DNA of 64,000 nt from Sphingobacteriales bacterium (lineage in GTDB: Bacteria > Bacteroidota > Bacteroidia > Chitinophagales > Chitinophagaceae): NCBI GenBank assembly GCA_016185185.1, contig JACPOD010000023.1:1-64000 (forward strand). Direction: 5' to 3'. Positions 1 through 64,000 of this stretch are shown here, piece by piece. The notes beneath the pieces are model-generated. The model did not search any database. It had not been told where the DNA came from and saw nothing but the letters and a program-made list of their open reading frames with translations. Position 1 is the stretch's first letter. Each line of letters starts with the position of its first letter. Position numbers and translations under genes: made by a program.

Positions 1-415
1 TACTTGTTTACCACAAATTTTTAAAAAGCTATAAAATACTTTAAAGTACAAAATAACTTCAGCCTGAATCCGTTTTAAACCTGACTGTCAGTCACAAAAA
101 CCAGCTTTCGTTTTAATTTTATTTTTTTATTCACATCTTATCCATAAGTAGTACCCCTCCCTGATTATGGTACATCTCCCTCAAAAAAACTAGTTGATCT
201 ACTGATTTATTCAATAGTAATTTTACCATTTTTATTAAGTATTTTTACCCAAAATTAACCTAATGCATCTTTAGCAAAACTTACTAAAACCCTTTACAGT
301 ATTGCATTTGAAGCAATTTTTAACCCTCTTTACAGAAATACCCCTATTGCAGGAGGAGGCATTTTTGAGAAAATTGGAGCTGCAATTAATTGTTTATTTA
401 ATTAAAACTACTACG

Positions 416-487
416 ATGAAAAGTAAACTTACTGCTGGAAAAACAAAAGGTACTAAGCAAACTTGGTGGTTTTTTGATTGGTGGTAA
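416..487 (+). CDS. Putative small peptide MKSKLTAGKTKGTKQTWWFFDWW (signal/leader peptide candidate)
   Basis: ATG..TAA short ORF in the 3' part of ORF 302..487; basic Thr/Lys/Gly-rich N-terminus and C-terminus WWFFDWW; lies directly upstream of a membrane protein/HK/RR operon. Confidence 0.45.
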   Translation: MKSKLTAGKTKGTKQTWWFFDWW

Positions 488-525
488 TCATCAAATTATT
501 CTTTTAGGCTTAAACAAGTTTGTTA

Positions 526-570
526 CCTTATATTTGGTTATTAAAACATCCAGATATAAGGTTTTTTCTT
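526..570 (+). terminator. Intrinsic terminator/attenuator-like hairpin
   Basis: ccttatatttgg (526-537) pairs with ccagatataagg (550-561), 12 bp including one G-U, followed by ttttttctt. Confidence 0.5.
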
Positions 571-874
571 ACAATAGCAGGTATATCCGAATTACTAATT
601 CTCATTCTTTTCTTTTTCCGAAAACAAAAGAAAAATAAGGTATTGAGATTGACTTTTATCTGTCAATTAACCAGCGTCATTTCCGATATTATTACTGGCT
701 TTATCAGAAAGAAGAATAGTGCTTATTTTGGGATTACGATTGACATATTTACAATAGTTGCTCTTATAGCATTAACTTTCTTATTTCTTTCCGTCATTAC
801 TGGCAACAGGACACGAAAACTGATTTTATTTTCTTCTGTAGCATTGGGTATTTACTTTATTATTCATTTAATAA

Positions 875-1040
875 CAGGGCGTAATAGCGGCAACTTTAAC
901 TCAATGAATATTGCTTTCCTGGCTATATTAGTTATTATTTGGTCCATCCTTTTCTTTCAGGGCGTAATAGCGGCAACTTTAACTCAATGAATATTGCTTT
1001 CCTGGCTATATTAGTTATTATTTGGTCCATCCTTTTCTTT
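875..1040 (+). repeat. Exact 83-bp tandem duplication (875-957 and 958-1040)
   Basis: Both copies read cagggcgtaatagcggcaactttaactcaatgaatattgctttcctggctatattagttattatttggtccatccttttcttt. Confidence 0.95.
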
Positions 1041-1364
1041 TATGAACAACTAACCAAAACAACAGACAGTCAGCAGATTTTTCTTTACAGTTCCCCAAGT
1101 TTTTGGGTGGTGGCTGCTTACCTTATCTACTTTGCAGGTACTTTCTTTTTATTTATTTATTCGCAAAATCAAAACCTCGAAGAGCAAGTGAGTGAAATAT
1201 CTATCCAATATAGTTTAATAAATGGCGTTTTTGTATTAATAAAAAATATCCTTTTATCGGTTGCAATGTTTTCAAAGGGTGACAGCATGGATAAACACCC
1301 GGGAAAATACAGAAGCAGTACCTTTTAAAAGAAAAACAGTTAATCCAAAACCAGAACCCATAAA

Positions 1365-2189
1365 ATGATTTTACTACAAGCCGCTGGCAGTTCAAATATC
1401 CCCAGCGTACTTTTTTTTGGAACTCTTGGAATGCTTGCCCTGGCGGTAGGCCTTGTTATATTTATAGTATTCCACCAACGCCGGATTATACGATACCAGC
1501 ATCAATTACAGAAAATGGAAGAAGACCAGCAAAAAATGCTGCTGGAGGCTTCCATACAACTCCAGGAAGAAGAAAGGCAACGCATCGCTGCTGATCTGCA
1601 TGACGATGCTGGCCCCTTGCTGGCTACTGTACGCCTTTATTTAAATGAAAACATAGTAAACCTTGATCAGTCAAGCCAATTACAGGCAATCTACAATGCC
1701 AAACAAATAATTGACGATACCATTCAACTTATCCGCAATATTTCACACAGCCTGATGCCGCCAACGCTTAAAAACTTTGGGCTTGAATCGGCTATAAATG
1801 ATGTGTTTCAAAAAATTAATGGCTCTGGAAGTATTAATGCCAGTTGTCGTTTTCATGATTATCGCCGCAGATTAAAATCAGAGCATGAACTTTCAGTTTA
1901 CCGCATCATCCAGGAAATGATCAATAATATTTTAAAACACAGTAATGCCAGCTTTATTCATCTTACTCAAAATAAAAACGACGATCAGTTTTTTATCAGA
2001 ATTCACCATGATGGATTTGGGTTAACGCAGACAGAATTTGAAAAATTTAAAAATAAACCGCAGGGGCTGGGCCTTAAAAACATTCAGAGCCGGGTGAGTC
2101 TTTTAAAAGGTCAGCTATTTTTTGAAAAGGATCCTTCCCAAACTTATTTTAAAATATCACTTGAACTTCCGGGAGATTCTTTTCAATAA
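1365..2189 (+). CDS. Sensor histidine kinase (NarX/DesK-like, HisKA_3 + HATPase_c)
   Basis: One N-terminal TM; H-box EEERQRIAADLHDDAGPLLATVR; C-terminal GLGLKNIQSRVSLLKG. Confidence 0.9.
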   Translation: MILLQAAGSSNIPSVLFFGTLGMLALAVGLVIFIVFHQRRIIRYQHQLQKMEEDQQKMLLEASIQLQEEERQRIAADLHDDAGPLLATVRLYLNENIVNLDQSSQLQAIYNAKQIIDDTIQLIRNISHSLMPPTLKNFGLESAINDVFQKINGSGSINASCRFHDYRRRLKSEHELSVYRIIQEMINNILKHSNASFIHLTQNKNDDQFFIRIHHDGFGLTQTEFEKFKNKPQGLGLKNIQSRVSLLKGQLFFEKDPSQTYFKISLELPGDSFQ

Positions 2190-2224
2190 GAATAATTTTT
2201 GTAAATTCGATTTTCAATATTCTT

Positions 2225-2875
2225 ATGAGCATAATCAAAGTAGCTATCGCCGATGATCACCAAATATTCCGTAAGGGGGTGATTCTTTCATTAAGACCTT
2301 TTGCCAACTTAAAATTTGTATTAGAAGCAGAAAATGGCGACGAATTATTACAAGGGCTCGAACAAGCACAGCCAGATGTAATTTTGATGGACTTAAGAAT
2401 GCCAAATAAAGATGGTATTGAGACAACAAAAATCATCAGCAAAACATATCCCCATATCCATATTATTGTTTTAACCATGTTTGAAGATGAGAGATTCGTT
2501 ACTCATTTAATGGAAAATGGAGCAAATGGGTATTTATTAAAAAGTGCTGAGCCTGGTGAAATAAAAAAAGCTATTATGGAAGTAATGGCAAGAGGTTATT
2601 ATTTAAATAATTTCGTTAACAGGATACTACTCAAAAAATCACATAACCGTACTAAAACAATTCCCACCCTTAACAGCGAAATCGTAATCAACGATAAGGA
2701 AAAACAGGTGATTCGCTTATTATGCATGGAATATACAGCACAGGAAATAGCTAAGGAAATGGATATAAGTCCACGGACTGTAGAAGCGATTAAAGACAGG
2801 CTAATGGAAAGATTTGGTGTAAAAAATTCTGTGGGCCTTGTTTTTTATGCAATGAAAAATTCGCTGATAGACTAA
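2225..2875 (+). CDS. Response regulator, NarL/LuxR family
   Basis: Receiver domain [13 protein letters not shown]...[11 protein letters not shown]-terminal [31 protein letters not shown]. Confidence 0.93.
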
Positions 2876-3531
2876 ATCTTCATTTCGGGGATTTCGTCAC
2901 TGATTATTAATTTCCCGGCAGTTTTTGAAATAATTTCTTCAACAGATACTCCAGGTGCTCTTTCCAGAAGTTTAAACCCACCAGCAGGTAAAATATCTAA
3001 GACGGCTAATTCAGTTACAATCTTTTTAACACAGTTTACACCTGTCAAAGGCAAAGTACAGGCAGGTAATAATTTCGACTCACCTTTCGGATTTGTATGC
3101 ATCATTGCCACTATAATATTTTTGGCTGCTGCTACCAGGTCCATTGCTCCTCCCATGCCTTTAACCATTTTTCCTGGTATTTTCCAATTAGCAATATCAC
3201 CTGTTTCGGAAACTTCCATAGCCCCCAGCACTGTCAGATCAACCTTTCCTGCACGTATCATCCCAAAACTTTCTGCACTATCGAAAAAGACCCCTCCGGG
3301 CAGCACTGTTACCGTTTCTTTGCCTGCATTTATTAAATCAGGGTCAATCCCATCTTCCAAAGGGTAAGGCCCCATACCTAACATTCCGTTCTCTGATTGC
3401 AACATAATAGAAATGCCAGAAGGAATGTAATTAGCCACTAATGTTGGAATGCCAATTCCAAGATTAACATACATTCCGTTTTTTAATTCACGGGCAATTC
3501 TTTTTGCAATACCAAATTTATCGAGAGCCAT
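2872..3531 (-). CDS. 3-oxoacid CoA-transferase subunit B
   Basis: [42 protein letters not shown]. Confidence 0.93.
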
Positions 3532-3545
3532 AATAAGCTTTTTAT

Positions 3546-4244
3546 CTATTGTTGTATCCGTACAGTTCTTCGCTCAATTCTTCTTTCATATCCAGTACCC
3601 TGGAATATCCTGTGTACATATATTCCAGCTACATGTATTTCATCGGGATCCAGTTTGCCAGGCTCAACCAGCTGTTCTACTTCCGCAATAGTTATGTCGC
3701 CGGCTTTGGCCATACTCGTTGAAAAATTGCGGGTTGTTTTTCTAAACACAAGATTTCCCATCGTGTCTCCTTTCCATGCTTTTACAATGGCAAAATTTGC
3801 ATGTAAGGCATTTTCCATTAAATACATCTTACCATTAAACTCCCTGGTTTCTTTTCCCTGCGCTATTTCAGTACCATATCCGGCAGGTGTATAAAAAGCA
3901 GGGATTCCCATAGCTGCCATTTGTATTCTGGTTGCCAGTGTGCCCTGAGGGATTAAATCTACTTCCAGTTCGCCGTTCAATAATTGACGCTCGAATTCTT
4001 CATTTTCACCAACATAAGAACTCATCATTTTCTTTATTTGCCTTGTCTTTAATAGTAAGCCCAATCCAAAATCATCTACGCCGGCATTATTTGATATACA
4101 TGTAAGCTCTTTAACCCCTTTTTTTACCAATGCCGCAATCGTGTTTTCGGGGATACCACATAAACCAAATCCGCCCAGCATTACAGTGGCGCCATCATTA
4201 ATATCTTTTATCGCATCTTCTGCACCAGCGACAGTTTTATTCAT
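3546..4244 (-). CDS. 3-oxoacid CoA-transferase subunit A
   Basis: [23 protein letters not shown] and [32 protein letters not shown]. Confidence 0.93.
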
Positions 4245-4247
4245 AAC

Positions 4248-4610
4248 TTATTTTTTAACAGGTGGCGAAGGATGAGAAGGCATAACTTTATTTGCTATGT
4301 TTTTATAAGCAGAATCCAAAACAACTTTAAACAAATCAGGATGATTAAGATAAAAATTATAGCTTTTAAAAAAATCGTCTTTTGTTATTTTATATAAAGA
4401 AAATACTTGTTGATATGAAACCGGGGAGACCGAATTAATATTTATGGTTGAATCGTGTTGTTTTCTTTCGTTATTAACTGCATCCGCAATCAGCATATCC
4501 GACAGTACATTTGTCATTTTATCCTGCGTTAAAACTCCTTCCGGGATCTTATCTCTACCAGAGCACCCTCCAAAAAAAAGTAAAATAAAGCTAAAAATAA
4601 AATACCTCAT
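4248..4610 (-). CDS. DUF4296-like lipoprotein
   Basis: Lipobox FFGGCSG; KIPEGVLTQDKMTNVLSDMLIADA; position beside DUF4835/coaBC. Confidence 0.7.
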   Translation of the reverse strand: MRYFIFSFILLFFGGCSGRDKIPEGVLTQDKMTNVLSDMLIADAVNNERKQHDSTININSVSPVSYQQVFSLYKITKDDFFKSYNFYLNHPDLFKVVLDSAYKNIANKVMPSHPSPPVKK

Positions 4611-5530
4611 TTAAGTTCCTGTTTATACCTCGCACTGTTTGATACATCCAGTTTTTGCAAGAGTTCAGAAGCTCTTGATTTATCAGTTGGATTCCCTTTT
4701 GAAAATACTTTTATGATTTCATCGGCCTTACCCTGAAAAAAGAACTGTACGATCATTGTATTTGGCACTTCTGTATTTACATTATCAATCTTTGTAAGGC
4801 ATTCCAGAATGCCTCTCCGGGCAGCATTTGCATCATCATACATTTTATCCATTCCATTGCGGTAATAACTATAAAAAGCATCATGTATAAGTGAATACCG
4901 GCTGTTGTTCATATTTTCCATTAACCAATACCTGTTTCGGGTGCCATCAAAAGGTTTCCAGCCGCTAATGCCTCTGCCTTCCGGCGCATTATTTACAATA
5001 TTCTGTGCTTTTTGAAAATAAGTATCTCCTCCCCGGGCCGAAAACGAATCGTAATCAAATCCTAAAATCATGTAAACATAATAAGCAAAAACAGCCGTCA
5101 AATTAGAAGCTGTCGGATCGTTTCCCTGTAAATTAGTCTCATTAAATTCCATCGGCTGGAATTCTATATAGCGGAAAGTAACATCGTTATCCTGGTAATT
5201 TACTAATGGCGATAAATACGATGAGTTAAACACAGGTCTGGCTGCCTGTACAGTCAACGAAGCCTGGTAAACATTCGTTTCCAGTTGTTGTGTAAGGGTA
5301 AGAACAAAATTACATTCAATCTTTTCGTTAGATTGAAACACATCGGTGGTCCATTTCCGGTTATTTATAAAATTGGTTAAAGACGTTTGTAAAGTTTGAA
5401 AAACTTTCTTTTCTACGGTTGATGGAATGCGGGATGCGTTTACTGACACTTTTGCCTTAATCTCCTGTCCATTAATTTTTACAGAAAAAATCAACACGGC
5501 AATTAAAACAAGGAATTTTAGTTTATGCAT
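4607..5530 (-). CDS. DUF4835 family protein
   Basis: Signal peptide, QEIKAKVSVNASRI..., conserved Bacteroidota position next to coaBC. Confidence 0.75.
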   Translation of the reverse strand: MHKLKFLVLIAVLIFSVKINGQEIKAKVSVNASRIPSTVEKKVFQTLQTSLTNFINNRKWTTDVFQSNEKIECNFVLTLTQQLETNVYQASLTVQAARPVFNSSYLSPLVNYQDNDVTFRYIEFQPMEFNETNLQGNDPTASNLTAVFAYYVYMILGFDYDSFSARGGDTYFQKAQNIVNNAPEGRGISGWKPFDGTRNRYWLMENMNNSRYSLIHDAFYSYYRNGMDKMYDDANAARRGILECLTKIDNVNTEVPNTMIVQFFFQGKADEIIKVFSKGNPTDKSRASELLQKLDVSNSARYKQELK

Positions 5531-6719
5531 TTAACAAGTTCGTTATAGTATCAACTATATCTTTTGCAACAGCTGACTTTGATTTTGTACCGAAAGCATA
5601 TTCATTACCTTTCCGGTCAAAAATAGTGATTTTGTTTGTATCATATCCAAATCCGGCTCCTTCGTCTCTTAATGAATTCATAACAATCATATCGGCATTT
5701 TTACCCTTTAGTTTAGATAACGCATATTCTCTCTCATTATTGGTTTCGAGTGCAAATCCAACTAAAAATTGGCTTTCTTTTTTTTGCTGTCCAAGGGCTT
5801 GCAGAATATCCTTTGTTTTTTTGAATTCCAGTGTCCAGGAATCTGCTTTTTTCTTAATCTTTTCTTCATTTACTGAAACAGGTGTATAATCCGCTACTGC
5901 AGCTGACATTATTGCCATATCTGAGGAAGGAAAGACATTAATACAGGCCTGATACATTTCTTCTGCGCCTGTAACTCTTACTACTGAAATTTGTTTTTCA
6001 GTTATAATTTGATTAGAAGGGCCAAGAACTAATGTAACCTGTGCACCCCTCTTAAAAAGTTCTTTTGCAATTTCAATTCCCATTTTTCCGGAAGAATGAT
6101 TGCCTACAAACCTTACAGGATCAATGGCTTCGTAGGTAGGCCCGGCTGTAACTAAAACCTTTTTACCTTTTAACAGCTCAGGCAAAAAAAAACCTCTCTC
6201 TAAAAACTGTACAATTGCCTCTGGTTCGGCCATTCTGCCTTCCCCTACTAATCCACTTGCCAGTTCGCCATTTTCAACCGGGATAAGTTTGTTCCCATAA
6301 GAAAGAACTTTGTCAATATTAATTTTTGTTGATGGATGCTTCCACATATCCTCATCCATTGCAGGTGCGAGTACTATGGGGCACAGAGCTGATAAATAGA
6401 CTGCCAATAAGAGATTATCGCAAAAACCATTTGCTATTTTAGCCAGCGTATTACAGCTCAGGGGTGCAATAACCATCACATCGGCCCAACGACCCAGCAT
6501 TACATGATTGGCCCATGAGTCTTCATCAAAAAGGTCAATCAGAACTTTATTTTTTGAAAGTGTTGACAATGTTAATGGGGAAACAAAATCTTTTGCAGCA
6601 GGCGTCATTATTACTCTCACCTCAGCTCCGGCCTTTACTAATAAGCGAACCAGTAAAATTGATTTATAGGCAGCAATACTACCCGTAATTCCAATTATTA
6701 TTTTTTTGCCTTCCAGCAT
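5523..6719 (-). CDS. coaBC: Phosphopantothenoylcysteine decarboxylase / phosphopantothenate-cysteine ligase
   Basis: KKIIIGITGSIAAYKS, VTAGPTYEAIDPVRFVGNHSSGKMG. Confidence 0.96.
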   Translation of the reverse strand: MLEGKKIIIGITGSIAAYKSILLVRLLVKAGAEVRVIMTPAAKDFVSPLTLSTLSKNKVLIDLFDEDSWANHVMLGRWADVMVIAPLSCNTLAKIANGFCDNLLLAVYLSALCPIVLAPAMDEDMWKHPSTKINIDKVLSYGNKLIPVENGELASGLVGEGRMAEPEAIVQFLERGFFLPELLKGKKVLVTAGPTYEAIDPVRFVGNHSSGKMGIEIAKELFKRGAQVTLVLGPSNQIITEKQISVVRVTGAEEMYQACINVFPSSDMAIMSAAVADYTPVSVNEEKIKKKADSWTLEFKKTKDILQALGQQKKESQFLVGFALETNNEREYALSKLKGKNADMIVMNSLRDEGAGFGYDTNKITIFDRKGNEYAFGTKSKSAVAKDIVDTITNLLNA

Positions 6720-6777
6720 TTTACAAAATTACTATTTGAAGGAGTTGATATTGTCTGTTTTGTTACAATAGCTAACA

Positions 6778-6803
6778 AAAAAGCGATGAGAATATCATCG
6801 CTG
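6778..6803 (-). terminator. Intrinsic terminator
   Basis: GCGATGATATTCTCATCGC followed by TTTTTTG on the minus strand, downstream of rpoZ. Confidence 0.6.
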
Positions 6804-6835
6804 GTGAAATTAATTAAATAGCTTCAAATTTGCAA

Positions 6836-7177
6836 TTAGCTGAATAAATCATCCTGTGGCTTACGGTAATATACTTTATCCTCCATAAACTCCTGCGTAG
6901 CTAATAATGCAGGGTTTGGCATTCTTTCATATGCACGGGAGATTTCAATTTGCTCTTTGTTTTCATGAATTTCCTCCAGACTGTCGGTATGACTGGCAAA
7001 TTCATCTAACTTACTATGCAACTCTTCTTTCAAAGAGATATTAATTTGATTTGCTCTTTTACCAATAATGGCGATTGACTCGTATACATTACCAGTTTTG
7101 GCTTTAATGTCGTTTACATTTTTTGTTTCTACAACATTGTTGGTGTTAACACCCCATTGCTTTCTAAGTTTACTCAT
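6836..7177 (-). CDS. rpoZ: RNA polymerase omega/Rpb6-like subunit
   Basis: VYESIAIIGKRANQINISLKEELHSKLDEF; conserved position between bamD and coaBC. Confidence 0.8.
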   Translation of the reverse strand: MSKLRKQWGVNTNNVVETKNVNDIKAKTGNVYESIAIIGKRANQINISLKEELHSKLDEFASHTDSLEEIHENKEQIEISRAYERMPNPALLATQEFMEDKVYYRKPQDDLFS

Positions 7178-7998
7178 TTTGAAAGGGCTTTTAAATTATT
7201 TTGTGTTAAATTATAATAACGCTCAGCATCTTTAATCAATTTGCTATCCGGGTACCGGTCAGCAAAATCGTTATATTCTGTAATGACTTGTTCATAACGT
7301 TCCCTTTGCTTTTCTTCCACACTCAGGATTGCGTACTGATAATAAGCCCTAACCACCATCAATTTATACTCATCCCCTTTGGGTGAATCCGGATAATCAT
7401 TAATAAGGTTGGTAAAAGAAATAGCCGCTGCTTTATACTGCCCGAGGTTGTAATATAAAGTAGATGCTTTCAATGCTTTTATTTCCAGTTTGCCCCTGCA
7501 AATATCAATCACTTTATTAGCATCCGCTATTCTTGCTGAGCCTGGATGGTTTGCAATAAAAGTTTGCATGGCACCAATGGCTTTTACAGTATTACTCTGA
7601 TCAAGATCAGGTTTAGGTGATTGTTTGTAAAAACTGTAACACCGCATATAATCCACTTCCTCTGCCTTGCTGCTTTTAGGAAATATTTCCAGGAAATTTT
7701 TGAAATAGTTTTCAGCACTTAAATAATCGTTCTGATTATAGAAACAATATGCATACTTATAGATCATGTCCTCATACCGTGGATCACCTTTGAAATAAGT
7801 AAACAGGTCTTCATATAATTGCTGTGCAACATTATACTTTTTGTTAGCAAAGTATTGCTCAGCCATCCTTAGTTTGTACTCCGGATCTTTACTTTTAAAT
7901 ACTTTGTTATAACGGGAACAGCCAACAAGTATAAACAGAAATAGCAATAAAAACCAGCTCTTCTTCATAAAGTGTGCAAAGTTAAGGGTTTCAGGCAA
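7174..7998 (-). CDS. bamD: Outer membrane assembly lipoprotein BamD
   Basis: Lipobox ILVGCSRYNKVFKSKDPEYKLRMAEQYFANKKYNVAQQLYEDL, TPR-like. Confidence 0.92.
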   Translation of the reverse strand: MPETLNFAHFMKKSWFLLLFLFILVGCSRYNKVFKSKDPEYKLRMAEQYFANKKYNVAQQLYEDLFTYFKGDPRYEDMIYKYAYCFYNQNDYLSAENYFKNFLEIFPKSSKAEEVDYMRCYSFYKQSPKPDLDQSNTVKAIGAMQTFIANHPGSARIADANKVIDICRGKLEIKALKASTLYYNLGQYKAAAISFTNLINDYPDSPKGDEYKLMVVRAYYQYAILSVEEKQRERYEQVITEYNDFADRYPDSKLIKDAERYYNLTQNNLKALSK

Positions 7999-8055
7999 AT
8001 TTTACCTTATTCCTTTTGATAGCCAAAGTCCGGTGGTTAATCTTTTCTTAATAAC

Positions 8056-8084
8056 AAAAGACCCCGCTAAAATGCGGGGCCTTG
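8056..8084 (-). terminator. Intrinsic terminator
   Basis: GGCCCCGCATTTTAGCGGGGTCTTTTG on the minus strand. Confidence 0.7.
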
Positions 8085-8112
8085 TAAGCAATTTAAGATC
8101 AATCAATTTATA

Positions 8113-9774
8113 TTAGTTACCGCCACCAATCGTTTCGGGGATGATATCAACAGTATTCTCATCTCCGGCACCACCATCATAAACCGCTTCAACCCTGTCT
8201 GCAGTAACACCCTGAGTTTCCACCAGGTATTTCACAACAGCATCAATGCGCTTTTGATTACGGGCCTGGCTACGTTTGTCAGCTAAAGGATGACCTACCA
8301 CTTTTACTTTACATACCGGGCTCACTTTAAGCATACCGCCAAGGCTGGTTAAAATTGACATGGCATCATTACTTAAAGCATCTGCTCCTTTCTTAAACAC
8401 GATAGGGGGAATATATCCTAAAACGCAAGTTGGAGGAGGTGTACGTGTACCAAGACAAGTTGAATCCGGGCAAGGACATTTACCAACACCATCTGCATCT
8501 ACAGGCTGACAATAAGTAGGAGTAATTTTCTCCTTATCCTTACAATCAGGAACGCCATCACCATCAGTATCTAAAGAAATTCCATGAGCATCCACAGGAC
8601 AACCTTGTGGTGTATTTGGTTCGTTATCAAATTGGTCAGTTATGCCATCTCCATCTGCATCTGGTAATACCGGCTTAGGGAAAAGAATATGCTGTGGACG
8701 GTTCAACTCGTTGTATGCATAATCCAATGGATTAACCCACCATAATGGTTCTACAGATTTTGCTCCAATATTGTAGTTGAAGCGAAGTGAAGTGTAATGG
8801 TAGCTGTCAAAATCTCTTGTAAGAACAGCATCGCCTATTGGCGTTTCCTGCCATCTTTGACCATCAATTAAATCATCATTAGTCCAGCTCAGTTTTTCCT
8901 CTATACCAATATTAAACCGTTTAGAAATTTTATAGGTTAATCCAAATCCTGCAGTAACTACTGGTTTAAAAGTATTACCGAAAAGTTTTGGCCTTCTTAC
9001 ACCTTGTGTTTCCGCCCGACTTTCATATTTACCATCCTGAAGCTTTTTTAAAGCTTTACGAACATCTTTACGTTTTGTATAAATATTAGCATTGGCAATT
9101 GAACGGTAATCGTAAGGTTTGCCACTGGCATCCAATGCGTCCACTTTTGTATCATATGTCATTCCACCAACTCCGGCAAGGCCATAAATAACTAACCCCG
9201 TTTTGTTTTTGTGAAAACGGATATTGTTTAAAGTAAAAACACCTTCCAGAGCGGCTTCATTTATAGTTGTTTTATAATTGTAGAAAACGGGGTCAAATTC
9301 ATTAGACTGTTGCTGACCGGTCAAAGTACCAACAAGCATATATTCCCCATTAGGACCATTGCTTGTTAATTTAGGACCATTATAATATGAAGCCCAAACA
9401 GGGTTATGCTGATAATTATAAGAAGTAACCCAGTTTTGGCCTTTAGCTGTACCATAAAAATACTCTGCCCTAAGAGAAAAAACATATCCTAATGCTTTTC
9501 TTACAGAAATACCTAAACCCATTGTGGGGAATTTAGCAGAAACATCACTACTAACAGTAACAGCACCGGCACTAATGCCAATTTCCCACTGGTTACGTGG
9601 TTTTGCCGGGAATGCGTAGTTGTTGTTTAAAAATTCCTGGTGTTGAGGTAGTCTCTTTTTAGGTACAAGGGAAGTGTCTTTCCAGTTGTAGCCACCTGAG
9701 CCAACCTGGCCATAAGAAGCTGTTGCGATAAGGCAGATTAGCCCCATCAATAAGGTGTACTTTTTGCTTGCCAT
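8113..9774 (-). CDS. OmpA-family outer membrane protein with thrombospondin type-3 repeats
   Basis: DADGDGITDQFDNEPNTPQGCPVD, LDTDGDGVPDCKDKE, C-terminal OmpA-like VKVVGHPLADKRSQARNQKRIDAVVKYL; likely start MASKKYT at 9774. Confidence 0.88.
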   Translation of the reverse strand: MASKKYTLLMGLICLIATASYGQVGSGGYNWKDTSLVPKKRLPQHQEFLNNNYAFPAKPRNQWEIGISAGAVTVSSDVSAKFPTMGLGISVRKALGYVFSLRAEYFYGTAKGQNWVTSYNYQHNPVWASYYNGPKLTSNGPNGEYMLVGTLTGQQQSNEFDPVFYNYKTTINEAALEGVFTLNNIRFHKNKTGLVIYGLAGVGGMTYDTKVDALDASGKPYDYRSIANANIYTKRKDVRKALKKLQDGKYESRAETQGVRRPKLFGNTFKPVVTAGFGLTYKISKRFNIGIEEKLSWTNDDLIDGQRWQETPIGDAVLTRDFDSYHYTSLRFNYNIGAKSVEPLWWVNPLDYAYNELNRPQHILFPKPVLPDADGDGITDQFDNEPNTPQGCPVDAHGISLDTDGDGVPDCKDKEKITPTYCQPVDADGVGKCPCPDSTCLGTRTPPPTCVLGYIPPIVFKKGADALSNDAMSILTSLGGMLKVSPVCKVKVVGHPLADKRSQARNQKRIDAVVKYLVETQGVTADRVEAVYDGGAGDENTVDIIPETIGGGN

Positions 9775-9986
9775 AATGTTAAATATTAATAGATTTCGTG
9801 TAAAAATGTGCGAACTATTGGTGCAAAAATAGATATAGTGCGTTAAAAACCAAATTTTTTTGCACACAAATACCCATATTTGACACCGTTACATGGCCAT
9901 AGACCACATTCTCTTTCAAAAAGTTGCCTCTTTTTACAAAAATCCTCCTCCAAACAAATTGTATGAAGTAAATTGCCCGCCTATCA

Positions 9987-10949
9987 ATGAAAGAGGCAAA
10001 AGATTTAATAAAACAAGAATTACTTCAGTTTGAAGGGAAATTTAACGAGGCAGTGGCCAGCCGGGTGGCTTTACTAGACCGGATAATGAAATTTATCATT
10101 AAACGTAAAGGAAAGCAGCTACGGCCCATGTTTGTGTTTCTTTCCGCCAAATTGAATGGCGAAGTAAATGACGTTACCTACCGGGCCGCCTCACTTGTAG
10201 AAATTCTGCATACTGCCACCCTGGTTCACGATGATGTAGTAGATGAATCTTTTGAACGGAGGGGTTTCTTTTCCATTAATGCTTTATGGAAAAATAAAGT
10301 GGCGGTCTTAGTTGGAGATTATTTATTGTCAAAAGGTTTATTGCTGTCTTTAAATAGCGAGGATTATAAAATATTGCAAATACTTTCTACCGCAGTTAAA
10401 GAAATGAGTGAAGGGGAACTATTGCAAATAGAAAAGTCCCGCAACTTAAACTTGAAAGAAGAAATTTATTTTGAAATTATCCGGTCTAAAACGGCTTCGT
10501 TATTATCATCTGCCTGTGCTGCCGGTGCCTGGAGTACCAGTAAAGATGAAATAGTAACAGAGAAAATGCGCCAGTTTGGCGAAAAAGTAGGACTGGCGTT
10601 TCAAATAAAAGATGATTTATTTGATTATGGCAATGATGCCATTGGTAAACCAACCGGTAACGATATAAAAGAAAAGAAATTAACTCTTCCCCTTATTTAC
10701 ACACTGAATAATTGTGACAATTTTGCCCGCAGAAAAATAATTCATATTGTTAAAAACAATAACAAGGATAAAGAAAAAGTAAAGTGGGTGATAGATATGG
10801 TTGTTAAAACAGGCGGTATTGCTTACGCTGAAAAGAAAATGATAGAAATTAAAAATGAAGCATTATCCATTCTGTACACTTTCCCGGATAATGAAATTCG
10901 GGAAGGCCTTAAACAACTGGTGGAATATACAACTGACAGAAAATATTAA
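9987..10949 (+). CDS. Polyprenyl synthetase
   Basis: LVHDDVVDESFERRG and IKDDLFDYGND aspartate-rich motifs. Confidence 0.95.
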   Translation: MKEAKDLIKQELLQFEGKFNEAVASRVALLDRIMKFIIKRKGKQLRPMFVFLSAKLNGEVNDVTYRAASLVEILHTATLVHDDVVDESFERRGFFSINALWKNKVAVLVGDYLLSKGLLLSLNSEDYKILQILSTAVKEMSEGELLQIEKSRNLNLKEEIYFEIIRSKTASLLSSACAAGAWSTSKDEIVTEKMRQFGEKVGLAFQIKDDLFDYGNDAIGKPTGNDIKEKKLTLPLIYTLNNCDNFARRKIIHIVKNNNKDKEKVKWVIDMVVKTGGIAYAEKKMIEIKNEALSILYTFPDNEIREGLKQLVEYTTDRKY

Positions 10950-10954
10950 CAGAG

Positions 10955-12661
10955 ATGGAGAAGAGATGGAAAATACTTTCTGCTGATCCTGAAAAAGTAA
11001 AAACACTTTACGCAACACTAAAAATACACCAGGCCATTTGTAAAATTTTAGTCCAAAGAAAGCTTGATGATTTTGAAAAAGCCAAAAACTATTACCGCCC
11101 GCAATTAAAAGATTTGCATGATCCGATGCTGATGAAGGACATGCAAAAAGCTGTGGACAGAATCCTTTCAGCTTTTCAGCAAAAAGAAAAAATGTTAGTA
11201 TTTGGAGATTATGATGTGGATGGCACAACTTCTGTTGCCTGCATGTTTCAATTCCTTAATCGTATTTACGAACCATCTTTACTGGATTTTTATATCCCCC
11301 ACCGTTACAGAGAAGGATATGGGGTTTCTAAAGCAGGAATTGATTTTGCAAAAGAGAATGGATTTACTCTAATAATCTCTCTCGATTGTGGAATTAAGTC
11401 TGTTGACCTGATTAAATATGCAAGAGAAATTGGAATAGAATTTATTATTTGCGACCACCATTTACCAGATGCAGAACTTCCGCCTGCCATTGCAATTCTT
11501 AACCCCAAACAAACCGATTGTAATTATCCGTACAAAGAATTATGTGGTTGTGGTGTAGGATTCAAATTAATTACAGCATTAGCCAACAATTTTGGATTTG
11601 CGGATGAATATATGTATGAATACCTGGATTTAATTGCTACTGCCATAGCTGCTGATATCGTTCCCATCACAGGTGAAAACAGGATAATGGCATATCATGG
11701 ATTAAAGAAGGCCAATACTAATCCCAACCTCGGTATAAAAGCATTAAAACAATTAAGTGGCTTACAAAAAGAAATGCATATAACCAATCTTGTTTTTATG
11801 ATCGCACCGAGAGTAAATGCAGCAGGGAGAATGGATGATGCCACCAAAGTTGTTCAAATGTTTGTTTCTAAATCAGACGAAGAAGCTTTGAGTTTTGCTG
11901 AGCAATTACACAGCGATAATACGGACCGAAAAGAAGCGGATAGCAGTATTACAGAAGAGGCATTGGCCATCATTAACGCAGATGAAAAATTAATTAATCG
12001 CAAATCAACAGTATTATATCAACCACATTGGCATAAAGGGGTGGTGGGCATTGTAGCATCCAGGTTAATTGAGCACTTTTACCGGCCCACAATTGTACTT
12101 ACCAAAAGCGGTGAAGTATTAGGCGGCAGTGCCCGTAGTGTGCCGGGGTTTAATTTATATGAAGCCATACATGCCTGCCGGGAACATTTGCTGGGTTATG
12201 GGGGCCACTTTGCAGCAGCCGGTATGACTTTGTTGCCAGAACAATTTGAACAACTCAGCAATAAATTTGAAGAAGTGGTTGCTGCAACCATTGACCCACA
12301 ACTACTGATACCTGAAATCATTATTGATGCAGAAATAGAATTAAAAGACATCAAACAACCTTTCTTCAACATCATCTCGCAAATGGAACCTTATGGGCCG
12401 GAGAATATGCGGCCTGTTTTTATAACCCGGAATGTAATGGATACCGGCTGGAGCCGCATTGTAAAAGAACAGCATATCAAATTTGTATTAAGGCAGGGAA
12501 ATATTACTGTTAACGGTATTGGTTTTAATATGGCACATAAATTTCCATTATTGCAAATGAAAAAGCCTGTTGACATTGTTTATACATTGGATGAAAATGA
12601 ATGGAACGGCGAAAAATCAATCCAGATAAAGATGATTGATTTGAAACTTTCTGACAAATAA
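10955..12661 (+). CDS. recJ: Single-stranded-DNA-specific exonuclease RecJ
   Basis: VFGDYDVDGTTSVA, ICDHHLPD, LGGSARSVPGFNLYEAI. Confidence 0.96.
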   Translation: MEKRWKILSADPEKVKTLYATLKIHQAICKILVQRKLDDFEKAKNYYRPQLKDLHDPMLMKDMQKAVDRILSAFQQKEKMLVFGDYDVDGTTSVACMFQFLNRIYEPSLLDFYIPHRYREGYGVSKAGIDFAKENGFTLIISLDCGIKSVDLIKYAREIGIEFIICDHHLPDAELPPAIAILNPKQTDCNYPYKELCGCGVGFKLITALANNFGFADEYMYEYLDLIATAIAADIVPITGENRIMAYHGLKKANTNPNLGIKALKQLSGLQKEMHITNLVFMIAPRVNAAGRMDDATKVVQMFVSKSDEEALSFAEQLHSDNTDRKEADSSITEEALAIINADEKLINRKSTVLYQPHWHKGVVGIVASRLIEHFYRPTIVLTKSGEVLGGSARSVPGFNLYEAIHACREHLLGYGGHFAAAGMTLLPEQFEQLSNKFEEVVAATIDPQLLIPEIIIDAEIELKDIKQPFFNIISQMEPYGPENMRPVFITRNVMDTGWSRIVKEQHIKFVLRQGNITVNGIGFNMAHKFPLLQMKKPVDIVYTLDENEWNGEKSIQIKMIDLKLSDK

Positions 12662-12692
12662 AAACCCGCCTTTTCAGCGGGTTTTTATTTTA
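12660..12692. terminator. Bidirectional terminator between recJ and htpG
   Basis: aaaacccgccttttcagcgggtttttatttt. Confidence 0.8.
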
Positions 12693-14573
12693 TTCACTCA
12701 TTACGATCTTAGTCTTCTCCTTTTCTTTCAATAAATCAACACTCCGGTTTATAAAATCAGTTAATTGATTTCCTTTTAATAATCCTTGTGATAACAAGGC
12801 CAAATCAGCCAGGTTATGAACTACCTTATCCTGTTTTTCTTTATCTGTTTCTGCCAATACATTTTGATAAATCGGGTGATTACCGTTTACAGTTAATGTA
12901 ACCTCATCGGGCATGTTTGCATAAAAACTTCCCATGGGGCCGCTCATGGCTGCCATATCTTTCATACGGCGCATAAACTCGGGTCTTGTTGCTACTACCG
13001 GCAATGCACCTGTACTCAATCCTTTTACTTCAACGGTCACATGCAGATCAGGTATTTCCCTGGAAAATAATTCTTTCAGTTTTGCTTCTTCTTCCTTATT
13101 TAATACACTTTCATTTAGTTCCTGCTTATCAATTAAATTGTCAACAATGTCTGCATCCACTCGCACAAAATGTACTTGTTCCCATTTCATCTCCATCTGA
13201 TTTATAAATGAAGCATCTACAATCGTTTCTAATTTCACCACCACATATCCTTTGTTGTTGCAGGCTTTAATATAAGCATCCTGCTGTACAGGATTAGTGG
13301 TGTAAAGAATTACCAGCTTACCATCTTTATTCTTTTGCAGTGCTTCCGTGGCTGTTCTGTACTCATCCAGCGTATAAAACTTTGCAGCCGGGCTTTTCTC
13401 TCCTCCTTTGGGGGAGCCGGAGGGGGCCTCTTCCATTATGTGAAATTTATTGGCCTTATCTAAAAACTTATCATCCATCATCATACCGTACTTCACAAAT
13501 AAGCCAAGGCTTTCCCATTTCTCTTCAAAAGAATTTCTTTCTTTATTAAATATCTCTTCTAATTTATCAGCCACTTTTTTGGTGATGTGGGCATTGATCT
13601 TTTTTACATTGGGGTCGCCCTGTAAATAACTGCGGCTTACATTGAGTGGAATATCGGGACTGTCAATCACTCCCTGCAAGAGCATTAAAAATTCCGGAAC
13701 AATATCTTTTACTTCATCGGTAACAAATACCTGGTTACAGTATAATTGTATTTTATCTTTCTGTATTTCGTAGCTCTGTTTTATTTTGGGGAAATACAAA
13801 ATACCAGTTAGGTTAAATGGATAATCAACATTGAGGTGTATCCAGAACAACGGCGTTTCATTATAAGGATATAATTCTTTGTAGAAGTTTTGATAATCAT
13901 CGGCTGTTAATTCAGATGGTTTTTTTGTCCATGCAGGATTTGTATTATTAACCTGTTTGTCTTCAAAGAAGATAGGCACGGGAAGAAAGCGGCAGAATTT
14001 ATTAAGCATACTGCTGATTCTGTCTGCTTCTAAAAATTCTTTACTGTCATCACCAATATGTAAAACAATATCGGTTCCCCTTGATTCTTTCTCTGTTTCA
14101 TCCAAACTATATTCGGGGCTGCCATCACATTCCCATCTCACTGCTTTTGCATCTTCTTTAAAACTTTTGGTAATTGCTTCCACTTTATCACTCACCATAA
14201 AAGAGGAATAAAAACCCAAACCAAATTTTCCAATGATGCTGTTTTCATTCTGGCCCTGGTATTTTTTTACAAATTCTTCTGCACCGCTAAAAGCCACCTG
14301 GTTAATGTATTTCTCCACTTCTTCGGCAGTCATACCAAGTCCTTTGTCAGAAATAGTGATAGTTTTATTGGCTGCATCTAATTTTACATCAATCCTCAAT
14401 TCACCTAAATCCCCTTTGGCTTCGCCGATGGATGAAAGTGTTTTTAATTTTTGGGTGGCGTCCACAGCATTGCTGATCAGTTCACGGAGAAAAATTTCGT
14501 GGTCGCTGTAAAGAAATTTTTTAATGATGGGAAAAATATTTTCCGTTTCTACCCTGATGCTTCCTTTTTGCAT
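12690..14573 (-). CDS. htpG: Molecular chaperone HtpG (Hsp90)
   Basis: DHEIFLRELISNAVDATQKLK, GKFGLGFYSSFMVSDKVE; carries insertion APSGSPKGGEKSP. Confidence 0.97.
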   Translation of the reverse strand: MQKGSIRVETENIFPIIKKFLYSDHEIFLRELISNAVDATQKLKTLSSIGEAKGDLGELRIDVKLDAANKTITISDKGLGMTAEEVEKYINQVAFSGAEEFVKKYQGQNENSIIGKFGLGFYSSFMVSDKVEAITKSFKEDAKAVRWECDGSPEYSLDETEKESRGTDIVLHIGDDSKEFLEADRISSMLNKFCRFLPVPIFFEDKQVNNTNPAWTKKPSELTADDYQNFYKELYPYNETPLFWIHLNVDYPFNLTGILYFPKIKQSYEIQKDKIQLYCNQVFVTDEVKDIVPEFLMLLQGVIDSPDIPLNVSRSYLQGDPNVKKINAHITKKVADKLEEIFNKERNSFEEKWESLGLFVKYGMMMDDKFLDKANKFHIMEEAPSGSPKGGEKSPAAKFYTLDEYRTATEALQKNKDGKLVILYTTNPVQQDAYIKACNNKGYVVVKLETIVDASFINQMEMKWEQVHFVRVDADIVDNLIDKQELNESVLNKEEEAKLKELFSREIPDLHVTVEVKGLSTGALPVVATRPEFMRRMKDMAAMSGPMGSFYANMPDEVTLTVNGNHPIYQNVLAETDKEKQDKVVHNLADLALLSQGLLKGNQLTDFINRSVDLLKEKEKTKIVMSE

Positions 14574-14793
14574 AAAAGTCTTTTTTATAACTGAATTGGT
14601 TTTTCAAATAAAATGCCACAACATTTTTTGTGACAGGTTGGCAAAATTAGGGGGATATAAAGCAATTTTTTCAGAAATAAAGAGGATATTCGCCTTTTGC
14701 ATTTCCCTTATCTCCGGTTTTTATCATCATTCCTTGTCCTGCTTTTTTCATCAGTAAAATAAAAGGCAACAAACTGCCCAATAATGGCAACAG

Positions 14794-16029
14794 ATGATTA
14801 CAATATACAGACGTTTACTGTGGGTAATACCTGCATGTATTTTAATTATTGAAACCAAAGCCCAGCTAACTGCCGATACACTAAAAGTGGTAAACTGGAA
14901 TATGGAATGGTTTGGCAGTGTGTCCAACGGACCGGGTGATGTAAATGTACAGCAGGCCAATGCACAAACAGTGATTCAAAACTTAAATGCTGATGTATAT
15001 GCCTTAGTGGAAGTGGTGGATATTGCCCGTTTGCAAAACATAGTAAATGCAATGCCGGGTTACAGTTTAATAGTAAGCGATTTTTGTTCAAGCGGCAGCA
15101 GTGTTGCCAGTTGCGCCATTGCACAAAAATTAGCTTTTGTGTACCGCAACAGTAAAGTAAATAAAGTAAGAACTTACGGTGTGCTGAGAAGTGGTGGCAG
15201 TTCAACAGCCAGTTATAACTGGGCAGCCGGTCGTTTTCCATTTTTGATGGAAGCAGATGTTACACTTAACAATACCATACAACGTATTTCATTTATTGTG
15301 ATACATGCCAAAGCCAATACCGGTACCAGTACTGAAAAAATAACTTCCTACAACAGGAGAAGGGATGGTATAACAGAAGTAAGAGATTCACTCAACCTTC
15401 AATACCCAACAAGTAATTTTATTTTGCTGGGCGATTATAATGATGATTTGGATAATACCATTGTAACCGAACTGCTGCCGGTAACAGCCTCTTCGTACAG
15501 CCCGGTATTAAACCAGCCGGACAAATATGTGCCGGTAACACTGCCGCTGAGTTTGGCCAATCAATCTTCCACCGCTTTTTTCCCCAATATAATTGACCAT
15601 GTAATGCTAAGTAATGAAATGAACAATTATTATGTGGCCAATTCTGCAAAAATTATGAAACAGGAAGTGGAAAGCTGGGTCACCAATTATGCAAACACCA
15701 CCAGCGACCATTACCCGGTGCAGACAAAATATTTTTATAATTCCACGATTACAGGTATCAATTCCATCAGCAATGAAAAAAGTTTTGCCATTCAATCAGT
15801 CATACATAATGGCTTTAACCTGGATGTTTTCATATCCGATAAAAAAAGAAACCGGTTAAACTTACAGTTGATTGATCTTAACGGAAGGGTTTTACTACAG
15901 CAAATTTTTAAAACGGCTTCCGGGATAAATAAAATTGTGCTTCATTCATCCGTCCTTGCTTCAGGAATTTATTTTTTGAAGGTTAATGGAAGCGAAGGGA
16001 GCATTGTTCAAAAGGTTGTGATTTATTAA
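14794..16029 (+). CDS. Endonuclease/exonuclease/phosphatase-family protein with C-terminal T9SS sorting domain
   Basis: VVNWNMEWFGS, LLGDYNDD, DHYPV; C-terminal LNGRVLLQQIF...GIYFLKVNGSEGSIVQKVVIY. Confidence 0.88.
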   Translation: MITIYRRLLWVIPACILIIETKAQLTADTLKVVNWNMEWFGSVSNGPGDVNVQQANAQTVIQNLNADVYALVEVVDIARLQNIVNAMPGYSLIVSDFCSSGSSVASCAIAQKLAFVYRNSKVNKVRTYGVLRSGGSSTASYNWAAGRFPFLMEADVTLNNTIQRISFIVIHAKANTGTSTEKITSYNRRRDGITEVRDSLNLQYPTSNFILLGDYNDDLDNTIVTELLPVTASSYSPVLNQPDKYVPVTLPLSLANQSSTAFFPNIIDHVMLSNEMNNYYVANSAKIMKQEVESWVTNYANTTSDHYPVQTKYFYNSTITGINSISNEKSFAIQSVIHNGFNLDVFISDKKRNRLNLQLIDLNGRVLLQQIFKTASGINKIVLHSSVLASGIYFLKVNGSEGSIVQKVVIY

Positions 16030-16183
16030 GTTTTAAATATCTTTCCCCTCCCCAAAACTTTTTAAGTTAGGCCTTTGCCCTTAAGCAGTAATACCCTACC
16101 TTTGCTGCCCCTAAGTTAAAACTGATTTTTTCAGCCAAAAAACATAAGGGATAAACAATTATTTAAAAACAAAAATCAGGGAA

Positions 16184-16540
16184 ATGAACAACTACGAATT
16201 GATGGTGATTTTTACCCCTGTGCTATCTGACGAAGATTACAAATCTGAGCAGAAAAAAATTGCTTCCCTCGTTAAAGCTAATGGTGGTGAAGTATTGCAC
16301 GAAAACCCCTGGGGACTGAAATCACTGGCGTACCCCATTGCCAAAAAAACCACCGGTTTATATTGGGTAATGGAATACAAGGCGCCATCCGACTTCAATG
16401 AGAAGCTGAAAATCCAGCTTTTGCGTGACGAAGCAGTAATGCGTCACATGTTCACTGCACTCGATAAATACGCCGTCGAGTACAATGCAAGAAAGAGAAG
16501 TGGTGTAGCATCTGCAAACGAAAAATTAGTGGAGGCTTAA
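16184..16540 (+). CDS. rpsF: 30S ribosomal protein S6
   Basis: [45 protein letters not shown]. Confidence 0.97.
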
Positions 16541-16544
16541 TACC

Positions 16545-16808
16545 ATGGCAAAAAACGAAATCAAATACTTAACGGCAATGAAGGCTGAAAAGCCCCGCAA
16601 AAAATATTGCCGTTTTAAGAAAATGGGCATCCGCTATATTGATTACAAGGATGCTGAATTTTTAAAGAAATTCCTGAATGAACAGGGTAAAATGTTACCC
16701 CGCCGTATTACAGGTAACTCTTTAAAGTTCCAGCGTAAAGTAAGCGATGCTATCAAAAAAGCCCGTCAAATGGCATTGTTACCTTATGTAACTGATTTAA
16801 TGAAATAA
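16545..16808 (+). CDS. rpsR: 30S ribosomal protein S18
   Basis: [45 protein letters not shown]. Confidence 0.97.
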
Positions 16809-16916
16809 GAACCCCACCCCTTAAAGGGGCAAAGGCAAAAACAATTTTTCTTTAACCACCCTAATCCCCAAAAAAGGGAGAAAGTTCTGAAAGGAATTGG
16901 GTAAAAATGCAAAACA

Positions 16917-17363
16917 ATGCAGGTAATTTTAATTCAGGATGTAAATAATTTAGGCGGCGCCCACGAAGTTGTAAAAGTTCGTAATGGGTATGCACGTAAC
17001 TATTTAATCCCTCAAAAAATGGCGGTGGAAGCTTCCCCATCCAACATGGCTCAGCTAAATGAGCGTATGAAACAATTACAAAAGAAAGAAGCCAAATTAT
17101 TGGCAGAAATCAATAGTGTAATTGCCAAATTACAGGAAGGTCCTTTGAAAATTGGTGCTAAAACAGGTACCAGTGGTAAAATCTTCGGTAGCGTAACCTC
17201 TGTTCAGATCTCCCGGGCTATACGTGAACAAAAGGGATACGAAATTGACCGTCGCCGCATTACTATTACAGACGAGGTGAAGGAATTAGGAACATACAAA
17301 GCAAAAATCGACTTTGGTAACGGAAACGAAACCGAAGTGGAATTTGAAGTTGTAGCGGAGTAA
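16917..17363 (+). CDS. rplI: 50S ribosomal protein L9
   Basis: MQVILIQDVNNLGGAHEVVKVRNGYARNYLIPQKMA. Confidence 0.97.
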   Translation: MQVILIQDVNNLGGAHEVVKVRNGYARNYLIPQKMAVEASPSNMAQLNERMKQLQKKEAKLLAEINSVIAKLQEGPLKIGAKTGTSGKIFGSVTSVQISRAIREQKGYEIDRRRITITDEVKELGTYKAKIDFGNGNETEVEFEVVAE

Positions 17364-17387
17364 TTCTTCCATATAAAACACTTGTTA

Positions 17388-17420
17388 GTCCCCTCCCGGC
17401 AGGGGACTTTTTATTTTTAG
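17388..17420 (+). terminator. Intrinsic terminator of the rplI operon
   Basis: agtcccctcccggcaggggactttttattttt. Confidence 0.8.
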
Positions 17421-17516
17421 GCACTTTAGCAAAAAATACTATCTTTACTTTAGCTCTTTATGCAGATAGTTTTTATCAATGGCTGACCTCCAGTTAACCT
17501 TATCGGTTTTTCAGTA

Positions 17517-17582
17517 CATTGTAACAGCTTATTGCATTTGGGTTTTAAAAGTTTTTTTTTCATTAAATTAATTGTTACAATG
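17517..17582 (+). promoter_or_regulatory. 5'UTR inverted repeat sequestering the RRM gene start codon
   Basis: cattgtaaca (17517-17526) and tgttacaatg (17573-17582), perfect 10-bp arms; the 3' arm contains the ATG (17580-17582). Confidence 0.55.
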
Positions 17583-18044
17583 AACATTTACGTAGGAAAC
17601 CTCTCCTGGGAAATGACAGAGGATGACTTAAGGACCCTTTTCGAACAGTATGGCACCGTGGCCAGTGTTAAAATTATCAACGACAAATTTACCGGTCGCA
17701 GTAAAGGTTTTGGCTTTGTTGAAATGCCAGAAGCAACTGAAGCACAAAATGCATTAAGCAGCTTATACGACAAAGAAGTAATGGGTCGTAACCTTAAACT
17801 AAATGAAGCAGAAGAAAAACCAGAACGCAGTGGCGGCGGTGGATTCCGTGGCGGCGGCGGTGGTGGTGGATTCCGTGGTGGCGGCGGTGGCCGTGGCGGC
17901 GGTGGTGGTTACAAAGGTGGCGGCGGTGGCGGCCGCGGTGGCGGCGGTTACAAAGGTGGCGGCGGTGGCGGCTACAACCGTGACCGTGGTAATGGCGGTG
18001 GCGGTGGTGGTTACAACCGTGACCGTGGTGGTAACGATTATTAA
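17580..18044 (+). CDS. RRM RNA-binding protein with glycine-rich C-terminus
   Basis: RNP motifs IYVGNL and KGFGFVEM, GGGGGFRGGG/GGGYNRDRG tail. Confidence 0.95.
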   Translation: MNIYVGNLSWEMTEDDLRTLFEQYGTVASVKIINDKFTGRSKGFGFVEMPEATEAQNALSSLYDKEVMGRNLKLNEAEEKPERSGGGGFRGGGGGGGFRGGGGGRGGGGGYKGGGGGGRGGGGYKGGGGGGYNRDRGNGGGGGGYNRDRGGNDY

Positions 18045-18069
18045 TCTCCTCTCTTCCGAATAAAAATTT

Positions 18070-18096
18070 AATCCCGCTTTGGCGGGATTTTTATTT
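18070..18096 (+). terminator. Intrinsic terminator
   Basis: aatcccgctttggcgggatttttatttt. Confidence 0.85.
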
Positions 18097-18116
18097 TCAA
18101 TAAAATTAAATGATCA

Positions 18117-18898
18117 ATGAGTGAAATAAAATTTTCACCGGTTATTGCTGGCACCATGAAATGGGGTGTATGGGGAAGTAAGTTCGATACCAATGAATAT
18201 CTGCAGTTAATAGATGATTGTATGCAGATGGGTGTTACTACTTTTGACCATGCAGATATTTATGGTCATTACACAACGGAAGAAGAATTTGGAAAAGCAC
18301 TGGCAGAAAGAAAAGAGTTGCGTTCTCAAATGCAACTAATAACCAAGTGTGGAATTAAAATGGTTACTCCCAACCAGCCGCATCATGCCATCAAGCATTA
18401 TGATACTTCCAAAGAACACATCATTCACTCCGCCCATCTTTCATTAAAACATTTACATACTGATTATATTGACCTGCTGTTGATCCATCGTCCTGATCCA
18501 TTAATGCATCCTGATGAAATTGCTGAAGCATTTACACAATTAAAAGAACAGGGAAAAGTGTTACACTTTGGTGTTTCTAATTTCACTCCATCACAAGTGG
18601 AAATGATTGCTTCAAGATTTCCAATTCTAACTAATCAAATAGAAATATCTATCCTTTATCTGAAACCTTTTATTGATGGAACACTGGATCAATGCATCAC
18701 AAAAAATATTATTCCTACTGCCTGGAGCCCATTGGGAGGAGGAAATTTATTTGCATTGGCACAGGAAGATGAAAGGGCGAAAAGAATTATTGCAGTGGCT
18801 GATATTTTGGCGGAGAAATATTCCGTAGCACCAGGAATGGTTCATGTTGTGGAGAGCTTCTACTGGACATGAAGTAGCGTAAAAACACCCCTGCCCCT
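18117..18898 (+). pseudogene. Aldo/keto reductase (YdhF-like) with apparent internal deletion and frameshift near the C-terminus
   Basis: ORF 18117..18872 matches the aldo/keto reductase core (TFDHADIYGHYTTEEEFGKAL, HFGVSNFTPSQVEM) but ends VAPGMVHVVESFYWT; the expected C-terminal MLWRASTGHEVA is in another frame ending about 18885. Confidence 0.7.
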
Positions 18899-18922
18899 AA
18901 AGGGGTTTTAATAACAATCATT

Positions 18923-20581
18923 ATGAAAAAATCATTACTTGCTTTTTTATCAGCCATTTTATTCTTTGTTTCCTGCACACAAAAAGAAACAGCCGATAAA
19001 ATTTACTTCAATGCTAAAATATGGACTGGTGATTCCGCTCAACCATTAGCAGAAGCGATGGCCATTAAAGAAAATAAAATTGTTTTTGTTGGGAAAGATT
19101 ATGCGGCATTAAAAGGAGATAAAACGGAAATGATTGATGTGGGTGGCAAAATGATTGTTCCAGGTTTCATTGATAATCATACACACTTTTTAACCGGTGG
19201 TTATAATCTCGCCAGTGTTAACTTAAGAACTGCTACAACAAAAGAAGAATTTATATCCATATTAAAAAACTATTGTCAGCAACATCCCGGCAACAATTGG
19301 ATACAAGGTGGTGACTGGGACCATGAAGCATGGGGCGGCGAATTACCCAATAAAAGCTGGATTGATTCTGTTACCGGTGACCATCCATTGTTTGTCAATC
19401 GCTATGATGGTCACATGGCATTTGCCAATAGCAAAGCATTAGCTGTTGCCAAGATTGATAAGAATACCGCTACTCCAGCAGGTGGTGTAATTGTAAAAGA
19501 TAAAAATGGTGAACCAACAGGAGTGATAAAAGATGAAGCCATGAATTTGGTGTTTAACATTGTTCCACCAGCTTCAGAAAAAGAACTGGATGAATATTTT
19601 CAAAGAGCACAGCAACATGCTTTTGAAAATGGCGTAACACAAATAAATGATGTAAACAGCTATGGCGGTTGGATTGATTTGGAAACATTTCGCCGTGCAC
19701 AAAAAAATAATCAACTGGATTTACGTGTGTACTCGCTGGTGGCTTTAAGCACCTGGCAAAAATTAGATTCATTTGTAAAGAAAAATGGCAGAGGGGATGA
19801 TATGCTCCGATGGGGTGGATTAAAAGGTTTTGTAGATGGTTCTTTAGGTTCCACTACTGCTTGGTTTTATCAACCCTATTTAGATGCCCCTAGCAGTAAT
19901 GGCTTTACGGTTACTGATACCAATGATTTGCGTAAATGGGTTTTGAGTGCAGACTCTGCCGGTTTACAGGTAGCTGTTCATGCTATCGGCGACCGGGCCA
20001 ATGATTTTATTTTAAATGTTTTTGAAGAAGCCGAAAAGAAAAATGGAAACAAGGACAGAAGATTCAGAGTAGAACATGCACAGCATGTAACACAAACTGC
20101 TTTTGCAAAATTTGCATCGCTTCATGTTATCCCATCTATGCAACCCTATCATGCCATTGATGATGGAAGATGGGCTGCCAAACGGTTGGATGATGCAAGA
20201 CTGAAAGGAACCTATGCTTTTAAAAGTATGTTAGATGCTGGCGCCACTTTAACCTTTGGTTCCGACTGGACAGTAGCCCCGTTAAAACCCATTAAAGGGA
20301 TTTATGCTGCTATAACAAGAAGGACATTGGATGATAAAAATCCCAATGGCTGGTATCCTGAACAAAAGATAACTGTTGAACAGGCATTGAAATGTTATAC
20401 CGTAAATAATGCTTATGCCGGTTTCTTGGAAAACAAAACAGGAAAACTAAAAGCAGGTATGCTGGCTGATTTTGTTGTGCTGAGCGATGACTTATTTTCT
20501 ATTCAGCCGGAAAAGATTTGGGGTGTGAAAGTATTGCGGACTGTGGTGGATGGGAAGGAAGTGTTTGTTAAGCACGATTGA
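18923..20581 (+). CDS. Amidohydrolase family protein (YtcJ-like), lipoprotein
   Basis: Lipobox FFVSCTQ; GKMIVPGFIDNHTHFLTGG, VAVHAIGDRAND, TFGSDWTVAPL. Confidence 0.92.
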   Translation: MKKSLLAFLSAILFFVSCTQKETADKIYFNAKIWTGDSAQPLAEAMAIKENKIVFVGKDYAALKGDKTEMIDVGGKMIVPGFIDNHTHFLTGGYNLASVNLRTATTKEEFISILKNYCQQHPGNNWIQGGDWDHEAWGGELPNKSWIDSVTGDHPLFVNRYDGHMAFANSKALAVAKIDKNTATPAGGVIVKDKNGEPTGVIKDEAMNLVFNIVPPASEKELDEYFQRAQQHAFENGVTQINDVNSYGGWIDLETFRRAQKNNQLDLRVYSLVALSTWQKLDSFVKKNGRGDDMLRWGGLKGFVDGSLGSTTAWFYQPYLDAPSSNGFTVTDTNDLRKWVLSADSAGLQVAVHAIGDRANDFILNVFEEAEKKNGNKDRRFRVEHAQHVTQTAFAKFASLHVIPSMQPYHAIDDGRWAAKRLDDARLKGTYAFKSMLDAGATLTFGSDWTVAPLKPIKGIYAAITRRTLDDKNPNGWYPEQKITVEQALKCYTVNNAYAGFLENKTGKLKAGMLADFVVLSDDLFSIQPEKIWGVKVLRTVVDGKEVFVKHD

Positions 20582-20614
20582 TATTGTTTCCCTGTACTTA
20601 AATACATTCATTAT

Positions 20615-20725
20615 TCCAAATATATCAATAGCCCGAAAGGCTTAAATATTAATAGCCACAGGTGCAACCTGTGGTTGCAAAAAACAATTCGTCAACCCCG
20701 AAGGGTGTTGAATTTTACTGCATTC
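20615..20725. repeat. Intergenic palindromic repeat cluster of a Bacteroidota dispersed type
   Basis: ccacaggtgcaacctgtgg perfect palindrome (8-bp arms), flanked by cccgaaaggcttaaatattaatag and caaccccgaagggtgttgaa. Confidence 0.6.
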
Positions 20726-20982
20726 ATATAACAGACCATCAAACAAATAAACAACTAAATATTATTTTTCTCCCTGCATATAAAAATTAAACCCTTCGGC
20801 TTTGCCTGATTTTATTTTGCCGAATTAGCAATATTTGGTAATACATTTAGAGAAATTTACAAACTATTGAGAATTGGAGGCGGTGTCTCCGGGAAAAGAT
20901 TAGTGACAGTTTAAATCAATTATTTTGATTCCTCTATAATGTTCGCAATTATATAAATTTTACCTTTACAAAAAGTTAGAAA

Positions 20983-21870
20983 ATGAAAGCGATAAAAGGC
21001 GGCAAACAAAAAGAAGATGAATTTGATAAAACAATGAAACAAATGGTTCAACTGTTTAAAAAAGTAAAGCCAAAAAATGCAGCAAATAAACCAGGTATAA
21101 AATATTCAAAACTCCTGCTGGATTTAATTGAACCATATCAGATTGACAAAGGTGATATAAACGAGTTAGAATACCTGCTTGATATGGGCATGTGTGCATG
21201 GAATATGGCTGTATATAAACAAATAAATGAAATGATGTATAACACCTACAGGCAGGCTATATTCGCCGAATTTAAAAATGACCGGGAATCAAAAGAGCTT
21301 GTTGAGAAAATGATTATTGATAAAGAAAATAAATTCGCACCATATGATGTGGTTATGGAAGATTTTGAAATTGTTTTTGGCAAAGATGATAAAGCAGCAA
21401 TTAATGTAATGTTTAAACCATATGAAGGGTTTATAGCAGAAACCATACAAAAAGGCCTTTTTGATGAATTGGATGATAACTTTTCTGAGTATGATGAAGA
21501 TGAAGATTTTGATTTTGATGTACCCGATTATGTTTTATCCACCCTTAACCGCAATGCTGTTTTTGTAAAACCAAAGCAACCTTATATTGACTGGATGAAA
21601 AAAATGTCTCCCGGCGATGAAGATATTGTGGTACCTGAATCAAATATTTATCTTATAAAAGAAACCATGACAGATAATGCAGCTAAAAACTATTTGAAAA
21701 AAAATTTCGATAAAATATTTTGCAGCGAATTGTGGGCCTGGCATACTGACGAAAATGACTGGCCCCAACCAAGGACATTTAAATTATTCAACGCCTGGTT
21801 TGATGCACAAATAAGCTGTATGGTTTACGATATGGAGAAAGGTAAACTGAAAAGGGATGATGAATTTTGA
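20983..21870 (+). CDS. Hypothetical protein (acidic, 295 aa)
   Basis: Long ORF with sensible codon usage; no family recognised. Confidence 0.75.
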   Translation: MKAIKGGKQKEDEFDKTMKQMVQLFKKVKPKNAANKPGIKYSKLLLDLIEPYQIDKGDINELEYLLDMGMCAWNMAVYKQINEMMYNTYRQAIFAEFKNDRESKELVEKMIIDKENKFAPYDVVMEDFEIVFGKDDKAAINVMFKPYEGFIAETIQKGLFDELDDNFSEYDEDEDFDFDVPDYVLSTLNRNAVFVKPKQPYIDWMKKMSPGDEDIVVPESNIYLIKETMTDNAAKNYLKKNFDKIFCSELWAWHTDENDWPQPRTFKLFNAWFDAQISCMVYDMEKGKLKRDDEF

Positions 21871-22062
21871 AGTAACAGGAACCCTATCTCCTGTATTTTT
21901 TCCCCGGCCTTTTTTAGTATGGTGAACTGAACTGTTGTAAATTTCTTTTGCCCGTTTATTGATTTTAAAAAATACCAGGTAAGGGAAAAAACAACTTTAG
22001 CTTCCCTGAATTTTCATTGCCCCTGTTTCCTATATACATAGTACCTGTGTTGGTAGCAGTTT

Positions 22063-22641
22063 TTATTTGCGTTGTCCGGCATTGTCAAACTTGAAGTGTT
22101 TCCAATTCAAACGCTCTTTTTCATTGTTCCCAATTATTAACAGATATTCAGTACTCGGGTTTTCAGCAAACGCTTGATTACTTTGTTTAATAATTCCCTT
22201 GAAGGTTTCGCTCAACATTATATTTTCCTTCTGCCATTGAGTTTTGTCGTTTGGATGCCAATTATAAATAACAAGAACTTTTAAAGGTGACCGAACCCAA
22301 ATTAGTTTTGTCATTTCTTGCCATGCACGACCCTGTTGGTTTTCGACCTCAATAATAACATCATACATTGGAGGATAAAAACCATCTATGTCAAGGTTGT
22401 AGTTTTCTAAATAAGAAAAGGCTATGTCAAATGAGCCATCTTCTGTCCTATATCTTAGTTTATTGTTCTTACTAAAAAAATAGTTGCCAATTGGCGAATT
22501 GGTAGAACTACTTTTTTTGCCTCCCAAAAACAAGTTTGTCCAATCATTGTCATTTGCATAAGCTTGTAACCAATTGGGGTTTTTATCTTCAAAATCAATA
22601 CTAAACTCGTTCCATATTTTAATGAAAGCATTAGCATCCAT
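22063..22641 (-). CDS. Hypothetical protein
   Basis: 192-aa ORF; YDVIIEVENQQGRAWQEMTKLIWVRSPLKVLVIYNW resembles a nuclease-like E-x-E(N)Q core but is unassigned. Confidence 0.65.
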   Translation of the reverse strand: MDANAFIKIWNEFSIDFEDKNPNWLQAYANDNDWTNLFLGGKKSSSTNSPIGNYFFSKNNKLRYRTEDGSFDIAFSYLENYNLDIDGFYPPMYDVIIEVENQQGRAWQEMTKLIWVRSPLKVLVIYNWHPNDKTQWQKENIMLSETFKGIIKQSNQAFAENPSTEYLLIIGNNEKERLNWKHFKFDNAGQRK

Positions 22642-22653
22642 TTTAATCTTTAA

Positions 22654-23264
22654 TTAAATTTTTATTAGTTCTTCGTTACTCTCAACTTTCTTAACTGCTT
22701 CGTGATATACTGGGTCGTTTGGGTTTTGTATATATCGCATACAACTTGCCAAACCCGAACAGAACAAATCAACCATTTCATTATCTGAAAATAAGTTTTC
22801 TAAGAACGGGCCAAACTTTACAGTGTAAACCCTACCTGAAATTAATAATGCTGCTGTAATACCAAAGGGTGCTAATGCTGCCAGATTTGCATTAGAGGCA
22901 TTTCGAATGTTGGCGCAGGCGGGACCGAGTAATTCATCTTTTTCTCTTTGTAAATAAGAGAGCGGATAATTTACCTGTTCTTTTAAGGTGTTATCACTAA
23001 TAGAGGATGCGTATGCAAATACTGCTGCAGCAATATCTGCAGCCTGCTGTGCTAATACGGCTTTACGCTGTGCTTTGTCCATTGTGATACCGGTGATTAC
23101 CTGTGTTTCCTGCTGGGGGGTACTGATGATGGAAGAGATGGTGGTGTTTAAGGCAGTGATTGCATTTTGAAAGGCGGGAACTGTTGCAACGATTGCCGGG
23201 TTATCGTTGCTGTGTTTTGCTACTGCCGGAACATATTAAGCCGGGCTTCGTTTTTACTGTTCAT
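22654..23264 (-). pseudogene. Hypothetical protein, N-terminal frameshift
   Basis: ATG at 23264 gives MNSKNEARLNMFRQ*; a +1 shift at CG|GCA gives ...FRAVAKHSNDNPAIVATVPAFQNAITALNTTISSIISTPQQETQVITGITMDKAQRKAVLAQQAADIAAAVFAYASSI, continuous with ORF 22654..23082. Confidence 0.65.
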
Positions 23265-23387
23265 AATTAAAGGTTTTTGAAAGGTTGCTAATAATATTGT
23301 TAGCATTTACAAGGTATAACACGGTATTGCCTTTATCCAATACCACAAAGTGGTAGTTTTTTTTAAAATTGTTGCAGAAAAAATGAC

Positions 23388-23640
23388 TACTGTTATTGTT
23401 GCATTCTTCATTGTTTTACTGACACTGACGATTGCTTTAGTGACAGTCTTTATTGTTTACTTATCAACTGTCATTGTTTCGCTTACACTTGTCATTGTTT
23501 CATGTGCTGTATTTATTATTTTAGTAACAGCATCTATTGTTTAGCTGACAGTTGTCATTGTTTTATTTATACTTGTCGTTGTTTAAGGATCAGCATTTAT
23601 TGTTTGAGTGACACAGGGCTTTGTTCTTATGTAGAAATTT
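23388..23640 (-). repeat. Degenerate tandem array with exact 21-bp period (about 11 units)
   Basis: yATTGTTT-like core starts at 23409, 23430, 23451, 23472, 23493, 23514, 23535, 23556, 23577, 23598 and 23619. Confidence 0.9.
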
Positions 23641-23751
23641 ATTTTGGATTGATTTTTAGTATTTTATAAACGAGATACACAGAATGGGGCAAATTACATT
23701 AATTGAAGTGATGGGCAGACTATTTGCAGATCAAAAAATGCCTGCTTTTGT

Positions 23752-24121
23752 ATGAAACAATTAAATTTATGGCTGAGTAAGTACTTTGATAAAAACGCTA
23801 CTATCCCTTTGGAATGAAGTGGTTGGGAAGGTGAGGTATAAGAATGGGGAAACCACCCCTGTTCTGAACAAGTTCAGAACTGTCCCCTCCTTGGGAAGGA
23901 GGGGAGCTTTTAGGTTTTTTGAATTGATTACTTCGCATGTGATGAGGCGTACGGTGATTACTCTTTTGCTTATGATGGGTATGCCGGAGTATATTGTACG
24001 AAAGATATCTGGTCATACGGCGCATAGTGAATCGTTTTTCCGGTATGTTAATTTTGCGGATTCGTATGTAACGGATGAGATTGATAAGGTGTATGGGAAG
24101 TTGAAGGAGTTGTATGGATAA
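23752..24121 (+). pseudogene. Tyrosine recombinase/integrase C-terminal remnant with 61-bp repeat inserted
   Basis: KQLNLWLSKYFDKNATIPLE then ITSHVMRRTVITLLLMMGMPEYIVRKISGHTAHSESFFRYVNFADSYVTDEIDKVYGKL (HxxR, GH, Y motifs); stops and repeat in between; N-terminus missing. Confidence 0.75.
23851..23911. repeat. 61-bp double-hairpin repeat, copy 1
   Basis: aaccacccctgttctgaacaagttcagaactgtcccctccttgggaaggaggggagctttt. Confidence 0.95.
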
Positions 24122-24180
24122 CCACCCCTGTTCTGAACAAGTTCAGAACTGTCCCCTCCTTGGGAAGGAGGGGAGCTTTT
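24120..24180. repeat. 61-bp double-hairpin repeat, copy 2
   Basis: Identical to copy 1. Confidence 0.95.
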
Positions 24181-24354
24181 TTTGATGAATAGAATTATTG
24201 AACGTACAAGAGCTTGCGAGGCAAGAGGTGATGCTACAAAGAACTGAACGCTGGTATTATTGTTTTGCTTCGCTGCATAAATTCGGCGGATTGCCACGTC
24301 GTCGTACCTCCTCCTCGCAATGACGCCTTGATGGTGCTGGGGAATGACGGGAAC

Positions 24355-24415
24355 AACCACCCCTGTTCTGAACAAGTTCAGAACTGTCCCCTCCTTGGGA
24401 AGGAGGGGAGCTTTT
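24355..24415. repeat. 61-bp double-hairpin repeat, copy 3
   Basis: Identical to copy 1. Confidence 0.95.
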
Positions 24416-24467
24416 TGAAGGGTTTGATATTATTTCCCTAAATTCATTGACTTAAATTATATGCTGT

Positions 24468-27400
24468 ATGAGAAAACTTTTCTTCCTGTTGCCATTACTG
24501 ATGGCGTTTGTTATTTCTTATTCTCAAAAAAATAAAAAGACGGAAACGAAGGCTGAAGCGAAGATGAATTATGATTCGGTTTTTCAGTCGCTGAAGTGGA
24601 GGAATATCGGGCCATTTCGCGGGGGAAGAGCGAATACGATTTGTGGTGTTCCGGGGAATGACCAGTTGTTTTATGTGGGATATACCGGTGGTGGTGTGTG
24701 GCGTACGGATGATGGTGGTATTAACTGGAAGAACATAAGTGATGGTTCATTTAAAGTGGGCAGCATTGGTGATATAGCTGTTTGTGAGAGTGACCCGAAT
24801 GTGGTGTATGTGGGTACGGGTGAACATGCGGTGCGGGGAGTGATGACAAGCTATGGAGATGGTGTATATAAATCAACCGACGGTGGAAAAACATGGAAGA
24901 ATATTGGGTTGCAAAATTCAAGACATATAAGTGATGTGGCAGTACACCCAAATAACCCCGATATTGTATATGTGGCTGCGCAGGGAACAGTGCATGGACC
25001 CAATAGCGAAAGAGGTGTATATAAATCAACGGATGGGGGAAGTACCTGGCGTAAAGTGTTATTTGTAAATGACAGTACGGGTGTAAGCAGTTTAAGTATG
25101 GACATGCAAAACCCACGCATATTGTATGCTGCTACCTGGCAGCATCAGCGATTGCCGTGGAAAGTGGTAAGTGGCGGCAGGGGCTGTGGCATATGGAAGA
25201 GTGTGGATGCGGGTGAGACATGGACAAAAATTATTGACGGTCTTCCGGAGGAAATGGGAAAGATTGGTGTGAGTGTATCCCGTGCAAACCCCAACCGGGT
25301 ATTTGCTATTGTGGAAGCAGAAAAATCAAAAGCAGGTTTATACAGAAGTGATAATGGTGGTAAGAACTGGAACCTGATGAGTAATAATCAACTCATCACC
25401 AGCCGCAGCTGGTATTATATGAAAGTGTACGCTGACCCTAAAGATGAAAACTTAGTATATGTGTTAAATGCACCGATGACGAAAAGTATTGATGGAGGGA
25501 AAACCTTTTCCCCGGTACGTATTGGTCATGGGGATACACACGATCTTTGGATCAATCCAAATTACAACGGTATTATGGCATTGGCCGATGATGGTGGCGG
25601 TTCTGTAACGTATAACAATGCACAAAGCTGGAGTACTTTGAACAATCAGCCTACAGCCCAGTTTTACCGTGTGAATGTTGACAATCGTTTTCCTTATTGG
25701 GTGTATGGAGGTCAGCAGGATAATACATCAGTAATGACGGCCAGCCGGAATAATTCTTTTGGATTGACAGAAAGAGACTGGATGTTTGGTCCCGGTTGTG
25801 AAAGTGCATGGATTGCTTTTGACCCCAATAATCCTGTTGCGTATTATGGTGGTTGTTACCAGGGTTATATTGAAGTGATGGATGCAGCAACCAAATCAAC
25901 CAAAGATATTCAGGCATATCCATCTGTAAATCTTGCAGTGGAGCCAAAGAAAATGAAATACCGGTTTAACTGGAATGCGCCTATTGTGGCTTCACCACAT
26001 GATCCGAATACTATTTATCATGGAGGTAATGTGTTGCTTAAAACAATCAACGGAGGATTAAGCTGGGAAGCGATCAGTGCGGATTTAACACGTAACGACA
26101 GCACCAAACAAGAACAAGGTGGGGGACCCATTACAAATGAAGGTGCTGGTGGTGAAAATTATAATACGATCTATTATGTGATTGAATCATCTTTAGAGAA
26201 AGGAGTGATATGGACCGGCAGTGATTGCGGACTGGTGCATGTAACGATGAATGGCGGACAGAGCTGGAGCAATGTTACCCCTGCAGGATTACAGGAATGT
26301 TTGATACAATCCATCGAACTATCTCCGAACGATAGAGCCACCGCCTATATCTCTGCTACACGATATAAGTTCAACGATTACGCTTCTTATACTTTTAAAA
26401 CAACAGACTATGGTAAAACATGGACGAAGATCACTAATGGTGTGGATACAGATGATTTTATAAAAGTGATAAGAGAAGATAAAAAAGTAAAAGACTTATT
26501 GTATGCGGGAAGTGAAAGAGGTTTTTATATTTCATACAACGGTGGTCAAAGCTGGAATAAACTACAGCTGAATCTGCCCGTTGTGCCGGTTACGGATTTA
26601 ATGATCCATGATAATGATTTAGTAGCAGCAACTGCTGGTCGTGCCTTTTGGATATTGGATGATTTGGGTGCACTGCAGCAATCCAAAGGAATGATGAATG
26701 ATAAGGTAAAATTATTTTCACCTAAAGTATCTTATCATTACAGTGGAAGTTCGTTTGGCAGTGATAATGATGGTGCTTTTGGTAAAAATCCATTACAAGG
26801 GGTGATACTGGACTATTATTTGCCTGAAAAGGCAGATACTAATTTGCTGAAACTGGAAATAATAAATGCATCAGGTAAAATTGTAAAAACATTTACCAAT
26901 AAAAAAGATGACAACTATAAGCCATACCCCGGTGGACCCGCACCTGCTACATTGATTCCCGCCCAAAAAGGATTAAATCGTTTTGCATGGGATCTGAACG
27001 GAGAAGATATTACACCGGATGTGCCGGGAGCATATGTGATGGGAGGGTATGGTGGTTATGCTGTAGCACCGGGTAATTACACCGTTCGATTAAATTATAA
27101 GGGTTATAGCAGTGAGACTAACGCAACTGTTTTACAGGATCCGGCATTAAAAGTTAGTGCTGCGGACTGGAATGAACAACAGCAGTTCTTAAGCAGAATT
27201 ACTACGAATGTTTCTGCTATCCACACCTCCATAAATGAAATGCGTAAAGTGAAAAAGCAGATAGAAGCGTATAATGAATTAATGAAGGATGCAACCGATA
27301 ATAAAGACTTAATAGAGAAAGGAAAAGAGTTGATTAAGAAAATAACTGCCTGGGAAAGTAATCTGATTGAGACAAGACAAAAAAATTTCCAGGATGTAAT

Positions 27401-27617
27401 CAACTTCCCCAGTAAGCTGAATGTAGAATTTATTAATTTAAAAGGACTGGCTGATACACATGACCCAAGAATCACAAAAGGATTAAAAGACCGACTGAAT
27501 GATTTGGAGAAAGAATGGAGTGGTTATAAAGCAGTTTACGAAAATGAATTAAAGAAAGCAGTGGAAGCATATAATAATTTGTTTAAGAGTAAAAATATAC
27601 CGGCAATCATACAGTAG
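24468..27617 (+). CDS. VPS10/sortilin-like BNR-repeat (beta-propeller) secreted protein
   Basis: Repeated Asp-box motifs ([44 protein letters not shown]), signal peptide. Confidence 0.88.
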
Positions 27618-27637
27618 TTGCCGATAGATATACTCAG

Positions 27638-28486
27638 ATGCCTGAAAGAAAAATTGCTTTGGTAGTTAACCCGCTTGCCGGTAAGGGTAAGGCAAACCAA
27701 ATTGCCAGTTTGCTTGCCGGTAAGCTATATCATCATGCAATAGAATACAAACTATTTAACGAAACCTGGCCGGATCATTTTGATGAATATACTGATGTAT
27801 GGATCGTTGGCGGTGACGGAACGATTAACTATTTCGTCAATAAATACCCGGATATAAAAATCCCCCTGGCATTATTTAAAGGAGGAACAGGAGATGATTT
27901 TGCCTGTGCTTTATATAGTGATGCTGACTGGAAACAGCAAATGGATATTGTATTAAAGGCTGAAGCAAAATGGATAGATGCAGGCGTTTGTAATGGCAAA
28001 CTATTTTTAGTAGGGGTGGGCATTGGTTTTGAAGGAGAGATTTTAAAATCAATGAAGACTATTCGTTTAATTGGCGGACACCTGGGATATTACTTTGTAG
28101 TATTGAAAAAAATATTCAGCTTTAAAGAACACAAGTTTAAAATTTATAGTGAAAAGCTGATTGCAGAGGAAAGACTATTACTGGTAGAAGTAAATAATAC
28201 TGCACGAACCGGAGGGGGTTTTACTATCTCACCAAAATCTCTTATTAATGATGGCTTACTGGATTTAGTGATTGCTAAACCACTTTCTATCCTTCAGCGT
28301 TTAAAATATCTGCCTGTTATTGAAAAAGGAAAACATCTGTCCCTTTCTTTCATACAACATAGAACAGGATCACATTTTACTATTGAATGTGAACAACAAC
28401 TCCCTGCTCACCTTGATGGAGAACTGATTATGTCCCAAAAATTTGAATTTACAATTCTCCCGGGAAAGTTTTCTTTTTTGTATTAA
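27638..28486 (+). CDS. Diacylglycerol/lipid kinase family protein
   Basis: VVNPLAGKGKA, DVWIVGGDGTINYFVN, PLALFKGGTGDDFACAL. Confidence 0.92.
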   Translation: MPERKIALVVNPLAGKGKANQIASLLAGKLYHHAIEYKLFNETWPDHFDEYTDVWIVGGDGTINYFVNKYPDIKIPLALFKGGTGDDFACALYSDADWKQQMDIVLKAEAKWIDAGVCNGKLFLVGVGIGFEGEILKSMKTIRLIGGHLGYYFVVLKKIFSFKEHKFKIYSEKLIAEERLLLVEVNNTARTGGGFTISPKSLINDGLLDLVIAKPLSILQRLKYLPVIEKGKHLSLSFIQHRTGSHFTIECEQQLPAHLDGELIMSQKFEFTILPGKFSFLY

Positions 28487-28578
28487 TGGGCACTTTCAAA
28501 ATATTAACAGACAAGCTGCTTATTTAAGACTACCTTCCGGTGTTTCCGGTAATATAACCGGTACATAAAACAAACAAT

Positions 28579-28983
28579 ATGTCAAATATTACACAGGTAG
28601 TGAATGTAGATAAGAATCTTAAAATTTTAAAAAAAGGGGTACATGCATCTGATATTGATCAGTTACTCAGCAGCACCGGTCCGTTTACTTTTTTTGCCCC
28701 CACTGATATAGCTTTTGAAAAACTGGCAAAAGGGATGATGGATAATTTGCTGGAGCCACAAAACAGGGTTAAACTAACCGATTTAATGAACAATCATATT
28801 GTAAACGGTAAGATTACTTATGCTGAATTAAAGGACGGAGATACTTTGACAACTGTAAATGGTAAAGTATTAGTAGTGAATGTTAAAAACGGCTCAGTAA
28901 GTATTGGCGATATAACGGTGTTGCCCCGTGAAGCTAAAATAAGAAATGGCATCATGCATTTAACAGATACAGTTATACAATAA
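28579..28983 (+). CDS. Fasciclin domain protein
   Basis: LLSSTGPFTFFAPTDIAFEKLAKG, NHIVNGKITYAEL, NGIMHLTDTVI. Confidence 0.93.
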   Translation: MSNITQVVNVDKNLKILKKGVHASDIDQLLSSTGPFTFFAPTDIAFEKLAKGMMDNLLEPQNRVKLTDLMNNHIVNGKITYAELKDGDTLTTVNGKVLVVNVKNGSVSIGDITVLPREAKIRNGIMHLTDTVIQ

Positions 28984-29002
28984 ATTCATTTGTAAAATAA
29001 GT

Positions 29003-29036
29003 TAAACCATCCTTTTAGTAAAAGGATGGTTTTTTG
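29003..29036 (+). terminator. Intrinsic terminator
   Basis: aaaccatccttttagtaaaaggatggttttttg. Confidence 0.85.
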
Positions 29037-29104
29037 TTTTCCTGATTTTCAAAACGGGCATAAAAAATTAATATACAGGTATAATTATATCTGTGTCGAT
29101 GACA

Positions 29105-29512
29105 CTAGTCGCTATTTTCCAAATGGAAATGCTGGTGATGTGCGCCTGCAGCAATATGCAATGCAAAACCAACAATGGCTGTGTCTTTTAAAATATTTAT
29201 CCATGCTACCAGCCGCATTTCTTCGGAACCGGCATTAAACGCATTTGGTACGTGAATGGTTAAAATAAAAAACACCAGCCAGAAGGCAAGCAGGTAGCTG
29301 GTAAATTTTACATACTGGTTGGTTATAAATGATATGCCTGTAAGTATAAAACAGGCACCAACAATATATGCCCATGTAATACCAACCGGTAAAAACGAAG
29401 GAACATAAACCAGCAGATCATGCGGATACTTAAAATGAAATAGTCCAAATACTATCAATACAATAGCCAGGAGATAAATGGCAATCCTTGATATTATGTG
29501 ATATTGTTTCAT
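29105..29512 (-). CDS. DoxX-like membrane protein
   Basis: Four hydrophobic segments; IVLIVFGLFHFKYPHDLLVYVPSFLPVG. Confidence 0.7.
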   Translation of the reverse strand: MKQYHIISRIAIYLLAIVLIVFGLFHFKYPHDLLVYVPSFLPVGITWAYIVGACFILTGISFITNQYVKFTSYLLAFWLVFFILTIHVPNAFNAGSEEMRLVAWINILKDTAIVGFALHIAAGAHHQHFHLENSD

Positions 29513-29618
29513 AAAATGAATTTTGTGTAAAAGTTAGGGCTATAAAAAAAAGGAAATACTGATTTCGCTCATGAAAACAATTCCAAACAGATGATATTCC
29601 TTAAGTACCCTGTTTAGT

Positions 29619-30295
29619 TTATCTCCATTTTCTTAAAATAGTATCAGATGGCTGGTAAACACCGGGAACTTTATCAATCCTCTTTATAATTTCAGCCAGT
29701 TTAACCGGGTCTTCGCTTATATATAATGGAAATGGTTCTGTGTTACTGTATCGGGTAGGTATAAAATAGTGATAACTATTTTCTTTAAGCCATTTGGCTG
29801 TGCTGTCACTTTTTAGCATTTGCACTATAACTGTATCCCTTGTCATTTTATTGATCCTTAAATATGTTTTTGCTGGCAAAATGAAATCATGCCAGGACCT
29901 GGTTTTGTCTGCACTCAATAGTTCGATATACAACTGACCGGCAATTTTTACAAATAATAACCGGTAAACAGATGTATCTAATTTGGCATTTTTGGTATCA
30001 GGTATTGGATCCATCAGCTCTGCTGTAAAACTTACACTTCCGCCGTAGCTAACAATGCCATTGGCATAAAAGGCGATAGTTGTATCTGATGATATACGAA
30101 TATCATGCTCCATGCCACTCCAAACCCCTTCTATATTTTTTACCGGATAAAGGCTTACTCCTCGTATTGAATTACTGTCATTTACTAATCTTCGAAAACC
30201 ATTTACTGAAAAACCTGAGGTGATTTTTCGCAAGATAAAATCAGCAACGTAAAAAGGCAGGTTACTAAAGTGGCATATCGTGAAAACTTTTTCAT
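29619..30295 (-). pseudogene. Lipoprotein of unknown function, frameshifted in an A5 run just after the lipobox
   Basis: ATG at 30295 gives MKKFSRYATLVTCLFTLLILSCEKSPQVFQ*; one extra A in the run at 30224-30228 joins SCEK to ITSGFSVNGFRRLV of ORF 29619..30233. Confidence 0.65.
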
Positions 30296-30377
30296 TTCTG
30301 TTTTTGGCACAAGTTAAGTGTGCTTTTATTGCTGTTACAATGACGAATTCTTGTTGGATTCGTGAGATTGGTCAGTA

Positions 30378-30408
30378 ATAAAAAAGCTCCCTTTACAGAG
30401 AGCTTTAC
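30378..30408 (-). terminator. Intrinsic terminator
   Basis: AAAGCTCTCTGTAAAGGGAGCTTTTTTATT on the minus strand. Confidence 0.65.
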
Positions 30409-30430
30409 GGGTTTACTAAAAAAATCATCA

Positions 30431-30658
30431 TCAGGAAAGAACATCAGAGAATTCGCCATTCGCTTTTTCCATTTCCTTCTTTAATTTTTCTTTCCCCATT
30501 TTAAATTTTTGACCCAACTGATCTTTTAGTTTTTTGCCACTATCAATTATTTTATGACGGGTGTCAGCGCCTTTATCGGGTGCAAATAAAATGCCCAATA
30601 CCCCACCGATAGCCACACAGGCTCCTAAAGCTATCAGCATTTTGGATGTATTTTTCAT
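30431..30658 (-). CDS. YtxH domain-containing protein
   Basis: ALGACVAIGGVLGILFAPDKGADTRHKI. Confidence 0.88.
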   Translation of the reverse strand: MKNTSKMLIALGACVAIGGVLGILFAPDKGADTRHKIIDSGKKLKDQLGQKFKMGKEKLKKEMEKANGEFSDVLS

Positions 30659-30803
30659 ATAAATATTTTACGGGTGAATAAATTGTAAATCTCACTTCTA
30701 AAATATGTTCACACATAAGCCTGATAAAATGAGTGTATTCATATAACAGGATGACTGTAATCAATATTTACTTAACTGCATTAATACATCTGTTAAGTAA
30801 TTA

Positions 30804-31223
30804 TCACTTTTTGGGTGGCCATATTACGATGGCTGCACAAATAATTATAATGTTTTTCATGATGTATTGCCCTACCAGTGTAAACCCATAAGGGGCATAT
30901 TTAAAAGAGATGGACGGGAAGAAAAGAAACGGTGTAAATGTGCAGACCATATGAATGAACAGAAATACCAGGGCTGTACGAATACCTTTGCCAAAGATCA
31001 ATGCAATACCAATAGCGCATTCCCATACGGCCAGTAAAATAATATTTACTGGCTGCGGAATTAGGCCAAATGTTAACTTATTAATCGTGTTAATAGCAAG
31101 ATCTTCGGCCGGGCTATAGCCATGAAAAAATTTTAAGGCGCCAAACCATAAATAAATAATACCAATACTAATTCGAAGTGAATTGATGTAACGTTTGCTT
31201 ACGGTTACAGATGCAGCAATCAT
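30804..31223 (-). CDS. DoxX-like membrane protein
   Basis: RISIGIIYLWFGALKFFHGYSPAEDLA; hydrophobic. Confidence 0.65.
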   Translation of the reverse strand: MIAASVTVSKRYINSLRISIGIIYLWFGALKFFHGYSPAEDLAINTINKLTFGLIPQPVNIILLAVWECAIGIALIFGKGIRTALVFLFIHMVCTFTPFLFFPSISFKYAPYGFTLVGQYIMKNIIIICAAIVIWPPKK

Positions 31224-31285
31224 GTTAGTAATGTTGGTGGAGGCGAAAAATTAGGATGTTAACTTGTTTTGCAGGTTGATAAAAA

Positions 31286-31320
31286 TCATTCGGCCCTTTG
31301 AGATTAGTCAAAAGGCCGAA
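31286..31320 (-). terminator. Intrinsic terminator
   Basis: TTTCGGCCTTTTGACTAATCTCAAAGGGCCGAATGATTTTT on the minus strand. Confidence 0.65.
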
Positions 31321-31347
31321 ATCAGAATCTAAACGGGTTACTATAGA

Positions 31348-32895
31348 TTACAAAGGAATATTACCATGTTTTTTTCTTGGGCGTTTAACCACTTTGTTTT
31401 CCAGCATGGCAAAGGATTTAATTAATTTTTTTCTTGTTTCTTTTGGTTCTATTACTTCGTCAATAAAACCTCGTTCAGCTGCCTGGTAAGGAGTGGCAAA
31501 TTTTTCAGCATATTCCATTTCTTTCTCGTGGTGTTTTTTATGCGGATCGGCCGATTCGGAGATTTCTTTTTTGAAAATAATTTCACTGGCTCCTTTGGCA
31601 CCCATCACAGCAATCTCGGCAGTGGGCCAGGCATAGTTCATATCGGCACCGATATGTTTGGAGTTCATTACATCGTAGGCGCCACCATATGCTTTACGGG
31701 TGATCACCGTTACTCTTGGCACGGTTGCTTCACTTAATGCATATAAAAGCTTTGCCCCGTTAGTGATGATGCCATTCCATTCCTGGTCAGTACCGGGTAA
31801 AAAGCCGGGTACATCTACCAATACCAATAATGGAATATTAAAGCAATCGCAAAAACGGGTAAATCTTGCGCCTTTTTTTGAACTGTCAATATCCAATACA
31901 CCTGCTAAACTCATTGGCTGATTGGCTACGATGCCAACACTTCTTCCGGCCAGTCTTGCAAAACCAACTACAATATTGGTGGCAAAATCTTTATGTATCT
32001 CAAAGAAAGTATCTGTATCACAAATGCCATCAATTACTTCCCGCATATCATACGGCTGATTAGGATTTTCCGGGACAATACGTTCTAATACTTCTCTTGT
32101 TTCATCTACAGGTGTATAGGGAATTTTAGGTAATATGTCTTCACAGTTTTGCGGCATATAACTCAGTAAAACTTTTACCTGGTTAATACAATCCATATCG
32201 TTCATTGCAGTTAAATGTGTAACACCGGATTTAGTTGAATGGGTGGAAGCACCACCCAGCTCTTCCGAACTAACTTCTTCATTGGTAACTGTTTTCACAA
32301 CGTTTGGTCCTGTAACAAACATATAACTGGTGTTCTCTACCATTATAGTAAAATCTGTCATGGCTGGAGAGTAAACAGCCCCACCGGCACAGGGCCCCAT
32401 GATGGCGGATATTTGTGGAATAACTCCCGATGATTGCACATTACGATAAAAAATATCTGCATAGCCACCGAGTGAACGAACACCTTCCTGTATCCTTGCA
32501 CCACCGGAATCATTTAGGCCGATCATTGGTGCCCCACCTTTCATAGCTAAATCCATGATACGACAGATTTTTTCAGCATGTGTTTCAGATAAGGCTCCAC
32601 CAAAAACTGTGAAGTCCTGTGCAAACACATACACTAGTCTTCCGTTTACAGTACCATAGCCAGTTATTACACCATCACCATAATATTGCTGGTCTTCCAT
32701 ACCGAAATCTTTGGTGCGGTGTGTTACGAGGGCGCCGATCTCTTCAAAAGAACCGGGATCGAGCAGCAATTGTATACGTTCCCGGGCAGTAAGCTTTCCT
32801 TTTTGATGTTGTTTTTTATTTCTTTCCTTACCTCCACCTAATTTCCCTTCTTCAATTTTTTCTCTTAGTATATCGATCTTAGATTTCATATTCAA
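31348..32895 (-). CDS. Acyl-CoA (propionyl-/methylmalonyl-CoA) carboxylase beta subunit
   Basis: [51 protein letters not shown]. Confidence 0.95.
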
Positions 32896-32921
32896 TAGTT
32901 ATAACAGTGATAGAAGAATGA

Positions 32922-34394
32922 TCATGCCAGTCTGCGTTTCCAGCTGGTGGTTTTATGTTCAACAGGTTTTAAAATAGTTTGCTGATCGAGCCAGTACTTA
33001 ACAGCAACCACCGCTGCAATTTCTGCATTGGCTTTCTGTTTTTCTTTTATACTTTCCGGTGTGTAATATTTTTTTACGAAGTGCGTATCAAAATGACCGG
33101 AGAAAAATGCTTCATGTTCAAATACAAACGTTCCAAATGGCAAAGTGGTTGAAACTCCTTCGATCTTATATTCTTTAATAGCCTGTAACATTTTTTGAAT
33201 GGCTTCAGTTCTGGTTTTTCCGTGCACTACCAGTTTAGCGATCATAGGGTCGTAGTAAATTGGAATCGCCATTCCTTCTTCGTACCCATCATCTACCCGG
33301 ATGCCTTCACCAGAAGGTCTTTTGTATTTTGTTAAAGTGCCAATAGATGGTAAGAAATTATTAAGCGGATCTTCTGCATATACCCTAAGTTCGATAGCAT
33401 GACCATTGGGTTTAATATCATCCTGTGTGATGGCCAATTTTTCACCTCTTGCAATTCTTATTTGTTGTTCTACGAGGTCAAGTCCGAGTATCATTTCTGA
33501 AACCGGGTGTTCCACCTGCAGTCTTGTATTCATTTCAAGGAAATAGAAATTCAATTTATCATCTACTAAGAATTCTACCGTACCGGTACTTACATAATTA
33601 CAGGACTTTGCTACCATTACAGCTGCATCACCAATCTTGTCTCTCATTTCGGGAGTAACAATAGCCGATGGAGTTTCTTCCACTACCTTCTGGTGGCGAC
33701 GTTGTATACTGCATTCTCTTTCTAATCCATGTATAACATTACCATATTTATCAGCCACTACCTGCACTTCAATATGTCGTGGGGAGGTAACATATTTTTC
33801 TATAAAAACTGAGCCATCACCAAAAGATGAAGTGGCTTCACTGATAGCCCTTTCCATTTGTTCTTTCATATCTTCTGGTCTGTCAACGACACGCATTCCT
33901 TTACCACCGCCACCTGCGGAGGCTTTGATTAAAACGGGATAACCAATTTTATCTGCAACTGCAATAGCTTCTTTAACATCATCAATGGCATGATCAACAC
34001 CGGGTACCATTGGAATATTATATTTCTTCACACTATCCTTGGCTGCCAGCTTTGATCCCATAACACGCATAGCTTCCGGAGTTGGGCCGATGAATTCAAT
34101 GCCAGCATCTGTAACTTTTTGGGCAAAGTCTGCGTTCTCACTTAAAAATCCATAACCGGGATGAATACCATCTACTCCCAGCTCTTTACACACAGCAATG
34201 ATCTTATCACCATTTAAATAAGATTGACTGGAAGGGCCGGGCCCGATACAAACTGCTTCGTCTGCAAATAACACATGTGGTGAACGACGATCAGCTTCAG
34301 AATAAACGGCTACCGATTTAATTCCCATTTTGCGGATAGTACGCATGATGCGTAACGCAATTTCTCCGCGGTTGGCTACTAATATCTTGTGCAT
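32922..34394 (-). CDS. accC: Acetyl-/propionyl-CoA carboxylase biotin carboxylase subunit
   Basis: KILVANRGEIALRIMRTIRKMGIKSVAVYSEADR, LIKASAGGGGKGMR. Confidence 0.95.
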   Translation of the reverse strand: MHKILVANRGEIALRIMRTIRKMGIKSVAVYSEADRRSPHVLFADEAVCIGPGPSSQSYLNGDKIIAVCKELGVDGIHPGYGFLSENADFAQKVTDAGIEFIGPTPEAMRVMGSKLAAKDSVKKYNIPMVPGVDHAIDDVKEAIAVADKIGYPVLIKASAGGGGKGMRVVDRPEDMKEQMERAISEATSSFGDGSVFIEKYVTSPRHIEVQVVADKYGNVIHGLERECSIQRRHQKVVEETPSAIVTPEMRDKIGDAAVMVAKSCNYVSTGTVEFLVDDKLNFYFLEMNTRLQVEHPVSEMILGLDLVEQQIRIARGEKLAITQDDIKPNGHAIELRVYAEDPLNNFLPSIGTLTKYKRPSGEGIRVDDGYEEGMAIPIYYDPMIAKLVVHGKTRTEAIQKMLQAIKEYKIEGVSTTLPFGTFVFEHEAFFSGHFDTHFVKKYYTPESIKEKQKANAEIAAVVAVKYWLDQQTILKPVEHKTTSWKRRLA

Positions 34395-34419
34395 AAAAAA
34401 TAATTCAAAAATTTAAAAT

Positions 34420-34520
34420 GTGAATGGTGAATAGTCAATGGTCAATATTTTTTTTGAGGTGAACTTGCAACTATTAACTACTCCATAAATAATACTCACT
34501 ATTCACTATTGACCATTCAC
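34420..34520. repeat. Imperfect inverted repeat with about 25-bp arms
   Basis: gtgaatggtgaatagtcaatggtcaat (34420-34446) versus tcactattcactattgaccattcac (34496-34520). Confidence 0.8.
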
Positions 34521-34523
34521 TTC

Positions 34524-35009
34524 TTATTCCAACTCAACAAGCAATTGTCCTTTCTCAACAGCCTGTCCGGATGATACAGCAATTCGTTTGATAACGGCAT
34601 TGGTCTGAATCATAATACTATTTTCCATTTTCATGGCCTCCAGGATCAAAATTTTATCACCCTCATTTACAGTCTGACCATCTGTTACATTAATCTCTAA
34701 TACCAACCCCGGCATGGGTGCTTTAATTTCTTTTATTTGTTTACCGGAGGCAGCACTGTATCCCATTTGATCAACGAGCATATCCAGTGCATCTTTGATC
34801 TCCATTTCAAAGCTTTCTCCTTCTACCTCTACAGTAATCCTTTTGCCATCGGCATGGATCAGTTTGGCATTAACGGAGCGTTGATCTTTGATGAGATTAA
34901 ATTCAGTTGGTGAGATCTTAATAAGATCAGCTGATTCTATTTCTTCTTTCGAAAAGGAAAACTCAAACGCATTTGATTTTACCTTATATGCAATTGTACC
35001 ATCAGGCAT
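34524..35009 (-). CDS. Biotin/lipoyl attachment domain protein (BCCP-like)
   Basis: APMPGLVLEINVTDGQTVNEGDKILILEAMKMENSI. Confidence 0.94.
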   Translation of the reverse strand: MPDGTIAYKVKSNAFEFSFSKEEIESADLIKISPTEFNLIKDQRSVNAKLIHADGKRITVEVEGESFEMEIKDALDMLVDQMGYSAASGKQIKEIKAPMPGLVLEINVTDGQTVNEGDKILILEAMKMENSIMIQTNAVIKRIAVSSGQAVEKGQLLVELE

Positions 35010-35293
35010 AGCAGTCGAATTTTCAGTAATTTAATTGATTTCGCTTAAAACAAACTAAGCTGTCAGGAAATCGTTTGCAAATTGGTGTACCGTCAAAAAG
35101 GAATCTATGATGTTACTCAAGGTTGAACAGAATTTAAATCAACAAAACGGCTTTTCGTATATGTTAAAAACAACGTTGTAATATTAACAGATATCCTTAC
35201 TCTTTTACCATAATCTGGCACCTGCTTTGAAATATCTGCAGTAGCTGAAAAGATTCAGCAGCATTGAAAAGGATAATCTTAAAATTTAAAGTC

Positions 35294-35848
35294 ATGAAAA
35301 AAATCTATTTATTATTGGTAGCAGCTTTGTTTGTTACTTTTATTTCTGCGGAAGCACAAAGGGTTATAGTTCAACTGCCATCTAATTACGAGGTGGACAT
35401 AGATGGCCGTTATTACAGTAATAATGAAACGGTGAACAATATATCCTATGGCCAGCATACCGTAAGGCTTTACGAAGTTCGTCCCGGCTTGCTGGGTATT
35501 GGCAAGCGAAGACAACTGGTATCAACTTCAACCTTTGATCTTCGAAACAACGATGTGTCAATAGAAGTGGACAGAAACGGTCAGCTACGGATCTACGATT
35601 CCGGGTACAACAATAATCAGAATGGTAATTGGAATAACGGAAACCGTAATAATAACACGGGTAACGGAAATAATTACCAAAATGGGAACGGAAGAGGAAA
35701 TGGCAAAGGCTATGGTCCATATAATAATCCTGACCGTGGTCATAAATATGGTTTATATAAAAAGAATAAAAATGACCGCCGTGACTGGAATGATGACGAT
35801 GATGACCATGATCACGACCGCCGCGATAACAGGGACAACAGAAATTAA
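35294..35848 (+). CDS. Secreted protein, Asn/Gly-rich with Asp/His/Arg-rich tail
   Basis: Signal peptide MKKIYLLLVAALFVTFISAEAQ; tail DRRDWNDDDDDHDHDRRDNRDNRN. Confidence 0.8.
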   Translation: MKKIYLLLVAALFVTFISAEAQRVIVQLPSNYEVDIDGRYYSNNETVNNISYGQHTVRLYEVRPGLLGIGKRRQLVSTSTFDLRNNDVSIEVDRNGQLRIYDSGYNNNQNGNWNNGNRNNNTGNGNNYQNGNGRGNGKGYGPYNNPDRGHKYGLYKKNKNDRRDWNDDDDDHDHDRRDNRDNRN

Positions 35849-35863
35849 TGTGCCATCAATAAG

Positions 35864-35888
35864 AAGCCGCTCAATGGAGCGGCTTTTT
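35864..35888 (+). terminator. Intrinsic terminator
   Basis: agccgctcaatggagcggctttttt. Confidence 0.85.
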
Positions 35889-36012
35889 TGTAAACAGGAC
35901 CCTGGGTTAATAATGATTTTCTATAATCATTTTCGTTTTCTTAACAAAAGATGGCCTGATACTTTTAAGTAGTAGTACAGCAACCAGATTTTTAAAAACA
36001 AAAAAAAGAATC

Positions 36013-36486
36013 ATGAAAAAAGGAATTTTTACAATAACAACAGCACTTGTATTTTTAGCAGCCTGTAAAACTTCAAATGTTCAGGAGCCAGAATTCCGCG
36101 ATATTAAAGATGTAAGACTGGTAAATGTTGGAGTGCTCAATACAACTGCCGGAGTTGATCTTATTTATTACAACCCCAATAATTTTGGTGTGGAGCTGGC
36201 AGATGCGAGAGGTGATGTGTATGTGGATGGTCAATACCTTGGAAGGTTTAACCTTAACGACAAGGTTAATATTGGAAAAAGAAAAGAATTTGTTATTCCT
36301 GCATTGGTTAGTGTAGATAATTTGGGATTAATAAAAAATCAAAGAGAAATCTATAAGAAGAAGGAAGTAACAGTAAGGATTGATGGATTTGCAAGGTTGA
36401 AAAAAGCTGGGTTTTCAAAAGAAATCCCGGTAAAATATGAGGGGATGCAGAGCGTTGATAAATTCAGAAGTATTGTTTCTCACTAA
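36013..36486 (+). CDS. LEA type 2-like lipoprotein
   Basis: Lipobox LAACKTSN; VLNTTAGVDLIYYNPNNFGVELADARGDVYVDGQYLG. Confidence 0.82.
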   Translation: MKKGIFTITTALVFLAACKTSNVQEPEFRDIKDVRLVNVGVLNTTAGVDLIYYNPNNFGVELADARGDVYVDGQYLGRFNLNDKVNIGKRKEFVIPALVSVDNLGLIKNQREIYKKKEVTVRIDGFARLKKAGFSKEIPVKYEGMQSVDKFRSIVSH

Positions 36487-36495
36487 TAGAATAAT

Positions 36496-36529
36496 AAAAA
36501 ACATCCGCCAGTTGGCGGATGTTTTTTAA
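36496..36529. terminator. Bidirectional terminator
   Basis: aaaaacatccgccagttggcggatgtttttt. Confidence 0.85.
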
Positions 36530-36538
36530 ATAGCATAA

Positions 36539-39500
36539 CTACTGTATCACCCTTATCGTTCCCGCCCCATTATAACTATGGTATTCTCCATTGTATATCG
36601 CATCTGCACTTACCGGTCCCATCTTAAATACTCCCGGCGACACGGCCCGAACTGCATAGTAATACATCTGCTTTTTGTAATACAAATCAGTAAACATATT
36701 AATGCGGTCATCTCTTACATCGAGGATAGGAGTGGAAGCGTCTTTGATCCATTCCATGCCCGGTAAATCTTTGGTGCGGGGATTTTCAATTTCAAAACCG
36801 GCAGGAAGTAAATCGGTAATTACAATATTGTTGACAGTGGTATTGTTAGAACCTTCCAAACTAATCGCCACAATAATCAAATCATTTTGTTTGAAAGTAT
36901 TGTTGGTGATCAATCTTCCATAACGGTCGTAAAACTGTTTACGCACTTTAATGAAATTGTATTCCTGTTTGTAACTGGCACTGATGCCTTCTGCCTGCCA
37001 GAAATAATAGATAGCTCCATTTCCTTTGGTTGATATTTCCACATTGGTTCCGCCGAGTTCTTTTGAGCTGACAGCTAAATCATTGCCTTTGGTTTCTTTT
37101 ACCACTTTGCCGTTTACTTTAACAGATGCAGTAACATCACTGTTATTGGCAGCTCTTGCCATGATGCCGGTTTGATTATTAGTTGGGTAAACATCTAACA
37201 AACAATTCAAAGCAATGGCTTCATCTCTTACATCGCTGTAAAAACTTCCACCGGTTTGTGCCACACTTTCTTCACCGGTGAAACTGGTAGGTAATAACTC
37301 TTTAAATTTATTTTTATCACATGCCATGGCAAATGCCACACTCAGCATATACTTGCTATCCAAACTCAGTAAATCAGGATTGCTCTTATAATAGTTCATG
37401 GCACTTACCTGTGGCTGACCAGCCAATGCCAGCACATATAAACTATAAGCCACTTCTTTCGGTGCAATTTTCTTTTGCTGGTTGCGGTTATAATAATAGC
37501 TGATGGTTTCTTTATTCTTGAGCTTGCCGGTTAAAAAATTCAGCATGGTGCTGAGTAAACTATTGTCCACATCAAAACCGGCTTTCTTCGCTTCGAGTAA
37601 GAAGTGTGCTGAATAAACAGTTGCCCACCAATCAGCTTCACCTTCATCCCACAAAGTAACCGCACCGTTGTATAGTTGCCGCATTTTTATTTTGCGGATG
37701 GCTTCAATGATATTGTAGTTGGCATTTTGTTTATTGCCTTTAAACTTATGCAGCAAATCAGCCATATCACTAAAATATAATTGAGGGAAGGCAGCACTTA
37801 CTGTTTGCTCTGTACATCCATAAGGATATTGTACTAAATAACTCATCTGGTCTGCCACTTGCAGCACTGGTGATTTACTTATTACGAGTTGATAATTGTC
37901 GGATGAAGGAATAAAATCATTCGCTGTAAAGTTGATGTTTTGCGAACTGCCGCCGTTGATACTTCCATAACCTGTAACTTTTTGCAAAGAAGAAGCCGGG
38001 CGAACAGTGATATCCGTTTCGTCTGTGAATTTTTCACCCAATCCATTTACTTCTACTTTTACTTTTCCTGCATTGACTGATGGTAATGCCAATACTTTAA
38101 ATGTTACACGATTCTCAGCATTAGCAGCTAAGCTTACCGATTGTTTATTTCCTCCAACCACCTGCATTGGCCCTTCTACTTTTAATTCAGCATTGGCTGT
38201 TGTTGCTTTTGCTGTAGTATTAGTAATCGTAACCGGAAGTGTTACCGTATCACCCGGACTTAAGAATCTTGGCAAGGCAGTACTCAGCACAATCGGGTCT
38301 GCCACCGTCATGGCTGCATCAGTAGAACCAAAGCTTTCATCTTTATACGCAACTGCTATTAATCTTACTTCGCCACTGAATTGTGGAATATCAAATTCAA
38401 AACTGGCATTACCGATTCCATTGGTTGTTTGAATACCGCTCCAGTAACTCACTAATTTTATCCGGTCGTTACGAATAGGGGTTACTCTTTTTTCCAAATC
38501 ATAACCATCACCACCCGTGCTGCTTAATCTTGCTTTTATCTCTGGTAACAACAACGGATAAATATCATAACCATTTACTTCCAATGCTTTTTTCTGATAA
38601 TAATAGTCGTATGGATTGGGTGTTTTAAAATTTGAAACCTGCAATACACCATTATCCACTGCTGCTAATGTTACTTTACAGTTGGGTGCCGCTTTCACGG
38701 TTACTGTTTGATGTGTTTTGGAACGGACAGATTTTGCTGCTACAATCTGCACATCAATCTTACGGTTCTTGTTATCTACTTTTAAACTTTTATAACCATG
38801 TGCCACCGTCAATGGAATATCACTTACTCCATGTGATTTGAATAAAGTAGCTGTAACATATACATTCGGCAAATATTCATCAGTGAGTTTAATATCCAAT
38901 GATGCATCTCTCTTTTCTACATTTACATACTGGTAAGAAACAATTTTATCTGTTTCAAAAGTTACCAGCATCTTACCTTTGAAAGGTGTTTTGAAATGTA
39001 TAGTAGCTGATTCACCTGAATTGTATTTCTCTTTATCCACTTCAATATCAATATTGCCTTCATTGTTTACTTCAAAAGAATTATTGTCGCCACCCCACCA
39101 GCCATAACTGTAGAATGATTTGCTCACATAAGTAGCCACACCGGGTTTCATAATGCTTACTTCATAATCGCCGGGGGTTCTTGGCGTAAAAGAAAAATTG
39201 TTTTTATCTCCGTTCAACACGATATAGGAATTGTGAACCAGCTTATCCTCCTTCTGTGACTCATAACGGAAATAAGAACCGCTCTTGCTCAATACCGTTC
39301 TGTATTCATGCTTGATAACCTGTACTTCTGCTTTTACATTGCTGGCTGGTTTTTCATCTTTCGTCATAGCCATTAATGGAAACTGTATGGCCTGGTTCAA
39401 TGGATAATAACCATAACCATCATCAGCAATACCATAAAAAATATCCTGCGTGTAAATATCAGAATAAGTCATGCGGTTTACCGGCCGACCTGTTTCATCA

Positions 39501-40522
39501 AACACCGTTGTATAGAAACTGGCCTGTAGCAAGCCCATATTGATATAGGCTGTTGGTACCGCATAGTTTTCAGTAGCATTCCCTTCTGCATCTGTTTTTC
39601 CTTCGTTGGTTTTATCATCAAAGAATGTTTTTTGATTGGCTAAGGAGAAATCAAATTTGTCATAACCTTTCGTACTAAACATTTTTTGACGAACCTGTAT
39701 TTGACATTCATAATTACGATTGGCAGCAGGAGGACCAAAAAAGTTTTGCGCGTTAATGGCCAGGCTGATATTATCACCGGGCACACTATTCGGCTTGCTT
39801 ACTTTGGTAGCTACTTTAATCCTGTCGGGAACAAATTCTTCAATGCTGAAGTTTTTAGACGATAGCAATACATCATTGCTGGTATAAACTTGTAATGCGT
39901 AACTGCCGGTGATAGCCGTTTTGCTGATGTCAACAGACCCTTCACAGCTTCCCTGTTCATTTAATGTTTTGCGTAGCTGTGTCAACTCTTTTCCATTGGG
40001 GAAAAGGAATTTCAACTTCAGCAACATTTCACCGGGGCTCTTCCATTGTTTATCCCGAACGATGACAGAAAAATGTACCCGTTCACCCGGACGATAAATA
40101 TCTCTTTCCGGATATATGAATGCATCTAATCCTGATGGATTCGTTCTTTTGCCACCTACATCAAAGCGACTTGTCCCAACTTCGGTACTGCTGAAAGGCA
40201 TATAGTTAAAATCATCAGCAGTTTTTGCAATCACCATTGCCGGTTTAAAACCTCTGAATTCTTTTTTAGTGTATGCTATTTCGGCCACACCATCACCATT
40301 AGTATTGCCCACACCAATCACCTGGTTATTGTAACCATATGCTGTTACGGATGCAGAGGCAATTGGCTGCGTTGTTTTAATACTGTTGGCAAAAACAACC
40401 AGTTTGTCTTTACCCTCTTTTGCAATTAAACCAATATCACTTACGCTGAGGAAACGGCTGTCACGAACTGATGCCGAAACTATCTCCATATCAGTATAAA
40501 CAACCACCACAATCCAAAACAC
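36539..40522 (-). CDS. Alpha-2-macroglobulin family protein, N-terminus apparently missing
   Basis: DAFIYPERDIYRPGERVHFSVIVRD, PRFLSPGDTVTLPVTITN, QYPYGCTEQTVSAAFPQLY; no signal peptide or N-terminal domains. Confidence 0.85.
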   Translation of the reverse strand: MFWIVVVVYTDMEIVSASVRDSRFLSVSDIGLIAKEGKDKLVVFANSIKTTQPIASASVTAYGYNNQVIGVGNTNGDGVAEIAYTKKEFRGFKPAMVIAKTADDFNYMPFSSTEVGTSRFDVGGKRTNPSGLDAFIYPERDIYRPGERVHFSVIVRDKQWKSPGEMLLKLKFLFPNGKELTQLRKTLNEQGSCEGSVDISKTAITGSYALQVYTSNDVLLSSKNFSIEEFVPDRIKVATKVSKPNSVPGDNISLAINAQNFFGPPAANRNYECQIQVRQKMFSTKGYDKFDFSLANQKTFFDDKTNEGKTDAEGNATENYAVPTAYINMGLLQASFYTTVFDETGRPVNRMTYSDIYTQDIFYGIADDGYGYYPLNQAIQFPLMAMTKDEKPASNVKAEVQVIKHEYRTVLSKSGSYFRYESQKEDKLVHNSYIVLNGDKNNFSFTPRTPGDYEVSIMKPGVATYVSKSFYSYGWWGGDNNSFEVNNEGNIDIEVDKEKYNSGESATIHFKTPFKGKMLVTFETDKIVSYQYVNVEKRDASLDIKLTDEYLPNVYVTATLFKSHGVSDIPLTVAHGYKSLKVDNKNRKIDVQIVAAKSVRSKTHQTVTVKAAPNCKVTLAAVDNGVLQVSNFKTPNPYDYYYQKKALEVNGYDIYPLLLPEIKARLSSTGGDGYDLEKRVTPIRNDRIKLVSYWSGIQTTNGIGNASFEFDIPQFSGEVRLIAVAYKDESFGSTDAAMTVADPIVLSTALPRFLSPGDTVTLPVTITNTTAKATTANAELKVEGPMQVVGGNKQSVSLAANAENRVTFKVLALPSVNAGKVKVEVNGLGEKFTDETDITVRPASSLQKVTGYGSINGGSSQNINFTANDFIPSSDNYQLVISKSPVLQVADQMSYLVQYPYGCTEQTVSAAFPQLYFSDMADLLHKFKGNKQNANYNIIEAIRKIKMRQLYNGAVTLWDEGEADWWATVYSAHFLLEAKKAGFDVDNSLLSTMLNFLTGKLKNKETISYYYNRNQQKKIAPKEVAYSLYVLALAGQPQVSAMNYYKSNPDLLSLDSKYMLSVAFAMACDKNKFKELLPTSFTGEESVAQTGGSFYSDVRDEAIALNCLLDVYPTNNQTGIMARAANNSDVTASVKVNGKVVKETKGNDLAVSSKELGGTNVEISTKGNGAIYYFWQAEGISASYKQEYNFIKVRKQFYDRYGRLITNNTFKQNDLIIVAISLEGSNNTTVNNIVITDLLPAGFEIENPRTKDLPGMEWIKDASTPILDVRDDRINMFTDLYYKKQMYYYAVRAVSPGVFKMGPVSADAIYNGEYHSYNGAGTIRVIQ

Positions 40523-40556
40523 AAAAAGGCTTGCAGAATGCAGGCCTTTTCTTTTA
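40522..40556. terminator. Hairpin with terminator character at the truncated 5' edge of the A2M ORF
   Basis: aaaaaggcttgcagaatgcaggccttttctttt. Confidence 0.6.
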
Positions 40557-40784
40557 CAAACTTAAAGTATCAGTGAACAAAAGTTAAGACTACAGTAGTA
40601 ATAAAGCCCAATCAGGAAACCACCCGAATTCGGGCTGTATATCGAATTCGGGCTCCTTTTCATTGTGAATTTTATCTTGAGGCAACGAAGGATTCTTTTG
40701 CCCACCCAAAAGAAAGTAAATAGAGACCATAAATTATAGGAAATCCCAAAAAACAGAAAGAAGCAGCAATACAAGACTTATACA

Positions 40785-40816
40785 AAATAAAAATGCCCCA
40801 GATAAATCTGAGGCAT
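40785..40816 (-). terminator. rRNA operon terminator
   Basis: ATGCCTCAGATTTATCTGGGGCATTTTTATTTT on the minus strand, just after 5S. Confidence 0.8.
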
Positions 40817-40826
40817 TCAATGAATA

Positions 40827-40934
<108 letters not shown>

Positions 40935-41119
40935 AAGAAAATAAACGCTGAACGCTTTAGGCTAAATGCCAAACGCAGAGATGCGTTTTGCGTTATGCGT
41001 TACGCTTTTGGCGTAAATAAAATTACATATTGGGAATTGTAAATGAAGAGTAACGGTTTTACGTCTTCCAATAGAAGATGGTTTATTACTGGAATGAGTA
41101 CCATATAATAAAAAAAATT

Positions 41120-44000
<2,881 letters not shown>

Positions 44001-44164
44001 AGTTTGCCGTTACTCGTCATTTACAATTTTTACAACTATTTGATTAGTTTATCCCAATATGTCAAAGAACTTTGTTCAAATGCATTTAGCAAATGAAAGA
44101 AGTTGATGTTTGGAGTACGAGTCCAACAGGCCCATGCCTACATCAATATTTTTAAGATCTTTTG

Positions 44165-44238
44165 TGGAGGATATCGGAGTCGAACCGATGACCCTCTGCG
44201 TGCAAGGCAGATGCTCTAGCCAACTGAGCTAACCCCCC
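44165..44238 (-). tRNA. tRNA-Ala (TGC)
   Basis: GGGGGGTTAGCTCAGTTGGCTAGAGCATCTGCCTTGCACGCAGAGGGTCATCGGTTCGACTCCGATATCCTCCA. Confidence 0.96.
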
Positions 44239-44289
44239 AAATTATTTGGCTGTTAGCTTGCAGCTTGTAGCTTTAAGCTTGCAGCTTTT

Positions 44290-44367
44290 TGGTAGACCCG
44301 ACCAGATTTGAACTGGTGACCCCTACATTATCAGTGTAGTGCTCTAACCAGGCTGAGCTACGGATCT
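44290..44367 (-). tRNA. tRNA-Ile (GAT), CCA encoded
   Basis: AGATCCGTAGCTCAGCCTGGTTAGAGCACTACACTGATAATGTAGGGGTCACCAGTTCAAATCTGGTCGGGTCTACCA. Confidence 0.96.
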
Positions 44368-44463
44368 GTGATTGTAGCCCCTTTTTATCGGGTTACTCAA
44401 AAAATAAAGAGCAAAAATTGAAAGTATTTGGAAACAATAACTAAAAAGGATTTAGCAATCTCT

Positions 44464-45996
<1,533 letters not shown>

Positions 45997-46163
45997 AAAT
46001 GAGTTTTGATACTGACTAATTAATTTCATCGGAAATCAACTTGTCAAATCGAATGTATTTGTCGCTAATAAACCTTACCGTAAATCATTGATTTACGTGT
46101 TACTGTTTCCAAACTTTCAAAGATCTTTCGGCTTTATTTTGCCGCCGTTTTTGAAACGGAGTG

Positions 46164-46194
46164 CAAAGGTAAGAGCCTTTATAATTCAATCAAA
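46164..46194 (-). promoter_or_regulatory. rRNA promoter P3 (TTTG-N19-TACCTTTG)
   Basis: Minus strand TTTG ATTGAATTATAAAGGCTCT TACCTTTG. Confidence 0.8.
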
Positions 46195-46277
46195 ATTTTT
46201 GTTGATTTATTTCGAAATTTTTTCTTCAGAAAAACCAAAATATTTTGAAGAGCTATTGCTATTTTTTTAGCGGACTG

Positions 46278-46308
46278 CAAAGATAGGGTGATGACGATTC
46301 TCCACAAA
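46278..46308 (-). promoter_or_regulatory. rRNA promoter P2 (TTTG-N19-TATCTTTG)
   Basis: Minus strand TTTG TGGAGAATCGTCATCACCC TATCTTTG. Confidence 0.85.
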
Positions 46309-46397
46309 CTTTTAATCTCTCTTTTTTATCAACAACCACTTCTTTTTCACTGCAATCACACTCAAAGAACTGTGCCGTTTTTTTGTAAAGCGGGCCG

Positions 46398-46428
46398 CAA
46401 AGATAGGCAGGGATTAATTGCATCCAAA
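46398..46428 (-). promoter_or_regulatory. rRNA promoter P1 (TTTG-N19-TATCTTTG)
   Basis: Minus strand TTTG GATGCAATTAATCCCTGCC TATCTTTG. Confidence 0.85.
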
Positions 46429-46457
46429 TGTTTTTTAAACAAATGTTTGCCCAAAGT

Positions 46458-46505
46458 CATGAAACCCTTAATGACAAAGGGTTTCATGAATAAATATTTT
46501 TTTTA
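46458..46505. terminator. Strong hairpin between truA and the rRNA promoters
   Basis: catgaaaccctt-aatgaca-aagggtttcatg, 12-bp perfect stem; poly-T tract lies on the + side. Confidence 0.55.
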
Positions 46506-46548
46506 GATTATATGTTTAAGCCCCAAAAAAAGAATAAAAAATCACATT

Positions 46549-47283
46549 TTAAGGTAGGGGGTAGTTTACTTTAACTAAAAGTAATCCATGGCCAGGAACA
46601 GAAAAATTTGCTTTTGAGCAATCTTTGGCTTCAATTACAGATCGAAAATCATCAATTGTTATCTTCTCCCGACCTACCTGAAGCATTGTACCTACTAAAC
46701 CACGTACCATCCCTCTTAAAAAACGGTTTGCTTTAACTTTATAAATTAATAATTCCCCATCTTTTACCCATTCGCTATTGATTACTACACAATTAAAAGA
46801 TTGAACCTGCGTATTTCGTTTTGAGAAAGTAGTAAAATCATTGTATTCAGGAATAATGGAAGCAGCTCTTTGTAATAATTCAAAATTTAGAGAATACGGA
46901 TAATAATATGCCTGATTGTTAATAAAAGGGTCTTTAAACTGGTATATAGAATATTTATATTCTCTGCTAATGGCATCGAATCGGCTATGAGCTGCCTGGG
47001 TCGTTAATTCAATATTTTTAATGACAATATCTGGAGGCAGAATAGCATTAAGATTATAAATTATGTTCACATTAACTTCGAGTTCAGTGTCGAAGTGGAA
47101 AAAATTCTGAAGGGCATGCACACCAGTATCAGTCCTTGAAGAACCTGTAAGCTTTATTTCTTGTTTAAAGAATATTTGCAGCGCTTTTTCTACTTCTGAC
47201 TGGATTGTTTGTGCATTATCCTGAATTTGAAATCCTGCGTAGTTTTTCCCATTATATGCTACCTCAATAAAATAACGGCTCAT
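46549..47283 (-). CDS. truA: tRNA pseudouridine(38-40) synthase
   Basis: YFIEVAYNGKNYAGFQIQDNAQTIQSEVEKAL, SSRTDTGVHALQNFFHFDT. Confidence 0.96.
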   Translation of the reverse strand: MSRYFIEVAYNGKNYAGFQIQDNAQTIQSEVEKALQIFFKQEIKLTGSSRTDTGVHALQNFFHFDTELEVNVNIIYNLNAILPPDIVIKNIELTTQAAHSRFDAISREYKYSIYQFKDPFINNQAYYYPYSLNFELLQRAASIIPEYNDFTTFSKRNTQVQSFNCVVINSEWVKDGELLIYKVKANRFLRGMVRGLVGTMLQVGREKITIDDFRSVIEAKDCSKANFSVPGHGLLLVKVNYPLP

Positions 47284-47311
47284 GCTTGTTGCTTACTTTA
47301 AAAGTAGCCAA

Positions 47312-48853
47312 TTAGTTTTTAATCATTGCCCTGAAACGGTTGATATAATATTCTTCTGTTAACAATGATGATAGTTGCTTAAAATTATCTGTATCGTAAA
47401 CATAGGGATATGCTGCATCCAAAAACTTATACCTGCCATTATCTTTTAAAAAGAGGACGCACAGGTTTTTTACCTGATCTGTAGTGAAACACCTGGTTTT
47501 AAATATTTTTCTGGCAGCGGAAACCATATCATCATCATTTTCTTCAGCTACCATTTTTTTTCGCAGACCCATAAAGTCTTTTTCTGTAGCCATATTCTTA
47601 CAATCTGAATTCACCATTATCACTTTCGAACTTTCTTTTATTATCTCTTTTTCTGGCACCTTTTCTATTTTCAACTCCTCAATTGGCTTTTCTTTTTCAA
47701 CTATTTTTTCAAGTTGTTGCCCAATTGCATTTGAATCAACTCCTTTTGCAATAGAATCCTTTTTTATAAGTTCAATTATTGCCGGCACACTGGCCTTTTT
47801 GGATGTATCAACAATTATATCAATAAATTTTGGCTCCTCTTTGGATGATGATTTAATCGAGTCTTTATTCCTTTCCTGGTTTATTACTAAAGGTTTTATT
47901 TCAATTTTCTCTTTTCTTATGGAAAGATTGATCGTATCCTTTTCGCCTGTTTTTTCTTCTGCTATATATATATAGTCATAGCTTTCTGTATTTTCATTTG
48001 TAGCAAAAAGGCTTATTGCAGCTCTGGGGGTTATAATTTCTGACTGTGTACTAACTTCCTTCGTTTTAACAATTGGCTTGATTTCATTTGTGATTTCTGA
48101 TTTTAGTGTATCAGTATGCATTTCGTCAGCCTTATTTATCCCTTGCGTTAAAGGCCTATCTTCAACTTTAGCTACAGCAAAAACAGAATCAGTTTTTTTT
48201 GATTCATTTAAATTGGCAGTTTTTAAATCAGATTTATTCTCTTTTTGCGCAGACTTTATTACAGGCTTTTCCTGTTGTTTATCAACCTTAGCAGTAATTG
48301 AATCAACTACAGGTTTAACAGCCTCTTCTTTCTTAATAACAGGTGGAGGCAAAGGCTTTTCTACAGCAATATTTTTAACCGTTGAATCTTTAGTGACCTG
48401 AACCAGTAAATCGCCAAAAGGACTCTTTACCTCTTCCACTTTAGACGAATTAACAACAGCGGTAGTACTTACAGCTTCTTTTGCCGGGTTTACAATTTCT
48501 TTGGTTGCATAAACAACAGCTAAAGTTTGTAAATTGTACAACCCCCAGCCCTTATCACCAAACTCCTTCAATAAATACCCCGCATCTTTGCTTCCATTAA
48601 ATGTTATCAAAAAAGATTGTTCCGGGTAAAGATTCCTGGGAAAACCAATCACAAAACTGATTTGCGGTTCCTGAATTTTAGAAAGTATAAGATAGCCTGT
48701 AGTGGAAGAACTCCACACTTTATTATTCCACTTTATATAAAAGGGTTGTTTATTATCAGTTTGTATATAAGCAAATCGGTTAACTTGCTGGGTATAGGTT
48801 AGCTTAAATGCAAAAACATTAACCAGGAAACAAAACAAGATTTTTCGCATCAT
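47312..48853 (-). CDS. Secreted protein with low-complexity Lys/Glu/Val-rich middle and DUF4476-like C-terminus
   Basis: C-terminal ARKIFKTRCFTTDQVKNLCVLFLKDNGRYKFLDAAYPYVYDTDNFKQL. Confidence 0.75.
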   Translation of the reverse strand: MMRKILFCFLVNVFAFKLTYTQQVNRFAYIQTDNKQPFYIKWNNKVWSSSTTGYLILSKIQEPQISFVIGFPRNLYPEQSFLITFNGSKDAGYLLKEFGDKGWGLYNLQTLAVVYATKEIVNPAKEAVSTTAVVNSSKVEEVKSPFGDLLVQVTKDSTVKNIAVEKPLPPPVIKKEEAVKPVVDSITAKVDKQQEKPVIKSAQKENKSDLKTANLNESKKTDSVFAVAKVEDRPLTQGINKADEMHTDTLKSEITNEIKPIVKTKEVSTQSEIITPRAAISLFATNENTESYDYIYIAEEKTGEKDTINLSIRKEKIEIKPLVINQERNKDSIKSSSKEEPKFIDIIVDTSKKASVPAIIELIKKDSIAKGVDSNAIGQQLEKIVEKEKPIEELKIEKVPEKEIIKESSKVIMVNSDCKNMATEKDFMGLRKKMVAEENDDDMVSAARKIFKTRCFTTDQVKNLCVLFLKDNGRYKFLDAAYPYVYDTDNFKQLSSLLTEEYYINRFRAMIKN

Positions 48854-49093
48854 TTTAATAATATACTGTTTAAAGACAAAGCTACCTTTTTTTCCAATCT
48901 ATTTTGAAATGCAATAAATTTTATCAGCGATTCTTTATTTATTCAACGGACAAACAGACCCAGAGCTGACCATCGCCAATATTGTTACAATAACCGTCTT
49001 TCATTCTTAATATAAACCCATTTAAAAATCCACTACCCCATTTTAGAAAATAATACCATGCTATATAATATCTTTACGCCTCAAAATTTATAA

Positions 49094-51577
49094 ATGGCAT
49101 TATTAAATTCGTTCCACAAATTACCTGCTTTAGTTTTTAGTTTATTTATTTGTTCCTTTTTATCTGCCCAAAGCATTGATAAAGAAGTTGAAGATACCAG
49201 TTGGAAAAAGATTTACCGGGCCACCCCCACAAAAGACTTTGACCTTGTTCATACCAAACTGGATGTACGTTTTGATTATGCCAAAGCTTACTTATATGGT
49301 AAAGTTCAAATTACACTGAAACCTCATTTTTATCCTGCCAGGCAACTTCGTTTAGATGCAAAAGGTATGGAGCTGCACGAAGTAAGTTTGTTAAAAGGAA
49401 CACAAAAAATTAAACTCCGCTACGATTACAGTGATGAAAATAATCTCAATATTTTTTTAGATAAAGAATATAAAGGCGGCGAAACACTTAGCATTTACAT
49501 TGACTACACAGCAAAGCCAAATGAATATGCGGCCAAAGGTAGTGAAGCCATAAAAGAAGCAAAAGGTCTTTATTTTATTAATCCTAAAGGAGAAGAGAAG
49601 GATAAACCAATTCAAATATGGACGCAGGGAGAGACAGAAGCTAATTCTGTTTGGTGCCCCACTATTGATAAACCCAATCAACGCCAGACTGACGAAATAA
49701 GTATGACAGTGCCTGATAAATATGTGACACTAAGCAATGGGCTACTTGTTATGCAAAAGAAAAATACGGATGGCACCAGGACCGATACCTGGAAAATGGA
49801 TTTACCCCAAGCTCCTTATTTGATGATGATGGCTGCAGGTGATTTTAAAATTTATAAAGACAAATGGCGTAATAAGGAAGTTAGTTATTATTTAGAACCT
49901 GCCTACGCTCCTTATGCTAAACAAATATTTGGAAACACTCCCGAAATAATAGAATTCTATTCAAAAATTTTAGGGGTGGATTTTCCCTGGCAAAAATATT
50001 CTCAGATAGTGGTCAGGGATTTTGTAAGTGGTGCAGAAGAAAATACTACAGCTACCGTTCACAATGAATCTGTACAACGTACCCCCAGAGAATTATTAGA
50101 CGGCAACCAGGAAGATTATATAGCCCATGAATTATTTCATCAATGGTTTGGCGATCTCGTAACAACAGAAAGCTGGAGTAATATCACCGTAAATGAATCC
50201 CTTGCAAATTACAGCGAAGTACTTTGGTTTGGATATAAATATGGAAAAGATGCCGGTGATGCAAAATTTCTGGAGGATATGACTTATTACCTGAGTGATC
50301 CCGCAAAAGAAAAACTCAACCTTGTGCGATTTAATTATGCAGATAAAGAAGATGTATTTGACCTGGTCAGTTATCAAAAAGGTGGGGCTATATTACACAT
50401 GCTGAGGAATTATGTTGGCGATAGTGCTTTCTTCAAAGCACTTAATCTTTATCTCACCACCAATAAATTTAAAAGTACGGAAGCCACCAATCTTCGTCTG
50501 GCATTTGAAGAAGTTACCGGTGAAGATTTAAACTGGTTCTGGAACCAATGGTATTATGGAAGCGGTCATCCAAACTTAAAGATAGATTATATATATACTG
50601 GAGAAAAAGTGAAAGTGATTGTTCAGCAGCAAACCGGTAAGCTGTTCCGTTTACCCATTGCCATTGATTTGTACAGTGGTCCAACAAAAGAAAGACACAA
50701 AGTATGGATTGAAAAACAAAGCGAAGTATTTGAATTCCCATATTCTAAAAAACCCGATTTGGTGAATGTAGACGGAGATAAAATTTTACTGTGTGTGAAG
50801 GAAGACAACAAGACAATGGAAAATTATGAACACCAGTTTAAATATGCACGCACCTTCATAGACCGTCATGAAGCATTGGAATATTTCTATTCCAAAATGA
50901 GTAAAAATATTTTTTGGGGGTTAAAAGATAAATACAAAGGAATCCGTTACCAGGCACTTGGAATTATTGCCGAACTTAAAGACAGCATGGATTATAAAGA
51001 AGCAGAACCTGAATTAAAAAAGATCGCTGAGTCTGATGAGCACCGTCCTAACCGTGCTATTGCAATATCCTTATTATCTTATCTCGGTAAAGATGAATAT
51101 CTGCCTCTATTCAAAAAAAGTTTATTGGACTCTTCGTTTTCTGTTTCTATAGCAAGTATGATCGCCCTGCAGGATAAAGACATGGAATATGTGAAAGAAA
51201 AATTACACCTGATTAAAAAAGAAGCAAAAGGGGATTTACTCAATATTATCAGGAACTTTGAAATTTCTTCTTCAGAAGAAAGCAAATTTGATTCCCTGTA
51301 CAACGCTTTTGATGCCATAGAATTTGGATTAGAAAAGTTTGAATTTGCTGAACCATTTACCCGTTTTCTGGGTCATGTTACCGATTTCAACAAGTTCAAA
51401 AAAGGAGTAAACGCCATAAATAGTTTTCGTAAAAACATACAACCAGGCACACAAGCCAGGGAAATGGTGATGGATCTGATAAAAGGAATTCTTAAAAAGA
51501 AAGAAGAAATGTACAGCAAGAATAACAGCGAGGATATCAAGAAACAAATTGATTATCTGAAGACAATTGTGAAGTAA
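49094..51577 (+). CDS. M1 family metallopeptidase (aminopeptidase)
   Basis: HELFHQWFGDLVTTESWSNITVNESLANYSE (HExxH-x18-E), GAEENTTAT. Confidence 0.96.
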   Translation: MALLNSFHKLPALVFSLFICSFLSAQSIDKEVEDTSWKKIYRATPTKDFDLVHTKLDVRFDYAKAYLYGKVQITLKPHFYPARQLRLDAKGMELHEVSLLKGTQKIKLRYDYSDENNLNIFLDKEYKGGETLSIYIDYTAKPNEYAAKGSEAIKEAKGLYFINPKGEEKDKPIQIWTQGETEANSVWCPTIDKPNQRQTDEISMTVPDKYVTLSNGLLVMQKKNTDGTRTDTWKMDLPQAPYLMMMAAGDFKIYKDKWRNKEVSYYLEPAYAPYAKQIFGNTPEIIEFYSKILGVDFPWQKYSQIVVRDFVSGAEENTTATVHNESVQRTPRELLDGNQEDYIAHELFHQWFGDLVTTESWSNITVNESLANYSEVLWFGYKYGKDAGDAKFLEDMTYYLSDPAKEKLNLVRFNYADKEDVFDLVSYQKGGAILHMLRNYVGDSAFFKALNLYLTTNKFKSTEATNLRLAFEEVTGEDLNWFWNQWYYGSGHPNLKIDYIYTGEKVKVIVQQQTGKLFRLPIAIDLYSGPTKERHKVWIEKQSEVFEFPYSKKPDLVNVDGDKILLCVKEDNKTMENYEHQFKYARTFIDRHEALEYFYSKMSKNIFWGLKDKYKGIRYQALGIIAELKDSMDYKEAEPELKKIAESDEHRPNRAIAISLLSYLGKDEYLPLFKKSLLDSSFSVSIASMIALQDKDMEYVKEKLHLIKKEAKGDLLNIIRNFEISSSEESKFDSLYNAFDAIEFGLEKFEFAEPFTRFLGHVTDFNKFKKGVNAINSFRKNIQPGTQAREMVMDLIKGILKKKEEMYSKNNSEDIKKQIDYLKTIVK

Positions 51578-51590
51578 TTAAGAAGTTATA

Positions 51591-52610
51591 TTATGACTGT
51601 CTAACAGATAATTCCCATTTCCAGGACGATTTGATCATTTCGTCCAGTTCCAATTCAGCTTTCCATCCCAACACTTTATTTGCTTTGGTAATATCAGCAT
51701 ATACAACAGCAGCATCACCCTCCCTCCTGTCACCTATTTTATAATTAAGTTTTACTCCAGTACATCTTTCAAATACCTTAATTATTTCCAATACTGAAGT
51801 TGGTTTACCTGTTCCTATATTAAATACTTCACAAGAGGTTTCGTTTTTCTGTTGAAACAACCGGTCACAAGCCATCACATGAGCTTTTGCTAAATCCACT
51901 ACATGAATATAATCCCGCAGGCAACTTCCATCCGGGGTGTCGTAATCATTTCCATAAACAGTTAATTGTTCCAGGCCTCCAGCACCGGTTTGCATAACAT
52001 AAGGAAATAAATTATTGGGAATACCTATAGGCAACTCTCCCATCAAAGCCGATCCATGTGCACCAACAGGATTAAAATAACGGAGTGAAACAGCATTTAT
52101 GATTCCTGCTGCAGTTAGCTTCTCTAATATTTCCTCGCCCATTTGTTTGGTGCTTCCGTAAGCAGATAATGCTTTTTGAAATGGAGTACTCTCCGTTACC
52201 GGTAATTTCTCTGGCTGACCGTACACCGTTGCAGAAGATGAAAAGATGAGCTTACTCACTTTAGCATCTTTCATACATTCAATTATATTTATTAATGATG
52301 AAAGATTATTATGAAAATACTTTAGCGGTTCTTTTACAGATTCGGAAACAGATTTATATGCAGCAAAATGAATGACCACATCAACCGGATGCTGACTGAA
52401 TATTTCTGCTGTCTTTATTTTATCAGTTAAATCAACATTAAAAAAAATCGGCTTCACACCCGTGATCTGTTCAATTCTTTCTAAAATAAAGAATTCAGAA
52501 TTGCTGAGATTGTCGGCAACAATAACATTAAAGTCTTTCTTTATTAACTCCACCGATGTATGCGACCCAATATAGCCGAGGCCACCGGCTACTAACACTG
52601 TTGCTGCCAT
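51591..52610 (-). CDS. galE: UDP-glucose 4-epimerase
   Basis: VLVAGGLGYIGSHTSVELI, SSSATVYGQPEKLPVTE, RYFNPVGAHGS. Confidence 0.97.
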   Translation of the reverse strand: MAATVLVAGGLGYIGSHTSVELIKKDFNVIVADNLSNSEFFILERIEQITGVKPIFFNVDLTDKIKTAEIFSQHPVDVVIHFAAYKSVSESVKEPLKYFHNNLSSLINIIECMKDAKVSKLIFSSSATVYGQPEKLPVTESTPFQKALSAYGSTKQMGEEILEKLTAAGIINAVSLRYFNPVGAHGSALMGELPIGIPNNLFPYVMQTGAGGLEQLTVYGNDYDTPDGSCLRDYIHVVDLAKAHVMACDRLFQQKNETSCEVFNIGTGKPTSVLEIIKVFERCTGVKLNYKIGDRREGDAAVVYADITKANKVLGWKAELELDEMIKSSWKWELSVRQS

Positions 52611-52614
52611 TTAG

Positions 52615-53688
52615 TTATTCTGTAGAAAATGAAAAAATAGTTTGACTGTTAAATATTTTACCGGCCTTCAAAACAGTTGATGGGAAATGATGATGATTCG
52701 GAGCATCCGGATAATGCTGTGTTTCCAGGCAAAATCCTGAACGCTCATTATATTTTACCCCATCTTTTCCATTTACATTATGAAGAAAATTACCACTGTA
52801 AAAATGAACTGCAGGTTCTGTTGTATAAACTTCCATTTTTCTGCCGGTAATTTTATCAGTTACAATTGCTGCCAGTTTTAACTCGCCACTGGTTTGATCT
52901 TTCAGAACAAAACTATGGTCGTAACCTTTACTAATCGAAAGCTGCTCATCTTTCTTTTCAATATCTTTTCCAATTGTTTTGAACTGACGAAAATCAAATG
53001 GCGTATTATCAACACTTGCCAGTTCACCGGTAGGCAACTGAAATTTATTAACCGGCAAATAATATTCACTATTAATTTTTAAATCATGTTCATCAACCCG
53101 TTTTGAAAGGTCGCCTGACAAATTAAAATAGGCATGCTGTGTAAGATTGATCAATGTATCCTGTGTTGTTGTTGCCTTATAATCTATCTTCCACTGATCA
53201 TTATCGGTAAGTGTATATTTCACCTCCAGCGTTAATTCACCGGGATATCCTTCTTCTAAATGTGGACTGATATATGTAAATACTATTCCCGATTCCTTAT
53301 CTTTCTTAAATGGTTCTGCGCTGAATAGTTTTTTATTAAACCCTTCAAAACCCCCATGCTGATGATACCCCTCTCCATTTACTGACAAATGAAACGGCCT
53401 CTCATTAATCAACACCTTACTGTCTGCAATACGGTTAGCATAACGGCCAACAACAGTACCAACATAAAAATCATCAGTAACGTAATCGGTAATTTGCGGG
53501 TAACCCAGTACAATATCTGACAAGTTTCCACTTTTATCTTTTACAAATAAAGAAACAACAGCCGCTCCATAATTGCTTGCAACCAGTTTTGTTCCATTGT
53601 CATTTTCAATGGTAAACAATTTTATTTTATCAGCGATCTCTTCTTTTTGTTTTTTTGCTAATGACTGGCCAATTGTATTAACTTCCAC
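52615..53688 (-). CDS. galM: Aldose 1-epimerase
   Basis: VVGRYANRIADSK, GEGYHQHGGFEGFNKKLF, LTQHAYFNLSG. Confidence 0.95.
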   Translation of the reverse strand: MEVNTIGQSLAKKQKEEIADKIKLFTIENDNGTKLVASNYGAAVVSLFVKDKSGNLSDIVLGYPQITDYVTDDFYVGTVVGRYANRIADSKVLINERPFHLSVNGEGYHQHGGFEGFNKKLFSAEPFKKDKESGIVFTYISPHLEEGYPGELTLEVKYTLTDNDQWKIDYKATTTQDTLINLTQHAYFNLSGDLSKRVDEHDLKINSEYYLPVNKFQLPTGELASVDNTPFDFRQFKTIGKDIEKKDEQLSISKGYDHSFVLKDQTSGELKLAAIVTDKITGRKMEVYTTEPAVHFYSGNFLHNVNGKDGVKYNERSGFCLETQHYPDAPNHHHFPSTVLKAGKIFNSQTIFSFSTE

Positions 53689-53776
53689 TTTCTGGCTATT
53701 TATTATTTTGCTTTACATTTTTTTTACTCCAATTACCTAAGCAAAACATCACAATTTCATTTTTTATAAAAATTAT

Positions 53777-54634
53777 TTACAGCTGAATTTGTAAAAATTT
53801 GGATGTAGCTTGTTTTGCTGCGGGTATTTGTCCAATTTCTGCCCAACCAGATGTTGACTCTACTAAACCTACATTTACAGCGCCGCTTACTGAGCCCAAT
53901 ACACTCTTCTTAATAGAAAACTCAATTATATTTTTACCACTTACTGTTTTTAAACCGGAGAAATTCATTACATCAGCAAAGGATGCAACCGGAGCCCATG
54001 AAAAGGCGGAAGGGTCCCCCTGGTGAGCAAACACATCACCCCATCCGCCGGTTGGACTTCCTTCTAACAAAAAGTCGGCGCCTGAACCTACCGGATAATA
54101 CCATGTAGCAAAACCTGTAGCCGGATTATTATCTGAATCCATATAAATATCTAATATCTCCATTTTCATATCAGCGCCACCTTCCAGGTAAATGTATATT
54201 TGATCGGCAGAAGCAAATGCTTTTACAGCACGGATACTGCTGGTATAAGCCCCATCATTCACTGTATTGTATGGAACATATTGCCAGTCAGTAAAATCAC
54301 CATCGATCCTGATATTAGGGCCAATGACGCTTACGGTATCCTTAAACTCTTTTGTTTCGTTTCCGTTTTTTGCGGTTAAAGAAACAAGAAAATCACCCTT
54401 CTTTGTAAATACATGCTGAGGGCTTCTGCTGGTAGATGTTTGTCCGCTGCCATCACCAAAATCCCAGCTGTATTCTTTTGCATTTTCAGAGAAATTGGTA
54501 AAGCTTACTTTATATCCATCTGCCACATAGCTGAATACAGCTTTTAAACCACTACCCCCTTTATCTTTATTGCACGATGAGGCTGGCAGCAGTGCAATGA
54601 TCAAAACAATTACATATATCAAATGCTTTTTCAT
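53777..54634 (-). CDS. PKD-domain surface lipoprotein (SusE/F-position candidate glycan-binding protein)
   Basis: Lipobox ASSCNKD; EYSWDFGDGSGQTSTSRSPQHVFTKKGDFLVSLTA. Confidence 0.85.
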   Translation of the reverse strand: MKKHLIYVIVLIIALLPASSCNKDKGGSGLKAVFSYVADGYKVSFTNFSENAKEYSWDFGDGSGQTSTSRSPQHVFTKKGDFLVSLTAKNGNETKEFKDTVSVIGPNIRIDGDFTDWQYVPYNTVNDGAYTSSIRAVKAFASADQIYIYLEGGADMKMEILDIYMDSDNNPATGFATWYYPVGSGADFLLEGSPTGGWGDVFAHQGDPSAFSWAPVASFADVMNFSGLKTVSGKNIIEFSIKKSVLGSVSGAVNVGLVESTSGWAEIGQIPAAKQATSKFLQIQL

Positions 54635-54658
54635 ATTATCTGTTTTAATAAGTTTAAA

Positions 54659-56122
54659 TTAATAACCGGGATTTTGAAGAAACTTTCCTTTTCCTTCTGC
54701 TACAGTTTTCAATGAAAACGGGTACACCACTTTTGATTCATTAGCAAAAGTGGAACCATGTACTTCAATAGCACGGGCTGTAAATTTGCCATGTCGAATT
54801 AAATCAGCACGGTACTGTCCATTCTCACTCCAGAACTCATGACTTCTTTCCAAAAGAATCAAATCATTAAATGCTGAAAGAGAGCTATAATCAGCCAATT
54901 GCTTATTTGCAAGATGTGCCCTGGTACGAATTTGATTTACTAATTGCATTGCTTCAGATGTGGGTGCTCCACCAGCATTCGCAATTGCTTCCGCTTTTGA
55001 TAAAAGCACATCGGCATAGCGGTACATAATGATATCTACTGTGGTTAATCCGCTTGTTCTGTCAGCATCCTGGTTAATTTTTAAAGGAATAGGTCCCCAA
55101 TCCAATACATTACCCGGACTCGTTCTGTTATAAGTTGATCCATCTGTTGCAGTGTAATGATCCAGCAACATTGTTTTACGAACATCATTTGATTCAAAAT
55201 GATCATAGAACCACCAGGTACTGCTAATAGTTCCCCAGCCACCTTTGGGTGCAAAGTCTGCAGGTAATACCATTAACTGCCATTGATTTTCGCTGGTACC
55301 TGCATAATCAGAGGGAATAGCCCATATAACTTCTTTGCTGTTCTTCGCACCTTCCAGATCCCACATAGCTACATAGTCAGCATCTAAAGAATAATAATTA
55401 TAAGCAATAATCTCATCACACAAGGCTTTAACCTTTGCCCAGTTTTTTTCGTGCAATTGAAGACGGATATCTATCATTTTTGCCAATGCTTTATTAAATC
55501 TTCCATATTCAGATTCTGATGGTGCAGGCAGGTCATTGGCAGCAGCAACTAAATCTGCTTCAATAAATGCCACCATATCTGCTTTGGATAAACGGGCCAA
55601 TGGAGTTTCAATTAAAGGCTGTTTCAATACTTCCAATGGAGCCACTACTATTGGTCCATACAAATCAAATAACGTATAAGCCAGCAATCCTCTTGCGCAA
55701 CGTACTTGTGCTACTGCTTTCTTTTTTAATTCATCGCTTACGGTGGATTGATTTATAAGATCAATGGTCAACGTCATCTGGCTTATTTTATTATAGAAAT
55801 CATCATAGTAACGGGTAAACCCTCCGTCAGTAGCTTTATAATTCTGTAAAGAGGCAAGGTTCTGATCACCATATTTGCCATGCAGTATTTCGGTAGTGGC
55901 ATCACTCAGGTACATCACTCCACGTTCTGAAGTGGAAAATATTCCATCGTACCAAGCTCCACGCAAAGGATAATAAGCAGCATTAACCATGGCATTAATA
56001 TCCGATTCGTTTTTAGGGAATATATTCGGATTGATCTCCGAGTAATACTTTGTAACCAGGTCCTTGGTACAACTGTTAAGCAGTACAATGAACAGTAACA
56101 ACAAAAATTTATATAGTTTCAT
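54659..56122 (-). CDS. SusD/RagB family nutrient-binding lipoprotein
   Basis: LNSCTKD lipobox; ARGLLAYTLFDLYGPIV; LLSKAEAIANAGG; immediately downstream of SusC. Confidence 0.94.
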   Translation of the reverse strand: MKLYKFLLLLFIVLLNSCTKDLVTKYYSEINPNIFPKNESDINAMVNAAYYPLRGAWYDGIFSTSERGVMYLSDATTEILHGKYGDQNLASLQNYKATDGGFTRYYDDFYNKISQMTLTIDLINQSTVSDELKKKAVAQVRCARGLLAYTLFDLYGPIVVAPLEVLKQPLIETPLARLSKADMVAFIEADLVAAANDLPAPSESEYGRFNKALAKMIDIRLQLHEKNWAKVKALCDEIIAYNYYSLDADYVAMWDLEGAKNSKEVIWAIPSDYAGTSENQWQLMVLPADFAPKGGWGTISSTWWFYDHFESNDVRKTMLLDHYTATDGSTYNRTSPGNVLDWGPIPLKINQDADRTSGLTTVDIIMYRYADVLLSKAEAIANAGGAPTSEAMQLVNQIRTRAHLANKQLADYSSLSAFNDLILLERSHEFWSENGQYRADLIRHGKFTARAIEVHGSTFANESKVVYPFSLKTVAEGKGKFLQNPGY

Positions 56123-56143
56123 TTTATTTCTTTTAAAGGTTGA

Positions 56144-59100
56144 TTAAAAGGTAAAGTTTACGCCAAATGTGAATGTCCGTATATAGGGATATGCTGCTGT
56201 ATATGAATCTGTCTCAGGATCAACACCAGTATATGGAGTGATCACAAAAAGATTCTGTGCATCTGCATGTATGCTGGCAGCAGAAAATACTCCTTTAGCC
56301 CATTTGGTTGGAATGCTGTACGATAATGAAACATTCTGTAACCGTATATACCATGCTTTCTGCAAAAAGAAATCACCTGTACTATATGGTGAAAACCCCC
56401 AGAAAGAACTTGGGTGGGTGGTGGAAGGATTCGTTGGTGTCCATCTTTCTTTTACGGTTCTTAATGCATTATACCCGTTTGAATAAACACCATAAGCACT
56501 TACACCGTAGGCCGTGTAGTTAGGATCGGTCATTCGACGGCCAAACAACCCATTTAAATCAAAATTTAATGTAAATCTTTTGTACGTGATGATGTTGGTA
56601 ATACCAATCATATAACTTGGGTCAGATGTTCCAAGCAGTTTAGTATCGGCATCATCAATTCTGCCATCAGGCTTGCCTGTTCTTAAAAATCTTCCATTGG
56701 CATCTACCATTGGGTTACCGGTGCCATCTCTTTGAAAACCATCAATGTCTTTTATTTTAATCATTCCGGGCTTTAACTGTGGTTGTGAAGCGGGTACCTG
56801 TTCACCTATTTGTAAAATACCATCGGACAGTCTGCTGTACATCGCCCTTATAGGATCATTGGCATTTTCATAGATCGCCGGTTTCCAGTCTGGTGCTCTT
56901 TCCTTCCAGTTGTCTTTATATCTTGACAAAGCAAATAAAGTTTTCCATTGCAAATCTTTTGTTTGAATATTCCGGGTATTGATGGTTACTTCAAAACCCT
57001 TGCTTTGTGTTTTGCCGATATTGGCAATAATGCTGTTAACCTGATTGTAAGAGTTAAGCGCTTTAGTAGCCAACAAGTCAGATATAGTATTATTAAACAC
57101 TTCAACAGAACCGTCCACTCTTCCATTAAGAATAGAGAAGTCCAAACCAATATTGGTTCCGGTTGTTGTTTCCCATTTCAAATCCGGATTTTCCAGTCTT
57201 GATAAAGAAACCCCAATTAATCTTGTATCGTTACCGGATAACCATGCAGGATAAGCGGAGTAAGCAGCAAATGCATTACTATTAATACCGGCATTACCAG
57301 TTTGACCGTAGCTGAATCTTAATTTGAACTGACTAAATGTTTTATTCAAACTTTTAAAGAAAGATTCCTGTGCCACATCCCAAGCAACTGCCGCAGAAGG
57401 GAAAGTTCCCCATTTATTATTCCGGGCAAATACACTGGCGCCATCAGTACGTACTGTAACAGTAGCCAGGTATTTTCCTTTGTAGCTATAATTAACTCTT
57501 CCAAAATAAGAGGCCAGTACATTTTTAGCTCCTGAAGAAAGTGTTGGTAATTGAATAGAACCGGCGCCAAGGTTATGATATAAGAATGCATCAGTAATAT
57601 AACCTGTACTTCCGCTGCTGTTGGAAAAATTACTAAACTTTTGCTCTGAAACACCAGCCAGGAAATTAAGTTTGTGTGCACCGAGCATCTTCGTATAATT
57701 GGCAGTTGCTTCTAACAGGTAGTTTTCATTATTAATATTACCAACAGTTGCACGGCCTTGTTCTAATGCACCATGTAATGTAGTTGTTGGCAAATAACTT
57801 CCCCTGTTGGAACTTCCTTTATCCATTCCCGCTTTTAATTTGATCACTAAATCTTTTATTGGACTAATATCCACATACACGTTGCCTAAAAATCTTTCAA
57901 TGCGGCTTTCATCAGTAATAGTGAGCAGAGAATATGGGTTAGGCTGCAATGCTAACTGCGGATTCAACGGGTAATTTCCATTTTCGTCAATTGCCTGTAT
58001 ATGCGGACCTTGTTGTATGGCCGCACGAATAATACCGGAATTTTCAAACTGGTCGCCACCTAACTGGGTATTGTTATTATCAATTCTGCTGGCGGTTAAG
58101 TTAACACCCAGCTTTACATATTTATTAATATCCTGATCAATATTAGCCCTGAAAGTAAATCGTTTGAATTCGGAATTTTTTGCAATACCCTTTTGATCGT
58201 AGTAGTTCCCTGACAATAAGTATTTAGTAAATTTAGTACCGCCTGTAACAGATATATTGTGCTGTTGGGTAGAACCATTGCGGGTTACTAAGGACAACCA
58301 GTCTGTTCCTCTTCCTACATTATTAATAGCATTTTGTGTATATAGTTTTTTATAAAGTCCGTTGATGGGGTTAGCTTCGGCCTGAGCTCTTGTTTTGCTT
58401 CCGTAAGGAATAACACCATTATCAAAATCCCATTGCTCCTGTCCGGCTTCATTACGAACCTGCATCCATTCATTCAATGGCAACACGTCAAAAACACTGG
58501 TATTAAATTTCTGGATCGAAAAATTATTGGAGTACTGCACCCTGGGTGTTCCATCAATTCCTTTTTTTGTAGTTATTAAGATTACCCCATTGGCTGCTCT
58601 TGCACCATAAATAGAAGTAGCGCTGGCATCTTTCAATACTTCAATTGATTCAATATCATTTGGATTAAAAGAATTCAAAATGCTTTGTGTACCGGCCTGG
58701 TAACGGCCACCGCTTTCTGGTTGTTGCAGATCGAAGATTGGGAAACCATCAATAACAAATAAAGGCTGATTGCTGGCGTTTACAGAACCGGCTCCACGAA
58801 CTAAGATATCTAAACCACCACCGGGCTGTGCACTATTCTGACGAATAGTTAAACCAGCCACCTTACCTTTCAGCATACTTCCAATCTCAGGACCGGAAGA
58901 TATTACCAGGTCTTTTGCTTTAACAGAAGAAACAGCACCGGTAAGGTCTCTTTTCTTTTGTGTACCATAACCAATAACCACTACCTCATCCAATCCTTTA
59001 TTGGCAAGCGTTAATGTTACATTGAATGAATTACCACTAACCGGAATTTCAACAGGCGAATAACTGGCTGAAGTAAATACCAGTATATCACTTGTTGAAG

Positions 59101-59296
59101 CGTTGATTGAATATTCACCTTTGCTGTTGGTGATAGTAGCAGTTTTTGATCCTTTTACCTGCACAGTAACAACAGGCAACGGGTTGCCCTCTGCGTCTGT
59201 TACTTTTCCTTTTACTACCGTCTGCGCATACAGAACGCCTGATATAATGAAACAGGCCGTAAAGGAGAAAAGTTTTTTAAATAGTTTCGGTGACAT
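56144..59296 (-). CDS. SusC/RagA family TonB-linked outer membrane protein
   Basis: VVKGKVTDAEGNPLPVVTVQVKG, VVIGYGTQKKRDLTGAVSSVKAKDL, plug GSVNASNQPLFVIDGFPI; start at MSPKLFKK (59296). Confidence 0.96.
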   Translation of the reverse strand: MSPKLFKKLFSFTACFIISGVLYAQTVVKGKVTDAEGNPLPVVTVQVKGSKTATITNSKGEYSINASTSDILVFTSASYSPVEIPVSGNSFNVTLTLANKGLDEVVVIGYGTQKKRDLTGAVSSVKAKDLVISSGPEIGSMLKGKVAGLTIRQNSAQPGGGLDILVRGAGSVNASNQPLFVIDGFPIFDLQQPESGGRYQAGTQSILNSFNPNDIESIEVLKDASATSIYGARAANGVILITTKKGIDGTPRVQYSNNFSIQKFNTSVFDVLPLNEWMQVRNEAGQEQWDFDNGVIPYGSKTRAQAEANPINGLYKKLYTQNAINNVGRGTDWLSLVTRNGSTQQHNISVTGGTKFTKYLLSGNYYDQKGIAKNSEFKRFTFRANIDQDINKYVKLGVNLTASRIDNNNTQLGGDQFENSGIIRAAIQQGPHIQAIDENGNYPLNPQLALQPNPYSLLTITDESRIERFLGNVYVDISPIKDLVIKLKAGMDKGSSNRGSYLPTTTLHGALEQGRATVGNINNENYLLEATANYTKMLGAHKLNFLAGVSEQKFSNFSNSSGSTGYITDAFLYHNLGAGSIQLPTLSSGAKNVLASYFGRVNYSYKGKYLATVTVRTDGASVFARNNKWGTFPSAAVAWDVAQESFFKSLNKTFSQFKLRFSYGQTGNAGINSNAFAAYSAYPAWLSGNDTRLIGVSLSRLENPDLKWETTTGTNIGLDFSILNGRVDGSVEVFNNTISDLLATKALNSYNQVNSIIANIGKTQSKGFEVTINTRNIQTKDLQWKTLFALSRYKDNWKERAPDWKPAIYENANDPIRAMYSRLSDGILQIGEQVPASQPQLKPGMIKIKDIDGFQRDGTGNPMVDANGRFLRTGKPDGRIDDADTKLLGTSDPSYMIGITNIITYKRFTLNFDLNGLFGRRMTDPNYTAYGVSAYGVYSNGYNALRTVKERWTPTNPSTTHPSSFWGFSPYSTGDFFLQKAWYIRLQNVSLSYSIPTKWAKGVFSAASIHADAQNLFVITPYTGVDPETDSYTAAYPYIRTFTFGVNFTF

Positions 59297-59402
59297 GCAG
59301 CTTTTGTTTTGAATAGTTATAATCGAAATTGATAACTCTAAACTATAAACATTTTTGACAAAAGAATCACAGCAAAATTTCTGAAACAGCCTGTTTTGCA
59401 TG

Positions 59403-59437
59403 TGCAAACGTTTTACTTGGGTGTGCAAACGCTTGCA
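59403..59437. promoter_or_regulatory. Two LacI-family operator-like sites upstream of susC
   Basis: tgcaaacgttttac (59403-59416) and tgcaaacgcttgca (59424-59437), 21 bp apart. Confidence 0.6.
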
Positions 59438-59507
59438 TGATTTTTTAAAATTTCCAAGTGATAACACCTATTTCTGTGAATTGTACAGAATCTTTATAAA
59501 AAGTAAA

Positions 59508-59537
59508 ACAGCTTACTTGGTGTAAGCTGTTTTACGA
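59508..59537 (-). terminator. Intrinsic terminator of the DUF4832 operon
   Basis: AAACAGCTTACACCAAGTAAGCTGTTTTACTTTTT on the minus strand. Confidence 0.75.
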
Positions 59538-59560
59538 AGAGTAATTTATTACTGTTAAAA

Positions 59561-61126
59561 CTATTCAACCGTTAGTACATAATTCAATTTATTGTAGCCT
59601 GTTGCATCTTCCCACACATTTTGATTACCCAAACGAATAGCAAATTCAGAGCGGCTGGAAATAGAGGTATATTTATCCGGCATGTTTAACAGTACATCGT
59701 ATGTTCCTGGTGCAATATCAGCAGGCAGCGTAAAAGTCTGCTCCAGTTTAACAGAGCCGGGAAACCATCTCCTGATATCAGTAGTAAAATCAAATTTCTT
59801 TATATCGCCTGTGGTTTTATTTCGTAACAGCAATTGAACCGGCCTGGCATTGTATGGAGAGGTATAACCAATATTATCAAGATTAATAGTAACCTTCAAT
59901 GCGTTACCTGCTTTGGCTTTATTGGGGAAAGTAGCGTCTTTTAAAACAAAACGATAACCTAATTTTATTTTTATACTACCCATACATCCTCCGGTTTGCC
60001 AATCATTAGTCACAGCGGTGTTATATCCTGAATTTAAAAAGCTGTAATGCATCTCTCCCATTTCTGTTTCGGCACGGCCAGCGGTTTCACAATCATTTTG
60101 CGGACTAAATGCATCATCACAAGTTTCTCCGCCAACAACAACATATTTACTATCCTGCTTTTGATAATTACGCAGACTGCTTACTGTATTATTATCGCTT
60201 TGTGCAGATGTTGTACTGTTACCATAATCATCAAACGTCCCATAATCGTCTGTACTGCTTAAAAAACAATCATTGTGAAATCCAATTCTTGCTTTATCAG
60301 ATTCATTAAATCCTTCCGCATCTGTTAAAGCCGCACTGGTTATACCGGCTGTTATTCCATAAACAAAGCGTTGCTTAAACTGCGGCACACGTACCTGTAT
60401 CATCCTGTCCTTCGGCAATGCGTTTAATAAAGCCTGCAAAACTTCAATCCGGTCCTGCCAGTTGTTATCAAGTAATTTCCCCTGGCCTGCATTGGCAGAT
60501 GCGTCGCCAAAATAATCAGTAAAATAATTTTCGCCCCAAATACCAATAAAACCCAATTGCATGCAGGCAATAACATCAGCATTACCGGTAAGCAATGGTT
60601 TTAGTTGTGTAATATGATTTAATACTACAGATTTTGGCGCATCCCCGTATGGCGGACAGGCAAAACCAACAGGGCAAGGGCCGGAAACAGTAGTGGTTGT
60701 ATAATTAAAACGCAAAATCAATTTTACTCCTGCCTGTCTTGCCGCATCAAAGTCAGCCTTTATTTTATTGAGTAAATCATCCGTTAATGGAAGATTATTA
60801 AATCCTGTTAGAATATAATTACGAAACACAAGACTGCTCATCACTTTATAATTAGCCCCGGAAATTCCCTGTTCACTACGGTAACTTTTTAACGTTATTG
60901 CATTCAATGGAACAAAATTACTGGCACTGGTTTCTACATGGCGGTAAAAACCACGTTCCGGATTGGGAAAATCAGTTGCGTCAGCTGTATAGGTAACTGT
61001 TGTAGTGCTCGATACAGGTGGATTATTTTGTCCGCCTGAGTTGGATTTATGGCAACCAAATACAATTATGATGATGATGCATACTAATAATTTCGAAACT
61101 GAAAGCCAATGGCGCAAAGGTGTCAT
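59561..61126 (-). CDS. DUF4874/DUF4832-like lipoprotein (putative TIM-barrel glycoside hydrolase-like), paralog 1
   Basis: Lipobox VFGCHKS; NPERGFYRHVET, LGFIGIWGENYFTDYFG, VVVGGETCDDAFSPQNDC. Confidence 0.72.
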   Translation of the reverse strand: MTPLRHWLSVSKLLVCIIIIIVFGCHKSNSGGQNNPPVSSTTTVTYTADATDFPNPERGFYRHVETSASNFVPLNAITLKSYRSEQGISGANYKVMSSLVFRNYILTGFNNLPLTDDLLNKIKADFDAARQAGVKLILRFNYTTTTVSGPCPVGFACPPYGDAPKSVVLNHITQLKPLLTGNADVIACMQLGFIGIWGENYFTDYFGDASANAGQGKLLDNNWQDRIEVLQALLNALPKDRMIQVRVPQFKQRFVYGITAGITSAALTDAEGFNESDKARIGFHNDCFLSSTDDYGTFDDYGNSTTSAQSDNNTVSSLRNYQKQDSKYVVVGGETCDDAFSPQNDCETAGRAETEMGEMHYSFLNSGYNTAVTNDWQTGGCMGSIKIKLGYRFVLKDATFPNKAKAGNALKVTINLDNIGYTSPYNARPVQLLLRNKTTGDIKKFDFTTDIRRWFPGSVKLEQTFTLPADIAPGTYDVLLNMPDKYTSISSRSEFAIRLGNQNVWEDATGYNKLNYVLTVE

Positions 61127-61140
61127 ACAAATAAATTTTA

Positions 61141-62640
61141 TTAATGAATCCGCAGGCTATGGTTGAGTGAATTGTAACCGGTAGTTTCTTCCCACAGATT
61201 TTCGTTAGCCAATTTTACAGAATATTCCGGCTGCTTTTGCAGTAAAACGTTTGCATCAGGTAAAAAGAGGTACAACTTATACTTTCCGGGTATAATGTGT
61301 GTTGGCAATTTTAATGTTCTTTGTATTGTATACAACCCACTGTACAAAAGCTGAGGATTGATATTCAAATTAAGCATAATTTCTTTGCCTGACTCAGTAT
61401 TACGTAACACCAGTTTAACCGGACGCTTATTATACATAGAAGCATAGCCTGCATTTTCAATTTGCAATTGAATTTTTAAACTACCATTTTTCACAATAGC
61501 AGGCAGCATTGCTTTTTTAAGAATAAACCGGTAGCCTAACTGTCTTTTAATAGTATACAAACAACCCAAACTGTCCCAATCACTGATTACATCTGTATTA
61601 TAGTAAGTATTCAAATAGCTGTAATGCATTTGCCGCATTTCTTCCTCAGCAAAACCGGCAGGAGCACAATCATTTTGCGGACTATAAGCATCGTCACAGG
61701 TTTCTCCTCCTACGGCCACATAGCGGCTGTCTGCTTTAAAATATTCCCTCAAACGTTTATTAGCAGTATCTCTTTTAGATACAGAATTTCCATAGTCATA
61801 AAAAGTGCCATAATCATCTTCTGATGCCAGGAAGCAATCATTATGAAAACCTATACGGGCAATATCTTTCTTTGAAAAAGCTTCATTCGTTGTTAACGAC
61901 CTGCTCATTAATGAAGCCCGTGGCCCATAAACATATCGCTGCTTTATCTGCGGTGTTCTTACCTGCACCATTCTATCCATTGGTAAAGCACCGAGCAATG
62001 CTTTAAGAAATTCATTCCGATGTAACCAGCTGCTGTCCGCAATAACACCGGCACCGTCATTGGAACCACATCCAAAATAATCAGTAAAATAATTTTCACC
62101 CCAAATACCAATAAAACCCTGCTGTAATACTGCTATAACATCTCCATTTTTTCTGAAGAGAGGTTTTAACTGTTTTACATGCATTAACACTATTTCCCTT
62201 GGCGCATCGCCATAAGGGGGACAAATTTTATACTCATCTTTGCAATCACCACCATGCGTTGTATTTACATAGGCAAAGCGCAGTATCATTTTTAAACCGG
62301 CTTCTCTTACGGCATCAAAATCTTTTTGCAGGTTCTGCAAAAAAGATTCAGACAAAGGTTTGTCTTTAAATATATCCAGTTCATATGCCCGGTATATCAA
62401 ACTTACGTTTACAGAGTAGTTGGTTTTAGCAGATTGTTGTGGTGCCGCTCTCAGTTCAGCAAGTTTTTTGGCATCTAATAATTTAAAATCACTTGCCTTT
62501 GTTCCAAAGGGAATATAAAAACCACGTTCAGGGTTAATAATATCTTCTTTGCTCTCTTTATAAGTAACAGTAACGTTTTGTGCAGAAAGCGAATACACAC
62601 AGCAACAAAAAATCAAACCAGTTATAAATTGTTTCATCAT
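61141..62640 (-). CDS. DUF4874/DUF4832-like secreted protein, paralog 2
   Basis: Signal peptide; NPERGFYIPFGT, QGFIGIWGENYFTDYFG, VAVGGETCDDAYSPQNDC. Confidence 0.72.
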   Translation of the reverse strand: MMKQFITGLIFCCCVYSLSAQNVTVTYKESKEDIINPERGFYIPFGTKASDFKLLDAKKLAELRAAPQQSAKTNYSVNVSLIYRAYELDIFKDKPLSESFLQNLQKDFDAVREAGLKMILRFAYVNTTHGGDCKDEYKICPPYGDAPREIVLMHVKQLKPLFRKNGDVIAVLQQGFIGIWGENYFTDYFGCGSNDGAGVIADSSWLHRNEFLKALLGALPMDRMVQVRTPQIKQRYVYGPRASLMSRSLTTNEAFSKKDIARIGFHNDCFLASEDDYGTFYDYGNSVSKRDTANKRLREYFKADSRYVAVGGETCDDAYSPQNDCAPAGFAEEEMRQMHYSYLNTYYNTDVISDWDSLGCLYTIKRQLGYRFILKKAMLPAIVKNGSLKIQLQIENAGYASMYNKRPVKLVLRNTESGKEIMLNLNINPQLLYSGLYTIQRTLKLPTHIIPGKYKLYLFLPDANVLLQKQPEYSVKLANENLWEETTGYNSLNHSLRIH

Positions 62641-63791
62641 CAGAGTTTAAAGAATATTCTTTTTTTATACAACCAGTAACACAATGCCCATTCCGCAAAC
62701 AAGGTACACAATGCAGACAGAACACTCAGCCAGGATTCGTTTATACCTGCCAATCTAAAAACTCCATTGGAGAAAATACTAACAACTCCATTCAGCCACT
62801 GGTGCCCGACAGATTCGAAAAACAAATAGATAAAAATGGAATTCATTCCCACCACTGCCACTATCCAGGCAAAGCGTTGATTCTTTTTAATATCAATCAA
62901 CCAGTAAATAAAAATAAACATCAATATTACCCAGCCAAGTGATGTTAATACAAAAGAACTCGTAGCAATTCGTTTAATGATAGGTGTAATATTGAGTAAA
63001 TCTAGGCTATAGCCGGTAATTAAACAAATGATAGCTGCGATAAACAGCATTTTCATTTTATTGTTTACTGATTCTTCATTCAGCAGCAGTTTGCCAATAG
63101 CCACACCGCCAATAGTATGTATTGCTGTTGGAATGATATTAATAGTCACCCACCCATCGCTGTTAATCTTACCCATCAGCACCATATCCATCCATGAACC
63201 AAAATTTTTTCCAAATACAAATGGCTGGTCATAACCCGGCATCAGTATGAAGCGGTATAAAAATTCAGTGAGCAACAATAACAAAACAGAAACAACTATC
63301 TGCCATTTGATGGATTTCCCGATAATCAAATAAGCTATCAGTGTAGTTATGGAAAGCTGCGTTAATACATTCCATAATTCCCAAACCATTTTGCCGGCGT
63401 AGATACAATGCAAACCGGTACCGCATAAAAACAATTTAAAACAACGGGTTAAAACATGCTTGCCATTTTGCTGCCAGCTTATGCCTGATTGTAATTTCTT
63501 TTGATAAGAAAGATATAACGCTGTTCCCGCCATTGTCATAAAAGCTGGTTGTATCAAATCCCAGAAATGCAAACCATGCCATGGATGATGAAAGAATTGG
63601 TTAACGACTCCGCTTCCAATGGTTCCAAAATTTATTTTCTCCAGCGATTCATACAGCAAACTACTTTCAGCGGCGAGTAAGATCATAATCATTCCCCGCA
63701 TCACATCAAGCGAGAGCAGGCGACCGGCTGGCAATGCATTTACTGGCTTTGAGGAGGTATCGTTCATAAAACACGTGCAATATCTTAACAT
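62640..63791 (-). CDS. Multi-TM acyltransferase (DUF5009/NagX-like)
   Basis: RLLSLDVMRGMIMILL, HHPWHGLHFWDLIQPAFMTMAGTALYLS, about 10 TM segments. Confidence 0.78.
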   Translation of the reverse strand: MLRYCTCFMNDTSSKPVNALPAGRLLSLDVMRGMIMILLAAESSLLYESLEKINFGTIGSGVVNQFFHHPWHGLHFWDLIQPAFMTMAGTALYLSYQKKLQSGISWQQNGKHVLTRCFKLFLCGTGLHCIYAGKMVWELWNVLTQLSITTLIAYLIIGKSIKWQIVVSVLLLLLTEFLYRFILMPGYDQPFVFGKNFGSWMDMVLMGKINSDGWVTINIIPTAIHTIGGVAIGKLLLNEESVNNKMKMLFIAAIICLITGYSLDLLNITPIIKRIATSSFVLTSLGWVILMFIFIYWLIDIKKNQRFAWIVAVVGMNSIFIYLFFESVGHQWLNGVVSIFSNGVFRLAGINESWLSVLSALCTLFAEWALCYWLYKKRIFFKL

Positions 63792-63824
63792 TCATACATC
63801 TATTGTCATATTCCTGTATATTCA

Positions 63825-63838
63825 GACAAACGTTTGCA
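63825..63838. promoter_or_regulatory. LacI-family operator-like palindrome in the divergent promoter region
   Basis: gacaaacgtttgca, containing the perfect palindrome caaacgtttg. Confidence 0.6.
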
Positions 63839-63870
63839 TAATTTTTATATCTTACAATTAGTTTATTTAC

Positions 63871-64000
63871 ATGGAAAACAGATTGCCTACCATAAAAGAA
63901 ATAGCGAAGCAACTCAATATCTCGGTCTCTACCGTGTCACGGGCATTACACGACCATCCCAATATTGGGCTTAGAACAAAAATGCGGGTGCAGCAATTAG
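63871..64000 (+). CDS. LacI family transcriptional regulator (partial, runs off the window)
   Basis: MENRLPTIKEIAKQLNISVSTVSRALHDHPNIGLRTKMRVQQL. Confidence 0.92.
   Translation, partial: MENRLPTIKEIAKQLNISVSTVSRALHDHPNIGLRTKMRVQQL

Follow-up and report, generated by a model that had tools for sequence, protein, structure and literature searches.

A conserved small gene with a tryptophan-bearing tail precedes a putative seven-helix sensor and a two-component pair in Bacteroidota

Introduction

Two-component systems that sense peptides are seen as a speciality of Gram-positive bacteria. In systems of the Agr and Com type, a polytopic receptor domain is fused to an HPK10 kinase, and the regulator belongs to the LytTR class. 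The UhpA-UhpB-UhpC and LiaF-LiaS-LiaR systems are built from a separate membrane protein, a HisKA_3 kinase and a LuxR-type regulator, and are not known to contain a small Trp-tailed gene. The Bacteroidota locus described here shares with Uhp and Lia the separate membrane protein and the classes of kinase and regulator. With Agr and Com it shares a single locus that holds a small precursor gene, a polytopic receptor, a kinase and a regulator, and a putative feedback onto the promoter of the precursor. A literature search found no description of this system, which is made up of a small protein (S, or a short peptide in its place), a seven-helix membrane protein (7TM), a kinase and a regulator; the S/7TM system appears to be undescribed so far.

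Results

The stretch of DNA analysed (the window, 64,000 nt) covers the opening 64 kb of contig C22, which belongs to a 2.84-Mb, 81%-complete MAG of 122 contigs. The following features were located at its start.

217-226, no strand: half 1 of a putative operator, the GTA-N4-TAC palindrome GTAATTTTAC (family-wide enrichment)
239-248, no strand: half 2 of the putative operator, GTATTTTTAC, 22 nt past half 1 (both palindromes kept in congeners)
401-415, + strand: A-rich translation leader attaaaactactacg before the peptide ATG (pattern AAAAACTTACTnnnATG before S and short-peptide genes in other genera)
416-487, + strand: gene of a 23-aa Trp-tailed peptide, probably a reduced form of the S gene (frame kept in congeners)
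520-1328, + strand: 7TM protein gene, frame broken by a duplication; start codon ATA at 556, the homologous position, or alternatively TTG at 520 (frames, congener comparison)
525-562, + strand: inverted repeat or hairpin that takes in both the -7 box and the 7TM start (z averaging -2.48 across 68 loci)
529-536, + strand: TATATTTG, -7 box (TAnnTTTG) of a putative internal promoter before the 7TM gene (family motif; window copy without a clear -33 TTG)
875-1040, + strand: 83-bp tandem duplication, exact (875-957, then 958-1040), putting the 7TM gene out of frame (missing from both congeners)
1365-2189, + strand: histidine kinase with one TM, HisKA_3 and HATPase_c (domain search)
2225-2875, + strand: response regulator with receiver and LuxR/GerE DNA-binding domain (domain search)

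Conservation of the locus

A one-TM HisKA_3 kinase and a NarL/LuxR-type regulator had been read downstream of the peptide from the bare letters (the sequence-only reading), and both were confirmed; the kinase has 274 aa and a single N-terminal TM. The intact 7TM protein served as query against 299 genomes of the family, 133 of which have a relative, and 92 loci with an orthologous kinase were fetched. The order in these loci was small gene, 7TM gene, HisKA_3 kinase and LuxR regulator. The 7TM gene was present in 91 of the 92 and was preceded in 65 by a gene for S, a protein of about 125 aa. Pollutibacter soli JS81 (L119), a relative in culture, has the genes S-7TM-HK. This constant order bears out the proposal that small gene, membrane sensor, kinase and regulator form one conserved unit outside Gram-positive bacteria, and the membrane protein, named in that reading as the partner of the kinase, proved to be its constant companion across loci. 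Upstream of the locus, two divergent regulators were found in the congeners and a divergent regulator in most other loci.

The peptide gene

The ATG..TAA ORF at 416-487 encodes MKSKLTAGKTKGTKQTWWFFDWW. The same ORF was recovered by tblastn at the same place in two congeners (MNSKLTAGKTKSVKLNWWLFDWF and MNSKLTAGKTKGTREQWWLLFDWPF; E 8.5e-7 and 8.8e-7), and a second allele, MNSKLTAGKTKGTKLNWW..., lies on contig C40 of the window's own genome. Its reading frame was found to be conserved: start, frame, stop and the WW..FDW end were retained in all three species, and the two indels inside the frame between congeners were each 3 nt. The search for relatives that the sequence-only reading had called for succeeded within the genus but not beyond it; with the bare peptide against 101 relatives, matches outside the genus had E 0.09 or worse and were chance-like. 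Four candidate homologues (L008, L009, L011 and L012) were rejected, their matches falling in unrelated sequence. Judged by this conservation, the 23-residue peptide is a real gene, conserved beyond chance, and we hold the claims about gene and locus with high confidence.

The DNA of peptide codons 3-11 is near-identical across congeners. A perfect palindrome, AGTAAACTTACT at 422-433 (GTAAACTTAC at 423-432), lies within the ORF and is the same in all four sequences. Because it sits there, a DNA site may account for part of the conservation of these codons. By inspection, AGTAAACTTACT resembles both the GTA-N4-TAC sites described below and the S-gene leader AACTTACT.

Contigs C40 (L019, positions 1-480) and C22 (window positions 1-470) overlap by about 470 bp with scattered differences, from which two strains or alleles appear to have been assembled separately in one MAG. 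C40 and C22 are neighbours, judged from gene order in the two congeners.

Protein S and its tail

Neither S nor the peptide matched a Pfam or NCBIfam family above cut-off. Against the PDB, S had no match by sequence and a best E of 0.034 by fold. An AlphaFold model of S comprised an ordered core (two helices and a sheet) and a disordered tail. Tryptophan accounts for 10.4% of tail residues and 0.13% of core residues. It was present in the tail of 64 of the 65 S proteins, almost always no more than 8 residues from the C-terminus; in alignment A1 the tail Trp column is among those conserved at 90% or more. In the Chitinophagaceae family, neither S nor the peptide could be linked to a signal peptide, a processing site, an exporter or a protease.

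When 396 genomes of the phylum were searched with a profile of S, 21 had relatives. In all 18 distant loci that were read, S is followed by a gene for a polytopic protein of about 205-235 aa (the choice of ATG shortens a few of them), and most of these loci also have a kinase. On this sequence evidence the S/7TM unit is phylum-wide. The distant S tail is CPxxC-x4-SPL-like. Some distant S proteins (L137, L140, L141) carry a hydrophobic, signal-anchor-like N-terminal segment and end in CPPxC; the segment suggests that S may be exported in those lineages. Tandem copies of the S and 7TM genes (S-7TM-S or 7TM-7TM) were seen in other Bacteroidota (L139, L142, L143, L148).

Loss of the S core

Sixteen rows of the kinase tree are without S. 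ORFs of 12-25 aa were found at the S position (for example MTKKVFRAVPPIEWPTTPSWWEF, MTTKRNSSTRNGFLPWSF and MKKNQRVWLENVLEVSWED), and 12 of the 16 short peptides, the window's own included, had a Trp within the last 8 residues. The short peptides of L086, L092, L103 and L104 had no Trp near the end, and no clear peptide was found at the S position in L081 and L100. Five changes between S and the short form are needed on the kinase tree, at least four of them forced by well-supported branches. Since the S core occurs phylum-wide, loss is the likely direction of these changes, and the repeated reduction of S to a short peptide leads us to infer that the tail is the working part.

The tails of the short peptides are similar in composition and cannot be aligned; position, leader and composition are the grounds for treating them as homologous to the S tail. 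The S-type leader AAAAACTTACTnnnATG is retained by the short genes; its A residues at -3, -6, -12 and -13 agree with initiation sites mapped in Flavobacterium johnsoniae (PMC6847099). Two further blocks were noticed upstream of S starts. One, TTTTTTTTGGAGGTTTTTT-like and conserved, lies about 60 nt upstream, far from the start codon (for example in L049 and L045); the other, TTATCCACA, lies about 280 nt upstream at a similar position in about a third of loci.

The 7TM gene and its broken frame

The multi-TM protein placed directly after the peptide by the sequence-only reading is there as a gene, but in the window it is not one open frame: the duplication splits it into frames 520-990 and 939-1328, its length of 83 bp not being a multiple of 3. 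With a single repeat copy the gene encodes a 241-aa protein. It is intact in both congeners (239 and 240 aa), and the break therefore reflects a recent mutation or else an artefact of assembly close to the end of a MAG contig.

Seven long helices were predicted by AlphaFold (pLDDT 88). The best Foldseek matches of this model were GPCRs and a rhodopsin, all seven-helix receptors, with TM-scores of about 0.4-0.53; a fold search of the PDB returned only generic seven-helix bundles (E 0.047 or worse), and a sequence search of the PDB returned one meaningless match (E 0.29). No Pfam or NCBIfam family was matched at cut-off (one sub-threshold rhomboid match, E 0.02), and no profile of the 7TM signalling families known in Pfam, such as 7TMR-DISM, was matched above its curated cut-off. 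The model is read as a seven-helix bundle. The helix count is common to this protein, GPCRs and rhodopsin, whereas kinship is without support, no E being better than 0.047 and sequence relatives being absent.

Internal promoter, non-AUG start and hairpin

TAnnTTTG, the Bacteroidota -7 box (consensus from PMC7366714), preceded the 7TM start in 75 of about 82 loci; this conservation arises partly by construction, the motif having been used to find the sites, which does not apply to the -33 signal or the start-codon result. TTG was enriched at the -33 distance, 22-23 nt upstream of TAnnTTTG (26 of the 75 loci at two offsets). A codon of the NTG/ATH set was in frame 15-20 nt past TTTG in 72 of 75 loci, compared with 12-42 of 75 in comparison windows and 58 in one overlapping window. 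Where Leu occupied the 7TM start position its codon was TTG in 21 of 32 cases, against 16 of 224 downstream. An ATG start was found in only 4 of 82 loci. Among the individual loci (L017-L128) the starts were TTG, ATA, ATT, ATC, CTG or GTG, almost never ATG, and the 7TM gene of the distant loci L133 and L136 was likewise without ATG.

The hairpin over this region had at least five spanning pairs in 71 of 75 loci, and its own arms averaged -10.7 kcal/mol versus -5.1 for swapped arms. In the 71 loci, T-runs after the hairpin showed no enrichment, with 3.2 T per 8 nt compared with 3.8, which rules out a family-wide terminator. An Rfam scan of window positions 1-3000 gave no match. A read-through transcript might fold over the 7TM start, whereas a transcript from the internal promoter presumably would not. 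Two other explanations of this region were discarded. TATATTTG is not a coding part of the 7TM gene, as all three frames are used and 1-nt loop indels occur between motif and frame. Ribosomal bypass joining S and 7TM, considered for a 7TM gene that lacks ATG, was set aside given the start-like codon in nearly all loci.

Upstream palindromes

In 81 upstream regions, GTA-N4-TAC was seen 165 times against 10 expected from base-by-base shuffles, and it was present in 79 of the 81 loci. It ranked first among all 3-N4-3 palindromes, the next ones being AT-only, and its spacing was mostly 22 or 45 nt. The 22-nt-spaced pair occurred only at the signalling locus in the window's genome and its congeners (G000, G001, G002; C22/C40 counted once). 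The 45-nt pair was at the signalling locus in 10 of 10 other genomes tested and was the sole match in 7 of them. The tandem GTA-N4-TAC is thus a dedicated putative operator. The same operator was not clearly present before S in other families (7 vs 1.9 expected, mostly from two loci).

Discussion

The peptide is probably a reduced S, and the product of the small gene is probably the locus's own ligand or regulator of the 7TM sensor. The small gene would be the first gene of an autoregulated signalling locus, its product acting as a dedicated ligand or regulator of the 7TM protein via its aromatic C-terminal tail. In most relatives that tail is borne on a folded S core of about 100 residues; the window's genus, and no fewer than three lineages besides, have probably lost the core and kept a short tailed peptide. 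The 7TM protein would bind and sense the tail, from one side of the membrane or the other, and control the HisKA_3 kinase, which has almost no sensor of its own. Once phosphorylated, the LuxR-type regulator may then bind the tandem GTA-N4-TAC and feed back on the small gene, while the internal promoter and the weak non-AUG start could keep the receptor level low and partly separate from the ligand level. We give this autoregulated circuit of small gene, 7TM, kinase and regulator, with the aromatic tail as its working part, about an even chance of being right. A fuller version is put forward tentatively, as a possibility that we would not expect to hold: a peptide signalling of the Bacteroidota's own, in which a Trp-tailed precursor (full S or a 12-25-aa peptide) would be the extracellular ligand of the separate seven-helix receptor and would act through the HisKA_3 kinase and LuxR regulator in a self-inducing loop, with the receptor held down by the hairpin and the near-cognate start.

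The short ORF could instead be a leader whose translation controls 7TM expression through the hairpin, by Trp-codon attenuation or translational coupling, the peptide itself being inert. Like the trp-type leader peptides, it has tandem Trp codons followed by a hairpin: in the window the WWFFDWW codons lie directly 5' of a 13-bp hairpin, which is followed by T6. Nearly all loci keep the hairpin, each with arms matched to one another, and the non-AUG 7TM start lies inside its 3' arm. We nevertheless judge a leader improbable. In most relatives the same gene encodes a folded 125-aa protein with a conserved core, a conserved terminator T-run is lacking, the distance from stop to motif ranges from 15 to 72 nt, and an independent -7 box lies inside the 5' arm. 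Nor are there trp genes in the locus; no genes for tryptophan biosynthesis or transport were found downstream in the window's locus or those of the congeners. A different role for the small gene, as an output, is rather unlikely in our view: the kinase-regulator pair would sense some other cue through the 7TM protein and induce S or the peptide as its effector, for instance a Trp peptide that acts on membranes. The operator upstream of the small gene and the separate promoter motif of the 7TM-kinase-regulator genes agree with an output, as do the cationic N-terminus and Trp-rich end of the peptide. Against it, the pairing of S with 7TM is kept phylum-wide, more than would be expected of an exchangeable target, and the tail, rather than being cationic, often has just one Trp together with acidic residues.

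The small gene of the window's genus might also be a decaying remnant of S, its early codons conserved through DNA elements such as the palindrome within the ORF. It is known from three species only, codons 3-11 are near-identical as DNA, and the window's 7TM gene is frame-shifted. Decay fits poorly, however, with a frame and WW..FDW tail kept from start to stop through 3-nt indels, with core loss that left a short gene in other lineages too, and with a 7TM gene intact in both congeners; we would be surprised if it proved correct. The autoregulated circuit, in which the tail works on the 7TM protein, remains the reading that we prefer.

S and 7TM, two families that have no Pfam or NCBIfam entry, are found together in Chitinophagaceae and as far afield as other classes of the phylum. 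That S has shrunk repeatedly to little more than a peptide, in most cases with an aromatic end, would mark the tail as the part that acts, and thus as a small, synthetic and directly testable candidate ligand, with the putative operator as a dedicated reporter element. A second oddity, which can be tested separately, is that the 7TM genes of one family almost never start with AUG.

The sequence-only reading had likened the locus to classical Gram-positive peptide signalling. Kinship with those systems was not borne out: kinase class, receptor architecture and precursor type differ. The locus holds neither an exporter nor a protease gene, and the genes that flank it in the congeners, the neighbourhood that was covered, include none dedicated to processing or export. 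Unlike Agr and Com, the present locus has a precursor without a leader or signal sequence, a 7TM receptor encoded by a separate gene, a kinase of the one-TM HisKA_3 type and a LuxR/GerE regulator. Uhp and Lia stand closer in layout, and UhpB and LiaS were among the distant, sub-cut-off NCBIfam matches of the kinase. The locus differs from both in its seven-helix partner, which matches no Pfam or NCBIfam family at cut-off, UhpC and LiaF included, and in the small Trp-tailed gene that stands in front.
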